Notes: a model not told the origin generated them from the letters alone. A DNA stretch of 56,772 nt from Acidimicrobiales bacterium (GCA_020629635.1 JAHDCX010000020.1:1-56772), one strand, 5' to 3'. Numbered from the stretch's first letter, positions 1 through 56,772 are shown. Translations and numbers: made by a program.

Positions 1-71
1 CGGACGACGAGATTCGAACCCGCGACCCTCACCTTGGCAAGGTGATGCTCTACCAACTGAGCTACGTCCGC
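1..71 (-). tRNA. tRNA-Gly (GCC), 3' end cut by window edge
   Basis: Read on the minus strand, this is a cloverleaf starting GCGGACG (acceptor 5' arm). It has a D-arm with AGCTCAGTTGGTAGAGC, an anticodon stem-loop whose loop is CTTGCCAAG (anticodon GCC, glycine), and a T-arm with GGTTCGAATC. The 3' acceptor strand CGTCCG runs off the window, so the last pairing base and the discriminator are missing. It is transcribed away from the tiny gene at 111-332. Confidence 0.95.
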
Positions 72-110
72 ATGAAAAGCAGATGCTGACTATAGCAGGG
101 GCTCGCGCAC

Positions 111-332
111 TCACCCACTCCCCCGCAGATCGATACGCAAGGTCAAGACGCCGTCCTCGAGCGAGGCAGACGCGTCGCCGATCATGGCAAAGTCGCGGAA
201 GTCCGTCTGCGCCTGGGCGATGAAGAGCGCGCGTTCGTCTCCCCCGACCGGAGGAAGATTTCGCTTCTTCACCGCGGCAGCCCGCTCCGTGAAGCGGGCG
301 ATCATCGCCTCGGGGTCGAAATCGTTTGACAT
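111..332 (-). CDS. Small hypothetical protein (73 aa)
   Basis: A short acidic N-terminus (MSNDFDPEAMIARF) is followed by a charged helix with AAAVKKR and an ARALFIAQAQTDFRDFAMIGD-like region ending in a predicted strand (VLTLRIDL). I do not recognise the family. The start at 332 is chosen over an upstream in-frame ATG because AAAGGA lies about 6 bases before it and its ATG overlaps the stop of the upstream membrane gene (TGATG). This suggests translational coupling. It is the last gene of the run descending from the helicase at 5450. No membrane segment or signal peptide is seen. Confidence 0.6.
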   Translation of the reverse strand: MSNDFDPEAMIARFTERAAAVKKRNLPPVGGDERALFIAQAQTDFRDFAMIGDASASLEDGVLTLRIDLRGSG

Positions 333-535
333 CACTGTCCTTTCGTTGTCAATGCGGTGGCTCGAGATGGCCGAGTGAGCCACCAGAACACGAGGGTCGC
401 AAGAAGGGCCACGCATCCCAACCCGATGAGGGCGAAGACCAATTGGTCCAGCCGGCCGTCGGTGTCACGGACGGCGACCGACGTGATCTCTCCCTCGGTG
501 ACTTGGCTTGGGAATGTCGGGAGCCGTGACGCCAT
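332..535 (-). CDS. Small single-span membrane protein (67 aa)
   Basis: The protein has one clear hydrophobic helix (about residues 33-53, LVFALIGLGCVALLATLVFWW) followed by a positive tail (TRPSRATALTTKG). The N-terminal part (residues 1-30) is polar and contains VRDTDGRLDQ. The topology is probably N-out/C-in by the positive-inside rule. It starts 15 bases after the DNA glycosylase stop and is coupled to the next gene by TGATG. The family is unknown. Its job cannot be inferred from DNA-repair neighbours alone. Confidence 0.6.
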   Translation of the reverse strand: MASRLPTFPSQVTEGEITSVAVRDTDGRLDQLVFALIGLGCVALLATLVFWWLTRPSRATALTTKGQ

Positions 536-550
536 GTCAGCGACGCTAGA

Positions 551-1318
551 TCACCGCTGGTGGCTCGTGCAGTACCACGTTGTCCGTCCGGCGACTCGTG
601 TCTTCGTGATCGGTCCCCCGCACTGCGGACAGAGTGCCCCGGCGGTCCGGTGTGGAAACAGCGGCCCGGCGTGTGAGCCGCCTCGACGCCGTTGGGTGGT
701 GATGACGGCGTCGATCGCCTCGTGGAGACGGCCCAGAGCGTGGCTGGCGACATCGATCGACTGGCGGGTCGGTGAGATGGCGGCCTCGAACAGGATCTCG
801 TCGACGAGGAGGTTGCCGAGGCCGGCGACGACGGACTGATCGAGGAGGGCGGCCTTGATGGCGCGCCGCGTTCTCTCGAGACGTCCGCGGAGTTCGTCGA
901 CCCCGACCCAGTCCGCATTCGGGCCGAGTCCGGACAGATCGGGTGATGCCTCGACCGAACCGAGGCACCGCTGATCCACAAGCGTGACGCTTTGTCCACC
1001 GATGAGCATCGTCATCCGATCCCAGTCCGGAGATCCACGAGCGGCCTCGTACTCGAGCCGTTCGATGGGACTGACCCCATCGACGGACAACCGACCGGTC
1101 ATCCCGAATCGGAGGGCGACCTCGACATCGCCGGCATGAAGGACCACGACCTTTCCGATTCGGCCGACGCCGGCCACCGTCGACCCCGCGACCGCCTCGA
1201 GCGATTCACGACATCCGCGAACGGTTCGGGGATCGGCGATGACGATCCGCTCGATCCTCTCGCCGATCGAAGGCAGGAGTGCTTCGGCATACAGCTCGGC
1301 TTCGAGCAGCTCTGGCAT
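551..1318 (-). CDS. Fpg/Nei-family DNA glycosylase/AP lyase
   Basis: This base-excision repair enzyme of the formamidopyrimidine-DNA glycosylase/endonuclease VIII family is expected to remove oxidised bases and nick the abasic site. The N-terminal Pro-Glu (MPELLEAE) supplies the Schiff-base proline and catalytic Glu. GRIGKVVVLH holds the conserved beta-hairpin Lys, and FGMTGRL is the family strand motif. The helix-two-turn-helix region (LLDQSVVAGLGNLLVDEILFEA) is intact. The C-terminal zinc finger runs CPQCGG...WYCTSHQR, so the fourth ligand appears to be His or absent rather than Cys. At 255 residues the length is normal for the family. Substrate class (8-oxoG or oxidised pyrimidine) cannot be decided. 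It lies 11 bases downstream of metX. Confidence 0.9.
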   Translation of the reverse strand: MPELLEAELYAEALLPSIGERIERIVIADPRTVRGCRESLEAVAGSTVAGVGRIGKVVVLHAGDVEVALRFGMTGRLSVDGVSPIERLEYEAARGSPDWDRMTMLIGGQSVTLVDQRCLGSVEASPDLSGLGPNADWVGVDELRGRLERTRRAIKAALLDQSVVAGLGNLLVDEILFEAAISPTRQSIDVASHALGRLHEAIDAVITTQRRRGGSHAGPLFPHRTAGALCPQCGGPITKTRVAGRTTWYCTSHQR

Positions 1319-1329
1319 CGGTCAGGAGC

Positions 1330-2532
1330 TCAGGGTTCGATGGCGACCTTGTCGAGGAACTCGGCGAGTGCGGGACCGAGCTTCTCGTGTTCGACGAGGA
1401 AGCCGTCGTGCCCGTACATCGACTCGAGGCGATGATGGCAGCTCCAGCGTCCGCCGGTCGAGAACAGGTCCGCAATGTCGTCCTGTTGATAGGGCGGATA
1501 CAGAAAGTCGCTCGATACCGACGCAGTGAAGGTCGGACCACGGAACCGTTCCATCGCCTTTTCGACGCCACCGCGGTTACGGCCGACATCGTGCAGATCC
1601 ATCAGCCGATTGAGGACGAGATAGGTGTTTGCATCGAACCGTTCGGGGAACTTTCGTCCGTGATGGTCGAGATAGCCCTCGACCTGGAAGCGGCCCCACT
1701 GGTCGAAGGAGTCGAGCCGGTCGAGAGGATCTCGGCCGAAGCGCTGGTTCCATTCTTCGTCGGACCGGTAGTGGATGATGGCGATCTCGCGGGCGACCGC
1801 CAGCCCTCGGCCGGGACCGATCTCGTCGGCGTAGTAGTCGCCACCATGAAAGTTGGGGTCGCTCGCCACCGCGAGGCGTCCGACCGCCGACCAGGCGATC
1901 TGTTGGGGAGATGCTGCGAGTGTCGTGGCGATCGGTGCGATCGCCCGGACGCGATCCGGGTACATTGCCGCCCACTCCAACACGGCCATGCCGCCCATCG
2001 AGCCCCCGACGACGGCGAACCAGCGGTCGATCCCGAGCTGGTCAGCGAGACATGCCTGGGTTCGGACGACGTCTCGATTGGTCACTTGGGGAAACCGAGA
2101 GCCATACGGGAGCCCATCGGTCGGATGGGCGCTCGAGGGCCCCGTCGTGCCTTGGCAGCCTCCCAGGACATTCACGCAGACGACAAAGTACTCGTCGGTG
2201 TCGATGGCCAGGCCCGGTCCGACGATCTTGGACCACCAGCCGTCCTCGGTGTACGTTCCGCCGCCACCGCCCGTGACGTGTGCGTCCCCGGTGAGGGCAT
2301 GGCAAATGAGAATCGCGTTCGAGGCAGTCGCGTTCAGTTGCCCCCAGGTTTCGTACGCCAAGGTGACCGTCTCCAGCACACCGCCACCCTCGAGGGCGAC
2401 GGGGCGGTCCAACGTCGTGAACTGACGCGCCCCAGGATCGTCGCCCGGCCGCCACGCACCGGTGACCGGGAAGCGATCGGGCCAGTTCCGTCGCTGATGA
2501 AGCGATGGCGGGTCACCATCACGAACGTTCAT
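1330..2532 (-). CDS. metX: Homoserine O-acetyltransferase
   Basis: This alpha/beta-hydrolase-fold enzyme acylates the homoserine hydroxyl, the committing step of direct methionine synthesis, using acetyl-CoA (some relatives use succinyl-CoA). Diagnostic stretches are TLAYETWGQLN, ILICHALTGDAHV, the nucleophile elbow GGSMGGM (Ser nucleophile), FLYPPYQQ and the late YGHDGFL that carries the Asp/His part of the triad. The length of 400 aa is typical. The start at 2532 is preferred over GTG at 2538 because GGAGGTG sits 5 bases upstream. No metY or other methionine gene is adjacent. It shares a run with the methyltransferase upstream (27-base gap) and the glycosylase downstream. Confidence 0.95.
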   Translation of the reverse strand: MNVRDGDPPSLHQRRNWPDRFPVTGAWRPGDDPGARQFTTLDRPVALEGGGVLETVTLAYETWGQLNATASNAILICHALTGDAHVTGGGGGTYTEDGWWSKIVGPGLAIDTDEYFVVCVNVLGGCQGTTGPSSAHPTDGLPYGSRFPQVTNRDVVRTQACLADQLGIDRWFAVVGGSMGGMAVLEWAAMYPDRVRAIAPIATTLAASPQQIAWSAVGRLAVASDPNFHGGDYYADEIGPGRGLAVAREIAIIHYRSDEEWNQRFGRDPLDRLDSFDQWGRFQVEGYLDHHGRKFPERFDANTYLVLNRLMDLHDVGRNRGGVEKAMERFRGPTFTASVSSDFLYPPYQQDDIADLFSTGGRWSCHHRLESMYGHDGFLVEHEKLGPALAEFLDKVAIEP

Positions 2533-2559
2533 CGGCACCTCCCATGCGCCCGACGGCTC

Positions 2560-4314
2560 TCAGTATGCCCGATCGGCGCGGTACGACGCCTCCGGGCTCA
2601 GGGACGGACGGCGGGCGACGATCCGTTCCCACCACCACGACAACACGACGTCGTCCGCAACACCGTGTGCGACCTGCATGTACTCGCCGACTTGGCGCAT
2701 GTCGGATTCCCAGGCAGTCCGGTCTTTGCTCGCCGCATGCTGCGCGGCGCGAGCGTGATGGGCGGCGGTCTCCCAAGCCTCTCGGTTTGCTGGCAGCGGG
2801 AGCGTCTCCAGCGCCTTCGCCCGAATTCGAATCGCGGACGACGACCGGCCTGTTCCGGCAGCGTCACGAACGAGCACGGCGTTGACGGCCGGACTGCAAA
2901 GCACTGCGGCGACCAACCACAGTGACAGGTCGTCGTCGTCGTGAGGCTCGACCGAAATGACTGGCACCGACGGAACTGTCTCCCCTGCCTCGTCGACGAC
3001 GCATTCGATGATGCGCGTCTGCGACGCAACGAGCACCTTCGGTCGAAGTCGCTGGCGCACCCAATCACGGACGCGGTCGTCCGCGATGGCGGCGACCTCC
3101 ACGACGGGGCGCTGATACGCGCTTCCGGAGTGACGAATCGGACGATGACCCCAGTTGTCCACCAACGGATCGATGGCGCCAGCCGTCATCAACCGGGGTG
3201 AAGAGTCCGTGCCCCCATCAGAGATGGCGTCCTGCAGCCCATAGAAGTGCTGCCGGAAACCCGCCGTCGCAACGGCGATGTCGCCGAGGTGATCTGTCGC
3301 GCGCAGCACGTGGGCTTGCGGCGTAGCCAGGTGGGTGGCGAGCGCCGTGCTGAAGGCCTGTTTGGGCTCTGGATCTGGGCCGGGAGCAAGAATCGGAGCG
3401 AACACGGCGACGGCCGCATCAAAGTCATGATCGTCACGAATCCAGGCCGTTGCGACGTGATGGGCATCAAGAATTCGTTCGCGGGCGAGACCAGACGCAA
3501 CCGCCCCGGCGAACGAGCGCGGCAGCACCATACCCACCACGCCGCCGGTCGACCGGAGCTCGTCGCACGCTCGGAGGACGAAGAGCGTGGAGTCATCGAC
3601 GTAGCCCGCCGCCAGCTCCCCAAAGCGCTTCTGCAGCAGAGCCCGACGTTCGGGTGCTCGTGCCGTTGCGGCGGTCAGCTGTCCGAGGAAGGGTGGGTTT
3701 CCGACGACGAGATCGATCTCCGACGGCCAGTCATCGATGAGCGAATCGGCATGGTGGAGCGAGAGCGAACCGTGCGTCACGTCCGCCCATGTGGTCAGGG
3801 TGAGGCGCGTGATGGCAACAGCGGTCGGGTCGATGTCCATGCCCGAGATGGAGTCGACAATGTCCTCCGCCGTCCATCGTCCGGTCGACGCGAAGCAACG
3901 AGCGGCTGCAAGGAGGAAGGCCCCTCCCCCACAGCTTGGGTCGCAGATCCGGGGTGGCTGGGATCCCCAGTCATGCTGTTTCGCCCAGGTCTCGACCGCG
4001 AGTTCGGTGATCTCGCGTGCGGCGCTGGCAGGAGTGAAATACGCCCCGAGCCGGATCCGTTCAGGCGCGGCGGACAGTCGTTCAAAACAGGCGCCGATCG
4101 CCTCGGGCCACAAGAGCTCCACGGGAAACTCGGCGATCCAACCCTCGTCGACGTCCGAACTCGAGGCGCGTATCCGCCTGGCGAGTGACTCGAGTGACGC
4201 TTCTGGCGAGGGCGATGTGGATCGGATGTGGTCCCAGTCGAGCGAGTCGAGATGACGTCGAAGCGCACGGTCCCATGCCGGTGTCGGCGACTCGCTCAGC
4301 TGTTGGGATCCCAT
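2560..4314 (-). CDS. N6-adenine DNA methyltransferase (Eco57I/TaqI-type)
   Basis: This 584-aa protein carries SAM-binding motif I (CDPSCGGGAFL, residues 124-134) after GAYFTP (about 90-95). Catalytic motif IV is NPPF (206-209), i.e. the gamma-class order with catalysis N-terminal. The C-terminal half (from about residue 390) resembles TaqI-type target-recognition domains, with PRPVVEVAAIADDRV-like and VLVASQTRIIE stretches. It should transfer a methyl group to adenine in DNA. No endonuclease domain or neighbouring restriction gene is seen, so it is either an orphan methylase or the methylase part of a split system. Its first codons overlap the helicase end by 19 bases, so the two are co-transcribed. 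Confidence 0.85.
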   Translation of the reverse strand: MGSQQLSESPTPAWDRALRRHLDSLDWDHIRSTSPSPEASLESLARRIRASSSDVDEGWIAEFPVELLWPEAIGACFERLSAAPERIRLGAYFTPASAAREITELAVETWAKQHDWGSQPPRICDPSCGGGAFLLAAARCFASTGRWTAEDIVDSISGMDIDPTAVAITRLTLTTWADVTHGSLSLHHADSLIDDWPSEIDLVVGNPPFLGQLTAATARAPERRALLQKRFGELAAGYVDDSTLFVLRACDELRSTGGVVGMVLPRSFAGAVASGLARERILDAHHVATAWIRDDHDFDAAVAVFAPILAPGPDPEPKQAFSTALATHLATPQAHVLRATDHLGDIAVATAGFRQHFYGLQDAISDGGTDSSPRLMTAGAIDPLVDNWGHRPIRHSGSAYQRPVVEVAAIADDRVRDWVRQRLRPKVLVASQTRIIECVVDEAGETVPSVPVISVEPHDDDDLSLWLVAAVLCSPAVNAVLVRDAAGTGRSSSAIRIRAKALETLPLPANREAWETAAHHARAAQHAASKDRTAWESDMRQVGEYMQVAHGVADDVVLSWWWERIVARRPSLSPEASYRADRAY

Positions 4315-5450
4315 GCGGCGAGCGCGTCGAGCCGTTCATCGTTCGAGAACATTTCGACCATCGGAACGTCCAGGCCGACTCGGCGTTGCATGCGGCGAAC
4401 TTCGAGCTCTTCGTTCCACAAAACGAGCGTCACGACGAGTCCGTCACCGCCGGCGCGTGCGGTTCGTCCAGAACGATGCAAATAGGTCTTGTGTTCGGCT
4501 GGCGGGTCGTAGTGAATCACGATCTCGACGTCATCGACGTGAATACCTCGTGCGGCCACATCGGTCGCGACCAGCACCGCCAACTTTCCATCGCCGAAGT
4601 CGTTGAGCGCCTTCTCGCGATGGTTCTGTCGGAGATCACCATGAATCGCTGCAGCCTTGACGCCCAGGTCCTTGAGCTCGCGAGCGAGTCGGTCGGCCAT
4701 GTGCTTTGTGGCGGTGAACATGATTGTTCGTTCGGCGTTCTTTGCAATCGCCGCCGCAACGCGGACCTTGTCCATCTGATGGACGAGCACGAAGCGGTGA
4801 ACCATCTGGTCGACCGTGACTTGTGGAGACTCGACCTCGTGGAAAACAGGGTCGGTCTGGTACCGCCGAACGAGCGAGTCGACGACGCCGTCGAGGGTCG
4901 CAGAAAAGAGCAGCGTCTGGTGTTCGCCGTCGATCTGGCGAAGCAACCATTCGACCTGTGGCAAGAAGCCCATGTCGGCCATGCGGTCAGCCTCGTCGAC
5001 GATCACGTGCGTGACCGCACGAAGATCGACCGCCTTGCGTTCGACCAGGTCGATCATTCGTCCCGGTGTGGCGACGACGAAGTCAACGCCTTTCTCGAGC
5101 CGCGTGATTTGGCGTTCGATGTTTGCGCCGCCGTAGACCGGTGAGACCCGAATTCCCGACGGCTTGGCGAGTGGCTCGAGCTCCTCGGAAACTTGGACGG
5201 CGAGTTCGCGAGTCGGGACCAGGGCCAACGCGAGCGGCCGACCAGGCTCGGCGGTTCCGATCGTCTGCAACACCGGCAGCCCGAACGCGAGCGTCTTGCC
5301 GGACCCGGTCTTGGCCTTGCCGCACACATCGTGGCCACTCAGCGCGTCGGGAATGGCGATCCGTTGAATGTCGAAGGGTTCGGTGATGCCGCGAGAAGCG
5401 AGCGCAGCGCAGAGAGACTCGTCAACGCCGAGATCGGCGAAGGTGACCAT
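4296..5450 (-). CDS. DEAD-box ATP-dependent RNA helicase
   Basis: All helicase motifs are present: a Q-motif region (GITEPFDIQRIAIP), Walker A AKTGSGKT, PTRELAVQ, TPGRMIDL, DEAD (VDEADRMADMGFLP), SAT (FSATLDG), the C-domain ATDVAARGIHV and HRSGRTARAG. At 384 aa it is a compact RhlE/DeaD-like enzyme without a long C-terminal tail, acting in RNA remodelling, ribosome assembly or mRNA decay. The start at 5450 (MVTFADLG) has GAGGAA 5 bases upstream; an in-frame ATG at 5516 would add 22 atypical residues. It heads the minus-strand run that continues with the DNA methyltransferase. Confidence 0.93.
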   Translation of the reverse strand: MVTFADLGVDESLCAALASRGITEPFDIQRIAIPDALSGHDVCGKAKTGSGKTLAFGLPVLQTIGTAEPGRPLALALVPTRELAVQVSEELEPLAKPSGIRVSPVYGGANIERQITRLEKGVDFVVATPGRMIDLVERKAVDLRAVTHVIVDEADRMADMGFLPQVEWLLRQIDGEHQTLLFSATLDGVVDSLVRRYQTDPVFHEVESPQVTVDQMVHRFVLVHQMDKVRVAAAIAKNAERTIMFTATKHMADRLARELKDLGVKAAAIHGDLRQNHREKALNDFGDGKLAVLVATDVAARGIHVDDVEIVIHYDPPAEHKTYLHRSGRTARAGGDGLVVTLVLWNEELEVRRMQRRVGLDVPMVEMFSNDERLDALAAWDPNS

Positions 5451-5540
5451 GTGGTTCCTCACGGGGTGGAAGAGCCCTGATGTTACCGGTGCACCGGGCT
5501 CGGGAGCGCCATGCACGTCGTGCCGGCACCGTCGAGTCGT

Positions 5541-5816
5541 TCAGCGAATGACTCGACCGTCTTGCACGATGACGCCCTCGCGCGCCAGAAGACGAGAGTG
5601 TTCGGTCTCGTTTCCCGGAACGAGACGGCCCGTCGACGTCACGACCCGCCACCACGGCAAGCCCTCAGTGAGCTGCAACACGCGTCCGACGGCACGCGCT
5701 GCGCCGGGATGGCCGGCCTCGGCAGCCACCTCGCCGTAGGTGACGACCTCGCCGGGTTTGAGGCGTTCCAAGACCGCGCAGACGCGCTCGGTGAAATCCG
5801 CCTGACTGGTCGACAC
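5541..5816 (-). CDS. Alkyltransferase-like (ATL) DNA-binding protein
   Basis: This is a 91-aa protein matching the C-terminal DNA-binding domain of O6-alkylguanine-DNA alkyltransferases: PGEVVTYGEVAAEAG, GAARAVGRVLQ (arginine finger/recognition helix) and the active-site strand. The alkyl-accepting Cys of PCHRV is replaced, giving PWWRVV, so it cannot repair by itself. ATL proteins flip and cap O6-alkylguanine and recruit nucleotide excision repair. The start at GTG 5816 is favoured by GGGAG 5 bases upstream; GTG 5828 would add four residues. It is a single gene between the helicase and the cyclase. Confidence 0.85.
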   Translation of the reverse strand: MSTSQADFTERVCAVLERLKPGEVVTYGEVAAEAGHPGAARAVGRVLQLTEGLPWWRVVTSTGRLVPGNETEHSRLLAREGVIVQDGRVIR

Positions 5817-5891
5817 ATCTGCTCCCACACTTGCCGAATGGCCTGCTTTGACGCCCGCAGCTCAGGCCAGGCAAACACTCTACGCAGTCGA

Positions 5892-6410
5892 TCAGCGCGC
5901 TTCGAGTCGGACCAGGTCGATCGGGAGCTCGATGCCCGGAATCCGGTGCTCCCCGTGTGGCACCAAACGAGTGTTCACGAGCATCGCGCTCTGCATCGAC
6001 GCCGGCGCGAGGATCTGATTGGGTCCGGCGAGATCGCTGAGTCGCGCCGCGACGTTCACCGCCTGACCGATGTGATCGTCTCCCTCGAAGAGGATCACAT
6101 CGCCGGTGGCGATTCCGGCACGCAGCGGGAGCGAGTCGGCGTGTGCGTTGGCGTCCACGATCGCCACGACGGCTTCGATCACCGGCTCGGGCTCCACGCC
6201 AACGACCATCGCTCCGTCGCCGAGCCACTTCGCGACACGAACGCCGTGGACCGACGCTCGCCTGCGGATCCCGCCTCGGATTTGCTCGAGGAACAAGACC
6301 GCTGCCGCGTCGCCTTCTCGATCGGTGAACTGGGTGAATCCCGTGACATCGACGAACGCAAAGGTGCGTTGGACCCGCGTGACTCCTTCAGGTCGAATGA
6401 CGTCATTCAC
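5892..6410 (-). CDS. Single-domain class III adenylate/guanylate cyclase
   Basis: This 172-aa protein is essentially one class III nucleotidyl cyclase catalytic domain. FAFVDVTGFTQFTD holds the first metal-binding Asp, KWLGDGAMV the second Asp, and VNVAARLSDLAG the Asn and Arg that orient the adenine/ribose and stabilise the transition state. It has no receiver, HAMP or membrane part and must dimerise to act. The GTG start at 6410 is chosen because TACCGT lies 7 bases upstream (leaderless layout). The longer in-frame ORF would run antisense into the divergent serine hydrolase. No cAMP-binding regulator is in the window. ATP or GTP specificity is not assignable. Confidence 0.8.
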   Translation of the reverse strand: MNDVIRPEGVTRVQRTFAFVDVTGFTQFTDREGDAAAVLFLEQIRGGIRRRASVHGVRVAKWLGDGAMVVGVEPEPVIEAVVAIVDANAHADSLPLRAGIATGDVILFEGDDHIGQAVNVAARLSDLAGPNQILAPASMQSAMLVNTRLVPHGEHRIPGIELPIDLVRLEAR

Positions 6411-6470
6411 CTTGGCGACGGTACCGGCAAGGCGATCGCGGAGAGAAATTCCGCTGCCTAGCCTGTGGCA

Positions 6471-7265
6471 ATGGATGCGTTTGCGATCACTGGTGAGTGG
6501 CCGGTCGATCACGTCGAGGTGGGCGTCATCAGCGAACGGACCGGCGTCCACCTGAGCGACGGGGCGGACCGGGTCTTCGCCCTCGCTTCGGTCACCAAGC
6601 TGTTCACGGCCGTCGGCGTACTCGTTGCGGTGGAGGAAGGATCGATCTCCCTGGACGACGACATCGAGGGCGCCACGGTGCGCGAGTTGCTGTCGCACAG
6701 CGCGGGCATCGGACCCGATGGTTCGCTCCTCGACAAGCCGGGGCGTCGGCGTATCTATTCGAACGCGGGCTACGACCGCCTTGCCGCCCATGTGAGCACG
6801 GCCACCGACTTCGAGTTCGCGTCCTACCTTCGACTCGGCGTGTTCGAGCCGCTCGGAATGAGCCAAACCGAGCTCGTCGGCAGTGCGGCAAAGGACGGCC
6901 TGTCGTCCGTGCGAGATCTGATCACCTTCGTGTCGGGGCTCGACCGGATCCTGTCCGCACAGACGATCGCTGCGATGACGTCGCCTCAGCTCCCTGAGCT
7001 CGTCGGTGTCTTGCCTGGGTACGGGCGCCAGGCCCCCAATCCGTGGGGGCTCGGCCCCGAACTACGAGGCAACAAGTCGCCCCATTGGACGTCGCTGCAG
7101 AACTCCTCCGGCACGTGGGGCCACTTCGGGCAGGCCGGAACGTTCGTGTGGAATGACCCGTCGCATCGGATCAGCTGCGTTGTCCTGACCGATCGACCGT
7201 TTGGGCCATGGGCGATCGAACGCTGGCCGACGTTCTCCTCAGCGGTGATCGACCAGTTCGGCTGA
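6471..7265 (+). CDS. Serine hydrolase of the beta-lactamase/PBP-like family
   Basis: This 264-aa member of the class C beta-lactamase-related hydrolases has the nucleophile motif S-V-T-K (ASVTKLF) followed by the second motif Tyr-Ser-Asn (IYSNAGYD). A late HFGQAGTFVW stretch takes the place of the third KTG-like motif (His-Phe-Gly). No signal peptide is seen, so it is probably cytoplasmic, an esterase or peptidase rather than a resistance enzyme. The ATG at 6471 lies 6 bases after TAGCCT, fitting a leaderless start; a GTG at 6465 is possible. Its end overlaps lgt by 27 bases, tail to tail. Confidence 0.8.
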   Translation: MDAFAITGEWPVDHVEVGVISERTGVHLSDGADRVFALASVTKLFTAVGVLVAVEEGSISLDDDIEGATVRELLSHSAGIGPDGSLLDKPGRRRIYSNAGYDRLAAHVSTATDFEFASYLRLGVFEPLGMSQTELVGSAAKDGLSSVRDLITFVSGLDRILSAQTIAAMTSPQLPELVGVLPGYGRQAPNPWGLGPELRGNKSPHWTSLQNSSGTWGHFGQAGTFVWNDPSHRISCVVLTDRPFGPWAIERWPTFSSAVIDQFG

Positions 7266-8054
7266 CCGCTGCCGTGGCCAGGCGAGCACGACCGCTCCCC
7301 CCACGAGAAGCGCAATCGACATCCAGATGTTGACGCGAAGTCCCGCGACTTCGGTCGCAGTGTCGATCCGGACGGACTCGATCCACAGCCGTCCGAGCCC
7401 ATAGCCGATGAGATAGCCGGCGATCAGACGCCCTCTCGGCCACCAGCCGCGACGGTCGATCAACAACAGCGCGCCCACCAACGCCAGATTCCAGAGGCTC
7501 TCGTAGAGGAAGGTCGGATGAAACGTGGGGAAGGCGTCAACGTCCTGGTATTCGGCCGGTATTGCGAAGCGGTGGTCTTTGTCGATCTCGAGTCCCCACG
7601 GAAGGTCGGTTGGTCTGCCGTACAACTCCTGGTTGAACCAGTTTCCCCATCGGCCGATCGCCTGGGCGAGTGGGAGGCCCGGCACGACCGCATCGAGGAC
7701 GTCGCCGATGTCGAGCCCACGACGGCGGGCGACGATCAGGCCGACGATCACACCGGCGAACATGCCGCCCGGGATGCCCAGGCCGCCGTTGCGGATGTTG
7801 ATGAAATCGAAGAACGATGCGTCCTGAAACTTCGCGTTGTAATCGGTGATGATGTGGTACACCCGAGCGCCGATGACGCCGGCGGGCACCGCCCACAACG
7901 CAATCGAGGCGATGTCGTCTTCGTGGCCGCCCTTGGCGACCCACCGGCGCTGACCGAGCGACACTGCGGCGACGACCCCCAGCGCAATGCACAGACCGTA
8001 GATCTGCAGCGGTCCGATGGAGTCGAACGGAGGGGACGGAATGGCTGCCAGCAC
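7239..8054 (-). CDS. lgt: Prolipoprotein diacylglyceryl transferase
   Basis: This integral membrane enzyme attaches diacylglycerol to the lipobox cysteine of prolipoproteins, the first step of lipoprotein maturation. The Lgt signature GRWGNWFNQELYGRPTDLPWG and the early YGLCIALG membrane segment are present, plus VYHIITDY, the HPTFLYES region (FHPTFLYESLWN) and about seven membrane spans. The start is placed at GTG 8054 (LAAIPSPPFDSIGP), 7 bases after TAACGT; upstream TTG 8075 is also open. Likely clients in this window include the betaine-binding protein (12630-13808) and the HtrA-like protease. The 271-aa length is normal. Confidence 0.95.
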   Translation of the reverse strand: MLAAIPSPPFDSIGPLQIYGLCIALGVVAAVSLGQRRWVAKGGHEDDIASIALWAVPAGVIGARVYHIITDYNAKFQDASFFDFINIRNGGLGIPGGMFAGVIVGLIVARRRGLDIGDVLDAVVPGLPLAQAIGRWGNWFNQELYGRPTDLPWGLEIDKDHRFAIPAEYQDVDAFPTFHPTFLYESLWNLALVGALLLIDRRGWWPRGRLIAGYLIGYGLGRLWIESVRIDTATEVAGLRVNIWMSIALLVGGAVVLAWPRQRSAELVDHR

Positions 8055-8110
8055 AGGTCGCACGTTAGTGCTCAACCCGGTGCCCCACCCATCGGATTCC
8101 AGGGCCGTGA

Positions 8111-9913
8111 TCAGGCGCTGACAAACCCCTCGTCGTCGATGGCGAAGAGCGCATCACCGGACGCCTCGATGGCCGGAACGTAGCTCAGTGCCTTCGGCAA
8201 CAGCTGCTCGCAATAGAAGTTGGTCGTGACGATCTTGCGTGCGAGACGAGGGTCGTCGTCGCCAGCGGCGATGCGGCCAGCTGCAGTGGTCGCCTCACGA
8301 ACGAGTGCCCAGGCGCCGCAGACGTGACCCATGAGGTTGATGAAGGGGGTGGCGGCAGCGAACGCATCTCGCATCTCGCCCGAACTCATCCGAGACATCA
8401 GAAGCTCGCCGCAGCGACGTGCGGTCGCGACGGCGTCGCTGAGCAGGTCGGCGGAGGCTTTCAGGTCGTCGATTGACCCTGCCTCGCTGGCGGTGCGCTC
8501 GATGTCGGCGACGAGGTCGGCGAAGGCCTCCCCACCCCGCATTGGCAACTTCCGGCCGAGCAGGTCGAGGGCCTGAATGCCGTTCGTGCCTTCGTAGATC
8601 GGGTTGATGCGTGCGTCGCGAAAGTGCTGGGCCACGCCTGTCTCCTCGACGAAACCCATGCCTCCGTGCACCTGCACGGCGATCGAGGTGATTTCGCAGC
8701 CGATGTCGGTACACCAGGACTTGGTGATCGGGGTCAGCAGGGCCGCTCGCTCGCCGCCTGCGATGCGTCCGTCCTCGGTCGGATGGTTGCCCTCAGCATC
8801 GACTGCGGCGGCGTCGAGAATCGCCACGCCTCGCATCGCCTCGATGTACGCGCGCATCGTCATGAGCATGCGCCGCACGTCTGCGTGTTCGATGATGGGC
8901 GACGATGTGCCCGGGGCGGCGTCGAGGGCTCGCCCTTGTTTGCGTTCGACCGAGTAGTCGACCGCATCTTGGTATGCGCGCTCGGCGATCGCGACACCCT
9001 GGGTCCCGACCGACAACCGGGCGTTGTTCATCATCGTGAACATGTACGACATGCCACGGTTCTCCTCACCAATCAGCTCGCCGACGGCCCCACCTTCGTC
9101 GCCGAACTGGAGCACGCAGGTCGGGCTTCCGTGGATCCCGAGTTTGTGCTCGATCGACGAGCAGGTGACGTCGTTCTTGATGGTCGGGTGGCCATCGTCA
9201 TCGAGCAGATATTTCGGAACGATGAACGTGGAGATGCCCTTGGTGCCGGGGGGTGCGTCGGGGGTGCGTGCCAGAACGAGGTGGACGATGTTGTCGGTGA
9301 GATCGTGCTCGCCGTAGGTGATGAAGATCTTCTGGCCGGTGATGCGATACGTGCCGTCTGCCTGCCGCTCTGCCTTGGTGCGCAGCGCCCCGACGTCACT
9401 CCCGGCATCGGGCTCGGTGAGGTTCATCGTTGCAGACCATTCGCCCGAGACGAGCTTGGGAAGCCACGTTTCGCGCTGGGTCTCGCTGCCGTGGTGCGAC
9501 AGAAGGTCGATGCCGCCCTGGGTGAGTAGGGGGCACAACGCAAAGGCCATCGACGCGGAGTTGAGCATCTCCTGTAGCGCAAGCGCCACGGACCACGGAA
9601 ATCCGCCGCCGCCGTAGGCGGGATCGAACGGCACCGCTCCCCAACCACTCGCGACATACGCCGCGTAGGCGTCGGCGAATCCGGGTGCGGACGTCACCGT
9701 GTGGTCGTCGTTCCAGGTGGCGCCCACGGTGTCGCCGGTTCGATTGAGCGGAGCGACGGTGTCCTCGATGAACCGGGCAGCTTCGGAGAGCACGGGCTCG
9801 ACCATTTCTGCGTCGAACCCCTCGAACGCCTCCCAGGAGCCGATCGTGGCGATGTCGGCAAGCGATTCGAGCGCGAACTGGAGGTCCCAGGTTGGGGCGG
9901 TGTAGTCGGCCAT
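8111..9913 (-). CDS. Acyl-CoA dehydrogenase, DmdC-like long form
   Basis: This is a 600-aa flavoprotein with the N-terminal start YTAPTWDLQFALESL typical of the long acyl-CoA dehydrogenases that include DmdC (3-methylmercaptopropionyl-CoA dehydrogenase). FAD/substrate motifs are MNLTEPDAGSDVGALRT and KIFITYGEHD, with GGMGFVEETGVAQHFRDARI. The catalytic Glu is in YEGTNGIQ. An extra C-terminal helical domain of about 130 residues follows. It oxidises an acyl-CoA to the enoyl-CoA and passes electrons to ETF. No CoA ligase or hydratase is adjacent, so DMSP use is only a possibility. The start at 9913 is set by GGGAGA about 7 bases upstream. Confidence 0.88.
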   Translation of the reverse strand: MADYTAPTWDLQFALESLADIATIGSWEAFEGFDAEMVEPVLSEAARFIEDTVAPLNRTGDTVGATWNDDHTVTSAPGFADAYAAYVASGWGAVPFDPAYGGGGFPWSVALALQEMLNSASMAFALCPLLTQGGIDLLSHHGSETQRETWLPKLVSGEWSATMNLTEPDAGSDVGALRTKAERQADGTYRITGQKIFITYGEHDLTDNIVHLVLARTPDAPPGTKGISTFIVPKYLLDDDGHPTIKNDVTCSSIEHKLGIHGSPTCVLQFGDEGGAVGELIGEENRGMSYMFTMMNNARLSVGTQGVAIAERAYQDAVDYSVERKQGRALDAAPGTSSPIIEHADVRRMLMTMRAYIEAMRGVAILDAAAVDAEGNHPTEDGRIAGGERAALLTPITKSWCTDIGCEITSIAVQVHGGMGFVEETGVAQHFRDARINPIYEGTNGIQALDLLGRKLPMRGGEAFADLVADIERTASEAGSIDDLKASADLLSDAVATARRCGELLMSRMSSGEMRDAFAAATPFINLMGHVCGAWALVREATTAAGRIAAGDDDPRLARKIVTTNFYCEQLLPKALSYVPAIEASGDALFAIDDEGFVSA

Positions 9914-9963
9914 GGTCATGTCTCCCGGGGTCGTGCGTGTGCGGTGGTGTGAGGATGCGACTT

Positions 9964-9994
9964 CATCGGAGGTCCGATTGTTGGATGTCCGATG
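9964..9994. promoter_or_regulatory. Inverted repeat upstream of acyl-CoA dehydrogenase
   Basis: CATCGGA (9964-9970) and TCCGATG (9988-9994) form 7-base inverted arms with 17 bases between them. The minus strand also contains two near-direct copies of ATCGGACNTCC. The site is about 50-80 bases before the dehydrogenase start at 9913. An operator for an acyl-CoA-responsive regulator would fit, but no regulator gene is adjacent. Confidence 0.35.
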
Positions 9995-10018
9995 ATATCG
10001 CCCTTGACAAACGATCGC

Positions 10019-10978
10019 TCAGCGCTCGGTGCGTCTCCGAAACCATCGGTACGCACGGGTGAAGAGTTCAGGTTCTGTCCAATTCGATGGATCTCGCTGG
10101 CGTTGAATCGCAATTCCTGCGTTGAACTCCGCACCCAGGACGAGCCCGATTGCGAGGAGGTACAACCACAGCTGGAGGGTGATGGCCGTACCAATGACGC
10201 CGAACACGGCATTCGATTCGCTGCTGAGCGTCGTCAGGTAGATGTTGAAGCCGACGGTCGCCAGCAGCCAAAGGAGCGTGGCAAACATCGCGCCGGGCAA
10301 CTCCCATCGCCAACGCGCCCGTCTGTTCGGGGCAACGTGAAAGATCGTCGCCGCCCAGGCAACGAGGATCAGGCCAGCGACCGGAAACCGGAACCACGTC
10401 CAGAGCACCCGAAGCGCGTCGGGTACGACCCCGTCGCCCAAGAAGTCCTCTCGTCCGAGCAACGGGCCGATGACGAGCCCGGCGAGGGTGACGGCTCCAA
10501 CGATGATCGACCCAAGCGCCAACGCCACCCCGATCAGCTGTGTCCCGACCCAACCACGAGTGTTGTCGTGTCCATAGGCGACATCCAACGCTCGGACGAC
10601 GGCGGCGAAGCCTCTCGACGCCGTGTAGAGCGTCGCCAGGACACCGACGGTCAACGCCGAAGTCGACGACCCGTCAAAGAGCTCGGCCACCGCCCCGACA
10701 ACACTCCCCTGCGATCCGAACAGTTGGCCGGTCCACTCCGTCAGCTGGTTTTGGACGTCGGTGGCGAGATCGTTGCCGATGATCGCGCCGATTCCACCCA
10801 ACGCGGCCGAGAGGACGAGGAGCAAGGGAAACAAGCTGAGCAGGGCAAAGAAGCCGATCTCGGCGGCGAGTCCGCTCACCCGGTCGTCGTGCCAGCTTCG
10901 GTACAGGTGGTGCAGCATCCAGCGCGCGGTCAGCCGGTCCGGAACGACATCCAGTGCGGGGTCAGCGGCGGAGCTCAC
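10019..10978 (-). CDS. YihY/BrkB-family inner-membrane protein
   Basis: This 319-aa protein begins with the family pattern DRVSGLAAEIGFFALLSLFPLLLVLSAALGGIG. It has about six hydrophobic spans, with RGFAAVVRALDVAYG and the later LLWLLATVGFNIYL and TLQLWLYLLAIGLVLGAEFN typical of the UPF0761/YihY family. YihY proteins are inner-membrane proteins of unsettled function, once misnamed ribonuclease BN. The GTG start has no strong ribosome site. The Arg-rich C-terminus (RRRTER) is presumably cytoplasmic. It is a stand-alone gene. Confidence 0.9.
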   Translation of the reverse strand: MSSAADPALDVVPDRLTARWMLHHLYRSWHDDRVSGLAAEIGFFALLSLFPLLLVLSAALGGIGAIIGNDLATDVQNQLTEWTGQLFGSQGSVVGAVAELFDGSSTSALTVGVLATLYTASRGFAAVVRALDVAYGHDNTRGWVGTQLIGVALALGSIIVGAVTLAGLVIGPLLGREDFLGDGVVPDALRVLWTWFRFPVAGLILVAWAATIFHVAPNRRARWRWELPGAMFATLLWLLATVGFNIYLTTLSSESNAVFGVIGTAITLQLWLYLLAIGLVLGAEFNAGIAIQRQRDPSNWTEPELFTRAYRWFRRRTER

Positions 10979-11042
10979 GCAACCAGCTTGGCTCCCCAGC
11001 CACGGCAGTGGCTGGACCTCTCGACTGGAGCAGCCCGTACCG

Positions 11043-11579
11043 TCAGCGCGAGATCGGGAAACGGCGACGCGGTGCGGGCGCTGGCGGAACGACCGGTGCG
11101 TCGGTCGACGAGGCGATCACTTCGCGAAGATCGATGTCGTTAACGCCCGCAGTGTCACCGGCGCCGAGCTGTGAAAGGAGGCGTTCGTCTTCTGCAACGA
11201 CGAACGACACGTGAACCGGGCTCTGCACCGCTCTCAACCGGCGGGCGTAGTCGCGGCTCCCCCGACAGAGCCGAGTGTGGACGACCACGTCCGCCTCGAT
11301 CGGCCCTGCAGCGAGGATCCACTCCTGAGAAGCGACGAGCGACGTCGGTCGACCAGTACCGAAGTCAATGTCCTGCGGTGAGACCGACGTGGAAGTTGCG
11401 ACCGACACTGGCACGCCAGAGAGACGAAGCCGCTCGCCGAGATCCTCGGCCTCACGCCGCGTCGGTGCGATCGCAACAACCGGCCCAGCGCTGGCGATCA
11501 AGGACTGGAGCGAACTCGCTCGGTCGGCACGCGACACGCGTGCCAGATAGCCGCCATGAAGATGTGGAAACACGAGCAT
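11043..11579 (-). CDS. Degenerate helicase C-domain-like protein
   Basis: This 178-aa protein looks like the second RecA-like lobe of a superfamily 2 helicase without the first lobe. VVAIAPTRREAEDLGERLRLSG matches the usual motif IV region. SLVASQEWILAAGPIEADVVVHTRLCRGSRDYARRL sits where ATDVAARGID...VIHYD and the HRxGRxxR motif should be, but the arginine fingers are missing, and VHVSFVVAEDERLL follows. The tail is Pro/Arg-rich. It has no Walker A, so it is not an ATPase alone. The start at 11579 is preferred (GGTGA upstream); 11633 is also open. It may be a decayed helicase or an RNA/DNA-binding remnant with a new role. Confidence 0.55.
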   Translation of the reverse strand: MLVFPHLHGGYLARVSRADRASSLQSLIASAGPVVAIAPTRREAEDLGERLRLSGVPVSVATSTSVSPQDIDFGTGRPTSLVASQEWILAAGPIEADVVVHTRLCRGSRDYARRLRAVQSPVHVSFVVAEDERLLSQLGAGDTAGVNDIDLREVIASSTDAPVVPPAPAPRRRFPISR

Positions 11580-11699
11580 GTGGTCACCAAAGAAATGGAG
11601 ATGAAGCTCCGCCAGCAGTTCGCATCGTAACACAGGTCGTCACAATGTGACGGTTCGGTGACGGTGGGCGAATCCGCCCATCCTTGTCATACTCGGGCG

Positions 11700-12512
11700 A
11701 TGAACGACCATGTGTTGGTGCTTGCACCCGGGGTGCTCGTGCGACTCGGCGCTGGGGACGAGGTCACGTCTGGCATCGTTGTCGCCGAGGACGGGGTGAC
11801 CGTTGTCGATGCAGGTCCGACGCCCAGCGTTGGTCGCACGATCAGCGACGAGATCGCCGAACTCACGCCGACACCGATCAAGCGGCTCGTGGCGACTGCG
11901 TCCCATGTGAGACACGTCGGTGGTGCGGCCGGGTTTCCGATGGCGGCGATCTATGGCCGACAGCAGACCTCCGAGCTTCTCGACCAGCCGGCGGACCCGG
12001 CGGTCTGGGCGGCGCTTTTCCCGAGCCATGCCAGCGAATTCGCCGACATGGCGGTGCGTCCGGTCACCCACACCGTGGATGTCGCCGCACACCTGTGTCC
12101 AGCCTCGATCGCCGTGCCGATGGGGGGCGTCCAGTTCGAGAACCTCGTCGTGCAGGTTCCGGCGGCCGGTGTCGTCTTCGCCGGCGCGCTGCTCTTCGGT
12201 TGCGAGGTGCCGTTGGGGCATGACGCGGACCCTCCCGTGTGGCTCGAGTCGCTCACAAGGCTTGCTGAGCTCGGGGAGACCTTCGTCGGTGCCGACGGCA
12301 CGATTGGTGACGCGAGCGAGCTCGAACGTGCTGCAGAATTCCTCTCGGCCTGCCTCGATGCCAAGGGGGATCCAGGGGCGCTTCGTCCCGGTCCGTGGCG
12401 TGAGTGGACTCGGCAAGAGCGAATCCCCGTGCTCGTCGAGCGGGCGGCCATGCTCGACGCCGGCAACCCCGATCCGCCACCGTCCATGCTGCGACTGATC
12501 GGGCGGGGCTGA
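11700..12512 (+). CDS. Metallo-beta-lactamase-fold-like protein with altered metal motif
   Basis: This 270-aa protein follows the MBL-fold pattern: an N-terminal strand pair with GIVVAEDGVTVVDAGPTPSVGRTI, then TPIKRLVATASHVRHVGGAAGF at the position of the THxHxDHxGG metal motif. Only the second and last His remain; the first His and the Asp are replaced by Ala and Arg. Later, GVVFAGALLFGCEVPLGHDADP corresponds to the usual LFTGDTLF...D segment. It is therefore probably a mono-metal or non-catalytic MBL relative. ATG 11700 lies 6 bases after CATACT (leaderless layout). It converges with proX across a strong hairpin. Confidence 0.65.
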   Translation: MNDHVLVLAPGVLVRLGAGDEVTSGIVVAEDGVTVVDAGPTPSVGRTISDEIAELTPTPIKRLVATASHVRHVGGAAGFPMAAIYGRQQTSELLDQPADPAVWAALFPSHASEFADMAVRPVTHTVDVAAHLCPASIAVPMGGVQFENLVVQVPAAGVVFAGALLFGCEVPLGHDADPPVWLESLTRLAELGETFVGADGTIGDASELERAAEFLSACLDAKGDPGALRPGPWREWTRQERIPVLVERAAMLDAGNPDPPPSMLRLIGRG

Positions 12513-12546
12513 CGGCCGTCAACGTTGCCCACAGCCGAAAACGCCA

Positions 12547-12574
12547 GTGGGGCAGGCCTTGCGGCCTGCCCCAC
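12547..12574. terminator. Bidirectional terminator hairpin
   Basis: A perfect 12-base stem (GTGGGGCAGGCC with its complement GGCCTGCCCCAC) closes a TTGC loop. It lies between the converging MBL-like gene (ends 12512) and proX (ends 12630), so it can serve both strands. The flanking U-tract is weak. Confidence 0.8.
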
Positions 12575-12629
12575 GAGCGAAATTGATGGTCAGGTCACTG
12601 GCGTGACCCAAACATCACCTCGTTGTTGA

Positions 12630-13808
12630 TCAGCCTGCGGCCAATGCAGCGTCGACCCAGCTGGTGGCGAGGTCGCGGTTGGCGGTGATCCAGTCAGCCG
12701 CGATCTGGGCGACCGCAGCCTGCGAGCCGTCCGAAGCGTCGAGCTCGACACCCGCAATGGCGAGGTCGATCAGCGGCGGAGCGAACTGGTTGAACATTTC
12801 GCGAGCGACCGGGTTCTCGGCCAACCACGCCTTGTTGGCGGTGATCTCGATGTCCGCAGCAGCCCAACCGGTGTTGCAACCGTCAGGACCCTGGAGGCAG
12901 GTGTCGGCGCCAAGACCCTTGTAGCCGCCCTCCTGGTCGTAGCTTTCGCCACCCTCGATGCCGAGGGGGTTGGAGCCGTCGAGCACTGAAGCGTCGTTCA
13001 TCGAGAGCCACATCGTGGTCTCACCCGGGATGGCCTGCGCGAGGTACGAGGTCGGGGTCCAGGTGTAGATGATGGCCGGATCGCCAGCCTGTGCGAGCTG
13101 GAGGAACTCGGCGAACATGGCGTCATAACCCGCCTGCGTCTGCTCGAGGTTCTCCCAGCCGGCGAAGGCGATCTGGCTGTTCATGATGTCGTCGCAGGTC
13201 CAGTCCTCGGGGCACCCGTAGAACTCGCCCTTGCCGTTGCCGTCCGAGTCGAGCACACCCCAGAGGTCGGGGTTCTCGTTGATCTCGTCGAGCGTGGTGA
13301 AGCCTTCGGCGTCAGCCCAGGCCTTGGTCACGAGCAGACCCTGGAGGCCGCCGCCCGGCATGAGCGAACCCTCGATGCGCTCGAGGTTGTCGCCGACCTG
13401 CGTGCCGTCGGGAAGCTCACCCTCCCACCAGGAGAGGTGACCCGGGTACCACGAGTTGGCCCAGAAGTCGACCTCGCCCGACGCCATGGCCTGGTAGCCA
13501 AGGTCAGGAGCGAACTCGTTCTCGTCGGGGCTGGAGATCTCGTAGCCGGCCTCTTCGAGAAGGTCGTGCAGGATCTGGGCTTGGACGTAGCCAGACGACC
13601 AGTTGGCGCGGGCCATGGTGGCCGAACCGAGCGAACCGGCTTCAGCAGCACCGGCGTCGTCGCCCGTGGCCTCGTCGACTGCTTCAGTCGCTTCGTCGAC
13701 GACGTCTTCGGCGGCGTCGGTGAGTGTGTCAGCGTCTGAGCCGCATGCTGCTGCGATCATTGCGAGCGCAGTGAACAATGCGAGCCAGAGACTCTTCTTA
13801 GTCTTCAT
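12630..13808 (-). CDS. proX: Glycine betaine/proline-type ABC substrate-binding lipoprotein
   Basis: This 392-aa lipoprotein has a signal peptide (MKTKKSLWLALFTALAMIAAAC) with a lipobox ending at AAAC, then an acidic Ala/Glu/Asp linker with repeated VDEAT. The ligand domain is of the OpuAC/ProX class: ARANWSSGYVQAQILHDLLEEAGYE, SGEVDFWANSWYPGHLSWWEGE and IIYTWTPTSYLAQA. The many Trp/Tyr residues suit an aromatic cage for a quaternary ammonium. The start at 13808 has GGAGGGG upstream. It is the third gene of proV-proW-proX. Betaine, choline, carnitine or proline betaine are all possible ligands. Confidence 0.9.
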   Translation of the reverse strand: MKTKKSLWLALFTALAMIAAACGSDADTLTDAAEDVVDEATEAVDEATGDDAGAAEAGSLGSATMARANWSSGYVQAQILHDLLEEAGYEISSPDENEFAPDLGYQAMASGEVDFWANSWYPGHLSWWEGELPDGTQVGDNLERIEGSLMPGGGLQGLLVTKAWADAEGFTTLDEINENPDLWGVLDSDGNGKGEFYGCPEDWTCDDIMNSQIAFAGWENLEQTQAGYDAMFAEFLQLAQAGDPAIIYTWTPTSYLAQAIPGETTMWLSMNDASVLDGSNPLGIEGGESYDQEGGYKGLGADTCLQGPDGCNTGWAAADIEITANKAWLAENPVAREMFNQFAPPLIDLAIAGVELDASDGSQAAVAQIAADWITANRDLATSWVDAALAAG

Positions 13809-13853
13809 CCGGTGATCCCCTCCTATGGGATTTGTTCGTTGATGAAGGTACCG

Positions 13854-13873
13854 CACAATCCGGGGCGATTGTG
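13854..13873 (-). promoter_or_regulatory. Intergenic hairpin between proW and proX
   Basis: CACAATC (13854-13860) pairs with GATTGTG (13867-13873) around a six-base loop. It lies in the 116-base gap between the permease stop and the binding-protein start. Such hairpins can protect or partially terminate mRNA so that the binding protein is made at a different level from the membrane subunits. The role here is inferred. Confidence 0.4.
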
Positions 13874-13924
13874 GTCGCGGGCCCTCATGGTTGTTTACGT
13901 GCCCCAGAGCAATGAACGTGTCGG

Positions 13925-16330
13925 TCAGGCGGATGCGCCTGCCTCCACGAGAACCTCGTCGACATCGTCGTCGAGATCGATTGGAGCCGCCGCCGCAACA
14001 CCACTGTGATCGGCATAGATCTTCTTGCGTCGGAATTCATTCACGACGCCGCGGCCGCTCGAGAAGAGGATGAACCCGGCGAGGAACGTCATGAATGCGC
14101 CGATGCCACCGAGTGTCGTGGACACGCCGCTTGCCGCACGCACGATGCTCAAAACGAAGGCCATCGGCACGATCATCAGTCCAAGACCGAGACAGGCCAG
14201 AAGCGCCGAGCCGCGCCAGCGGGCCTGTTCGCCGCCGCCGAGCGCACCGGCGGAGAGGAACGATGCGCCCAGTCCGAGGGCGGCGAGGGCAATGGCGAGC
14301 CATCCGAGCCCTGGGCCATCCTCCGACACACCGCTTTCGATGATCTTGCTCGACGACTGGGTCGAGTTGATCAGGTTCTGAATGGCCTGGGCATTGGCGA
14401 TCTGCTTGTTGATGTCATCGCCGGCTTCTTCGCGGAGACGCTCGATCTCGGCGGCGATGTCGGCAGGCACGTCGTCGCTCGCACGTTGGATCGTCTCGAT
14501 GCGCTCATCGAAGTACCAACCCCAACCACCGTTGGTTTCGACATCGTTGACGACCTCCCGGTTGCCAACGCCCAGTGCAGATCCGAGGACCAACAAGAAG
14601 GCGAACGCGGCGCCGCCCACTCGGCCCCACGACACGTCGACCGGGAGCGGTCGGCGAGGACCGTACGGTGCGTTGAGGACGGCGAACAAGCCACCACCAA
14701 CGGCGATCAAGCCCCCGACGATCGCGAGCAGCACGCCGGGGCCGTTTTCGTAGCCTTCGGTGAACGGCGTTGGGCGGAGAACCAGGTACGAGAGGGCTGC
14801 GGCGAGGACTCCGGCCGACGCGATCAGCGCGCCATCGGCGCCGAGTCGTGGCGTTCCTGACGTGAACGTCTCGATCGCGATCAACCCAAGGCAGATGGCG
14901 AACAGGATCAGGCCGATCGTCGGGATCGGACCGAAGCCGGTGTCGAGCATGTTGAGCACCCACACGATGCCGATCACCGCGGCGATACCGACGAGCAGCA
15001 TGCCCTGGCCACGAAGCAGCAGACGGCTCAAGGTCTCGGGGAAGCTCAGCATTGGTCGCACGGCAGCGAGAATTGCGAGCACGGCAAACACGGCGAGGAT
15101 GATGCCGAAGAAGCTGCCGCCCGACGCCTGGTAGCCGTTGAAGCTCATGCCCTGGAGCTCGCCGTTGACGTTCTCGTCTGCGAGACGGCCCCACGAGGAG
15201 GCCTTTCCGGCGTTCGACCCCCACGCAAGGAACAGTGAGACCAACGCAACCGCGTTGCCGGCGAGAATCGCCATGAGTCCCATTCGTTCGCCCGCGGAGA
15301 CAGGTGCCGGACGCTCGTCGGGCTCTTCATCTTCGACCGGAGCGGCCGACGCGGCCTGGGCCTCGAGGAGGCCTTCAGGGTCGGCGCGATAGGCGAAGGC
15401 CTGCTTGATCTTCGCGTAGAGGTTGATGCTGTCCTGGGCCTCGGTCTGGGAAATCCGGTCGAGGATCACCGCGACGAGGAAGAACGCCAGGCCGGCCGAT
15501 GCGGCAAGACCAAGGTTCAGGTTGTTGATCGCTCGGAACAGCAGGCGTCCAAGGCCGCCGGCACCCATTAGCGCCGCAATGCCGAGCATCGAGATGGCGA
15601 GCAGCAGGGTCTGATTGAGCCCGGTCATGATCGCCGGTCGTGCCAGCGGCAACTGGACGTCGGTGAGGACGCGCCATTCGGTTGCGCCATAGGCCCGAGA
15701 GGCCTCGACCACGTCTTCGGGCACCTGCCGGATACCGAGGTTTGTCAAGCGCACCAGGGGCGGCAGTGCGAACACCATCGTCACCATGGTCGCCGAGACG
15801 TTGCCCAGGCCGAAGAAGAAGATGAACGGCAGCATGAACACGAACGAATGGACCACCTGCATGGCGTCGAGCGTGGGGCGGACGACGTTCCAGACCGGGT
15901 CGAATCGACCCGACAGGATTCCGAGCGGGATCCCGACGATGGCGCAAAGGGTCACCGACACGAGAATCATGCCGATCGTCTTTGACGTCTCGGTCCAGTA
16001 CTCGGCGCCGAGAAAACCACAGACGGCGAGCATCGCTGCGCAGGCGACCCCGATGCGTGTGTTTCGGGTGAATGAGGCCACGAGGAAGACGCCAATCACG
16101 AGCCAGATCCACGGAATGGTCTCGATCGAGTCGCGACCGACCTCTTCGCTCATGATCAGATCGAAGAATGCGGAGAACGGCCACTCGATCACGTCACCGA
16201 TGAACGACGTGATCGGGTTGTTCACGGCCCAAAACACGAGTTCTTTGATCCACTCCCCAAAGGGGAACCGGAACGACTCGGGCCACGTGTTGTCGAAGAA
16301 GCTGGGTCCTTCAGTCTGTGCAACCAACAT
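13925..16330 (-). CDS. proW: Betaine ABC permease fused to a long extra membrane region
   Basis: Residues 1-335 are a ProW-type permease. Features include hydrophobic spans, VVHSFVFMLPFIFFFGLGNVSATM, the EAA loop VEASRAYGATEWRVLTDVQLPLARP that docks on the ATPase, and MGAGGLGRLLFRAINN. Residues about 335-801 are unusual for this family. There is a polar linker, then roughly ten more hydrophobic spans interrupted by a charged, helical stretch (ERIETIQRASDDVPADIAAEIERLREE). The tail is acidic. ProW is normally 300-400 aa, so the gene is about twice the usual size. The start at 16330 overlaps the proV stop (TGATG); earlier in-frame codons lie inside proV. Confidence 0.88.
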   Translation of the reverse strand: MLVAQTEGPSFFDNTWPESFRFPFGEWIKELVFWAVNNPITSFIGDVIEWPFSAFFDLIMSEEVGRDSIETIPWIWLVIGVFLVASFTRNTRIGVACAAMLAVCGFLGAEYWTETSKTIGMILVSVTLCAIVGIPLGILSGRFDPVWNVVRPTLDAMQVVHSFVFMLPFIFFFGLGNVSATMVTMVFALPPLVRLTNLGIRQVPEDVVEASRAYGATEWRVLTDVQLPLARPAIMTGLNQTLLLAISMLGIAALMGAGGLGRLLFRAINNLNLGLAASAGLAFFLVAVILDRISQTEAQDSINLYAKIKQAFAYRADPEGLLEAQAASAAPVEDEEPDERPAPVSAGERMGLMAILAGNAVALVSLFLAWGSNAGKASSWGRLADENVNGELQGMSFNGYQASGGSFFGIILAVFAVLAILAAVRPMLSFPETLSRLLLRGQGMLLVGIAAVIGIVWVLNMLDTGFGPIPTIGLILFAICLGLIAIETFTSGTPRLGADGALIASAGVLAAALSYLVLRPTPFTEGYENGPGVLLAIVGGLIAVGGGLFAVLNAPYGPRRPLPVDVSWGRVGGAAFAFLLVLGSALGVGNREVVNDVETNGGWGWYFDERIETIQRASDDVPADIAAEIERLREEAGDDINKQIANAQAIQNLINSTQSSSKIIESGVSEDGPGLGWLAIALAALGLGASFLSAGALGGGEQARWRGSALLACLGLGLMIVPMAFVLSIVRAASGVSTTLGGIGAFMTFLAGFILFSSGRGVVNEFRRKKIYADHSGVAAAAPIDLDDDVDEVLVEAGASA

Positions 16331-17553
16331 CACATGAACACCTCTCGCTCGAATCCGTCGATGAGTTGCTCGACGCGGCCCATTTCTTCCATCATGTCCT
16401 TGGGGTGCAGTACGCCAACGAGCTTGCCCGATTCGCCGATGACGGCGATGGAGAGGCCTCGTCCGGCGGCGGCGTAGACCTCGTTGAACGTGCGAGTTGC
16501 CGCCGTCGATTCGAAGTCGATCCGACAGCATGACTCGGCATCCGTCGTGCCCATCCGAGCGGCACGCATGGCATCTTCAGGCGTCAACAGGCCGGTCGGA
16601 CGGCCGTTCTCGTCGACCATGAATGCGCCCGGGTGGTCGTCCATCTTCTCCAGGGCATCGGCAATGGTCGACTTCTTGTCGATGACGACGGGCTCGCGCA
16701 TGATCGTCTCGACATCGATGACTCGGCCCTGATCGACGTCCTGCACGAACTCGGCAACGTAGCCGGTCGCAGGCTGGGTCAGGATCTCTTCGGGTGTCCC
16801 GATCTGGACGACGGCGCCATCCTTCATGATGCAGACGCGGTCGCCGATGCGAAGCGCCTCGTTGAGATCGTGGGTGATGAAGAGGATCGTCTTCTTCAGC
16901 TGATCCTGAATCGCCATCATTTCGTCCTGCATCTGACGGCGAATGAGCGGATCGAGCGCCGAGAAGGCTTCGTCCATCAACAAGATGTCCGGGTCGGCGG
17001 CGAGGGCTCGTGCCAACCCGACACGTTGCTGCATGCCGCCCGAGAGTTGGCGGGGACTGTGGTTGGCGAACGCATCGAGACCGACGAGACGCAGCGCTTC
17101 GAGTGATGCGGCGTCGCGAGTCTCCTTGTCGACCTTCTGGACCTTGAGCCCGTATCCGGTGTTGTCGATCACCGAGCGGTGCGGGAAGAGGGCGAAGTGC
17201 TGGAACACCATGCCCATCTTCGCCCGGCGAAACTCCTGGAGCGCCGAGCCGTCGAGGGCCTGGACGTCCGTGCCGTCGACGTAGACGTGGCCGTCGGTGA
17301 TGTCGTGGAGCTTGTTCACCGTGCGGATCGCGGTGGACTTGCCGGATCCGGAAAGACCCATGATCACGAAGATCTCACCCTGGTTCACGCTGAACGACAC
17401 ATCGGTCATGCCGACGACGTGATCCGTTGCGGCCTGCACTTCCTTCTTCGGCAGGCCGCTCTTGGCGAGCTGAAGCGCCCGCCCGCGCGGCTGCGGACCG
17501 AAGATCTTGTACACGTGCTCAAGCCGGATGATCTCTTCCCCGGACTCTGCCAT
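16330..17553 (-). CDS. proV: Glycine betaine/proline ABC transporter ATPase with CBS domains
   Basis: This 407-aa ATPase of the ProV/OpuAA class has Walker A GLSGSGKST (66-74), signature LSGGMQQRVGLARAL, Walker B ILLMDEAFSALDPL and the switch His in LFITHDLNEA. The family-specific insert KSGLPKKEVQAATDHVVGMTDVSF is also present. Two CBS-like domains follow (about 275-395, including TIADALEKMDDHPGAFMVDENG), which in OpuA sense ionic strength or nucleotides. Start ATG 17553 has GGGGG 6 bases upstream. It is the first gene of the importer operon, with a 120-base leader region upstream. It energises uptake of a compatible solute or catabolic betaine. Confidence 0.95.
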   Translation of the reverse strand: MAESGEEIIRLEHVYKIFGPQPRGRALQLAKSGLPKKEVQAATDHVVGMTDVSFSVNQGEIFVIMGLSGSGKSTAIRTVNKLHDITDGHVYVDGTDVQALDGSALQEFRRAKMGMVFQHFALFPHRSVIDNTGYGLKVQKVDKETRDAASLEALRLVGLDAFANHSPRQLSGGMQQRVGLARALAADPDILLMDEAFSALDPLIRRQMQDEMMAIQDQLKKTILFITHDLNEALRIGDRVCIMKDGAVVQIGTPEEILTQPATGYVAEFVQDVDQGRVIDVETIMREPVVIDKKSTIADALEKMDDHPGAFMVDENGRPTGLLTPEDAMRAARMGTTDAESCCRIDFESTAATRTFNEVYAAAGRGLSIAVIGESGKLVGVLHPKDMMEEMGRVEQLIDGFEREVFM

Positions 17554-17651
17554 CGATACCCCCAAGTGTGGCGACGGTCACGAAGGTAGCAGCCTCGTCG
17601 CTGCGTCCCGTACCGGGGCATGTCTCAATGGTGTGAACAAAATGGAACGCC

Positions 17652-17671
17652 GGTCCCAATCCTGCGGGACC
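17652..17671 (-). terminator. Hairpin after the propeller-like gene
   Basis: GGTCCC (17652-17657) and GGGACC (17666-17671) form a 6-base stem with an eight-base loop. It sits 3 bases past the stop of the gene at 17674-18900 and upstream of proV. It is consistent with a terminator separating the two minus-strand units. Confidence 0.5.
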
Positions 17672-17673
17672 CG

Positions 17674-18900
17674 TTACCCGTCGTCGCCACCCGTGGGGCG
17701 GACGATGATCAGGTCGGTCCCCTCGTCGGGCGAAGGAACGTTCAGATCTTTGAGCACGTAGGTCGCGGGCTCTTCGGGACGGAGGTCGGCGATGGCGACA
17801 TCGGACCCGACGAACCACGCCAACAGGGTCCCGTCATCGGACAGCGTGGCGCCTTGCGCGGGAGTCAGCCGTGATTCGATGCGCGTGGTCTCACCGCTGT
17901 CGAGGTCCCGAACGATCCATTCGCCCGCTCCCGAGGCGACGAGCGTGCGGCCGTCCGGGCTGAGCGTCACCGTGCCGAGACTGAGCTCCTCTGCCGGCAT
18001 CGTTCGTTCGCCGTCGCCGTTCCAATCGGTGATTCGACCCTCGCAGCGGCCGAACTCGTCGCAGTAGACACCGGCGAGCAGGTCATTCGATGCGGCAACG
18101 ATCCGGCCCAACCGCGTGGGAAGCGCACGAACCCCGTCGGCGTCGAGCACGGCAGAGACCCCGTCGGTGCCCGTGATGACCGCGCCGCGTTCGGCTCGCA
18201 CCATCACCGTTCGGTCGGCGGCGATTTCACCCTCCGAGAGGACCACAGGTCCCCACAAAGAGCCGAGGCTCCATCCCGTCGCATCGGTCTCTCGTTGAAG
18301 AAAGCTGTAGCGGTCTCGTTCGATGTCGAATCGAACGACTCTCAGCTGTCCAGAAAGCAGGCCGGACCGACCCATGTCGTTCACGTCAAACACATACGCC
18401 GCGTCCGAACTGTTCAACAACCGGACCTCCATCGCATCCTGCGGCAGCTGCGCGCCCGTGAAGCGGCCCGTTTCGATTCGTTCCCTGCTGGCCAAATCGA
18501 TGATGACGAGTTCGTCGTCTTCCGATGCGTAGACGAGAACCTGTCCACGGACAACGTCTGCGGGTGGCCCCGGGATCTGACGAGCGAAGTCGAGGTCGTT
18601 GGAGGAGGAGCTCGGACCGGGAGCGTCGGGGGCCGTCGACGGTGGGGTGCGGTCGGCTTGCTGCGTGTCAGGCGGGTCATCGCCGGCGAGGAACGCCGCG
18701 GTCGCGAGCGCGAGGGCTGCAGCCACGAGTAGGGCGGCGACAGTCGAGCGTCGCGGCGCTCTGCGGGGGTGCGGCGACGGCGCCTCCGGAGTCGGTCGAT
18801 CGGGCGACGGCGTCTTGGCGTCGGAGCGGAACGGTTCCCACTCGAACGACTGGCCGGCCTCGGATTCGCTGAGCAGGCCCGGCGGAGGTTCGAGGGCCAT
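17674..18900 (-). CDS. Membrane-anchored propeller-like hypothetical protein
   Basis: This 408-aa protein has a cytoplasmic Pro/Arg-rich N-terminus (1-50), one membrane span (about 52-72, VAALLVAAALALATAAFLAG), a disordered Pro/Ser/Thr linker and an extracytoplasmic domain. Recurrent beta-strand units such as VLVYASEDDELVIIDLASRE, GTVTLSPDGRTLVASGAGEWIVRDLDSGE and GATLSDDGTLLAWFVGSDVAIADL resemble WD40/TolB-like blades. A few Cys (YCDEFGRCEG) may form a disulphide. I do not recognise the family and no enzyme motif is visible. It shares a 22-base divergent promoter gap with the MFS gene. Confidence 0.7.
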   Translation of the reverse strand: MALEPPPGLLSESEAGQSFEWEPFRSDAKTPSPDRPTPEAPSPHPRRAPRRSTVAALLVAAALALATAAFLAGDDPPDTQQADRTPPSTAPDAPGPSSSSNDLDFARQIPGPPADVVRGQVLVYASEDDELVIIDLASRERIETGRFTGAQLPQDAMEVRLLNSSDAAYVFDVNDMGRSGLLSGQLRVVRFDIERDRYSFLQRETDATGWSLGSLWGPVVLSEGEIAADRTVMVRAERGAVITGTDGVSAVLDADGVRALPTRLGRIVAASNDLLAGVYCDEFGRCEGRITDWNGDGERTMPAEELSLGTVTLSPDGRTLVASGAGEWIVRDLDSGETTRIESRLTPAQGATLSDDGTLLAWFVGSDVAIADLRPEEPATYVLKDLNVPSPDEGTDLIIVRPTGGDDG

Positions 18901-18922
18901 CGGACAACGATAATGTGCCGCC
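18901..18922. promoter_or_regulatory. Divergent promoter with a shared -10 element
   Basis: Only 22 bases separate the two start codons. TAATGT (18911-18916) is 6 bases before the plus-strand GTG at 18923. The same bases read on the minus strand give CATTAT, 9 bases before the ATG at 18900. One AT-rich element may therefore serve both directions, with leaderless or near-leaderless transcripts. Confidence 0.45.
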
Positions 18923-20215
18923 GTGAATCACGAGAGCCCCTCGTTGGGCACCCCGTCACAACCCGCGATCACCTCGCCGTTGCTGTCGATGTGGGCGTTG
19001 TTCCTGGGCGTGGCGCTGATGATGCTCGGCAATGGGCTCCAGGGCACCCTGCTCGGCGTTCGATCGAGTATCGAGGGCTTCAGTACCGGCGTGATCGGTG
19101 CGATCCAGGCTGCGTACTACTTGGGCTTCTTGCTCGGCTCGCGTTTCACCATGCGTGCGCTCGGAAGCGTCGGGCACGTCCGCGTGTTTGCCGCGCTTGC
19201 GTCGAGTGCCTCGACCGCGGTCTTGTTGCATGCGCTCTTCGTCAACGCTCCGACCTGGTTCCTGATGCGGTTCGTGACGGGCTTTTGCATGGCCGGGCTG
19301 TACGTCGTCGTCGAGAGCTGGCTCAACGACCAGGCCACGCCCGAGACCCGAGGCCGAACACTGTCGATCTACATGGTCGTCACCATGGGTGGCGTCACCG
19401 GCGGGCAGTTCCTGCTCAACCTCGCACCCCCGGACAGTTTCGAGTTGTTCGTGGCCGCATCCGTCCTGGTCTCGATGTCGCTGGTCCCGATGGCCTTGTC
19501 CGAGGCGAGCGCCCCACCGATCGTGCGCCCCGAGCCGCTCCCCTTCCGGACGCTCATGCGGATCGTGCCGACCGGTGTCATCACCATGTTCTTTACGGGT
19601 GCCGCCGCCGGGGCGCTCTTTGCCTTCGGGCCGGTCTACGCCGCCGAGATCGGGATGTCGACCGCTCGAATCTCGTTGTTCCTGTCCGCCGCGTTGCTTG
19701 GCGCAACGCTTCTGCAAATCCCCATCGGCAGCCTGTCCGATCGGGTTCCCCGACGCGGCGTGATGGCGGTCGCAGCGGCGATTGCGACGGCCGCGTCGCT
19801 GTTCGGTGCCGGAACCGGGACCGGCCCAGGAGCCTTCGTCGCCATGTTCGCGATCGGTGCGACGTCCTTCCCGCTCTACTCACTCGCGATCGCCTACACC
19901 AACGACTGGATCGAGCCGGGCCAACGGGTTGGCGCATCAGCGTTGCTCGTGATGGTGAATGGTGTCGGGGCGGTCCTCGGCCCGCTGCTTGCCTCGGCGC
20001 TGATGGCGGTCTTCGATCCGTCGGCCTACTGGTGGTCCTTGATCGTCACCCACGGGGCGATCGTCAGCTACGTGGGCTATCGCATCGTTGCCCGCGATCC
20101 GGTACCCGTCGACGAGCAGACCACCTACCAGCCGTATCCGGCCAGAAGCTCCGCGCTCGCAGTTGTGATCGGGAGACGCCGTTCGAAGGCGAAAAAGAAG
20201 ACCGCAACGGACTAG
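18923..20215 (+). CDS. MFS transporter, YcaD-like
   Basis: This 430-aa protein has about twelve membrane spans. It begins LLSMWALFLGVALMMLGNGLQGTLLGVRSSIEGFSTGVIGAIQAAYYLGFLLGS and contains MRFVTGFCMAGLYVVVESWLNDQATPETRGRTLSIYM, which is characteristic of the YcaD group of major facilitator transporters. The GTG start sits 6 bases after TAATGT. It is followed by creatinase in the same direction with a gap of about 50 bases, so import of creatine or export of a product is a reasonable inference from context only. Confidence 0.85.
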   Translation: MNHESPSLGTPSQPAITSPLLSMWALFLGVALMMLGNGLQGTLLGVRSSIEGFSTGVIGAIQAAYYLGFLLGSRFTMRALGSVGHVRVFAALASSASTAVLLHALFVNAPTWFLMRFVTGFCMAGLYVVVESWLNDQATPETRGRTLSIYMVVTMGGVTGGQFLLNLAPPDSFELFVAASVLVSMSLVPMALSEASAPPIVRPEPLPFRTLMRIVPTGVITMFFTGAAAGALFAFGPVYAAEIGMSTARISLFLSAALLGATLLQIPIGSLSDRVPRRGVMAVAAAIATAASLFGAGTGTGPGAFVAMFAIGATSFPLYSLAIAYTNDWIEPGQRVGASALLVMVNGVGAVLGPLLASALMAVFDPSAYWWSLIVTHGAIVSYVGYRIVARDPVPVDEQTTYQPYPARSSALAVVIGRRRSKAKKKTATD

Positions 20216-20266
20216 GTTCCGCAGGCCGACACCTTGACCAATGTCGGTGGAAATGGGTTTGCACAC

Positions 20267-21484
20267 ATGAGTACTGACATGGACCGCATCGTCACGTGGC
20301 ACAACGGAGAGAAGACGCTTGGGCCGTTCTCTGCAGAGGAGATGGAGGCGCGCCAGGTGCGCCTTCGTGAGCACCTCGCCGCGGAGGAGATCGATGCGGC
20401 ACTGCTCACGAGCTACCACAACGTCTGTTACTACTCCGGTTTCATGTACTGCGCGTTCGGGCGCACCTACGGCTTCGTGGTGACCGCCGATTCGGCGACA
20501 TCGATCTCGGCCGGGATCGATGGTGGCCAGCCATGGAGGCTCACCCACGGCGACAACATCACCTACACCGATTGGCGCAAGGACAACTTCTTCCATGCCG
20601 TGCGCACGCTCGTTCCGGGAGCGAAGCGGATCGGGATCGAATTCGACGAGGTCAGTCTCGACCTGCTGGCCAAGCTCGAGGCGGCACTACCCGGCGTCGA
20701 GTTCGTCGACATCGGCACGGCGACGATGTGGATGCGCACGATCAAGTCCGCCGAAGAGATCGCCCACATCAAACATCTCACGCGCATCGCCGACATCGGA
20801 GGCGAAGCGTGCCGTGAGGCCATTGGTGTTGGAGTGCCCGAACACGAGGTCGCGCTCGCGTCGACGCAGGCGATGGTCCGCGAGATCGCCCAACTCCGTC
20901 CCTACACCGAGCTCATGGACACGTGGACCTGGTTCCAGTCCGGTATCAACACCGATGGCGCTCACAACCCCGTGACCAACCGGAAGATCGAACGCGGCGA
21001 CATCCTGTCGCTCAACTGCTTCCCGATGGTCTTCGGTTACTACGTCGCGCTCGAACGAACGCTGTTCGCCGAGACGGTTTCCGACGAACACCTGCGCCTC
21101 TGGAACATCAACGTCGAAGTCCACGAAGCAGGGTTGGAGCTGATCAAGCCCGGCGCAAAGTGCTCGGAGATCGCCGCCGCGCTCAACGACATCTACCGGG
21201 GATACGACCTTCTCAAGTACCGGTCATTCGGCTACGGACACAGCTTCGGCGTGCTGTGCCACTACTACGGACGTGAGGCTGGGGTCGAACTCCGTGAGGA
21301 CATCGACACCGAACTGAAGCCCGGGATGGTGGTCTCGATGGAGCCGATGATCATGATCCCCGAAGGTCAACCGGGTGCGGGTGGCTATCGCGAGCACGAC
21401 ATTCTCGTGATCAACGACGACGGCACCGTCGACAACATCACCGGATTCCCGTACGGGCCCGACGCGAACATCGTGGGCGCCTGA
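20267..21484 (+). CDS. Creatinase (creatine amidinohydrolase)
   Basis: This enzyme hydrolyses creatine to sarcosine and urea. The protein tracks the well-studied Pseudomonas putida creatinase closely: LLTSYHNVCYYSGFMYC, ISAGIDGGQPWR, MDTWTWFQSGINTDGAHNPVT, LSLNCFPMVFGYYVALERTLF, YGHSFGVLCHYYGREAG and VSMEPMIM. The catalytic His falls at residue 233 and the paired Glu residues at 262 and 359, almost the same numbering as the Pseudomonas enzyme. It has the pita-bread fold of M24 peptidases without the metal ligands. The start at 20267 is likely; ATG 20279 and TTG 20234 are also open. Its product feeds the sarcosine oxidase operon at 26049-31118. Confidence 0.95.
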   Translation: MSTDMDRIVTWHNGEKTLGPFSAEEMEARQVRLREHLAAEEIDAALLTSYHNVCYYSGFMYCAFGRTYGFVVTADSATSISAGIDGGQPWRLTHGDNITYTDWRKDNFFHAVRTLVPGAKRIGIEFDEVSLDLLAKLEAALPGVEFVDIGTATMWMRTIKSAEEIAHIKHLTRIADIGGEACREAIGVGVPEHEVALASTQAMVREIAQLRPYTELMDTWTWFQSGINTDGAHNPVTNRKIERGDILSLNCFPMVFGYYVALERTLFAETVSDEHLRLWNINVEVHEAGLELIKPGAKCSEIAAALNDIYRGYDLLKYRSFGYGHSFGVLCHYYGREAGVELREDIDTELKPGMVVSMEPMIMIPEGQPGAGGYREHDILVINDDGTVDNITGFPYGPDANIVGA

Positions 21485-21523
21485 GCGAACCGTGAACCCC
21501 GCGTCGCACGGGCGACAACCGCG

Positions 21524-22738
21524 ATGAACCGCCGGGTCACGGCCCTGCGTCGCTTGCTCACTTCCGGTGACGGCGAGGCGATTCGACAAGGCCTCACCTT
21601 GGCCGCAGGGATCGACGACGCCGACGTGTTCAGCCAACTCATTGACGGAGCGACAGCGCCTGCCCGAGTCGACGCGGACATCACGAAGTTCGGACGGTTT
21701 CCGAGCATCGGCCGAAACGCCGTGTTCGAGGCGGACGGCATCCATACGGCTCTGCTCGACCTCGCGCTCGTGCATCTCATTGCGGTCTCCGACCATTCGC
21801 TCCGTCAAGAGCTTCGATCCCTCGCGATCGGTGCGCCGACCAGCGCATCGGACGACGTCACCGTCGAGGTATGGCTCGACGGTTTGGAGCGACTCGAGAA
21901 TCTCACGCACCTGGACCTCTGGCTCCCGCAGAGTCAACCGGTTTCGCTCGCGCCACTCGAAGCGTTCCCGGCCCTCCGGTTTTTGCGTGTGCGCGGCGCA
22001 CGGATGCCGCCGGCACTTCCCCCGATGGCCACGCTCGAACGTCTCGAGGTCGGCCGGCTCAGCCTCACCGCAGACGCGGCGTATCCCCGCCTTCGAACCG
22101 TGCGGGGTTGGTTTGACGCTCCCGACGGTCTCGATGGGTCGCAACTTCCTGTGCTCGAAGACGTTGACGCCCGAAACGGCCTCGCTCTTCGGAACGTCGC
22201 GCGCTTGGGTCAGGTCCGGCTGAACAAGGGGCACTACGAGCTGCCCGGGTGTGAGGAGATCGATGCGCTGCACACGGCCAATGCCGGCTCTGTCGACGCC
22301 GCGGACCTGCGCCGAATCGGGACGCTCGACGGGGTCTGTCGAGGGCTGGACGTCTCTCGACTCGATCGGTTGGGGAAGGTGCGGATCCACGGCCAGGACC
22401 GATTCTCCGGCGGAACGTTCCCACCAGAAACCGAGCTCCTCTCCCCCACGGTGATGTTGCGCGGTCCGGAGCTGGTGACCCTCGGGAACCTCGGGGAACT
22501 GTCCGGTCTCGAAACGCTGCACCTCATCGATGTCACTGCGCCGCTGGATCTCGAGACGCTGCGTCATGCCCACGAATTGAAGGTCCTCGACTTGCGTGGC
22601 TCGACGGGGATCACCGACCTCGGTGCGCTCGTTGGTCACGCATCGATCGAGCAGTTGATCGTCGCTGGTTCAGGCGTGGCACACGTTCCGGAGCCGCTTC
22701 GAGCCTTGGTCGTCGAGTCACCGAACGGCGCCTCCTGA
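21524..22738 (+). CDS. Leucine-rich-repeat-like protein
   Basis: This 404-aa protein starts with a helical N-terminal part (1-115, e.g. LRRLLTSGDGEAIRQGLTLAAG and HSLRQELRSLAIG). A solenoid with irregular leucine-rich repeats follows: LERLENLTHLDLWLPQ, LEAFPALRFLRVRG, PMATLERLEVGRLSL, LGELSGLETLHLIDVTAPLDLETLRHAHELKVLDLRGSTGITDL. LRRs usually bind proteins. The first domain looks like those in proteins linked to MoxR/vWA systems (inference). It lies 39 bases after creatinase and its last 21 bases overlap the convergent vWA-peptidase gene. It has no signal peptide and is probably cytoplasmic. Confidence 0.75.
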   Translation: MNRRVTALRRLLTSGDGEAIRQGLTLAAGIDDADVFSQLIDGATAPARVDADITKFGRFPSIGRNAVFEADGIHTALLDLALVHLIAVSDHSLRQELRSLAIGAPTSASDDVTVEVWLDGLERLENLTHLDLWLPQSQPVSLAPLEAFPALRFLRVRGARMPPALPPMATLERLEVGRLSLTADAAYPRLRTVRGWFDAPDGLDGSQLPVLEDVDARNGLALRNVARLGQVRLNKGHYELPGCEEIDALHTANAGSVDAADLRRIGTLDGVCRGLDVSRLDRLGKVRIHGQDRFSGGTFPPETELLSPTVMLRGPELVTLGNLGELSGLETLHLIDVTAPLDLETLRHAHELKVLDLRGSTGITDLGALVGHASIEQLIVAGSGVAHVPEPLRALVVESPNGAS

Positions 22739-23938
22739 GCGTCCGTCTTCCATGGGAACGACCCGTTGACCGGCCAGTGCCGGTGGGTCGGCGCCTGCAG
22801 GGACCACCCAGAGCAATGGACAGCCGGGATCGACGCGTGGTGGACGAGCGAGTCCATCGGTGAGGTAGATCGCGCCGTCGAATGGCCGACTTGCGGCAGC
22901 GATCCACTCGAGTGCTGGGTCGAAGCGGGTGCCGCCTCGCCCGCCGATCGCCACTGGTGCCTCCCCGGCATAGGTCCAGTGCCGTCGAACGGCGAGATCA
23001 GATTCGACAACGGTCACCTCGGCGCCGCTCCGCCAGATGGAGCGGATCTCCGAGAAGAAGCGGCCGAGGCGGTCATCATCGACCGACCCGCTGGTGTCGA
23101 CGACCACCGCAATTCGCCGATGCCTCCGGACCCGGGTGCCCGGGTAGGTGCCGAATCGCTTGGACGGCCGACGGAGGGTGTTGGCGATTCTCGTGCGTTG
23201 ACTCGTCGACGCAAAGAGCCGGATGACTCGACGCCAATCGACCGACGGTTCGGTCTCGGCGATCAGTGCATTGACGAGGTCCTGAACCAGGCCGGGAGCG
23301 TCTCCGAACGTGTCGCCCGCACGCGCCTTTGCCTGCTTTGCCGCCTCGGCGAGCTCGGCTCGCGCCGCCGACGTGTCCACGGAGTCGGATTCGTCCCAAT
23401 CCCCGTGATCCGAGTGTTCGCCGTGCAGGCCTTCGGTGACGCCATCCTCCTCTTCGCGGAGCCGGTCGTAGTACCACTCCATTGTCTGGTCTGGAGGAAG
23501 TTCGATCTCGAACGAATCACAGGTGATCGCCCCGCGTGGCAGAGGCCAGTCCCCGATCAGCTGATTCACGACCAGGTCGGCTGCGAGATTGCGGATGCGG
23601 TGATCGGGCCGGGCCGCGTCGCTTCTCCCGACGTGATCGAGGAGCAGGTGAAGCACTTCGTGTTTGATGACGGCGACGCGCTCGGCCCGGTCGCTCAATG
23701 TGCCGACGAAGAACGACGGGTTGACACTGAGAAGCGGATGACCGTTGCGGTACCCGACGCCGGCGGTCTTAAGACGGGGGCCGACCTCCCGGCTGATCTG
23801 GACGAGCAGATGACCGAAGAAGGGCTCCTCGTGGATCAGATCGACGACGGCTCGACTGATCTCGTCGTGGGTCCGGTGAATCGCTTCGGACGTCGGTTCG
23901 AGCGTGTCCGACGGAGTTCCCGGTTGCTCCAGAGTCAC
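22718..23938 (-). CDS. DUF2201-type putative metallopeptidase with vWA-like domain
   Basis: This 406-aa protein has two parts. The N-terminal zincin-like domain carries HEVLH at 93-97 with a further His at 102 (HExxHxxxxH), in the context VAVIKHEVLHLLLDHVGR. The C-terminal von Willebrand A-like domain has a complete MIDAS: DTSGS (281-285), Thr in GGRGGTRFDP (337) and Asp in YLTDG (361). An acidic His/Asp-rich linker (about 160-190) joins them. This arrangement is the DUF2201 family, typically encoded beside a MoxR AAA ATPase, as here (10-base gap). The GTG start at 23938 is tentative. It presumably acts as a protease or metal-dependent adaptor driven by the ATPase. Confidence 0.85.
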   Translation of the reverse strand: MTLEQPGTPSDTLEPTSEAIHRTHDEISRAVVDLIHEEPFFGHLLVQISREVGPRLKTAGVGYRNGHPLLSVNPSFFVGTLSDRAERVAVIKHEVLHLLLDHVGRSDAARPDHRIRNLAADLVVNQLIGDWPLPRGAITCDSFEIELPPDQTMEWYYDRLREEEDGVTEGLHGEHSDHGDWDESDSVDTSAARAELAEAAKQAKARAGDTFGDAPGLVQDLVNALIAETEPSVDWRRVIRLFASTSQRTRIANTLRRPSKRFGTYPGTRVRRHRRIAVVVDTSGSVDDDRLGRFFSEIRSIWRSGAEVTVVESDLAVRRHWTYAGEAPVAIGGRGGTRFDPALEWIAAASRPFDGAIYLTDGLARPPRVDPGCPLLWVVPAGADPPALAGQRVVPMEDGRSGGAVR

Positions 23939-23948
23939 GGCGCGGCGT

Positions 23949-25040
23949 TCACAGTGCGTCCAGCGCCATCGCGGAAAGCACCGGATCCCGAAGCGCGGCG
24001 GCGAGCTGAGGCGACGCGTCCACGAGCAGTTTGCGATGCGCCATCAGGCGAAGGTCGTTGGGAAGCGAGTCGTGGCACAGAAACGCAACCAGCCGCCGAG
24101 CCTGATCGTCGGTCGGCACGAATGCCTCTCTGCCGACCTCGATCGTTAGCCGGGTGATGACCGCGTTCAGCCGATCGAGACGACGTCCCGTTTCGTCTTC
24201 GGCGAGGTCGGCGAGTCGTGCGGATGTCTCTGCGATGTGTCCGTCGAGGATCTGCGCTGGCGTGATCAGCGTCGGGACGCCATCGCGGACGTAGCTGAGG
24301 AACGCCGCCGCGGTTTCTTCGTCGAGCGCGCTGAGCGCAAGTGCGTGGACATGAGCTCGCTCGGCCGCAAGATCGTCGAGGTCAGCGATCTGGCCAAAGA
24401 ACTGCGTCAGCGAGCGAGGGGTGGTTCGTCGGCCAGTCACGATTTCGGGGTAGGTGAGCACGAAGGCGACACCTCGTTCGTCGACGCCGGCGCCGACGGC
24501 CCATCGGGCCCACGCCTTCGGGTCGAACTCCATGCTGACGTGCAACATCCGGGTGAGCATTGCGTCGTCGAGGGGGGTCACGCTGTAGTCGTGGCCCTCG
24601 GGGTTGGCCGTGGTGACGATGTGCCAGTCGTCGGGCAGGGCCCAGCTGACGAGTTCGTTGCGCTGGAGCAGCTGCATCAGGCCACGGAGGATGCGGTCGT
24701 CGGCACGGTTGAAGTCGTCGAGCAGGAGGATCCCTGGTCCGGGTTCGGTTGGGACCCAGTCGGGTGGCGCGAAGTGGGTGGATCCGTTCTCGATGACCGG
24801 GAGACCGTGAAGGTCGCCCATCTCCTCGAATTGCGCGGGTGCGGCGTATGCGAATCGCCAGCCGTTTCGGCGAGCGATGGCTTCGACGAGGGCGGTCTTG
24901 CCGATGCCGTGAATGCCCCAGATGCAGACCGGCGTTGGGTCCGAGGTGCCCTCGATGGAGCAGGTGACGATCCGTTCGACGAACGCACCGACCTCCTCGG
25001 AGGTGAGCGTTGCTCCATGGAGTCCTGATCGTGTGTTCAT
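23949..25040 (-). CDS. MoxR-type AAA+ ATPase
   Basis: This 363-aa ATPase has Walker A GIHGIGKT (42-49), Walker B ILLLDDFNRAD (104-114), sensor-1 region IVTTANPEGHDYSVTPLDDAMLTRMLHVSM and an arginine-containing TTPRSLTQFF sensor-2-like segment. LDEAMLTR-type wording and a RGLMQLLQRNEL insert fit the MoxR group of chaperone-like AAA proteins. The ATG at 25040 has GAGGGGG 6 bases upstream; the longer ORF has an atypical N-terminus. It is upstream of, and surely co-transcribed with, the DUF2201 gene, so a pair that remodels or cleaves a client is expected. Confidence 0.88.
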   Translation of the reverse strand: MNTRSGLHGATLTSEEVGAFVERIVTCSIEGTSDPTPVCIWGIHGIGKTALVEAIARRNGWRFAYAAPAQFEEMGDLHGLPVIENGSTHFAPPDWVPTEPGPGILLLDDFNRADDRILRGLMQLLQRNELVSWALPDDWHIVTTANPEGHDYSVTPLDDAMLTRMLHVSMEFDPKAWARWAVGAGVDERGVAFVLTYPEIVTGRRTTPRSLTQFFGQIADLDDLAAERAHVHALALSALDEETAAAFLSYVRDGVPTLITPAQILDGHIAETSARLADLAEDETGRRLDRLNAVITRLTIEVGREAFVPTDDQARRLVAFLCHDSLPNDLRLMAHRKLLVDASPQLAAALRDPVLSAMALDAL

Positions 25041-25083
25041 TGCGGCCCCCTCAACGCCGGACCGGCTCCCCGCATTCCGGGTG

Positions 25084-25965
25084 TCAATTGTCGAACAGCG
25101 TGGCGATGACGTCGCGGGCGTGAGCGACGACGCGGAGTGGGTCGTCGCGTCGGTGATTGCAGAACATCGACATCTGGGCGGCCAGGTCGTCGATCCGGAG
25201 GTAGCGCACGCCAGCGGGTTCGAAGGTCCGAACGCCGTCGGGCACGATGGCCGCGCCCTCGCCCGACGCAACGAGGCCGAGGATCGTCGTGTACTCCGTG
25301 GCTTCGATCAACGGGGCGTACTCGTGTCCATGGTCGCTCAGCAGTGCCGTGAGGTCTTCGTGGAGGGTCGGCGAGAGCCTCCGGTCGAACCCGATGAGGG
25401 GCCGATCCGCGAGCTCGCTCACGGTGATGGCGTCAGCGGTCGTCTCGTCGTCGGGACCAACCGCGAGGAACAGTTGCTCGACGAGAAATCGTTCGCCGGT
25501 GAGGTCGTCGTCGTCCGCTGGGGTTCGGGAAATCCCGATGTCGATCTCGCCGGACCGAAGCGCATCGACCTGTGCCCGGCTCGACATGATCGTCAGGTCG
25601 TGGTGCACCTTGGGCCAGTGCTGGCGATGGGCTCGCAGGTACTTCGGCATGACCTGGAATGCGGCCGAATCGACGAACGCGAGACGGAGCAGGCCTCCTT
25701 CGCCACTGCGGAACTCGTCCATCACCCGCTCCGCAGCGTCAGCGGCCGTGACGAGGCGGAGGGCTTGGGTCCGGAACACGTCGCCTGCGGCGGTGAGCGA
25801 CACCCGGCGAGTCGTTCGCTCGAACAGTTGCACGCCGAGTTCGGACTCGAGCAGGCGGATCTGCTGGCTCAGGGGCGGTTGCGCCATGTGCAGCCGCTCG
25901 GCGGCCCGACCGAAGTGGAGCTCGTCGGCGACGGCGAGGAAGTAGCGCACCCGTTGAAGATTCAC
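25084..25965 (-). CDS. LysR-family regulator, divergent from soxBDAG
   Basis: This 293-aa LysR regulator has an N-terminal winged helix (MNLQRVRYFLAVADELHFGRAAERLHMAQPPLSQQIRLLESELGVQLFERTTRRVSLTAAG in consecutive pieces). Its C-terminal substrate-binding domain contains DIGISRTPADDDDLTGE and RPLIGFDRRLSP. It is divergently placed 83 bases from soxB, the usual arrangement for a regulator of the adjacent operon. Sarcosine, creatine or a betaine may be the co-inducer (inference). The GTG start has no clear Shine-Dalgarno site. Confidence 0.92.
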   Translation of the reverse strand: MNLQRVRYFLAVADELHFGRAAERLHMAQPPLSQQIRLLESELGVQLFERTTRRVSLTAAGDVFRTQALRLVTAADAAERVMDEFRSGEGGLLRLAFVDSAAFQVMPKYLRAHRQHWPKVHHDLTIMSSRAQVDALRSGEIDIGISRTPADDDDLTGERFLVEQLFLAVGPDDETTADAITVSELADRPLIGFDRRLSPTLHEDLTALLSDHGHEYAPLIEATEYTTILGLVASGEGAAIVPDGVRTFEPAGVRYLRIDDLAAQMSMFCNHRRDDPLRVVAHARDVIATLFDN

Positions 25966-25980
25966 TGAGAGTCAGACACT

Positions 25981-26001
25981 ATCAATCGGGGGTCGATTGA
26001 T
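25981..26001. promoter_or_regulatory. Palindromic LysR operator candidate
   Basis: ATCAATCG (25981-25988) and CGATTGAT (25994-26001) are perfect 8-base inverted arms around a five-base GGGGT spacer. The centre is about 58 bases before the soxB start, close to the -65 position usual for LysR recognition sites, and about 26 bases before the LysR GTG, so autorepression is also plausible. Confidence 0.7.
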
Positions 26002-26036
26002 ACCAGCTCTCTGCTGACACCGACGGCGCGCTTCCC

Positions 26037-26042
26037 TAACGT
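26037..26042 (+). promoter_or_regulatory. -10 element for a leaderless soxB transcript
   Basis: TAACGT ends 6 bases before the soxB ATG and no Shine-Dalgarno sequence is present (CCCCC precedes ATG). This is the spacing expected when transcription begins at the start codon. The same hexamer occurs before lgt. Confidence 0.5.
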
Positions 26043-26048
26043 TCCCCC

Positions 26049-27365
26049 ATGGCAGGAATCTTCCGTCGTAACGGCGCAGGCGACGCGCCAGCTCGCTACT
26101 CCGCACCGCAGCTCGCACGCAAGGGGCTCACCGGGGAGGAGTGGCCCCGCGTGTGGCGCGACCACGAGATCAAACCGGCCTACGACGTGATCATCATCGG
26201 CGGCGGCGTGCACGGCCTCGCGACCGCCTACTACCTCGCGACCAATCACGGGATCACCAACGTTGCGGTGCTCGACAAGGGCTACCTCGGCGGCGGAGGG
26301 TCGGGCCGAAACACGGCGATCGTTCGGTCCAACTATCTGACCCCCGAAGGCGTCGCGTTCTACGACCGGTCGCTGTCGCTCTACAACTCGATGGCGGCCG
26401 ACCTGAACATCAACGTGATGTTCTCCGAGCGCGGTCACCTCACGCTCGCACACACCGACTCGGCACTGCGCACGATGCACTGGCGTGCCGAGGTCAACAA
26501 GCTCCAGGGCATCGACTCCTCGGTCATCGACCCCGACGAGGTGAAGAAACTCGCGCCGAGTCTCGACGTCAGCACTCACCCTCGCTACCCCATCCTCGGG
26601 GCGCTCTATCACCCACCGGGTGGCATCATCCGACACGACGCCGTCGTGTGGGGGTACGCCCGTGGCGCCGACCATCGCGGCGTGCACCTGCACCAGAAGA
26701 CCGAGGTGCTCGACATCCTCGTCGAAGGCGGCGACGGGCCTGGCGGCAAGGGGGCAGGCGGCAAAGTCACGGGTGTGCGAACCAACAAGGGCGACATCTC
26801 TGCCCCGATCGTCGTGAACTGCACGGCCGGCTGGGGATCGCTGATCTCGAACATGGCAGGCGTGAAGCTGCCGATCAACACCCACCCGCTCGAAGCCGCA
26901 GTGACCGAACCGGTCAAGGTGTTTTTGCCGACGGTCGTCGTCTCGGGGTCGTTGCACGTCTACGTGAGCCAGACCGATCGCGGCGAGCTCGTGTTCGGGG
27001 CGTCGGTCGACCCGCTGGCCACCTACTCGATGCGGGGGTCGCTCAGCTTCACCGAAGAGCTGGCCGGCCACATCCTCGAACTCATGCCTGGCATCTCGAA
27101 GATGCGACTTCTGCGCCAGTGGGCGGGCCTCTGCGACATGACGCCCGACTACTCCCCGATCATGGGCTTCACCCCCGTCGAGGGGCACCTGACCGATGTC
27201 GGCTGGGGCACCTACGGCTTCAAGGCCGGCCCTGTCTCCGGTGAGCAAATGGCGGAGTGCATTGCGACCAACACCACGCCAAAGCTCATCGCCCCCTTCG
27301 CCCTCGAGCGCTTCAGCACCGGTCAACTCGTCGGCGAAAAGGGCGCTGCGGCGGTCGGACACTAG
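26049..27365 (+). CDS. soxB: Sarcosine oxidase beta subunit
   Basis: This FAD-containing subunit of heterotetrameric sarcosine oxidase oxidises the N-methyl group of sarcosine. At 438 aa it has the dinucleotide motif VIIIGGGVHGLATAYYLA, followed by the family signature LDKGYLGGGGSGRNTAIVRSNYLTPEG and a C-terminal GLCDMTPDYSPIMGFTPVEG...GWGTYGFKAGPVSGE. An N-terminal extension (FRRNGAGDAPARYSAPQLARKGL) is usual in this subunit. It is the first gene of soxB-soxD-soxA-soxG. An unusual internal GGDGPGGKGAGGK loop (about residues 229-241) is not conserved in relatives I remember. Confidence 0.95.
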   Translation: MAGIFRRNGAGDAPARYSAPQLARKGLTGEEWPRVWRDHEIKPAYDVIIIGGGVHGLATAYYLATNHGITNVAVLDKGYLGGGGSGRNTAIVRSNYLTPEGVAFYDRSLSLYNSMAADLNINVMFSERGHLTLAHTDSALRTMHWRAEVNKLQGIDSSVIDPDEVKKLAPSLDVSTHPRYPILGALYHPPGGIIRHDAVVWGYARGADHRGVHLHQKTEVLDILVEGGDGPGGKGAGGKVTGVRTNKGDISAPIVVNCTAGWGSLISNMAGVKLPINTHPLEAAVTEPVKVFLPTVVVSGSLHVYVSQTDRGELVFGASVDPLATYSMRGSLSFTEELAGHILELMPGISKMRLLRQWAGLCDMTPDYSPIMGFTPVEGHLTDVGWGTYGFKAGPVSGEQMAECIATNTTPKLIAPFALERFSTGQLVGEKGAAAVGH

Positions 27366-27380
27366 GAGGAACCAGACCCG

Positions 27381-27731
27381 ATGCTTCTCGTACCGTGTCC
27401 GCACTGCGGGCCACGCAACCAATCCGATCTCCGACTCGTTGGCGCCACCGTGCCCCGACCCGATCCGAACGCGACGACGCCCGAGGAGTGGGGCGACTAT
27501 CTGTACCTCCGGGACAACCCGGCGGACTGGATCGAAGAGACCTGGTACTGCCGGGCGGGGTGCCGCCGCTACTTCACGCTCACCCGCCATCAGGGCACCA
27601 ACGAGTTCCGGAATCCCCCAATGCCCGGCGACAAGGTCGGAACGGCGACGTACACGACGATCAGCGTCGGCAGCTCGGGTTCGCAACCCGGGGCCAACAT
27701 CGAACCCCACACGACCGGAGGTGCGTCGTGA
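27381..27731 (+). CDS. soxD: Sarcosine oxidase delta subunit
   Basis: This 116-aa zinc-binding structural subunit has its first ligand pair in CPHCG (Cys6, Cys9). The second pair is usually His-x3-Cys in a WxHxxGCRRWF motif. Here the motif reads WYCRAGCRRYF, giving Cys57 and Cys61, so the site appears to be all-cysteine. GDYLYLRDNP is the family's middle motif. AGGAGG lies about 10 bases before the ATG. Its stop overlaps the soxA GTG start by 4 bases (GTGA). Confidence 0.93.
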   Translation: MLLVPCPHCGPRNQSDLRLVGATVPRPDPNATTPEEWGDYLYLRDNPADWIEETWYCRAGCRRYFTLTRHQGTNEFRNPPMPGDKVGTATYTTISVGSSGSQPGANIEPHTTGGAS

Positions 27732-30571
27732 CCGAACGGCTTCAACCACAGAGTGGCGAAGTCATCGACCGCTCGACGCCGCTGCCCTTTGTGTGGAACG
27801 GCAAGGAGTGCACAGGGTACGTCGGAGACACGATCGCCTCGGCGATCATGGCGAACGGGCACCGGATCTTCGCCCGGTCGATGAAGTATCACCGGCCTCG
27901 AGGACTGCTGACTGCGGACTTCTGGGACCCGAACGCCTTCGTTCAAGTCGACGACGACCCCAATGTGCGGTCGGGCCACCGCCTGCTCGAAGTGGGCGTC
28001 ACGGTGTCACCGCAGAACGTGTGGCCGTCGCTCGACGTCGACGTGAAGGCCGCCAATCAGCTCGTTGGCCGCTTCCTCTCCCCCGGCTTCTACTACAAGA
28101 CGTTCATCCACCCGCAGAAGCTGTGGCCTGCGTACGAGAAGGTGCTGTCGACTTTCGCACCGGGCGGTGAGGTCGACATCGAGACGCCGCTCGCCTATCA
28201 CGACAAGCGCTACACCCACCCTGACGTCGTGGTCGCTGGCGGTGGGCCGGCCGGCATGGCGGCTGCGTTGGCCGCAGCTGAAGCGGGAGCGTCGGTCCTG
28301 TTGGTCGAGCACGAACATGGCCTCGGAGGTCACCTCCGCTGGGGGTCCGACGAGGAGCGTGCCGTCGCTGCGGATCTCGAGGCCAAAGTGCGCGCCGCCG
28401 GTGTCGAAGTCCTGACCGATTCGACGGTCACCGGCCGATACGAAGACAACTGGGTCGGCATCGTGCAACGGAGCCATCCGATCGCCGTCGAGCGGTTGAT
28501 CAAGGCCCGAGCGAAGACGTTGGTCGTCGCCGCGGGTCTGATCGAACGCCCCTATGTGTTCGCCGGCAACGACCGCCCTGGTGTGATGCTGTCAGGCGCC
28601 GTTCGACGACTCATCAACCTCTACGCCGTGAAGCCTGGTGAGCGCGCCGTCGTCTTCAGCGCCAACGACTCAGGCGATGCATCGGTGGCCGACCTCGAGC
28701 GCGCTGGCGTCGAGATCGCGGCTGTGGTCGATGGGCGAACAACGGGCAACGTGATCGCCACCCACGGTTCGCAGAAGGCGATCAAGTCTGTCGAGCTGTC
28801 CGGCGGCCGGACCGTCGAGGCTGACCTTCTCGTCACCGCAGTGGGTTGGACGGCGCCGACATCGCTGCTGAACATGGCTGGCGACCGCCCGGTCTACGAC
28901 CCTGCCGTCGCACGCTTCTTCCCATCGGGGACACCCGACAACGTGCTCGTGACCGGCGGGCTCGCCGGAGACGGCACACTCGACCAACTCATCGAGCACG
29001 GGTCAGCGACGGGTTCGCTCGCCGCAGGCCGCGCGGTCGCGATCGCCCATCGCCTCCAGGCGGCGACGGTCCGTGCGGCGGCGGTCGAGGGCGCTGAGCC
29101 CGATCTTGCGGCCGACGTGCGAACCCCGCTCGGCCGTGATCCCCATCCCGAACTCTTCCGGTCGACGACGCACGGAATCGTCGACTACTCCGAAGACGTT
29201 GGCTCGAAGGACCTCGTCTCGGCGGCCAAGGAGGGCTACGACTCCGTCGAACTGCTCAAGCGGTACACGACCGCGACGATGGGCCCGGCGCAAGGCAAGC
29301 TCGAGACGGTCAACACGGTCGCGGTGCTCGCCGAAGCTCGAGGCGAGACCATTGCCGAGGTCGGCACGACCATCTGGCGACCGCCGTACGCCCCAATCAC
29401 CCTCGGCGCGCTCGCTGGCCGGATCTTCGAGCCGGAGCGGGTCTCGTCGATCCACCCGTGGCATGTTGCCAACGGCGCGAAGCCGATCCTCGCCGGGCAG
29501 TGGATCCGCCCCGAGCACTATGGCGACCCCGCCGGAGAGGTCACCAACGTCCGCACGAACGTCGGCATCATCGACGTGACGCCACTCGGCAAGCTCGTGC
29601 TCGACGGCCCTGACGTCCCGAAGCTGCTCAACCTGCTGTACACGAACTCGTGGAACAAACTCGACGTCGGCTCGGTGCGCTACGGCCTGATGTGTGCCGA
29701 AGACGGTGTCGTCATGGACGACGGCGTCACCGGCCGCCTCAGCGAGAACCGGTGGCTGATGACGACCACGTCGTCGGGTGCGGGCAGTGTCTGGGAATGG
29801 GCCGAGAACTGGCTCCAGACAGCGCACCCCGACTGGGAGGTGTTCGTGACGCCGGTGACCACGGCGTACACGTCGATCAACGTCGCCGGGCCGAAGTCGC
29901 GTGAGCTCATGAGCCGCCTCACCGACATCGATCTCGATCCCGACGCGTTCGGCTACATGAAGGTGCGGACTGGCGAGATCGCAGGCGTCGACGACTGCAT
30001 CATGTGGAGGATTGGTTTCACCGGCGAACTCAGCTATGAGCTGCATGTTCCTGCTGGCTACGGCCTCCATGTCTGGGAGGCGCTGCTCGAAGCGGGCGCT
30101 GATCTCGGTGTTGCGCCGTTCGGTCTCGAAGCGCAGCGGATCATGCGGATCGAGAAGGGCCACTTCATCGTCGGCCAGGACACCGACGGACTCACCAAGG
30201 CACCGACCACGGGTCTCCAGCCGCTGATCAAGCTCGACAAGGACGACTTTGTCGGCAAACCCGAGCTGACGTGGGCAATGGAGCAGGACCTGCCGGTGCT
30301 GGTGTCGGTGAAGATGACCGACAAGACGATCGTCCCGCCCGAGGCCAGCCAGATCGTGCGGCCCGGTACCAACGAGATCCTCGGCCGCATCACCAGCTCT
30401 CGGTACTCGCCGACGCTCGGCGAATCGATTGGGCTCGCACAGGTGCCCCCCGAACTGGCATCTGCCGGGTCGGAGCTCACCGTCGTGTTGACGTCGGGAG
30501 AGCGGACCACGGCCGTGGTCCAAGAACATCACGCCCATTTCGACCCCGAAGGAGCACGTCTCCGTGTCTGA
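27728..30571 (+). CDS. soxA: Sarcosine oxidase alpha subunit
   Basis: This 947-aa subunit has an N-terminal ferredoxin-like domain (1-110, FVWNGKECTGYVGDTIASAIMANG) and a dinucleotide-binding domain with VVVAGGGPAGMAAALAAAEAG (about 167-187). The long C-terminal GcvT-like domain (about 560-947; FEPERVSSIHPWHVANGAK, GIIDVTPLGKLVLDGPD, GFTGELSYELHVPAGYG, RIEKGHFIVGQDTDG) transfers the one-carbon unit to tetrahydrofolate. The GTG start at 27728 has GGAGGT 6 bases upstream and overlaps soxD by 4 bases. The longer ORF begins inside soxB out of frame and is not credible. With soxB it yields glycine, 5,10-methylene-THF and peroxide. Confidence 0.95.
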   Translation: MTERLQPQSGEVIDRSTPLPFVWNGKECTGYVGDTIASAIMANGHRIFARSMKYHRPRGLLTADFWDPNAFVQVDDDPNVRSGHRLLEVGVTVSPQNVWPSLDVDVKAANQLVGRFLSPGFYYKTFIHPQKLWPAYEKVLSTFAPGGEVDIETPLAYHDKRYTHPDVVVAGGGPAGMAAALAAAEAGASVLLVEHEHGLGGHLRWGSDEERAVAADLEAKVRAAGVEVLTDSTVTGRYEDNWVGIVQRSHPIAVERLIKARAKTLVVAAGLIERPYVFAGNDRPGVMLSGAVRRLINLYAVKPGERAVVFSANDSGDASVADLERAGVEIAAVVDGRTTGNVIATHGSQKAIKSVELSGGRTVEADLLVTAVGWTAPTSLLNMAGDRPVYDPAVARFFPSGTPDNVLVTGGLAGDGTLDQLIEHGSATGSLAAGRAVAIAHRLQAATVRAAAVEGAEPDLAADVRTPLGRDPHPELFRSTTHGIVDYSEDVGSKDLVSAAKEGYDSVELLKRYTTATMGPAQGKLETVNTVAVLAEARGETIAEVGTTIWRPPYAPITLGALAGRIFEPERVSSIHPWHVANGAKPILAGQWIRPEHYGDPAGEVTNVRTNVGIIDVTPLGKLVLDGPDVPKLLNLLYTNSWNKLDVGSVRYGLMCAEDGVVMDDGVTGRLSENRWLMTTTSSGAGSVWEWAENWLQTAHPDWEVFVTPVTTAYTSINVAGPKSRELMSRLTDIDLDPDAFGYMKVRTGEIAGVDDCIMWRIGFTGELSYELHVPAGYGLHVWEALLEAGADLGVAPFGLEAQRIMRIEKGHFIVGQDTDGLTKAPTTGLQPLIKLDKDDFVGKPELTWAMEQDLPVLVSVKMTDKTIVPPEASQIVRPGTNEILGRITSSRYSPTLGESIGLAQVPPELASAGSELTVVLTSGERTTAVVQEHHAHFDPEGARLRV

Positions 30572-31118
30572 TCTGACGATCCAATCCCCGGTCACCCGCA
30601 GCTACTCGACCAAGACCGACGCGGCGATCACGCTCACCGATGAGACCGCCCAGTCTCGACTGCTCTTTCGAGCGGGTACCGGTACGCCGATTCGAGCGGC
30701 CCTTGCGCAGAGCTTCGGCAGCTCGCGAATGAGCGGGGATGTGCTGATCGCCGGCTCGCGTCCCGACGAATGGCTTGTCCTTGGCGAAGCGGACGCGGTC
30801 GCTGCGTGGAGCGCAGACGTGCCGACCGAAGGCCACGTAAGCCTCGTCGATTGGACCCACGGCCGGGCACAGTTCCGGCTGACTGGTGAGCCGGTCCGAG
30901 GCGCACTCGAAAAGGTCTGCGGCCTCGACTGGTCTAACGCAATGACGCCCGACGGCGCCGTGACCAGCGGCTCGATCGCGAAGGTCACCTGCGACATCAT
31001 TCGCAACGACGTCGACGGCGTCCCGAGCTACCTGATCCTGGTGGATCGCAGCTTCGGTCAATACCTCTTCGACGCGCTGCTCGACGCAGGCGACGAATTC
31101 GGCATCACCGTCGGCTGA
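30564..31118 (+). CDS. soxG: Sarcosine oxidase gamma subunit
   Basis: This 184-aa small subunit completes the heterotetramer. It shows the GcvT-like small-subunit pattern: MSGDVLIAGSRPDEWLVLGEADAV, VSLVDWTHGRAQFRLTGEPVRGALEKVCGLDW and VDRSFGQYLFDALLDAGDEFGI. The GTG start lies 8 bases inside the end of soxA, so translation is coupled. It is the last gene of the operon; no glyA, purU or serine dehydratase follows, although those often extend sox operons elsewhere. Confidence 0.92.
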   Translation: MSDLTIQSPVTRSYSTKTDAAITLTDETAQSRLLFRAGTGTPIRAALAQSFGSSRMSGDVLIAGSRPDEWLVLGEADAVAAWSADVPTEGHVSLVDWTHGRAQFRLTGEPVRGALEKVCGLDWSNAMTPDGAVTSGSIAKVTCDIIRNDVDGVPSYLILVDRSFGQYLFDALLDAGDEFGITVG

Positions 31119-31143
31119 CCCTGGTGGTCCCGAGACGCGAAGC

Positions 31144-31167
31144 GGCCGGGCCCCGAAGGACCCGGCC
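31144..31167. terminator. Bidirectional terminator after soxG
   Basis: GGCCGGG (31144-31150) and CCCGGCC (31161-31167) pair, extendable to about ten pairs with one mismatch. The hairpin lies between soxG (ends 31118) and the convergent aquaporin gene (ends 31214). Confidence 0.7.
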
Positions 31168-31181
31168 ACTCAGAAATTCGT

Positions 31182-31210
31182 GTCACGTTGGTGTCTGACA
31201 CCAACGTGAC
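31182..31210. repeat. Near-perfect palindrome next to terminator
   Basis: Two 14-base arms are perfectly complementary around a single T at 31196 (left arm GTCACGTTGGTGTC at 31182-31195). It lies 3 bases past the aquaporin stop and could act as that gene's terminator on the minus strand. Its near-absence of a loop makes it look more like a cruciform or dispersed palindrome. Confidence 0.7.
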
Positions 31211-31213
31211 CGG

Positions 31214-31942
31214 TCAGACGACGATGTCTTCGTCGTCGCCGAGGAGTCCGCGGTAGATCAGTGCGCCGAGCACGCCGCCGATGATCGGGGCGAGCCAGAA
31301 CAGCCACAGCTGCGGGATGTAGTCGCCGCCAGCGAACAACGCCTGGCTGGTGGAGCGAGCAGGGTTGACCGAGGTGTTCGTGACCGGGATCGAGATCAGG
31401 TGGATGAGAACCAACATGAGACCGATCGCGAGGCCGCCGAAACCGGCTGCTGCCTTCTTGGCGGTGGCGCCGAGAATGACGATCAGGAACATCGCGGTCA
31501 TCACGACCTCGGTCAGGAAGGCCACGCCGACGCCGGAGCCGTTCGGTGACAGGTCCCCGTATCCGTTGGCGGCGAAGGCGCCAGCAGTGGAGTTGTCGAT
31601 GTCGGGTGAGCCCGCCATCAGGAACACGAGAAGGGCGCCGACTGCGGCTCCGATGACCTGCACGACGATGTAGGGCACGGCATTGGCTGCCGAGAATCGG
31701 CCACCGGCTACCAGGCCGAGGGTGACCGCGGGATTGAAGTGGCCGCCCGAGATCGGACCGAGGGCATATGCGCCCGTGACGACGGTCAGGCCGAAGGCAA
31801 GACTGACGCCAACGAAACCGAGTCCAAGGCTGGTGCCGTTGCCACCTGTGCCGAAGTCTGCTGCGAGGACGGCTGCACCACAGCCACCCAGCACCAGGCC
31901 GAGGGTGCCGATGAATTCGGCGCCCAACGCTTTGATGTCCAT
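31214..31942 (-). CDS. aqpZ: Aquaporin Z-like MIP channel
   Basis: This 242-aa six-span channel has both NPA loops: [11 protein letters not shown] and TSVNPARS. The His in [19 protein letters not shown] and the Arg after the second NPA match the narrow aromatic/arginine filter of water-selective AqpZ rather than glycerol facilitators. The start at 31942 is fixed by GGGGAG 6 bases upstream. The longer open frame upstream has no family match. It follows the M19 operon on the same strand but is separated by a hairpin, and its neighbours suggest an osmotic link with the betaine importer. Confidence 0.93.
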
Positions 31943-31969
31943 AAATGTCTCCCCATCTAGAGATATGGC

Positions 31970-31987
31970 GACACGCACCCGCGTGTC
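31970..31987 (-). terminator. Hairpin between the 180-aa gene and aquaporin
   Basis: GACACGC (31970-31976) and GCGTGTC (31981-31987) form a perfect 7-base stem with an ACCC loop. It is 28 bases before the aquaporin start and about 60 bases past the stop at 32049. It may end the upstream operon or control the aquaporin. Confidence 0.45.
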
Positions 31988-32048
31988 TCCCCCACCAAGG
32001 AGCAACCTAGTGGCCGGTTTGTCGCGAGAACGGGAAATCGCGTGCTGA

Positions 32049-32591
32049 TCAGGGCGACTCGAGCGCGTCGAGTTCGTGCTCCAGTACCAGGTAGGGGGCA
32101 GCCAGCTGGACGAGGTGCTCCCAGACCTGTCGGTCCACCGTGATGCCGTTGCGTGCGGCTCGTACACGAGCGTCTTCGATCTGGTCGACCGCCTCACGAC
32201 CATCTCCCTCGACGAGCGCCACGTCGATCGGTGAGTCGGTGCACGCTTCGGACTGCGAGAGCCACTGTGTTGGGTGCAACCCGTCGACGAGCAGAAGGCT
32301 GCCGAGTCGCCCGAGATCGGCAGCCAGCTGGACGAGGTCCGCCCGGCACGCGTTGACAGGACGCGGTTCTGGCTGCCTGAGCAATGACGAAGCGACGGTC
32401 GCGCCGCACACGACCTTGTCGAGCTCGATGGCCCTGACCAACGTCCCAAGCGCCATGGGGAACACGGCGGCCGACGTCGATGCGTTGGCGGCAACGGCGC
32501 CAGCGACTCCATGGCTGAGGCCCCGGACCCGCATCGACCGGTAGGCGTAGTCCGCGATCTCTCGCGGGGCGACGACGACGGGAGCCGTCAC
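32049..32591 (-). CDS. Hypothetical protein (180 aa), DUF3726-like
   Basis: The gene starts at GTG 32591, overlapping the dipeptidase-like stop by 4 bases (GTGA), so it is translationally coupled. The protein opens [40 protein letters not shown]. This is reminiscent of DUF3726 proteins, which begin with a similar helix of charged/aromatic residues and a GLPWGLAEE-like turn, but I hold this match loosely. It contains [12 protein letters not shown], a Leu-rich [19 protein letters not shown] and ends in an acidic ELDALESP. No catalytic motif, signal or membrane span is seen. Confidence 0.6.
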
Positions 32592-33538
32592 CCGATGATC
32601 TCGCCGTAGAACCGGCGCCAGTTTCCGCCGAGAATCTTGTCGGCTTCCTCTGCCGCGAATCCGACATCGGCGAGCCCTGCTCGAAGGTTTGCGAAGTCTT
32701 TCGGACCATCGAACCACGATGGCCACTCCGGGAAGACGGGAATCGCCGACGGGTCCGTCGGTCGATTCCATCGGCCGGATCGCATCCAACCCAGCGCATC
32801 GGCGCTCCAACCGAGGACGGCGTCCGAGCCGATGGCGACCTGATCGATCGACATCTGTTCCACGAGGCGAGCGATCATTTCGCAGTACTGGCGGCTTGTG
32901 ACCTCACTCCCCCCAATGAACAGGGGGTACAGGGTGACTCCCATCATCCCGCCGGTCTCGGCCAACGCGTCGACGACGACATCGGGCTTGTTGCGGGGAG
33001 AGTCGTGGAACCAAAGAGGATTCCCGTGGGTCACCGCGATGGGCTGTGCCGAGTGACGGATCGCGTCGAGCCCCGTCTGGTTGCCGACGTGGGAGATGTC
33101 AATGACGACGCCTTCACGATTGCATGCCTCGACGATTCGATGGCCGGCGAGCGTCAACCCGCCGTCGTTCGGCTCCCAGCAACTCGAACCGAGGTGGTTG
33201 GCGATGTTGTAGGTGAGCTGGACGACCTTCACTCCGACGTCCGAGAACATGCCGACGAGCTCGGGGTCATCACCGATCATCGAAGAGTTCTGGAATCCAA
33301 GGAGGATTCCGAGCACGCCGTCGGCCTTCGCCTGATCCATCTCGCCAACCGACCGAACGATCCGGGCGATGTCGGCGTTCTCACGGAGCAGGTGGCGCAT
33401 GGCGCCGATACGGGCGAACGTGCCGGCGGTGTCTTCCCAAACGCCGACCGTGGCGTGCACGATGTCGATTCCGCCCGAGCGAACCTCCTCGATGACCGGG
33501 CGGCTCCAATCGTTGATCTCGAGTCCGTCGATGATCAT
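32588..33538 (-). CDS. M19 (renal dipeptidase-like) family protein lacking HxD
   Basis: This 316-aa TIM-barrel amidohydrolase of peptidase family M19 is recognised by GILLGFQNSSMIGDDPELVGMFSDVGVKVVQLTYNIANHLGSSCWEPNDGGLTLAGHRIVEACN, IDISHVGNQTGLDAI and the C-terminal ILGGNWRRFYGEI. Family enzymes bind two zinc ions through an N-terminal HxD, a Glu and two His. Here the N-terminus is DGLEINDW, so the HxD pair is absent, while the SH in IDISHVG and the THG position are kept. From memory, relatives with this start occur beside dimethylglycine/betaine genes in Pseudomonas. Real peptidase activity is doubtful. It is the middle gene of a three-gene operon. Confidence 0.82.
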   Translation of the reverse strand: MIIDGLEINDWSRPVIEEVRSGGIDIVHATVGVWEDTAGTFARIGAMRHLLRENADIARIVRSVGEMDQAKADGVLGILLGFQNSSMIGDDPELVGMFSDVGVKVVQLTYNIANHLGSSCWEPNDGGLTLAGHRIVEACNREGVVIDISHVGNQTGLDAIRHSAQPIAVTHGNPLWFHDSPRNKPDVVVDALAETGGMMGVTLYPLFIGGSEVTSRQYCEMIARLVEQMSIDQVAIGSDAVLGWSADALGWMRSGRWNRPTDPSAIPVFPEWPSWFDGPKDFANLRAGLADVGFAAEEADKILGGNWRRFYGEIIG

Positions 33539-35223
33539 CGTGTGCTCCTCGGCATCGGGGGAAGAGCCCAGCGGTCGTGCATCCGATCGGTACCGAGGTC
33601 GTCGAGACGGGGCGCCCCTTGAAAAAGGGTGACTCGGAGCCAGTCGGTGGACTTGGGTTTGAAGTTGTCCATGCCGTACTGCGCGAGCTGGAACCGTTGC
33701 AGCTGCAACGGGAGATATCCGCTCGCCGTCGCATCATCTCGGGGTTCGCCATATGGCTGATCGGAGACGAAGAGGCGAGCCACCGAGTCGATGAGTTCGG
33801 GGTTGTCCGCGACGAGCGCGCCGAGTGTGGCGTCCGGCTCAGCCGTCGCAAGCGCGTTGCCGAGGTCACCCATGCGGGCGGCAACGTCGATTCCCATGTC
33901 CTGGTTGTCGAGCGCGACGGCAGCGCGGGGCGCCCGCCGTGGTTCTTCGGTGTTGTCGCTGTACACCCACCACCACGAGCGAGCGGCTGATGGATCGAGT
34001 GAGCCCACCCAGCCGAACCGGTCGTCGAAGTGTCGACGGGCATCGGCCACGGACATGGCGAGTTCGGCCGGCGCGTGTTCGTCGACGAGAAGCAATCGAT
34101 CGACGGTCTCGTCGAGCGACCGGTCGAGCTCGACGAGGAGCGCGACGACGAGCTCCTCGGCTTCGACGTGGAGCCCGCGGGCCCACTCGAGCAGCGCCGC
34201 AAAGGGCTGTGGCTGGGTCCGGAGTCGGTTCCACTGGTCTCGGATGGCCGTCGCGATCGGAACGAGTTCGGCTGGTGAGAGAAACGGGTCAGCGTCGGCG
34301 GACGTGCCGGTTGCGAAGTGGGCGATGGCGCGGTCCATCCACCAGTCGAATTCGGACTGGGCCTCCTGGTCAGCGTCAGCCCGAAGGACGTTTGCCAAGG
34401 CCAGCTCTCGGACCGCGATCCACGCGTTGATGATGCGAGGGTGTTTGAAGGCGTACGGCACGAGTCCGAGGCCGGTTGCGTTTCCGAGACCGAAGAAGGT
34501 CCGCCACTCCCCCGTCAACCGCGCAGCAGCCTCACCACCACGAGCGCGAGCACAGTGTTCGACGACGTCGTAGCTGAGCTCCCGATAACACCACGCGGCG
34601 AGGAACTGCGCCCGATACGGCGCTGCCAGCGGGTGCCCGTCGCGATAGCCGTCGAACGAGCGCATGCCGTACTTGCCGTTCGCGTAGAACGCCGTGGACC
34701 GCATGATGTAGCCGGCATCGCCGACCTCGTCGATCGACGGCTGCTCGCCCGAGGCGAGTACGTCCACCAGCCGTTCGAAGAAGCGCACGCTTCGGTTGCC
34801 GCGTGTGAGTGCGAGCACGCCGGGGTCGTGGCGACCGTCCTCCTGATTCGGGACGTTCTCTCGAAGTTGGGCCCACCGGGCCTCATCCAGCGGTCCCTCG
34901 ACGAGTGCGGCGGCGATCTCCCATCGATCGGCGATCACCCGATCGGTGTGCGCCGATTCGGGCAACGCCTGGAGAAACGCCACGAAGTGGAACTGATGGT
35001 CCTGGGCATCGATTTGGTAGGCGACCTCACCCTGTCCGTCGTCGTCGAGGTCCAGGTGGCAACGCTCGGCCTGCCACCGTTCGACTTCGGCGCGCCGCAG
35101 CAGTGTGCGACTGAACGAGTAGCGGGTCAGTCGGGCGGCCCCGAGGCGTTCTGGCGCCATGACGTAATCCGGCGGCCGCAAGCGGCCGTCATTCGCAGCG
35201 AGCAGCGCGTCGAGATCCAACAT
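33535..35223 (-). CDS. Unknown cytoplasmic protein (562 aa)
   Basis: The gene starts at ATG 35223 (LDLDALLAANDGRLRPPDYV); upstream in-frame codons give an implausible Arg-rich N-terminus. It is soluble, Trp- and acidic-residue-rich and mostly helical, with HFHFVAFLQALPES, GKYGMRSFDGYRDGHPLAAPYRAQFLAAWCYREL and KHPRIINAWIAVRELALANVLRAD. It ends DNFKPKSTDWLRVTLFQGAPRL. I do not recognise the family and see no catalytic signature. Its stop overlaps the start of the dipeptidase-like gene (ATGA), so the two proteins are made together and may form one pathway or complex. Confidence 0.75.
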   Translation of the reverse strand: MLDLDALLAANDGRLRPPDYVMAPERLGAARLTRYSFSRTLLRRAEVERWQAERCHLDLDDDGQGEVAYQIDAQDHQFHFVAFLQALPESAHTDRVIADRWEIAAALVEGPLDEARWAQLRENVPNQEDGRHDPGVLALTRGNRSVRFFERLVDVLASGEQPSIDEVGDAGYIMRSTAFYANGKYGMRSFDGYRDGHPLAAPYRAQFLAAWCYRELSYDVVEHCARARGGEAAARLTGEWRTFFGLGNATGLGLVPYAFKHPRIINAWIAVRELALANVLRADADQEAQSEFDWWMDRAIAHFATGTSADADPFLSPAELVPIATAIRDQWNRLRTQPQPFAALLEWARGLHVEAEELVVALLVELDRSLDETVDRLLLVDEHAPAELAMSVADARRHFDDRFGWVGSLDPSAARSWWWVYSDNTEEPRRAPRAAVALDNQDMGIDVAARMGDLGNALATAEPDATLGALVADNPELIDSVARLFVSDQPYGEPRDDATASGYLPLQLQRFQLAQYGMDNFKPKSTDWLRVTLFQGAPRLDDLGTDRMHDRWALPPMPRSTR

Positions 35224-35228
35224 CACGG

Positions 35229-36389
35229 TCAGTGTACGGCAGGCGTTCCGCCGGTCCTGGGCCGAGCCAGTGTGAGCCAGATCGTCGCCGGGATCGTGAC
35301 GAGAGCCATGGCTGCTCCGACGCTCAGCGAGGTGTCCGCGAGGACCCCGACGAGGAGCGGCGCCCCGAGCAGTGCGACACGACTTCCGGCCGTGAGCGCC
35401 CCGAGGCACGGGCCGGGCCTCGGAGCACGCGCTGCCGCGTCGTACAAGTGCGGGAACATCACCGACACGCCCATCCCGGCGATCACGAAACCGACGAAGG
35501 CGATCGAGACAGTCGGCACGAGTGTGCCGAGCAGGATGCCGAGCGTAGCGACCGCGCCGGAGAGACGAAGCATGGCCTCGTTCCCGACAGCGGTCGCCAA
35601 ATGGTCGCCGAACAACCGGCCGACGACCATGCCGACGGTGAACGAGACGTAGGCCGCACCGGCGATTCCCGGACTGGCGTCGAGATCGTCTGTCAGCCGA
35701 AAGGCCGACCAGTCACTCGAGATGAGCTCGGGGACGATGGCCGCCGCGCCGAACACGAAGAAGGTTCCGATGAGCGCTCGAGGAACCGGCGACGTACCCC
35801 GGTCGTTGCTGTCGTGCTCATCTGCATCTGTCGGAAGGAGCCCTGGCGCCACATAGGCAAGGGTCACTGCGAGTACTGCCGCAGCGACGAAGAGGTGCGT
35901 TCGCAAGGCGACTCCGGCCTCGGCCAGGATTGCCGACGTCCCGCCGCCGATCACCGTTCCGACGCTCCAAGCGGCGTGCAATCTGTTCATGACCGGCGTG
36001 TGTCGACGGGCGGAGAGCCGCGACCCTTGGATGTTCATCGCGACGTCGGTCACGACGTCGGACGCGGAGATGGCTGCGAGGACGAGCAGTAGCGCGACCG
36101 CCGAGCCAGCGAAGGAGATGAGCGGGAGGAAGCCGACGAGACACGCGGCGCCTCCGATCATCGATCGTTTCGTGCCAAACCGCTCCACGATCGGCCCGAC
36201 GGCGAGACTTCCGACGACGCCTGCGCTGCTCGCGACCGCCAGGATCAGCCCGATGGTGGCAAGGCCGACCCCGATCTCGTCGCGAATCTCTGGCAGCCGC
36301 GGGACGTACGACGCCACCACCACACCGTTGACGAAGAACTGCACCGCGACCGCACGAAGGGCGCGTTGGTCCGATGGTGAGGCGGTCAT
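35229..36389 (-). CDS. MFS transporter
   Basis: This 386-aa protein has about twelve membrane spans. Motifs include FFVNGVVVASYVPRLPEIRDEIGVGLATIG near the N-terminus and a motif-A-like loop GPIVERFGTKRSM after span 2. SDVVTDVAMNIQGSRLSARRHTPVMNRLHAAWSVGTVIGG is typical of the YbjJ-like/fucose-permease-like branch. The start at 36389 overlaps the EamA stop (ATGA). It precedes the 562-aa gene by only 5 bases, so EamA, MFS and the M19 operon may form one transcript. The substrate is unknown. Confidence 0.85.
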   Translation of the reverse strand: MTASPSDQRALRAVAVQFFVNGVVVASYVPRLPEIRDEIGVGLATIGLILAVASSAGVVGSLAVGPIVERFGTKRSMIGGAACLVGFLPLISFAGSAVALLLVLAAISASDVVTDVAMNIQGSRLSARRHTPVMNRLHAAWSVGTVIGGGTSAILAEAGVALRTHLFVAAAVLAVTLAYVAPGLLPTDADEHDSNDRGTSPVPRALIGTFFVFGAAAIVPELISSDWSAFRLTDDLDASPGIAGAAYVSFTVGMVVGRLFGDHLATAVGNEAMLRLSGAVATLGILLGTLVPTVSIAFVGFVIAGMGVSVMFPHLYDAAARAPRPGPCLGALTAGSRVALLGAPLLVGVLADTSLSVGAAMALVTIPATIWLTLARPRTGGTPAVH

Positions 36390-37279
36390 CGAGTCGCCCA
36401 TTCTGGTTCGGGGGCGGGGGCCGGAGCGGTACCCCACAAGACGGCCAGAACGATGATCACGCCACCCACGACGGTCGTCATGGTGGGTGGCTCGCTGAAG
36501 AAGAGCCACGCCCAGATGGTTGCCGCGACGGTTTCGACGGGGGCGAACAGACCGACCTCCGCCGCAGGCAGATGTTTTGGGGCTTCCGCGATCAGGACGC
36601 GAGCGAGCGGTCCGAAGATGAGGCCCATGAGCGTCAGCGCGATCCACGTCTGGGCATCGTGGCCCCACAGCGTGCCGGGGATGACGGCGATCGCCGCCAT
36701 CCCGACGCCGGCGATGGCAACCATGAGCATCCGGTCCACATCGGGGTGCTTGCGCAACACGACGAGACTGAGACCGAACTGGATGATGGCGGCCACGGCG
36801 AGCAGATCTCCGACGAGTGTTCCGCCGCCGAATGACCCAGAGACGACGACGAGGATGCCGACCATCGAGACAGCGATCGCAATCCAGACACGGCGAGTTG
36901 TCTGCTCGCGGAGAAGCAACCAGGCAAAGCCGGCTGCCGTGAGCGGCGCAGCGGCGATGATCACCACGACGTTCGCGACGGACGTGTTCGTGACGGCGAG
37001 GACAAACACCGACGTGCTTCCCGCCTGGAGCGCAGCCGCCGTCCAGAGGCCCGGCCCGCCGTGGCGAATGTTGGCGAGAGGCGAGCGGCGGTCTCGAAGC
37101 ACGACGAGAGTGAAGAGCGAGGCTGCGGTGAAGATCCCGACCCAAAACGTGACGTCAAACCCGTCGATGTCCGCAAGTCGGATGAAGAAGGAGTCCGTCG
37201 AGACCGCCAGCATGCCGAAGAACGCGAGCAGGACGCCTTGTCGGCGGGTGGAGATGCCCTTGGCCGAACTCCCGAACAC
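36386..37279 (-). CDS. EamA/DMT-family exporter
   Basis: This 297-aa protein has ten predicted spans arranged as two EamA repeats: GVLLAFFGMLAVSTDSFFIRLA and later LTLMGLIFGPLARVLIAEAPKHLPAAEVGLFAPVETVAATIWAWLFFSEPPT. SVANVVVIIAAAPLTAAGFAWLLLREQ is the classic end of the first repeat. Such proteins export amino acids or other metabolites. It is co-transcribed with the following MFS gene. No substrate clue beyond neighbours. Confidence 0.87.
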   Translation of the reverse strand: MFGSSAKGISTRRQGVLLAFFGMLAVSTDSFFIRLADIDGFDVTFWVGIFTAASLFTLVVLRDRRSPLANIRHGGPGLWTAAALQAGSTSVFVLAVTNTSVANVVVIIAAAPLTAAGFAWLLLREQTTRRVWIAIAVSMVGILVVVSGSFGGGTLVGDLLAVAAIIQFGLSLVVLRKHPDVDRMLMVAIAGVGMAAIAVIPGTLWGHDAQTWIALTLMGLIFGPLARVLIAEAPKHLPAAEVGLFAPVETVAATIWAWLFFSEPPTMTTVVGGVIIVLAVLWGTAPAPAPEPEWATR

Positions 37280-37307
37280 CTCGCGACGCTACCGCTGGCG
37301 GCGGTGA

Positions 37308-38519
37308 TCAGCCGCCTCGAAGCGTGACTGGGAGTTCGACTTCCGCTCCGTCTCGAAGCACCGTGAGCGTGAGCTCCTGACCGATTGCTGCGTCGTAGGT
37401 GATTGCCAGATTGACGTCTTCGACAGATCGGACCCGTTCTCCGTCGATTGCGACGACGACGTCGGGAGAAATCGGAACGACGATGCCGAGCACTTCACGG
37501 AAGTCCGGGGAGCGCAGGCCTGCCGAATCGGCGGTTCCTCCAGCAGCCACATCGAGAACTGCGAGTCCTTGACTTGGGAGGTCGGCCGCCTCGAGCACGT
37601 CCGGAGGGAGAACGTTGAGCGCCCCAAGGGTCGCGCCAAAGACAGCGCGAGTGTCGCCGATCGAAGACACACCGCCGAGGCCGAGGTTTGCAAGCGACTC
37701 TTCGAGCAGGTTCGAGGGCACGGCGAAGCCAATGCCGGCGAACGCTTCGACCTCCGGATTGAACAACGCCGTGTTGATCCCGATGAGTTCGCCGGACGAG
37801 TTGAGCAGCGCGCCGCCCGAGTTCCCCGGGTTGATCGCCGCGTCGGTTTGGATCATCGGGACCGCGACCTGTCCGACCGAATCCACGAGTCGCCCGGTCG
37901 AGGACACGGTGCCCACCGTGACGGAGACTCCGATGCCGAACGGGTTGCCGATGGCGACCGTCTTTTGTCCTGGCACGACCTGGTCGGAATCCCCGAGTGG
38001 AATCGGCTCGAGGTCGGGCAGGGCCGCCGTCCCCTCCGCTTCGAGGAGGGCAAGGTCGAATGACGGGTTCACGCCGACGACCCGAAGCGGAATCAGACGG
38101 TCGCTGTCTTTGAACTGCGCGGTGATGGTGGCGCCTTCGACCATGTCGCTCGTGCCGGCCTCGAGTGTGTCTTGGACGACGTGGAAGTTGCTGACGACGA
38201 CGCGGCGGCCGTCGGCCTCGATCAAGAAGCCCGAGCCGCTCGATCGCAACGGCGGCGAGTCGGTGCGGGGCAGGACTTCCTGGTCGACGTCGGTCGCTGT
38301 CGCCATCGCTGGACCCATGCGTTGACCGTTCACCTCGACGGCGAGCGCTGCAGTGCTCGGTCCGAAGCGTTCGACGATCGCGATCGTGTTCGTCTCGTCC
38401 TGTGTGGGGCCGAGCGACACCGCGGCATTGGTACTGCTCGAGCACGATGCGGCGAGCAGGATTGCCGCGAAGGGAATCGGTCGAAGTCGACGACGGCGGC
38501 GTTGGTGGGGTGAAGTCAT
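37308..38519 (-). CDS. HtrA/DegP-like trypsin-fold serine protease, lipoprotein
   Basis: This is a 403-aa exported protease. After an Arg-rich start it has a signal peptide with lipobox (FAAILLAASCSSS), a linker, and a chymotrypsin-fold domain with His (VVVSNFHVVQDT), Asp (SFDLALLEAEG) and Ser (NPGNSGGALLN). One C-terminal PDZ-like domain follows (GTADSAGLRSPDFREVLGIVVPISPDVVVAIDGERVRSVEDVNLAI). It should act in envelope protein quality control. The start is set at ATG 38519; an ATG at 38567 is open. It is divergent from the LLM gene. Confidence 0.9.
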   Translation of the reverse strand: MTSPHQRRRRRLRPIPFAAILLAASCSSSTNAAVSLGPTQDETNTIAIVERFGPSTAALAVEVNGQRMGPAMATATDVDQEVLPRTDSPPLRSSGSGFLIEADGRRVVVSNFHVVQDTLEAGTSDMVEGATITAQFKDSDRLIPLRVVGVNPSFDLALLEAEGTAALPDLEPIPLGDSDQVVPGQKTVAIGNPFGIGVSVTVGTVSSTGRLVDSVGQVAVPMIQTDAAINPGNSGGALLNSSGELIGINTALFNPEVEAFAGIGFAVPSNLLEESLANLGLGGVSSIGDTRAVFGATLGALNVLPPDVLEAADLPSQGLAVLDVAAGGTADSAGLRSPDFREVLGIVVPISPDVVVAIDGERVRSVEDVNLAITYDAAIGQELTLTVLRDGAEVELPVTLRGG

Positions 38520-38604
38520 TGGCAGGCAAACCCTGCGACGGGGCCGATCATTCGCTCGGGTCGGCACTTAGGATCTCACGCGACCACGACCGACGGGAGC
38601 CGTC

Positions 38605-39393
38605 ATGAAGATCGCCGTTCACCTCCATCCTCAGCACGCGTCCTACAGCCAGCTCCGCGAGGCTGCGATCGCTTCGGAGGAGGCGGGCGCCGACATCATC
38701 TACAACTGGGACCACTTCTTTCCGCTGTACGGCGATCCGGACGGACCGCACTTCGAGGCCTGGACCAACCTTGCGTCGTGGGCGGAGGTGACGTCCCGTG
38801 TGGAGATCGGGTGCCTCGTCACGTGCAACAGCTACCGGAACCCCGAGCTCCTGGCCGATATGGCGCGCACTGTCGATCACATCTCTGATGGGCGCCTGAT
38901 CATGGGAATCGGTGCGGGGTGGTTCGAGCGGGACTACGACGAGTTCGGGTACGAATTCGGCACAGCCGGAACTCGGTTGCACGCACTTCGCGACGCGTTG
39001 CCTCGACTGATCGACCGTATGGCGAAGGGCAATCCGGCGCCCAACCGTCGCATCCCGATCCTCATCGGCGGAAGCGGCGAGAAGAAGACGCTGAACTATT
39101 GCTCGCAGTATGCAGATGTGTGGCACGGCTGGTGGAACGAGGAATGGGCGCACAAGAACTCGGTCCTCGAGGAGTGGTGCGCCAAGAACGATCGGGACCC
39201 GGCAACGATTCAACGATCGGTCGGCGTCGACACCGACAAGGTGGAGGACTGGGACGCACTGTTCGAAGGCCTCGCGACAGCCCAGGTCGACGAGATCACG
39301 ATCGGCCGCGGTGGCCCCGACTACGACCTCAGCCTGCTCCCCCGCTTCCTCGAATTCCGGGACTCGCTCTTTATGGGGTCAGGTCTGACATAG
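38605..39393 (+). CDS. LLM-class F420-dependent oxidoreductase
   Basis: This 262-aa luciferase-like TIM-barrel protein shows EEAGADIIYNWDHFFPLYG, VEIGCLVTCNSYRNPELLADMARTVDHISDGRLIMGIGAGWFERDYDEFGYEFGTAGTRLHAL (family core) and PILIGGSGEKKTLNYCSQYADVWHGWW. These features indicate deazaflavin F420 as cofactor, common in actinobacteria. It is shorter than many relatives. Its last codons (FMGSGLT) read straight into a GGGGTCAG repeat-like motif, so the C-terminus may have been altered. GGGAG lies 6 bases before the ATG. The substrate is unknown. Confidence 0.88.
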   Translation: MKIAVHLHPQHASYSQLREAAIASEEAGADIIYNWDHFFPLYGDPDGPHFEAWTNLASWAEVTSRVEIGCLVTCNSYRNPELLADMARTVDHISDGRLIMGIGAGWFERDYDEFGYEFGTAGTRLHALRDALPRLIDRMAKGNPAPNRRIPILIGGSGEKKTLNYCSQYADVWHGWWNEEWAHKNSVLEEWCAKNDRDPATIQRSVGVDTDKVEDWDALFEGLATAQVDEITIGRGGPDYDLSLLPRFLEFRDSLFMGSGLT

Positions 39394-39419
39394 CAAGAGG
39401 TTCGGACTGCGGGGTCAGG
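39375..39419. repeat. GGGGTCAG motif pair
   Basis: GGGGTCAGG occurs at 39375-39383 (followed by TCTGACA) and again at 39411-39419 (followed by CCGACC). Related forms flank the next gene: TTGACCCC at 40219-40226 and GGGGTCAGC at 40237-40245. They may be remnants of a small dispersed intergenic repeat. Confidence 0.35.
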
Positions 39420-39424
39420 CCGAC

Positions 39425-40183
39425 CTACAAGAGCATGCCAGGCAGGCTCGGTCTTGCCGTTCGTCCGCCGTCGACGGTGATGACCTGACCGGTCACGAAT
39501 CGCGATTCGTCGCTGGCCAGCCAGACGGCGACGTCGCCGACGTCGGTGGTGTCCCCGACCCGACCGATCGGATGGAGCTTGGCGAGTTCGGCGATCACGA
39601 GATCACGATCGGGGTGGGTGTCGACGTAGCTGGCGTTGAGCGGCGTATCGATCCATCCGGGTGCGATCGCGTTGCAGCGCGTGCCATGCGGACCGAGGTC
39701 GATCGCCGTGGCACGGGTGAGGCCGTGCACACCGGCTTTCGTGGCGGCGTAGGCGGCGTGCTGCGGGTTGCAGGCGTCGCCTTCGAGCGAGCCGATGTTG
39801 ATGATCGAACCGACACCATGAGCAGCGAGGTGTGGCGCGGCGTGCTTGCTCAGCAGCATTGGGCCGGTGAGGTTGATGGCCAGCATTCGATCCCACGACT
39901 CGAGGTCTTGTTCGTCGATCGGGGTCTCGAACATGATCCCGGCGTTGTTGACCACGATGTCGAGGCGACCGTGTGCCTCGACGACGCCAGAAACGAACCC
40001 GGCGACCTGCGCTTCGTTGGCGACGTCGAGCGGGTGGCTCTCGTGAACCTCGCTCGCCGTGAGATCACCCACCATGACGGTGGCACCGGCTGCGGCGAGA
40101 CGGTCGGCGATGGCTGCGCCGATGCTTCGGGCGCCGCCGGTGACGATGGCGACTCGGTCGGCGAGGCGGGTGTCGCTGCGCAT
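39425..40183 (-). CDS. Short-chain dehydrogenase/reductase (SDR)
   Basis: This 252-aa classical SDR has a Rossmann motif TGGARSIG, NNAG (NNAGIMFETPI), catalytic Ser in NIGSLEGD, Tyr-x3-Lys in AYAATKAGVHG, and the C-terminal FVTGQVITVDGG. An Asp (VGDLTAS) after beta-2 suggests NAD preference. It is the last gene of the minus run LysR-MttB-SDR-SDR, 57 bases after the other SDR. It probably oxidises or reduces an alcohol/ketone intermediate of the same pathway. Confidence 0.9.
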   Translation of the reverse strand: MRSDTRLADRVAIVTGGARSIGAAIADRLAAAGATVMVGDLTASEVHESHPLDVANEAQVAGFVSGVVEAHGRLDIVVNNAGIMFETPIDEQDLESWDRMLAINLTGPMLLSKHAAPHLAAHGVGSIINIGSLEGDACNPQHAAYAATKAGVHGLTRATAIDLGPHGTRCNAIAPGWIDTPLNASYVDTHPDRDLVIAELAKLHPIGRVGDTTDVGDVAVWLASDESRFVTGQVITVDGGRTARPSLPGMLL

Positions 40184-40240
40184 GTCGGACTCCTGTTCAA
40201 CCTGTTACTTGTTGGGACTTGACCCCACGACGACCCGGGG

Positions 40241-41011
40241 TCAGCCGGCGAGGTAGCCGCCGTCGATGGGGAGGGCGACGCCGGTGACGTGGCTGGACTG
40301 GTCGCTGGCGAGGTAGAGCATCGATTTGGCGATCTCGGCGGGTTCGGGGATGCGACCTTCGGGGATGCCGGCGATATTGGCGGCGAAGACGTCGTCGGGG
40401 CTGCGGCCGGTCTTTTCGTGGGCGGACACGAGCATGGGTGTGTCCACTGCCCCCGGGCACAGCGCATTGATCCGGATGCCCTCGGACGCGTGGTCGAGGG
40501 CCATCGCCTTGGTCAGCAACACGACGGCGCCTTTCGAGGCGCAGTATGCGGGCAGTCCGGCGCTTCCGACGATGCCGACGTTGGACGCCAGGTTCACCAC
40601 GACGCCGCCTTCTCCCTGGTGTCGGAACTGGCGCACCGCGGCGCGCGACATGAAGAAGGTCGCGTCGGTATTGACCCGCATGTTCTGCCACCACTCGTCG
40701 TCCGTGGTCTCGGTGGCGTCGCCTCGCGTGATCGTGCCGGCGACGTTGGCGAGCACATCGAGCCGACCGAACTCGGCGACGGCGAACGCAACGAGCTCGT
40801 CGGCGAAGGCGGGGTTGGTCACGTCGCCGAGCATGATGCGGCTGTCGCCGTCGATCGAGGCGATCAGTGCTGCGGTCGACTCGGCGCCGGTCGTGCTCCG
40901 GCCCGACACGACCACCTTTGCGCCTGCCTCGGCGAACGCCATGGCCGTGGCGGCCCCGATACCCGACGTTGCGCCCGTGACGATCGCAACCTTCCCTTCC
41001 AACGCGGTCAC
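40241..41011 (-). CDS. Short-chain dehydrogenase/reductase (SDR)
   Basis: This 256-aa classical SDR has TGATSGIG cofactor loop, SGRST after beta-2 (Arg favours NADP), NVAGTITRGD, catalytic NLASNVGIVG with YCASKGAVVLL, and VTGVALPIDGGYLAG at the end. Its start overlaps the MttB-like stop by 4 bases, so it is translationally tied to that methyltransferase. The Ala/Gly-rich, EAGAKVVVSG context is ordinary for the family. Substrate unknown. Confidence 0.9.
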   Translation of the reverse strand: MTALEGKVAIVTGATSGIGAATAMAFAEAGAKVVVSGRSTTGAESTAALIASIDGDSRIMLGDVTNPAFADELVAFAVAEFGRLDVLANVAGTITRGDATETTDDEWWQNMRVNTDATFFMSRAAVRQFRHQGEGGVVVNLASNVGIVGSAGLPAYCASKGAVVLLTKAMALDHASEGIRINALCPGAVDTPMLVSAHEKTGRSPDDVFAANIAGIPEGRIPEPAEIAKSMLYLASDQSSHVTGVALPIDGGYLAG

Positions 41012-42546
41012 GACAGGCCCTCCGGAATCTCGGCCTTCATCCGGTCTCGGTAGTCGGTGAGTTCTTCGAGAACGGCGTCGTCCATCGACGGACGTTCGTA
41101 CTCCCCCAGCTTCTTCTTGATCATCTCGATGCCCCTGCTGTTGGCGTCGGTCCCGCCCATGGCGTTCCAGTTCTCGTACGCCTCGCCGTCCATCAGCTCG
41201 GGCATGAAGAACGCCGTCTCGAAGTTCGCGAGTGTGTGCTGCGTACCCAGGTAGTGATCGCCGGGGTCGATCTCTCGAACGGCGTCCATCGCCGGGTCGA
41301 GTTCATCCATGTCGACGCCCTTGCCGAGTCGGTACATCATCCGCATCTGCTCGCCGTCGAGAGCGACCTTCGCGTAGCTCTGGCAGAGGGCCGATTCGAG
41401 ATAGCCCGTGGTCGACAGCACGAAGTTCGCACCGGCCATGAGCACGCCGTACATGTTGCGCGCCGCCTCGTAGCCAGCCTGCGCATCCACGAGCTTGGAG
41501 GAGGAACATCCACCGCTGCAGCGCCACGGCAAACCGTAGAAGCGGGCGAGCTGGCCGACGAGCATGTTGATGTGGTCGATCTCGGGCGTCCCGGCCAGAG
41601 GTGCCCCGGAGTTCATCGCCACCGTGGCGGTCCATTGGCCGTACACCGAGGGTGACCCCGGCCGGACGAGCTGCATGAACGCCACGCCTGCGAGCGCTTC
41701 GGCGCTCAGCTGCGCGACTGCTCCCACCGTGCTCGCAGGAGTCGATGCGCCCCCGAGCACGAACGGGCTGAACAGCATCGCCTGGTTGGCGCTCGCGTAC
41801 ACCTTGACCGCGTCGAGCATCGTCTGATCCCAGACGAGGGGCGAGTTGCAGTTGGCGAGCGACGTCGACACGGTCGTGTCGGCCACGACGTCGTGGCCGA
41901 AGACGATCCCCATCATGTGGAGCGACTGCTCGGCACGCTCTCGTGAGGTGACCGAACCCATCAGTGGCTTGTCGCTGTGCACGAGCAGGCTGTGGGTCAT
42001 CTCGAGATGCCGGTGCGGTACGGCGACGTCCATCGGCTCGCACAGCACGCCACCGGTCATGTGCATCGCCGGTTCGAGGTAGGCGAGCTTCGCGAAGTTG
42101 TCGAAGTCGTCGAGCGTGGCGTGGCGACGACGGTTGTCGAGGTCGAGCACGAACGGGGCGCCGTAGGAGGGCGTGAACACCGTCTTGCGGCCACCGAGCG
42201 ACACCGAATGTTCGGGGTTACGGGCGACCATCGTGTACTCCGATGGGGCTGTGGAGATGAGCTCCATGAGGTGTTCGCGATCGAGGCGGACCCGGTACCC
42301 ATCAACGGAGGCCCCCGCCGCCTTCCACATCTCGATCGATTCGTCGTCTCGAAAGTCGATCCCGACTTCTTCGAGCAGGCTCATCGACGCGTCGTGAATC
42401 CGCAGGAGTTGCTCGTGCGGGACGATGTCGAGGTAGGGGATGCCACGGGTGAGCTCAGGCCACCATTCGATCGTCTGCTCGAGGCGAGCGGCGCGCCGGG
42501 CGCCTCTCCCCCGACGTCGCGGGGCTTCGGGTTCGGTCGTGGTCAT
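41008..42546 (-). CDS. MttB-superfamily methyltransferase, non-pyrrolysine
   Basis: This 512-aa protein of the trimethylamine methyltransferase (MttB/MtgB) superfamily is recognised by IHDASMSLLEEVGIDFRDDE, HMTGGVLCEPMDVAVPHRHLEMTHSLLVHSDKPLMGSVTSRERAEQSLHMM, CNSPLVWDQTMLDAVKVYA and PFVLGGASTPASTVGAVAQLSAEALAGV. There is no in-frame UAG, so it is a non-pyrrolysine member like glycine betaine methyltransferases. Those move a methyl group to a corrinoid protein, yet no corrinoid-binding gene lies here. The Arg-rich N-terminus (RRRGRGARRAARL) is extra. It is operon-linked to LysR upstream and an SDR downstream, both by ATGA overlaps. Confidence 0.88.
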   Translation of the reverse strand: MTTTEPEAPRRRGRGARRAARLEQTIEWWPELTRGIPYLDIVPHEQLLRIHDASMSLLEEVGIDFRDDESIEMWKAAGASVDGYRVRLDREHLMELISTAPSEYTMVARNPEHSVSLGGRKTVFTPSYGAPFVLDLDNRRRHATLDDFDNFAKLAYLEPAMHMTGGVLCEPMDVAVPHRHLEMTHSLLVHSDKPLMGSVTSRERAEQSLHMMGIVFGHDVVADTTVSTSLANCNSPLVWDQTMLDAVKVYASANQAMLFSPFVLGGASTPASTVGAVAQLSAEALAGVAFMQLVRPGSPSVYGQWTATVAMNSGAPLAGTPEIDHINMLVGQLARFYGLPWRCSGGCSSSKLVDAQAGYEAARNMYGVLMAGANFVLSTTGYLESALCQSYAKVALDGEQMRMMYRLGKGVDMDELDPAMDAVREIDPGDHYLGTQHTLANFETAFFMPELMDGEAYENWNAMGGTDANSRGIEMIKKKLGEYERPSMDDAVLEELTDYRDRMKAEIPEGLS

Positions 42547-43412
42547 GTTCGGTCCCCCAGAGAAGTCGCCAACGAGTCGCGGAGCGCATCGAGCACCTCG
42601 GGATCTCCGTCATTGGTGGTGCGGATCACCTCGGTCAGCTCCGGCAGCACAAATCGTCCGTCGTGAGTCCAGATGGTCATCGAGTCCGTCATGTTGCGCG
42701 GGTTGAGCGCTGCGAGACCGAGGCCGGCGTCGACGGCCGCCTGGACGCCCGACACCATCGGACATTCGAGGGCCTTGCGCCACCGGGCGCCTCCTCGCCG
42801 GAGCACCTCTTCGGACGGGTCGAGGTAGGCGAGGCCGGGACCGAAGGTCACGATCGGCAGTACGTCGCCCGGGTCGAAGTCGGCATCGACGGCGTGGACC
42901 CAGTGGAGCGGCTCGGTCCAGAGCTGAACGTCGTCGGGCTGGACGTCGCTCGTTGGAATCTGGATGACCGCCAGGTCCACCTCGCCGTCGTCGAGCCACT
43001 CGCGTACGACGCCGGAGAGCTGCACTCGCACGTCGAGACGGATCTGGGGGTGCACACGGCCGAAGCGGGCGAGCACATCAGCAAGTTCACCACCTCGAAG
43101 GTCCTCGTTCGTCCCGAGTCGGACGACGCCTTCGAGGTCGGAGCGACTCAGATGATCGACGGCCTCGTCGTGGGCCGAGAGAATGCGTTCCGCATAGTGC
43201 AGGAGGTCCCGGCCGTCGGGAGTCGCTTCGATCTCGGTGCCGCCTCGCTTGACCAGTTCGTGCCCGACGCGCTCTTCGAGCCGCTTGATCTTCCAGCTGA
43301 CGGCGCTTTGGGACATGTCCAGGCGTGTCGCGGCCTCGGTGAAGGTCCCGGTGGCGACCACTTCTCGGAGGGCACGCAGGCTTTCGACGTCCAACTTCAC
43401 CCTGTCGAACAT
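42543..43412 (-). CDS. LysR-family regulator of the MttB cluster
   Basis: This 289-aa regulator has an N-terminal helix-turn-helix (LDVESLRALREVVATGTFTEAATRLDMSQSAVSWKIKRLEERVGHELVKRGG) and an effector domain (VVRLGTNEDLRGGELADVLARFGRVHPQIRLDV, EVDLAVIQIPTSD). The start is ATG 43412 (MFDRVKLDVESL); the longer ORF crosses into the divergent gene. It precedes and overlaps the MttB-like gene by 4 bases, and faces the DapA-like operon across about 47 bases, so it probably controls both units. The effector is likely the methylated substrate (inference). Confidence 0.9.
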   Translation of the reverse strand: MFDRVKLDVESLRALREVVATGTFTEAATRLDMSQSAVSWKIKRLEERVGHELVKRGGTEIEATPDGRDLLHYAERILSAHDEAVDHLSRSDLEGVVRLGTNEDLRGGELADVLARFGRVHPQIRLDVRVQLSGVVREWLDDGEVDLAVIQIPTSDVQPDDVQLWTEPLHWVHAVDADFDPGDVLPIVTFGPGLAYLDPSEEVLRRGGARWRKALECPMVSGVQAAVDAGLGLAALNPRNMTDSMTIWTHDGRFVLPELTEVIRTTNDGDPEVLDALRDSLATSLGDRT

Positions 43413-43459
43413 ATGACAGAAGTTGGCGTCTTGCTCACTCGCGCATGACAATCCCTTGT

Positions 43460-44458
43460 ATGCCTGAGGCTCCTCAATTTCACGGTGTGATCGTGGCGGT
43501 AGCGATGCCGATGTCCGACGCTGGCGAGTCGATCGACGAACCCGCCCTGCTCGACCACCTCGATTGGCTGATCGATGCCGGGGTGCATGCGCTGCTCGTG
43601 CTGTCTGGCACGGGCGAGTACGCCTACCTTCGACCCGAGGAGCGACGTCGCGTCGTCGAGATCGCCCTCCCCCACATCGACGGACGGGTTCCGGTGATGG
43701 TGCAGACGTCGGAGATGTCGTTGACCGACACGGTCGACACCTCACTGCACGCCGTCGATCACGGCGCCGATGCGGTGATGGTGCTGCCGCCATGGCTGGA
43801 GAGCCCGTTCGAACGCGGCGTGCTCTACCACTACGAACACGTCGCCAAGCGGGTGCCGAGCGACATCGTGCTCTACAACACGCCAGCCGCATCGGGCGTG
43901 GAGATCACGCCGGCCATGTATCGACAGCTCGTCGCCATCGACAACGTCCGCTACATGAAGGACAGTCAGGGCGACCTCGCCCGCATCCAGAAGCTCGCCG
44001 CCATCAGCGAGGGGACGAACGCCTCGGTGCTGTGCGGTGTCGATCCGCTGGCGCCCTTCGCACTCATGGGCGGCGCGGTCGGGATGATCTGGGGATGCGC
44101 CAACATCATGCCCCACGAGTGCGTGCAGCTCGTCGAGCACATCGAGGACGGGCGCCTCGCCGAGGCCCTCGAGCTGTGGCAGGACATGTGGCCGATCAAT
44201 GCCTTCATGTGGGAGAACGAACTCGACGTCGGATTCCTCCCCGGCGTCAAGACCGCTACCGAAATGATCGGTCGCCAAATGGGGCCGGTCCGACGACCGC
44301 AGATGCCCGTGACCGGCTCCGCTCGGCTTGCGATCGAGGCTGGACTCTCGACCCTGCCGATCAACGGGGTTGACCGCAGCCGCCTGAAGTGGCGAGCGTG
44401 GGAGGACGAACAGGACTGGCTGGTCAAACGAACCGAAGCGCTGGGGGGCGAACGATGA
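43460..44458 (+). CDS. DapA/N-acetylneuraminate lyase superfamily enzyme
   Basis: This 332-aa class I aldolase-type barrel has LLVLSGTGEYAYLRPEERRRVVE, Tyr in IVLYNTPAASG and the Schiff-base Lys in VRYMKDSQGD. Relatives with GTGE include sugar-acid dehydratases and hydroxyproline-pathway deaminases that form alpha-ketoglutarate semialdehyde. The following aldehyde dehydrogenase would fit as the next enzyme. A roughly 30-residue extra C-terminus (RLKWRAWEDEQDWLVKR) is present. ATG 43460 lies 7 bases after GACAAT; ATG 43445 is also in frame. It ends in an ATGA overlap with the aldehyde dehydrogenase. The precise reaction is not assignable. Confidence 0.85.
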   Translation: MPEAPQFHGVIVAVAMPMSDAGESIDEPALLDHLDWLIDAGVHALLVLSGTGEYAYLRPEERRRVVEIALPHIDGRVPVMVQTSEMSLTDTVDTSLHAVDHGADAVMVLPPWLESPFERGVLYHYEHVAKRVPSDIVLYNTPAASGVEITPAMYRQLVAIDNVRYMKDSQGDLARIQKLAAISEGTNASVLCGVDPLAPFALMGGAVGMIWGCANIMPHECVQLVEHIEDGRLAEALELWQDMWPINAFMWENELDVGFLPGVKTATEMIGRQMGPVRRPQMPVTGSARLAIEAGLSTLPINGVDRSRLKWRAWEDEQDWLVKRTEALGGER

Positions 44459-46077
44459 GTGCAAAGAAGGCCACCACGAAGGGCAAGACTGCGCCGAAGA
44501 AGACCAGCGCCAAGAAACCCGCAGCAAAGAAGTCCACCACGAAGGCGTCTTCGAAGAGACCCGCGGCACGGGCGACGAAGGCAGCACCGGCGCCGGAGTC
44601 GGCGGCGGCGAAGCTGGCGAGGTCACTGCACCTCCCGACCGAGGCGTTCATCGGTGGCCGGCCAGTCCCGTCGGCGAGCGGCAAGACCTTCGCCACGCTC
44701 AATCCCGCGACCGGCGAGGAGATCGCCCAGATCGCCGCCTGCGGCGCCGAAGACGTCGACCGAGCCGTCGCCGCAGCACGCACGGCGTTCCATGGCCCGT
44801 GGAGTCGGATGTCCCCAGCGGAGCGGAAGCGGCTCATGCTTCGGTTTGCGACGCTGATCGAGAGCCACGCGACCGAGCTGGCGACGGTCGAGACGATCGA
44901 GGGTGGCAAGCCGATCGAGGACACGGGCAACATCGACCTGGTCGAGACGATCGACGTCATCCGATTCCATGCCGAAGCGGTCGACAAGGTGAACGATCAG
45001 CTCACGCCGTCCGACCCCGGCGTGGTCTCGATGGTGGTCCGCGAGCCGATCGGCGTCGTGGGCTGCGTACTTCCGTGGAACTTCCCGCTGCTGATGGCGG
45101 CGTGGAAACTCGGTCCGATCTTGGCGACCGGCAACACGTGCGTCCTGAAGCCCGCCGAGCAGACGTCGATCACGACGCTCCGTCTCGCCGAGCTCGCGGT
45201 CGAAGCAGGGATCCCCGACGGCGTGATCAACGTGGTGACGGGCTTTGGGCCCGACGTCGGCGAACCGCTCGGCCGTCACCCCGATGTGGATGCGCTCGCC
45301 TTCACCGGCTCGACCGAAACCGGCCGACGCTTCTTGCACTATTCGGCCGAATCCAATCTCAAGCGAGTTCTCCTCGAATGTGGGGGCAAGAACCCGTTCG
45401 TGGTCATGCACGACGCCGACGACCTTGATGCGATCGCCGAGCACGCCGCCACGTCGATCTACTGGAACGGCGGCCAGAACTGCTCGAGCAACAGCCGGCT
45501 GATCGTGCACAACGCAATCAAGGACGACCTCCTACCGCTCGTGCTCGAGAAGAGCCGCGAGTGGGTGGTGGGCGATCCGCTCGATCCGAACACGAAGATC
45601 GGGGCGATGATCGAGCCCGCTCACCTCGACAAGGTGCTCGACAACATCAACTCGGGGCACGTCGAAGGCGCAGACTGCGTGCTCGGCGGACACCAGACCC
45701 GCCTCGAGTCGGGCGGCTGGTTTGTCGAGCCGACGGTCTTCGACAACGTCACCCCTGGCATGCGCCTCGCCCAGGAGGAGATCTTCGGCCCGGTCCTGTC
45801 AGTCATTGGCTTCGATCAACCCGAAGAGGGCATCCGGATCGCCAACGACACGCCCTACGGGTTGGCCGCGTCGGTGTTCACCTCGGATCTCCGCACTGCC
45901 CACATCGCGGCGCGGGCGATCCGTGCAGGCACGATCAGCGTCAACACCTACGCCGAAGGCGATGTGGCGACCCCATTTGGCGGCTTCGGCCTTTCAGGCT
46001 TCGCCGGGCGCGACAAGAGCCTGCACGCGCACGATCAGTACACCGAGCTGAAGACGATCTGGATCGATCTGGGATGA
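44455..46077 (+). CDS. Aldehyde dehydrogenase with histone-like Lys/Ala tail
   Basis: This 540-aa NAD(P)-dependent aldehyde dehydrogenase has VGCVLPWNFPLLMAAWKLGPILATGNTCVLKPAE, FTGSTETGR, general base Glu308 (LLECGGKNPF), nucleophile Cys343 (NGGQNCSSNSR) and EEIFGPVLSV. The catalytic part begins near residue 60. Residues 1-50 are an unusual Lys/Ala/Pro/Thr-rich tail (KKATTKGKTAPKKTSAKK, then more AAKK units) resembling histone H1 or HupB C-termini; a normal enzyme lacks this. GGGGGG precedes the ATG. Context suggests oxidation of a semialdehyde from the DapA-like step. Confidence 0.92.
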   Translation: MSAKKATTKGKTAPKKTSAKKPAAKKSTTKASSKRPAARATKAAPAPESAAAKLARSLHLPTEAFIGGRPVPSASGKTFATLNPATGEEIAQIAACGAEDVDRAVAAARTAFHGPWSRMSPAERKRLMLRFATLIESHATELATVETIEGGKPIEDTGNIDLVETIDVIRFHAEAVDKVNDQLTPSDPGVVSMVVREPIGVVGCVLPWNFPLLMAAWKLGPILATGNTCVLKPAEQTSITTLRLAELAVEAGIPDGVINVVTGFGPDVGEPLGRHPDVDALAFTGSTETGRRFLHYSAESNLKRVLLECGGKNPFVVMHDADDLDAIAEHAATSIYWNGGQNCSSNSRLIVHNAIKDDLLPLVLEKSREWVVGDPLDPNTKIGAMIEPAHLDKVLDNINSGHVEGADCVLGGHQTRLESGGWFVEPTVFDNVTPGMRLAQEEIFGPVLSVIGFDQPEEGIRIANDTPYGLAASVFTSDLRTAHIAARAIRAGTISVNTYAEGDVATPFGGFGLSGFAGRDKSLHAHDQYTELKTIWIDLG

Positions 46078-47393
46078 AAATCGTCGACCTGCTCCCGGTC
46101 TACGACCAGAGCAACGGCTGGCACGAGATCCTCGAGCCCCTTCCGGAGGCGACCGTCCTCACGGGCGATCGGGTCTGCGACTATCTCGTGATCGGCGGCG
46201 GATACTCCGGTCTCGCCGCGGCCCGCCGCCTCGCGGAGCTCGACCCATCCGCAGACATCGTGCTCATCGACGGCGACCGCATCGGCAACAACGCCGCTGG
46301 CCGTTCGTCGGGGTTCGCGATCGATCACGCGCACAACTTGCGCGCGAAGAGCTTCGCCGACGCCAAAGCTGCGGCCCAGGCAGCCATCGTGATGAACCGT
46401 GCGGGTCTCGACTGGCTCGGCGACACCATCGCGGCCAACGGCATCGACTGTCAGTGGGTACAGGAGGGCAAGTACCACGCCGCAGCGACGAGCAGGGGCG
46501 AGCGCATGCTCGGACAGTTCGCCGAGAGCCTCGATGCCATCGATGAGGACTACTCGCTGCTCGACGCTGAAGCATGCCGTGAGGTGTTCGGCACGAATTT
46601 CTACACGAAGGCGCTTCATGCGCCGCACAGCTATCTCTGTCAGCCGGCCGCGATGGTCCGCGGGCTGGCGGCGACGATGCCCGACAACGTGACGATCTAC
46701 GAAGACTCGATGGTGACCGGCGTCGACTACGGGCCTCCGCACACGGTGCAGACCAGCCGAGGGACCGCGTCGGCGCCTGTGCTGGTGCTGGCGACAAACG
46801 GCTTCACGGAGGGGTTCGGATTTCTTCGCAAGCACCTGATCCCGCTGATCACGTGGGGCTCGATGACCCGAGAGCTCACCGACGAGGAGAGTGGGCGCAT
46901 CGGCGGAGACGCGAGCTACGGGATCATCGCGGCACACCCGGCCGGTACGTCCGTGCGGCGGGTGACCACGCCCCACAATCGCATTCTCGTGCGAAACATC
47001 TTCAGCTTCTCCAAGCGGTCCGACTTCGTCGGCCGAAAGCAGTGGGCGGCCAAGACCCATCGCCGGTCTTTCGAACGACGGTGGCCCCAACTCTCCGGTG
47101 TCCCCTTCGAACATTCTTGGGGCGGTGCGCTCAGCTTGAGTCGCAACGGCGAACCCGTGTTTGGCGAGCTCCGCGATGGCGGCGTCTACGGCACGGTCGT
47201 GCACAACGGGGTCGGGATCGCACGCGGCACCATCAGCGGGAAGCTGCTCGCCGAGATGATCATGGGCGAGGACTCCGAGCTGCTGCGTCAGATGCAGGCG
47301 AAGGGTCGCCCCAACAGGAATCTGCCGTTCCAGGATCTCGGAGTTCGAATCAACGCACGCGCGCGACGAGTGATCGCAGGCCGCGAAGAATAG
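46074..47393 (+). CDS. FAD-dependent oxidoreductase, DAO family
   Basis: This 439-aa flavoprotein has a dinucleotide motif YLVIGGGYSGLAAARRLAEL followed by NNAAGRSSGFAIDHAHNL, like gamma-glutamylputrescine oxidase/PuuB and other amine or imino-acid oxidases. A C-terminal GGALSLSRNGEPVFGEL...NGVGIARGTISGKLLAEM closes the FAD domain. It probably oxidises a secondary or primary amine, or a cyclic imino acid. It is the last gene of DapA-ALDH-DAO, coupled by an ATGA overlap. It converges with ribD 7 bases away. Confidence 0.88.
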   Translation: MKIVDLLPVYDQSNGWHEILEPLPEATVLTGDRVCDYLVIGGGYSGLAAARRLAELDPSADIVLIDGDRIGNNAAGRSSGFAIDHAHNLRAKSFADAKAAAQAAIVMNRAGLDWLGDTIAANGIDCQWVQEGKYHAAATSRGERMLGQFAESLDAIDEDYSLLDAEACREVFGTNFYTKALHAPHSYLCQPAAMVRGLAATMPDNVTIYEDSMVTGVDYGPPHTVQTSRGTASAPVLVLATNGFTEGFGFLRKHLIPLITWGSMTRELTDEESGRIGGDASYGIIAAHPAGTSVRRVTTPHNRILVRNIFSFSKRSDFVGRKQWAAKTHRRSFERRWPQLSGVPFEHSWGGALSLSRNGEPVFGELRDGGVYGTVVHNGVGIARGTISGKLLAEMIMGEDSELLRQMQAKGRPNRNLPFQDLGVRINARARRVIAGREE

Positions 47394-47400
47394 GTCGGCG

Positions 47401-48450
47401 TCAGTCCTCGGCCGGACCGGCCGGGAGCCAGACGAGTCGCAGATCGTCGCCGAGCGGCGTAACCGAGACGAATCGCCCTCGGGTGACGTCGGACATCGTC
47501 GGCGCACCGGCGCCACCGAATGCCGACTTGGCGTCGTCGCCTCCCATGAGCGCCGGAGCAAGGTACACGTGGTACTCGTCGACGAGACCGGACCGGTGGA
47601 ACGATCCAGCGACGCCCGCTCCCCCTTCGACGAGCACCTGGACCATGCCGCGGTCGCCGAGTTCGTCGAGCAGTGCTTCGGGGCTGTCCTTCCACACCTC
47701 ATAGGGCGACGCGTTCTTGTTGGGGTCCTCGTCAGCCGATGCGAGCACGATTCGCCAAGGGTCGACAATCGCTTCGTCGCCCGAGTCGCTCGGCGTGAAA
47801 TCGCGCACGGTGAGCGAGGGGTCGTCGAGGCGAAGGGTGTTTGCCCCGACAACGATGGCGTCGCTGTCGGCACGGAGTCGGTGGACGTCGGTACGCGCGT
47901 CGGGCCCGGTGATCCAGGTGCTCGAACCGTCTGGCGCGGCGATGTGACCGTCCAGAGTCGTGGCCAGCTTGAGGATGACTCGGGGGCGACCCGTACGGCG
48001 GTGGGTGAGGTACGGCGCAAGTTGGGCTTCGACCGCCGCCTCTTCGACACCGACGGTCACCTCGATTCCCGATGAGCGCAGCCGCTCCACCCCGGAGCCC
48101 GAGACCTTCGGATCCGGATCGAGCACGCCCACGACCACGTGCCGCACGCCAGCGTCGACGATCGCCTCGGCGCAGGGCCCGGTCCGGCCGGTGTGGCTGC
48201 ACGGTTCGAGCGTCGTGACGAGCGTTCCGCCGTCGGCGTCGGCTCCGGCAGAGTCGAGCGCCACCCGCTCCGCATGAGCATTGCCTGGCGGTTGAGTGGC
48301 GCCGTCGTGGACACCGCCATATCGATCGACCACCACGGCGCCGACCCACGGGTTCGGTCGAGCTCGTCGGCGTGCCGCCGAGGCGTTGGCGATGGCGCGT
48401 CGCATCATCGATTCGAGAAACGTCTCGGTGGTGTGTAGCGAGTCAGCCAT
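47401..48450 (-). CDS. ribD: Bifunctional riboflavin deaminase/reductase
   Basis: This 349-aa enzyme catalyses two early riboflavin steps. The N-terminal zinc deaminase domain has NAHAERVAL and PCSHTGRTGPC with all ligands, and ARPNPWVGAVVVD. The C-terminal NADPH reductase domain has RPRVILKLATTLDGHIAAPDGSSTWITGPDARTDVHRLRADSDAIVVGANTLRLDDP. The start at 48450 fits the family; an ATG at 48486 is open. It overlaps the mog-like stop by 8 bases. No ribE/ribBA/ribH genes are in the window. Confidence 0.94.
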   Translation of the reverse strand: MADSLHTTETFLESMMRRAIANASAARRRARPNPWVGAVVVDRYGGVHDGATQPPGNAHAERVALDSAGADADGGTLVTTLEPCSHTGRTGPCAEAIVDAGVRHVVVGVLDPDPKVSGSGVERLRSSGIEVTVGVEEAAVEAQLAPYLTHRRTGRPRVILKLATTLDGHIAAPDGSSTWITGPDARTDVHRLRADSDAIVVGANTLRLDDPSLTVRDFTPSDSGDEAIVDPWRIVLASADEDPNKNASPYEVWKDSPEALLDELGDRGMVQVLVEGGAGVAGSFHRSGLVDEYHVYLAPALMGGDDAKSAFGGAGAPTMSDVTRGRFVSVTPLGDDLRLVWLPAGPAED

Positions 48451-48967
48451 CGTGTCGATGACCGGGGTCGGACGGCTTCTCGGCATGGGGATGCGGATCG
48501 GCGTTGTCCACCATGAGTCGAACGGCGTGGGGCACGACGTCCGCGATGGCGTCGAAGGTTTCGATGCATCCCTTGGTCGAACCGGGAGTGTTGAGGACGA
48601 GCGACGTGCCGATGGTTCCGCAGATGCCCCGGCTGAGGCGTCCGAGCGGGTTCACCAATCGCATCGCCTCGGCGAGGCCCGGTGCCTCACGGTCGATCGC
48701 AGCCCGAGTGCCTTCCGGGGTTTGATCACGGGGCCCGAAACCCGTGCCCCCGGTCGTGACGATCACGCCGTGGAAGCCTTCGGCCATCGCCAGTAGGGCT
48801 TCTCGGACGGCCTCGGTCCCATCCGCGGTGAGGCCGCGTTCGACGACCGCGAATCCACTGGCTTCGAGATGGGCTTCGAGGGCCGCCCCGGAGCGGTCCT
48901 CTCGAGTCCCGTGCACGACCCCGTCGGACACGGTCAGAACTTTGGCAGAGGTGATCTCGTTGCTCAT
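48443..48967 (-). CDS. MogA/MoaB-family molybdopterin biosynthesis protein
   Basis: This 174-aa protein has the molybdopterin-binding signature VIVTTGGTGFGPRDQTPEGTRAAID and the family opening AKVLTVSDGVVHGTREDRSG, plus GTSLVLNTPGSTKGCIETFDAI. It should adenylylate molybdopterin or assist metal insertion. The start at 48967 overlaps the chorismate mutase stop (ATGA). The C-terminus is His/Asp-rich (DNADPHPHAEKPSDPGHRHDG), possibly metal-binding. Other moco genes are not in the window. Confidence 0.92.
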   Translation of the reverse strand: MSNEITSAKVLTVSDGVVHGTREDRSGAALEAHLEASGFAVVERGLTADGTEAVREALLAMAEGFHGVIVTTGGTGFGPRDQTPEGTRAAIDREAPGLAEAMRLVNPLGRLSRGICGTIGTSLVLNTPGSTKGCIETFDAIADVVPHAVRLMVDNADPHPHAEKPSDPGHRHDG

Positions 48968-49242
48968 CGCACCTGATTGTGGTGTCGGATGACCTCGTCG
49001 ACGATGAATCGCAGAAACTTCTCGCTGAAGGTCGGGTCGAGCCCGGAGGTTTCGGCGAGCTGTCGGAGGCGTGCGATCTGAATGGTCTCGCGATCCGGAT
49101 CTGCGGGCGGAAGCCCGGTCGTCGCCTTGTGTTCGCCGACCCGTTTGGTGATTTTGAAACGTTCGGCGAGCAAATGGACGAGGGCGGCATCGATGTTGTC
49201 GATGCTCTCTCGGCACTCTCGAAGTACGGAATCGTCGTCCAT
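48964..49242 (-). CDS. Chorismate mutase (AroQ class)
   Basis: This 92-aa all-helical chorismate mutase has the core RESIDNIDAALVHLLAERFKITKRVGEHKATTGLPPADPDRE, holding the conserved Arg and Lys that bind chorismate carboxylates. A later FSEKFLRFIVDEVIRHH helix supplies the rest. It converts chorismate to prephenate for Phe/Tyr synthesis. The start at 49242 (MDDDSVLREC) is chosen; ATG 49293 is also open. It is the first gene of chorismate mutase-mog-ribD and divergent from the cold-shock gene. Confidence 0.92.
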   Translation of the reverse strand: MDDDSVLRECRESIDNIDAALVHLLAERFKITKRVGEHKATTGLPPADPDRETIQIARLRQLAETSGLDPTFSEKFLRFIVDEVIRHHNQVR

Positions 49243-49311
49243 GGCTGGAGAGACTAGGGCGTGACGTTGGCGGCCAACACCGCGCGAGGGCACGGATCAT
49301 CGAGCGCCGCA

Positions 49312-49317
49312 TACGAT
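49312..49317 (+). promoter_or_regulatory. -10 element for leaderless cold-shock mRNA
   Basis: TACGAT ends 7 bases before the ATG at 49325, and no Shine-Dalgarno sequence is seen (CCCCTTC). This matches the leaderless layout of several genes in the window. Confidence 0.45.
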
Positions 49318-49324
49318 CCCCTTC

Positions 49325-49681
49325 ATGAGTGAAGAGATGAATGGTGTGGTGCTACGCTTCGATGAGTCGACGGGGTATGGCTTCATCGAGCCGGATGACG
49401 GCGGCGACGACGTCTTCGTCCATGCGAACGATCTGAATCCGTCGGATCGTCATCGGATTCGAGCGGGCCTCGCGGTCTCGTTCGACATCGTGAGCGGGGA
49501 TCGCGGCGATCGGGCCGTGAATATCGTCTTCACCGATGCAGCGGGCTTGACGACCGAGGACTTGGATCGTCAGCTCACCGAGGCACTCATCGAGGCGGCA
49601 CCATCAATGACCTTGGATCAGCTGGCGGCCGTGCGGCGCGTCGTCGCGTCGATCGCAGCCAACAACGGCTGGGCGGTCTGA
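49325..49681 (+). CDS. Cold-shock-domain protein with C-terminal helix
   Basis: This 118-aa protein begins with a cold-shock domain: GVVLRFDESTGYGFIEPDDGGDDVFVHANDLN, containing RNP1-like GYGFI and RNP2-like VFVH. It binds single-stranded RNA/DNA. After residue 70 there is an extra helical region (TTEDLDRQLTEALIEAAPSMTLDQLAAVRRVVASIAANN) absent from short Csp proteins, perhaps for oligomerisation. It stands alone, divergent from chorismate mutase. A palindrome, CACCGACGTCGGTG, follows at 49704-49717. Confidence 0.9.
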   Translation: MSEEMNGVVLRFDESTGYGFIEPDDGGDDVFVHANDLNPSDRHRIRAGLAVSFDIVSGDRGDRAVNIVFTDAAGLTTEDLDRQLTEALIEAAPSMTLDQLAAVRRVVASIAANNGWAV

Positions 49682-49772
49682 CCACCTGATCAACAACTGA
49701 CCACACCGACGTCGGTGACCGAGGCGTCCGCGAGCCCGGTGCCGGTGGCCTCTTCACCGCGCCCTCTTGTCA

Positions 49773-49795
49773 GCCTAACGAACGTTCGGTAGGCT
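49773..49795 (+). promoter_or_regulatory. TetR operator overlapping -10 element
   Basis: A 22-base palindrome spans 49773-49794. The left half is CCTAACGAAC and the right half GTTCGGTAGG, with one mismatched pair and flanking G/C. TAGGCT (49790-49795) lies within its right arm, 7 bases before the TetR ATG at 49803, so the bound regulator would block its own promoter. Confidence 0.75.
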
Positions 49796-49802
49796 CGTCA
49801 GT

Positions 49803-50411
49803 ATGTCGATGACGCAGACAACGCCCCGCACGGACGCGGTCACCGGCCGGCAGCGCATCCTCGACGCAGCGGCCGAGCTGTTCCTGACGCTCGGCTACGC
49901 CGAGACGTCGCTGCGTACGATCGCCGACAGCGTGGGCATTCGAGCCGCCTCGATCTACCACCATTTCGAGAACAAGGACGCCCTGCTGCTCGAGATCCTC
50001 GAGATCGGGATGGCTGCGGTCGAGGCTGCGTTCGACGACGCGGCCGAGCAGGCACCAACCGATCCGGCTCTGCGCCTCGAGCGTCATATCGCTGGCCACC
50101 TCGAGGCGCTCTTTGCCCATCACGCATTCACCGCTGCGCACGTGACCGTGTTCCCGTTCGCACCGCCGACGGTTCGGACGAGTGCCGTCGCCGCCCGTGA
50201 CGCCTACGAATCTCGCTGGACCGAACTTCTCGGCGAGATCGCTCCCCACCTCGACCCTGATGCGCTGCGAATCGCTCGTCTGGCGCTCTTCGGCGCAATG
50301 AACTCGTCCGTGCAATGGTTCGATTCGTCGACGAGTTCGACCGATGACCTGGCCGAACGGATCGCCAGCACGGTTGCTCACGGGATGTTGTCGACACGAG
50401 GGGCGAGCTGA
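49803..50411 (+). CDS. TetR-family repressor of the carboxylase operon
   Basis: This 202-aa regulator has an N-terminal HTH (RQRILDAAAELFLTLGYAETSLRTIADSVGIRAASIYHHFENKDALLLEILEIG). Its helical C-terminal domain presumably binds an acyl-CoA. It is the first gene of the operon and its stop overlaps the carboxyltransferase start (TGATG). Together with the palindrome at its own promoter this points to autorepression relieved by an acyl-CoA or acid intermediate. Confidence 0.92.
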   Translation: MSMTQTTPRTDAVTGRQRILDAAAELFLTLGYAETSLRTIADSVGIRAASIYHHFENKDALLLEILEIGMAAVEAAFDDAAEQAPTDPALRLERHIAGHLEALFAHHAFTAAHVTVFPFAPPTVRTSAVAARDAYESRWTELLGEIAPHLDPDALRIARLALFGAMNSSVQWFDSSTSSTDDLAERIASTVAHGMLSTRGAS

Positions 50412-52033
50412 TGCGGCCCATCACCGACACGATCGATCGTCACAGCCATTTGTACGCGACCAACGTGGCGGCCTATCGGTCCGATCTCGATCTGCTCGAC
50501 GAGCGCATGGCGTTCGCCATCGGTGGTGGACGGGGTCGAGCCCGCTCGATCCAACGACATCACGATCGAGGCAAGGTGCTCCCCCGCGACCGGGTCGACA
50601 TGGTGATCGACGAGGGCAGCCCATTCCTCGAGCTGTCCACACTGGCCGGCTGGGGCCAGGCCGACGACGAGTTCCCCGGCGCCGGCATCGTGACCGGCAT
50701 CGGCCTGGTGCACGGCGTGCCGTGGATGTTCATCGCCAACGACGCAACGGTGAAGGGCGGCAGTCTCTTCCCAGCCGGAATCAAGAAGCACGTTCGCGCA
50801 CAGGACATCGCGATGGAGAACGGTCTCGGCTGTATCTACCTCGTCGACTCCGGCGGAGCGTTTCTGCCCATGCAGGACGAGGTCTTCCCAGACCGAGATC
50901 ACTTCGGCGGGACCTTTCATCGACAGGCCCGGATGTCGGCTGCCGGGCTTCCGCAGCTCTCGGTTGTCCTCGGCGGCTGCACCGCTGGCGGCGCCTACGT
51001 TCCGGCCCTCTCTGACGAGAACATCATGGTGGAGGGAATCGGGCGGATCTTCCTCGGCGGCCCCCCGATCGTCAAGGCCGCGCTGGGCGAGGTCATCGAT
51101 CCTGACGATCTCGGAGGCGCGGCCCTGCACACCCGCCAATCCGGCGTGTCCGATCACATGGTCGGGACCGAAGCCGAGGCCTACGGGCTGCTGCGGGAGC
51201 TGTGCGCCAACGCCAACCAACGTCGAATCGACGACTCCCTCGGCTGGCTCGATGTGGTCGACCCCGAACCCCCAGCGCACCCGGCCGAGGAGATTCTCGG
51301 GATCATCAACGCCGACACACGGATCCCCTTCGACGTCCGGCAGGTCATCGCACGACTGGTCGACGGCAGCCGCTTCTCCGAGTTCAAACCCGAGTGGGGA
51401 ACCTCGATCGTGGTCGGCACCACACGCATCTGGGGACATCTGGTCGGCGTGATCGCCAACAACGGAATCATCTTCTCCGAGGACGCGCTCAAGGCGACGC
51501 ACTTCATCGAGCTCTGCAATCAACGCGCGATCCCGCTCGTCTTCCTGCAGAACACGACGGGCTACATGGTCGGTCGAGATTCCGAGATCGGCGGAATCGC
51601 CAAAAACGGGGCCAAGATGGTGTCCGCCGTCGCCAACTGTCGGGTTCCGAAGTTCACCGTTCTGATCGGTGGGTCCTTCGGTGCGGGCAACTACGGCATG
51701 TGCGGGCGCGGATTCGATCCCCGGTTCCTCTTTGCGTGGCCGAACAGTCGAATTGCGACGATGGCTGCCGACACCGCCGAGACCGTGCTCACCGACATTC
51801 GCCTCGGTGGCATGAAGGGGGCAGAGACCACCGAGGACGAGATCGCCGAGATTCGACGAACGATCAGAAGTCAATATGAGGAACAGTCCGACCCGTACTA
51901 CGCGACCTCTCGACTCTGGGATGACGGACTGATCAGTCCGGTCGACACCCGCGACGCGCTCGGCCTGTGCCTCGCGCTCGCTGCTCGAGGACCCGCACCA
52001 GAAATCGGCGACCGACTCGTCTACCGGATGTGA
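50411..52033 (+). CDS. Acyl-CoA carboxylase carboxyltransferase (beta) subunit
   Basis: This 540-aa biotin-dependent carboxyltransferase is of the methylcrotonyl-/geranyl-CoA carboxylase beta type, recognised by QRHHDRGKVLPRDRVDMVIDEGSPFLELSTLAGWG, YLVDSGGAFLPMQDEVFPDRDHFGGTFHRQARMSAAGLPQ, GGCTAGGAYVPALSDE and PLVFLQNTTGYMVGRDSEIGGIAKNGAKMVSAV. The VFPDRDHFG stretch favours methylcrotonyl-type over acetyl- or propionyl-CoA enzymes. It works with the biotin carboxylase encoded next. The substrate (3-methylcrotonyl-CoA or geranyl-CoA) is not decided. Confidence 0.92.
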   Translation: MRPITDTIDRHSHLYATNVAAYRSDLDLLDERMAFAIGGGRGRARSIQRHHDRGKVLPRDRVDMVIDEGSPFLELSTLAGWGQADDEFPGAGIVTGIGLVHGVPWMFIANDATVKGGSLFPAGIKKHVRAQDIAMENGLGCIYLVDSGGAFLPMQDEVFPDRDHFGGTFHRQARMSAAGLPQLSVVLGGCTAGGAYVPALSDENIMVEGIGRIFLGGPPIVKAALGEVIDPDDLGGAALHTRQSGVSDHMVGTEAEAYGLLRELCANANQRRIDDSLGWLDVVDPEPPAHPAEEILGIINADTRIPFDVRQVIARLVDGSRFSEFKPEWGTSIVVGTTRIWGHLVGVIANNGIIFSEDALKATHFIELCNQRAIPLVFLQNTTGYMVGRDSEIGGIAKNGAKMVSAVANCRVPKFTVLIGGSFGAGNYGMCGRGFDPRFLFAWPNSRIATMAADTAETVLTDIRLGGMKGAETTEDEIAEIRRTIRSQYEEQSDPYYATSRLWDDGLISPVDTRDALGLCLALAARGPAPEIGDRLVYRM

Positions 52034-52037
52034 TTCG

Positions 52038-53858
52038 ATGACGCTGAACACCACCACTGCGGGCATTGACCGCGTCGCCGTCACCTGCCCCGACCCGTCG
52101 ATGCGGGTGCTCGTCGCAAACCGAGGCGAGATCGCCCGCCGCGTCATCCGGGCGTGCACGGCGTGGGCGGTCGATTCGATCGCGGTCTATGCGGACCCCG
52201 ACGCCAATGCCCCGCACGTCGGTGAGGCGACGGTCGCCGAGCACATCGGGCCTGCGGCCCTCGCCGAGTCATACCTGTCGATCCCCGCGATCCTCGATGC
52301 GGCGAAGCGGTCGGCCGCAACCCATATCCATCCCGGCTACGGCTTTCTGGCCGAGAACACCGACTTCGCAGCGGCGGTCACCGACGCGGGACTCGTGTGG
52401 TGTGGGCCAAAGCCCACCGCCGTGGCATCGATGGGCTCGAAAATCGAAGCTCGCACGGTGGCCGTCGAGGCAGGCGTGCCCGTGATCCCCGGCTACAACG
52501 AGTCGCAGGCAGACGACGACCTCGCCGCAGCGGCGGCCGAGATCGGCTATCCCATTCTCGTGAAGGCGTCGGCGGGCGGCGGTGGCAAGGGCATCCGCAT
52601 CGCGCACTCCCCCGGTGACTTCGCCGACGCGCTGCGGGACGCACGTGACGAGGCCAAGCGGGCGTTTGGCGATGATGCCGTGATCGTCGAGCGCTACATC
52701 GAGCGGCCCCGACACGTCGAAGTGCAGATCGTCGCCGACCGCCACGGATCCGTCATCGACCTCGGAACACGCGAATGCTCGGTGCAGCGCCGCTATCAGA
52801 AGGTGCTCGAGGAAGCCCCAGCCCCGAACCTTGCCGCCGACACCGAACGGGCGATGCGCGCCGCTGCGGTCTCGCTCGCCTCCGCGATCGGCTACGACTC
52901 GGTGGGCACGGTCGAGTTCATCGTCGATGCGGCGTCGGGCGAGTTCTTCTTTCTGGAGATGAACACCCGGATCCAGGTCGAGCACACGGTGACCGAGGAG
53001 ATCACCGGGGTCGACCTCATCCAGACGCAGATCGCGATCGCATCGGGAGCGACAATGCCCGCTCCCTCCGACGCGTTCGACCAGGCTCGTATCGCCGGAG
53101 TCCACTCGTTCGAGGCCCGCATCAACGCTGAAGACCCATGGAACGGCCACCTCCCCCAGACCGGCGAGGTCGCCACGCTCACCGTGTCGTCGGCGTCGAC
53201 CGTGCGGTGGGACGCCGCGGTCGAAGCCGGCAACGAGGTCGGTCCGCACTACGACTCGATGATCGGCAAGTTGATCGTTGGTGGAGCAAGCCGCGCGGAC
53301 GCCCTCGATGCGCTCGCTGAGGCACTGGAGCATCTCGAGATCGCGCCGCTCATCAACAACATCGACTTCCATCGATGGCTGACACGACGTCCCGAGGTTC
53401 GCCAGGCGTTCGTCACCACCCGGTTTCTGGACGAGACGCCGCTGCCGACGTCGACACCGATTCTCGGCGAGAAGGCCACCAACCCCTGGCGAACCACGTC
53501 CGCTCGTCGGGTGACCCCTCATGTGTCTGCGTTGGCCTTCGACAGTCCGACACGCGACGGCCGCTGGGCCGCGGACCGGTCGGGCGGCGATGCCGGGCTC
53601 GACGTCCGCGCCCCGTTCCCTGGACAGGTCGCCGAGGTCCGAGTTGCCGTTGGTGATTCGGTCGACGAGTCGACGGTCCTTTGCACCATCGAAGCCATGA
53701 AGATGCTTCACCCGATCAGTGCTTCAGGCGCGGCGACCGTCGAAGAGATCCTCGTCGAGGCCGGCGACCAGGTCATCAGCGATCAGCCACTCATCCGCTT
53801 CTCCCCATCCGACACCGAATCCACCGAGACCGAACCGCCCGAGGAGGCACCGACATGA
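52038..53858 (+). CDS. Acyl-CoA carboxylase biotin carboxylase/carrier (alpha) subunit
   Basis: This 606-aa protein combines biotin carboxylase and carrier domains. MRVLVANRGEIARRVIRA, HPGYGFLAENTDFA, VKASAGGGGKGIRI, ERPRHVEVQI and FLEMNTRIQVEH mark the ATP-grasp domain. A BT-like linker follows. The C-terminal carrier has CTIEAMKMLHPI with the biotinylated Lys. It carboxylates biotin and passes the CO2 to the beta subunit encoded upstream. A start at 52101 (MRVLVANRG) is also plausible. It ends in an ATGA overlap with the dehydrogenase. Confidence 0.93.
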   Translation: MTLNTTTAGIDRVAVTCPDPSMRVLVANRGEIARRVIRACTAWAVDSIAVYADPDANAPHVGEATVAEHIGPAALAESYLSIPAILDAAKRSAATHIHPGYGFLAENTDFAAAVTDAGLVWCGPKPTAVASMGSKIEARTVAVEAGVPVIPGYNESQADDDLAAAAAEIGYPILVKASAGGGGKGIRIAHSPGDFADALRDARDEAKRAFGDDAVIVERYIERPRHVEVQIVADRHGSVIDLGTRECSVQRRYQKVLEEAPAPNLAADTERAMRAAAVSLASAIGYDSVGTVEFIVDAASGEFFFLEMNTRIQVEHTVTEEITGVDLIQTQIAIASGATMPAPSDAFDQARIAGVHSFEARINAEDPWNGHLPQTGEVATLTVSSASTVRWDAAVEAGNEVGPHYDSMIGKLIVGGASRADALDALAEALEHLEIAPLINNIDFHRWLTRRPEVRQAFVTTRFLDETPLPTSTPILGEKATNPWRTTSARRVTPHVSALAFDSPTRDGRWAADRSGGDAGLDVRAPFPGQVAEVRVAVGDSVDESTVLCTIEAMKMLHPISASGAATVEEILVEAGDQVISDQPLIRFSPSDTESTETEPPEEAPT

Positions 53859-55003
53859 CCCTTCGAAACGCCTGGATGACTGACGAACTCGAAGCGATCT
53901 ATGACCAGACCGTCGAGTTCGTCTCCAAGGAAGTCATGCCCCACGGAGAAGCGTGGGAGGAGGCCGGCAAGGTGCCCCGCGAGGTCCTCGAACAGATGGG
54001 CACGCTCGGCATGTTGTCGTTGCGCGTCCCCGAGGAGCATGGCGGGCTCGGCATGGGGTATCTCGCGAGCGCGACGTTCTCCGAGGCCCTCGGGGCGTCA
54101 ACGTTCGCTGGCTTTGACGTGACGGTCCTCGTGCACACCGACATGGCCTCGCCGCATCTCATCAACTCGGGCAATGACGAACAGCTCAGTCACTATCTTC
54201 CCGGCGTTCTCGCTGGCACCCACATCATGGCGATCGGCGTCTCCGAGCCAGACGCCGGATCCGATGTGGCCGGTATGCGCACGACGGCGGTGAAAGACGG
54301 CGACGGCTGGCGAATCAACGGCCGAAAGATGTACATCACCAACGGCGTGTACGGCGACACGGTCATCGTCGCGGCACGCACCGACAACGAAAACAAGTAC
54401 GGCATCTCGATGTTCCTCGTCGACCATGGCACCGAGGGATTCTCGGTTGGCAACAAGCTCGACAAGCACGGGTGGCGGTGCTCGGACACCGCCGAGCTGA
54501 TCCTCGAAGACGTCTGGGTGCCAGAGGAACGTCTGCTCGGCACCGAGCATCGCGGCTTCTACGAGACGATGAAGAACTTCCAGAACGAGCGCATGGTTCT
54601 CGTCGGCATGGGCGTCGGCGCCGCACAAGCAGCGATCGACATGACCAACGAGTACTGCCAGGAGCGCGGTGCCTTCGGCGGGAAGCTCTTTGACCTCGGG
54701 GCAATCCGCCAACGGATGGCGATGAACCAGGCCAAGGTCGACGCGGCTCGTGCCTCGATGTATCACGCGGCCTGGCTGGGTGATCAGGGCGAAGACAACG
54801 TCAAAGAGATGTCGGGCATCAAGGCCTGGGGATGCGAGATCGTCAACGAGGTCATGTACGACTGCGTGCAGTTCCATGGCGGCATGGGCTATATGCGCGA
54901 GTCCGCCATCGAGCGCATGTACCGCGACGCCCGCATCCTGCCCATCGGTGGTGGAGCGACCGAGGTCATGCTCGAAGAGGTCGCCAAGCGAAGCTACGTC
55001 TAG
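53855..55003 (+). CDS. Acyl-CoA dehydrogenase of the carboxylase operon
   Basis: This 382-aa acyl-CoA dehydrogenase has MAIGVSEPDAGSDVAGMRTTAV, GRKMYITNGVYGD, QFHGGMGYMRESAIERMYRDARILPIGGGATEVM. The usual C-terminal Glu (YEGT) is GGGA. A Glu in NFQNERMVLVG sits where isovaleryl-CoA dehydrogenase has its base, so it belongs to the branched-chain/terpenoid type. It supplies the enoyl-CoA for the carboxylase. Leucine (isovaleryl-CoA) or citronellyl-CoA are candidate substrates. No hydratase or lyase follows in the window. Confidence 0.9.
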   Translation: MTLRNAWMTDELEAIYDQTVEFVSKEVMPHGEAWEEAGKVPREVLEQMGTLGMLSLRVPEEHGGLGMGYLASATFSEALGASTFAGFDVTVLVHTDMASPHLINSGNDEQLSHYLPGVLAGTHIMAIGVSEPDAGSDVAGMRTTAVKDGDGWRINGRKMYITNGVYGDTVIVAARTDNENKYGISMFLVDHGTEGFSVGNKLDKHGWRCSDTAELILEDVWVPEERLLGTEHRGFYETMKNFQNERMVLVGMGVGAAQAAIDMTNEYCQERGAFGGKLFDLGAIRQRMAMNQAKVDAARASMYHAAWLGDQGEDNVKEMSGIKAWGCEIVNEVMYDCVQFHGGMGYMRESAIERMYRDARILPIGGGATEVMLEEVAKRSYV

Positions 55004-55074
55004 GGACCACCGCCAGATGTCGTCGCCTCGTGCTCCTCTGGGACATTCAGTGATCGGCGTGCGATTCTTTCGTG

Positions 55075-55551
55075 ATGGCTGAAGCGTCGATCGATCGAAG
55101 CGACCGCATCCGAGGGTGGGTGTACGTCCTCATCCAGGTTGGACTGTTCGCGGCGTTGATTCTGCTGCCACGAGACGACGGCTGGACGGTTCCGGGCTGG
55201 CTGAACCTGGTGGGGAACATCATCACGCTGTTCGGCCTGGCTATGGCGGTGAGCGCAGGTCTTCGGTTGGGACGCAATCTCACGCCGACGCCGGTCCCAA
55301 CGGACAACGGCGAGCTCGTCACCAGCGGGCTCTACGAACTGGTCCGACATCCGATCTACACGGGCGTGCTATTTGCCGTTGCGGGGATCACGATCCGTTC
55401 CGGGAGCTTCATCATCTTGCTCGTTGCCATCTTCACGTTCGTCTTCTTCTGGCAAAAGGCGGACTGGGAAGAACAGCAGCTTGCAAAGCGCTACCGCAAC
55501 TACAAGAAGTACGCCGCAAAGACCCCGCGCTTCTTCCCGAAGGGTCGCTGA
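55075..55551 (+). CDS. Isoprenylcysteine carboxyl methyltransferase-like membrane protein
   Basis: This 158-aa protein has about four membrane spans (WVYVLIQVGLFAALILLP, GWLNLVGNIITLFGLAMAVSAGLRLG and two more). It carries the ICMT/PEMT pattern: NGELVTSGLYELVRHPIYTGVLFAVAG (RHPxY) followed by EEQQLAKRYRNYKKYAAKTPRFFP. Such enzymes methylate lipids or small hydrophobic substrates with SAM. ATG 55075 is used; GTG 55072 is adjacent. It converges with the Rieske gene with only 3 bases between stops. Confidence 0.85.
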   Translation: MAEASIDRSDRIRGWVYVLIQVGLFAALILLPRDDGWTVPGWLNLVGNIITLFGLAMAVSAGLRLGRNLTPTPVPTDNGELVTSGLYELVRHPIYTGVLFAVAGITIRSGSFIILLVAIFTFVFFWQKADWEEQQLAKRYRNYKKYAAKTPRFFPKGR

Positions 55552-55554
55552 CCT

Positions 55555-56562
55555 TCAGGTGAGTTCGGCGAGATCCGCGAGCACGCGTCGGAGCTCGACA
55601 GTGATCCGGTCGACTTTTGTGTTGGCTTCGATTCCAGGTGACAGCGGCACCGCCTTGCTTCGGAGGGTCTCGAGCAGACGCCGGTCTTCCTCGCCCACGC
55701 GCATCTGAAACTCGACCTGTTGGTCAGCGAGCTCGGGGTGGCTGGCCAGCTCGGTGGACGCCTCGATACAGAAGAGGCGGGTCTGAGAAGCGTTCATTGG
55801 TAGATGGAAGAAGACGAGGACCACGACGAAGTCGGGGTAGTCGAGTCGCAGATGTACGTGGTGCGGAGCGGTACACGTGAACGTCATGGTGCGGTCGACG
55901 AGTCGTCCCGAATCGTCGAGCAACTTGGCTTTGTGCTGATGAACTGCGCGAAACACCCATCCGTCGCGTTCGACCTGGTAGTCGCCGACCATGCGCTCGT
56001 CGGCATCGCCGATCGTTGACGTGTGGGTGAACGGAAAGTGGGCCACGTCGAGAAAGTTGTCGGCCATCTGGGCAGCGCCACAGGACCAGATCTGGTGCGG
56101 CATGGCGACATGGCCGAATGAGTCTTCGGTCCACTCCGGAAATGCTGGCAAGGGCGTCACGGGTGGGTCGAGGGCGACCCAGACGAGTCCGTACGCCACG
56201 CGGACCTCGGCGGGCGGACGAAGATGGGCGGCTGGCGGAATCGTTGCGTCGGTTCCGAGCGCCGGGATGTCCACGCAGCTACCGGCAGAATCAAAGCACC
56301 AGCCGTGATACGCGCATTCGAGCTGGAAGTCGCCGGATCCCGCTGCGACCAAACGACCCTGGCTCAGCGGCGCGAGCCGATGCGGGCACTGGTCCGGAAG
56401 CACGTGGGGGCCGTCTGCCGTCAGAAAGCACACGTAGTGATCACCGAGCAGCTGGAACGGGATCAAGCTCCCCTCGCTCAGCTCGCGGGTCTCCAGCACC
56501 GGGTGCCAAACCCGACGCAGCGACGGATGGTCGTTCCCAAACCATGCAGCAGAGTCCATCAC
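55555..56562 (-). CDS. Rieske-type aromatic ring-hydroxylating oxygenase alpha subunit
   Basis: This 335-aa protein has a Rieske 2Fe-2S domain with CPHR (QCPHRLAPLSQGRL) and CAYHGW, then a catalytic domain. The mononuclear-iron motif is DNFLDVAHFPFTH (two His, a later acidic residue). This fits the vanillate demethylase/phenoxybenzoate-type oxygenases that demethylate or hydroxylate, a group that also includes some betaine demethylases. No reductase or ferredoxin gene is adjacent. The second Met (56559) follows TAGACA at 6 bases, a possible leaderless start. Confidence 0.9.
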   Translation of the reverse strand: MMDSAAWFGNDHPSLRRVWHPVLETRELSEGSLIPFQLLGDHYVCFLTADGPHVLPDQCPHRLAPLSQGRLVAAGSGDFQLECAYHGWCFDSAGSCVDIPALGTDATIPPAAHLRPPAEVRVAYGLVWVALDPPVTPLPAFPEWTEDSFGHVAMPHQIWSCGAAQMADNFLDVAHFPFTHTSTIGDADERMVGDYQVERDGWVFRAVHQHKAKLLDDSGRLVDRTMTFTCTAPHHVHLRLDYPDFVVVLVFFHLPMNASQTRLFCIEASTELASHPELADQQVEFQMRVGEEDRRLLETLRSKAVPLSPGIEANTKVDRITVELRRVLADLAELT

Positions 56563-56772
56563 CGCTGTCTACCTCGGGCGAACGCAGATCTCTCCGTCGG
56601 GCATTGTTGGTTTGCCCTTACCGAGTTGGCGTTGCGTACTCGTGCGCGTTCGGGTGTTTGGAACGTCTTTTGTTGTGACGACTGCGGTCTTGCTGGGAGC
56701 CGTGTCGTTGTGAAGCGATTTCGTCGTCGGTGGCGGGTCGTGTGTGCCAGGTCATGGACGGCCGGTCAGGGT

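Follow-up and report, generated by a model that had tools for sequence, protein, structure and literature searches.

A leucine-rich repeat gene recurs beside MoxR-type ATPase and DUF2201 zincin-vWA genes in several bacterial phyla

In MoxR-vWA pairs, a ring ATPase pulls on a client that is held by the MIDAS of the vWA protein; to our knowledge, such pairs are widespread and their clients are mostly unknown. Midasin (Rea1), which also binds clients via its MIDAS, differs in that it is a eukaryotic protein in which one giant chain contains six AAA domains. NorD, as far as we know, consists of an N-terminal domain and a vWA domain, with no HExxHxxxxH site. In the NorQD complex, the MIDAS binds the target and a finger of the vWA domain of NorD enters the pore of the NorQ ring (PMC9976466). 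In the MoxR-vWA ternary systems, according to the available parts of their descriptions (Kaur et al. 2020, PMC7159879, PMC8195603), the pair is accompanied by a third component, which is VMAP, iSTAND, FtsH, a beta-propeller or TERNS3, with effectors that are either fused to the vWA protein or linked to it.

Here, we analyse a three-gene locus in the window, by which we mean the whole stretch of 56,772 nucleotides from an Acidimicrobiales bacterium (GCA_020629635.1, JAHDCX010000020.1:1-56772). As in NorQ-NorD, CbbQ-CbbO and RavA-ViaA, the locus combines a predicted ring ATPase with a MIDAS-bearing vWA protein of the co-chaperone kind (Table 1), but the client of NorD is an operon-mate enzyme and NorQ-NorD has no LRR partner. 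With the ternary systems, as far as the available parts of their descriptions extend, the locus shares a MoxR AAA+ protein, a vWA protein, a faster-evolving third gene and a patchy distribution. By contrast with the same descriptions, here the vWA partner is a DUF2201 zincin-vWA protein with no effector domain C-terminal to the vWA, the protein of the window ending with the vWA at about residue 396, and the third component is an LRR protein, with gene order and strand that vary and with an occurrence mainly in Bacteroidota. The third component of the window matches LRR only, and the partners elsewhere are LRR proteins, a few of them with BRCT, so that none is of a named ternary type; neither DUF2201 nor an LRR class was found in the available parts of PMC7159879 and PMC8195603. 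Because the logic is common but these two defining features (the type of the third component and the vWA effectors) fail, the module is filed, as judged from its sequences, as a variant of the MoxR-vWA ternary theme and not as a member of the published ternary systems. In the open-access literature, DUF2201 was found just as an incidental annotation, and no MoxR system with a leucine-rich partner was found.

Table 1. Features of the three-gene locus and its flanks (positions in the window).
Feature	Position	Strand	Remarks
LRR protein gene	21524..22738	+	404 aa without evident signal peptide; helical domain at the N-terminus (aa 1-105), then LRR solenoid (aa ~118-390)
N-terminal domain of the LRR protein	21524..21838	+	consensus DxxxIxQGxELA...FDxLLxxV; without a name in Pfam or NCBIfam
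DUF2201_N + DUF2201 gene	22718..23938	-	406 aa; N-terminal zincin-like domain with predicted metal site H93-E94-x-x-H97-x4-H102
C-terminal vWA of the DUF2201 protein	within 22718..23938	-	MIDAS D281-T-S-G-S285, T337, D361
Conserved hairpin segment 5' of the vWA part	23120..23209	-	aa 244-273, ...RRPSKRFGTYPG...; candidate pore finger by analogy with NorD
MoxR-type AAA+ ATPase (AAA_5) gene	23949..25040	-	363 aa; Walker A GIHGIGKTA, Walker B ILLLDDFNRA, sensor 1 TTANPEG
M24 creatinase/prolidase-type gene, left flank of the insertion site	20234..21484	+	syntenic in seven congeners
LysR-family regulator gene, right flank of the insertion site	25084..25965	-	syntenic in seven congeners

The positions of the three genes, as described in an earlier sequence-only reading of this DNA, were all recovered by mechanical gene calling; the overlap between the DUF2201 ORF and the 3' end of the LRR ORF is 21 bp, and 10 bases separate the DUF2201 gene from the AAA ORF upstream of it on the same (-) strand. 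We take all three ORFs to be genuine genes because they are conserved in congeners, with identities of about 39% for the LRR protein, 57% for the DUF2201 protein and 65% for the AAA protein. The full trio is present in three of the 11 genomes of the genus, the window included, and absent from the other eight; among 98 relatives, homologues of the LRR protein were found only in two congeners, which also have a close DUF2201 protein. In these two, the records of which are titled uncultured Acidimicrobiales, the order and orientation of the trio are as in the window, with the LRR gene convergent with the DUF2201-AAA pair, whereas the flanks are unlike those of the window: one congener has recO-side genes and a gene for glycyl-tRNA synthetase there, and the second has other genes (names from reading of the sequence). 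Therefore, the three genes stay together as their surroundings change.

It had also been supposed from the sequence that the trio is placed like an insertion, and the comparison with seven congeners that lack the cassette, in which the creatinase-type and LysR genes are neighbours, bears this out. Just 18 bp lie between the two genes in one congener (G001), so that the interval is empty there. In the others, it spans about 0.5 kb and includes an ORF of 129 aa (G006 and G008, intact in G008), holds a methyltransferase-like gene of 333 aa (G005 and G009) or carries an insert of two genes (G007 and G010). With one interval empty and six holding other genes, the creatinase-LysR site is a variable spot, with the cassette of the window being one occupant. 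No integrase was seen within the cassette, and its G+C content of about 65-66%, equal to that of the surroundings, gives no compositional sign of recent import. An origin of the close trio from plasmids or phages was rejected, the ATPase matches there being at most about 34% identical.

Beyond the genus, 84,980 genomes were searched with the ATPase alignment as the sole query, and the best 80 of the 197 loci were used, which are those closest to the ATPase of the window and not a random sample; loci with ATPases at least 90% identical were removed as redundant. These best 80 of 197 loci come mostly from Bacteroidota, and also from Myxococcota and other deltaproteobacteria, Burkholderiales and other proteobacteria, Verrucomicrobiota and one Synechococcus, where the taxa are taken from the record titles, several of which are those of metagenome bins and may be wrong. 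The ATPase gene is genetically coupled to that of a vWA protein, with DUF2201 nearby in 47 of the 70 non-redundant loci. An LRR gene adjoins the pair in 29 of these 47 joined loci, on the same strand and within 150 bp in 26 of the 29 cases. Around the joined loci, LRR genes account for 32 of the 98 adjacent genes versus none of the 147 distant genes (Fisher p = 5e-15), as assigned with a small, hand-made LRR profile that was controlled with reversed decoys, except for one neighbour (L042) that was assigned by homology to the LRR protein of locus L095. Independently, Pfam assigns 21 of 34 and 19 of 31 selected neighbours to LRR families.

By these counts a chance neighbourhood of LRR genes is rejected, and the trio is a real recurring gene set in several bacterial phyla, not a coincidence. 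The sequence-only reading, which had proposed a three-part module, had held that it would be a coincidence if LRR genes were never near DUF2201/MoxR pairs in other genomes; they are near such pairs in the two congeners and in the 29 loci of several phyla. The module thus stands as a real set, but not with the LRR gene as an obligatory neighbour, since 18 of the 47 joined loci, and likewise most of the split loci, lack an adjacent LRR gene. This lack, together with the opposite strand of the LRR gene in the window, would agree with the LRR gene being a passenger, often located near the pair but functionally unconnected to it. We consider such a passenger very improbable, because of the enrichment among adjacent genes, the shared strand and close spacing in most adjoining cases, the conservation across phyla and the dedicated N-terminal domain of the LRR protein.

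The ATPase of the window matches Pfam AAA_5 at 1e-8 (35.3 bits, exceeding the cut-off of 22), its Walker A, Walker B and sensor 1 motifs are conserved in the congeners, and its best PDB sequence match is midasin (Rea1), at 7.5e-8; the ATPases that accompany DUF2201 possibly correspond to the PA2707 subfamily of MoxR. In all 17 genomes whose AAA locus is without DUF2201, exactly one DUF2201 gene is present elsewhere. The distance matrices of the AAA and DUF2201 proteins correlate with r = 0.855, to which shared species descent contributes, while 2000 permutations reach at most 0.17. The ATPase and DUF2201 are a constant, tightly coupled core, and the LRR protein is the variable component, sometimes encoded elsewhere. 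It is noted that, since the core is often without an adjacent LRR gene, the ATPase and DUF2201 proteins may also have other work.

The same two-gene core is found in the phage and plasmid DUF2201-MoxR pairs (phrog_1314 + phrog_1297; gp028-gp029 of Bacillus phage AR9), with the DUF2201 protein of the window matching phrog_1314 over its full length at 2.6e-52, but the identity is about 21-36% and an annotated LRR gene is absent from the examined neighbourhoods. In a second, distant actinobacterial clade (L015-L017, L149, L151), AAA and DUF2201 are likewise encoded together, but the site is HHxxH or HExxHLLRDHH and the pairs have their own third gene, which carries a GEWH-type domain and, in one member, a fusion to ankyrin-like repeats. 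Given the separate third gene of this clade and the occurrence of the two-gene core in phages, an exchangeable third component looks like a general property of the ATPase-DUF2201 core.

The DUF2201 protein of the window matches DUF2201_N at 4e-21 and DUF2201 at 2e-21 in Pfam, both over the curated cut-off, with scores for PF13203 and PF09967 of 76.2 bits (cut-off 23.2) and 76.6 bits (cut-off 26.4). The complete HExxHxxxxH motif and vWA MIDAS that had been noticed in it are indeed there, as HEVLHLLLDH with the third metal ligand, DTSGS, T337 and D361. In the AlphaFold model (mean pLDDT 88.5), HEVLH lies on a helix of the N-terminal domain and the vWA is C-terminal. The modelled vWA domain resembles I domains at Z of about 11, and the chain 9qhe_G of the NorQD complex is among its Foldseek matches; in whole-chain fold searches, the matches listed are all to vWA, this domain having filled the list. 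The segment RRPSKRxGTxPG directly ahead of the vWA is strongly conserved in the alignment and is modelled between two strands. Since the finger of NorD enters the pore of NorQ (PMC9976466), this hairpin is by analogy a candidate for the part that touches the ATPase ring or for a finger entering its pore.

Across 54 aligned DUF2201 proteins, the three His, Asp121, Trp235 and the MIDAS D-T-S-x-S are invariant, and metal binding by the His triad is likely to be universal in the family. The catalytic Glu94 is retained in the protein of the window and in most members, while it is swapped in eight aligned homologues, for Gln (L035, L059, L073, L078) or Leu (L060) in five members of the LRR group and for His (L015-L017) in three second-clade actinobacterial pairs. 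Peptidase chemistry is thus plausibly usual, and predicted not to be universal, in the family; as Glu94 is lost in these eight while the triad is invariant, the alignment indicates that cleavage cannot be the function of every member.

The retention of the His triad where the catalytic Glu is lost would also be in line with a maturation or metal-insertion chaperone, in which the pair would remodel a dedicated enzyme, the His triad would carry a metal with no cleavage of peptides, and the LRR proteins would be clients or scaffolds. Most of the characterised MoxR-vWA pairs (NorQD, CbbQO, RavA-ViaA) are maturation factors. However, the loci have no constant metalloenzyme gene alongside, HExxH is intact in most members and LRR proteins would be atypical as clients for a metal cofactor, so that we regard such a chaperone as improbable.

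For the LRR protein of the window, the sole Pfam matches are LRR families, with LRR_14 at 1.5e-5 lying under the curated cut-off. In the AlphaFold model (mean pLDDT 82.6), a solenoid comes after a helical N-terminal domain, and the best Foldseek matches are TLR9, internalin A, LRRC8 and SHOC2. Owing to the modelled solenoid, these matches and the homologues, the LRR identity of the predicted product is secured although Pfam stays below the cut-off.

The N-terminal domain, of about 100 residues, is also present in relatives from Myxococcota, Burkholderiales and Flavobacteriales, and is duplicated in long LRR proteins. It is present in 17 of the 18 genomes of the clade of the window, in two of which the AAA locus has no adjoining LRR gene; its copies there are sometimes remote from the core and sometimes several per genome, with eight matches spread over five contigs in one Myxococcota genome. 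Among 396 sampled genomes of the phylum of the window, it occurs in one, that of the window itself. Of its 53 distinct copies with a residue at position 16, 47 have Asp or Glu there. With the clade of the window as positive control, the domain was found in none of 33 Saprospiraceae-type (Bacteroidota-type) genomes, which carry other LRR types or none, and its universality is thereby ruled out. The LRR partners have at least two architectures, with types that differ from clade to clade and, by Pfam, BRCT domains in some. No relative of the LRR protein was found among viral contigs, by which a viral home was rejected. The LRR protein is the least conserved, i.e., the fastest-evolving, of the three in each of 15 comparisons between loci; such quick divergence can equally reflect a weak constraint on solenoids.

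We lean towards a model in which the trio encodes a machine that remodels proteins inside the cell at the expense of ATP and in which an exchangeable LRR adaptor serves a MoxR-vWA pair, the three proteins, as we infer, forming a complex. The model builds on the linkage of the genes, the joint occurrence and divergence of AAA and DUF2201, the conservation of the metal-site and MIDAS residues, the variability of the LRR component, its N-terminal domain and the NorQD precedent. The sequence-only reading had likewise supposed that the LRR protein would recognise a target, which the ATPase would deliver and on which the zincin domain would act. In the model, the AAA protein would be a MoxR-type ring, the DUF2201 protein would be its obligate vWA co-chaperone with an extra metal site, likely a peptidase in most members, and the LRR protein would be the specificity subunit, the solenoid of which would bind the client. 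The window-type N-terminal domain, with its acidic residue 16, would dock on the DUF2201/AAA core, possibly via the MIDAS; because the clades have different LRR types, one common mode of docking is unlikely. With ATP hydrolysis, the bound client would be pulled or unfolded, and then the metal site would cut the client or an inhibitory segment of it, which is plausible for the members with Glu94. On the simplest reading, the LRR proteins would confer the client specificity, with a single ATPase and a single DUF2201 protein forming a core for one LRR adaptor or for several.

Since the LRR partner recurs and brings an N-terminal domain of its own, it offers a concrete way to ask how a MoxR-vWA machine might be aimed, and opens the function of the DUF2201 family to direct tests. 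More tentatively, it may be proposed that rapidly evolving LRR receptors, some of them encoded away from the core, address one MoxR-DUF2201 unfoldase-protease, possibly acting against phage or faulty host proteins, an arrangement that would be previously undescribed. If the LRR proteins are receptors, this would be another bacterial use of the solenoid of plant and animal immunity, here coupled to a ring ATPase and a metallopeptidase-like partner.

It is also possible, though we hold it to be doubtful, that the trio is a conflict (defence) system, in which the LRR protein would sense an invader or its protein, the MoxR-DUF2201 core would be a threshold switch and the metallopeptidase would execute or trigger the response, as in the VMAP/iSTAND proposals. 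The patchy presence in the genus at a variable site, the LRR protein diverging fastest, the several LRR paralogues per genome such as those on the five Myxococcota contigs, and the parallel with the logic of MoxR, vWA and third component in the available part of PMC7159879 are consistent with defence. By contrast, the vWA has no fused effector domain, and PADLOC 2.0.0 gives no credible match for the three proteins, by which a known anti-phage defence system is rejected, and only isolated single matches among the neighbours. Moreover, the AAA and DUF2201 genes of Saprospiraceae are single-copy and scattered, which is housekeeping-like. Finally, with regard to multicellular or aggregating hosts, a feature of the ternary systems, it is noted, as a plain account of hosts, that besides the filamentous forms Saprospira and Aureispira the system is found in single cells with small genomes, which may also count against defence.

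The junction between the creatinase-type and LysR-family genes (window 21484-25084; loci L176-L182 of other genomes) is a variable spot within the genus. It is empty in one congener among those compared (the window and L176-L182) and is occupied by the trio in the window, while the inserts of the remaining congeners are a 129-aa ORF, a methyltransferase-like gene or a two-gene insert. Near the creatinase-type gene lies a gene for a sarcosine oxidase alpha-type protein, and MFS and ProV-like transport genes are found around the two, a gene content that is consistent with creatine/betaine catabolism.

In many Saprospiraceae and relatives (L036, L055, L069-L072, L077-L094; trans loci L110-L126), the genes for the ATPase and for DUF2201 each occur in one copy, apart from each other and with unrelated neighbours, which suggests that they serve a core function, more than that of an accessory cassette. 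In the second clade, the distant actinobacterial AAA-DUF2201 pairs, the third gene is of its own type, with a common motif around GEWHxVxxxxGxLxxxxHDxExERALxALG. A BRCT-like domain is present in several LRR partners (L047, L048, L091, L095 and others), a combination that appears uncommon among LRR proteins of bacteria.

In five DUF2201 proteins (L035, L059, L060, L073, L078) the HExxH motif reads HQxxH or HLxxH, with all three histidines kept; these are likely inactive peptidases that retain the metal. Both PHROGs (phrog_1314) and GenBank records give DUF2201 proteins of phages the name 'HNH endonuclease'. This label looks wrong and propagated; despite it, the own note of the GenBank record of AR9 gp029 gives VWA-like and metallopeptidase domains.

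Positions of the individual genes
Feature	Source	Positions	Remark
Sarcosine oxidase alpha-type protein	window	27257-30571	1104 aa
GEWHxV-motif third gene, second clade	L016	6828-7586	
GEWHxV-motif third gene, second clade	L017	6359-7111	
GEWHxV-motif third gene, second clade	L149	7022-7924	
GEWHxV-motif third gene	L151	8441-11527	second clade; fused to ankyrin-like repeats
DUF2201 protein gp029	L214, Bacillus phage AR9	5252-6676
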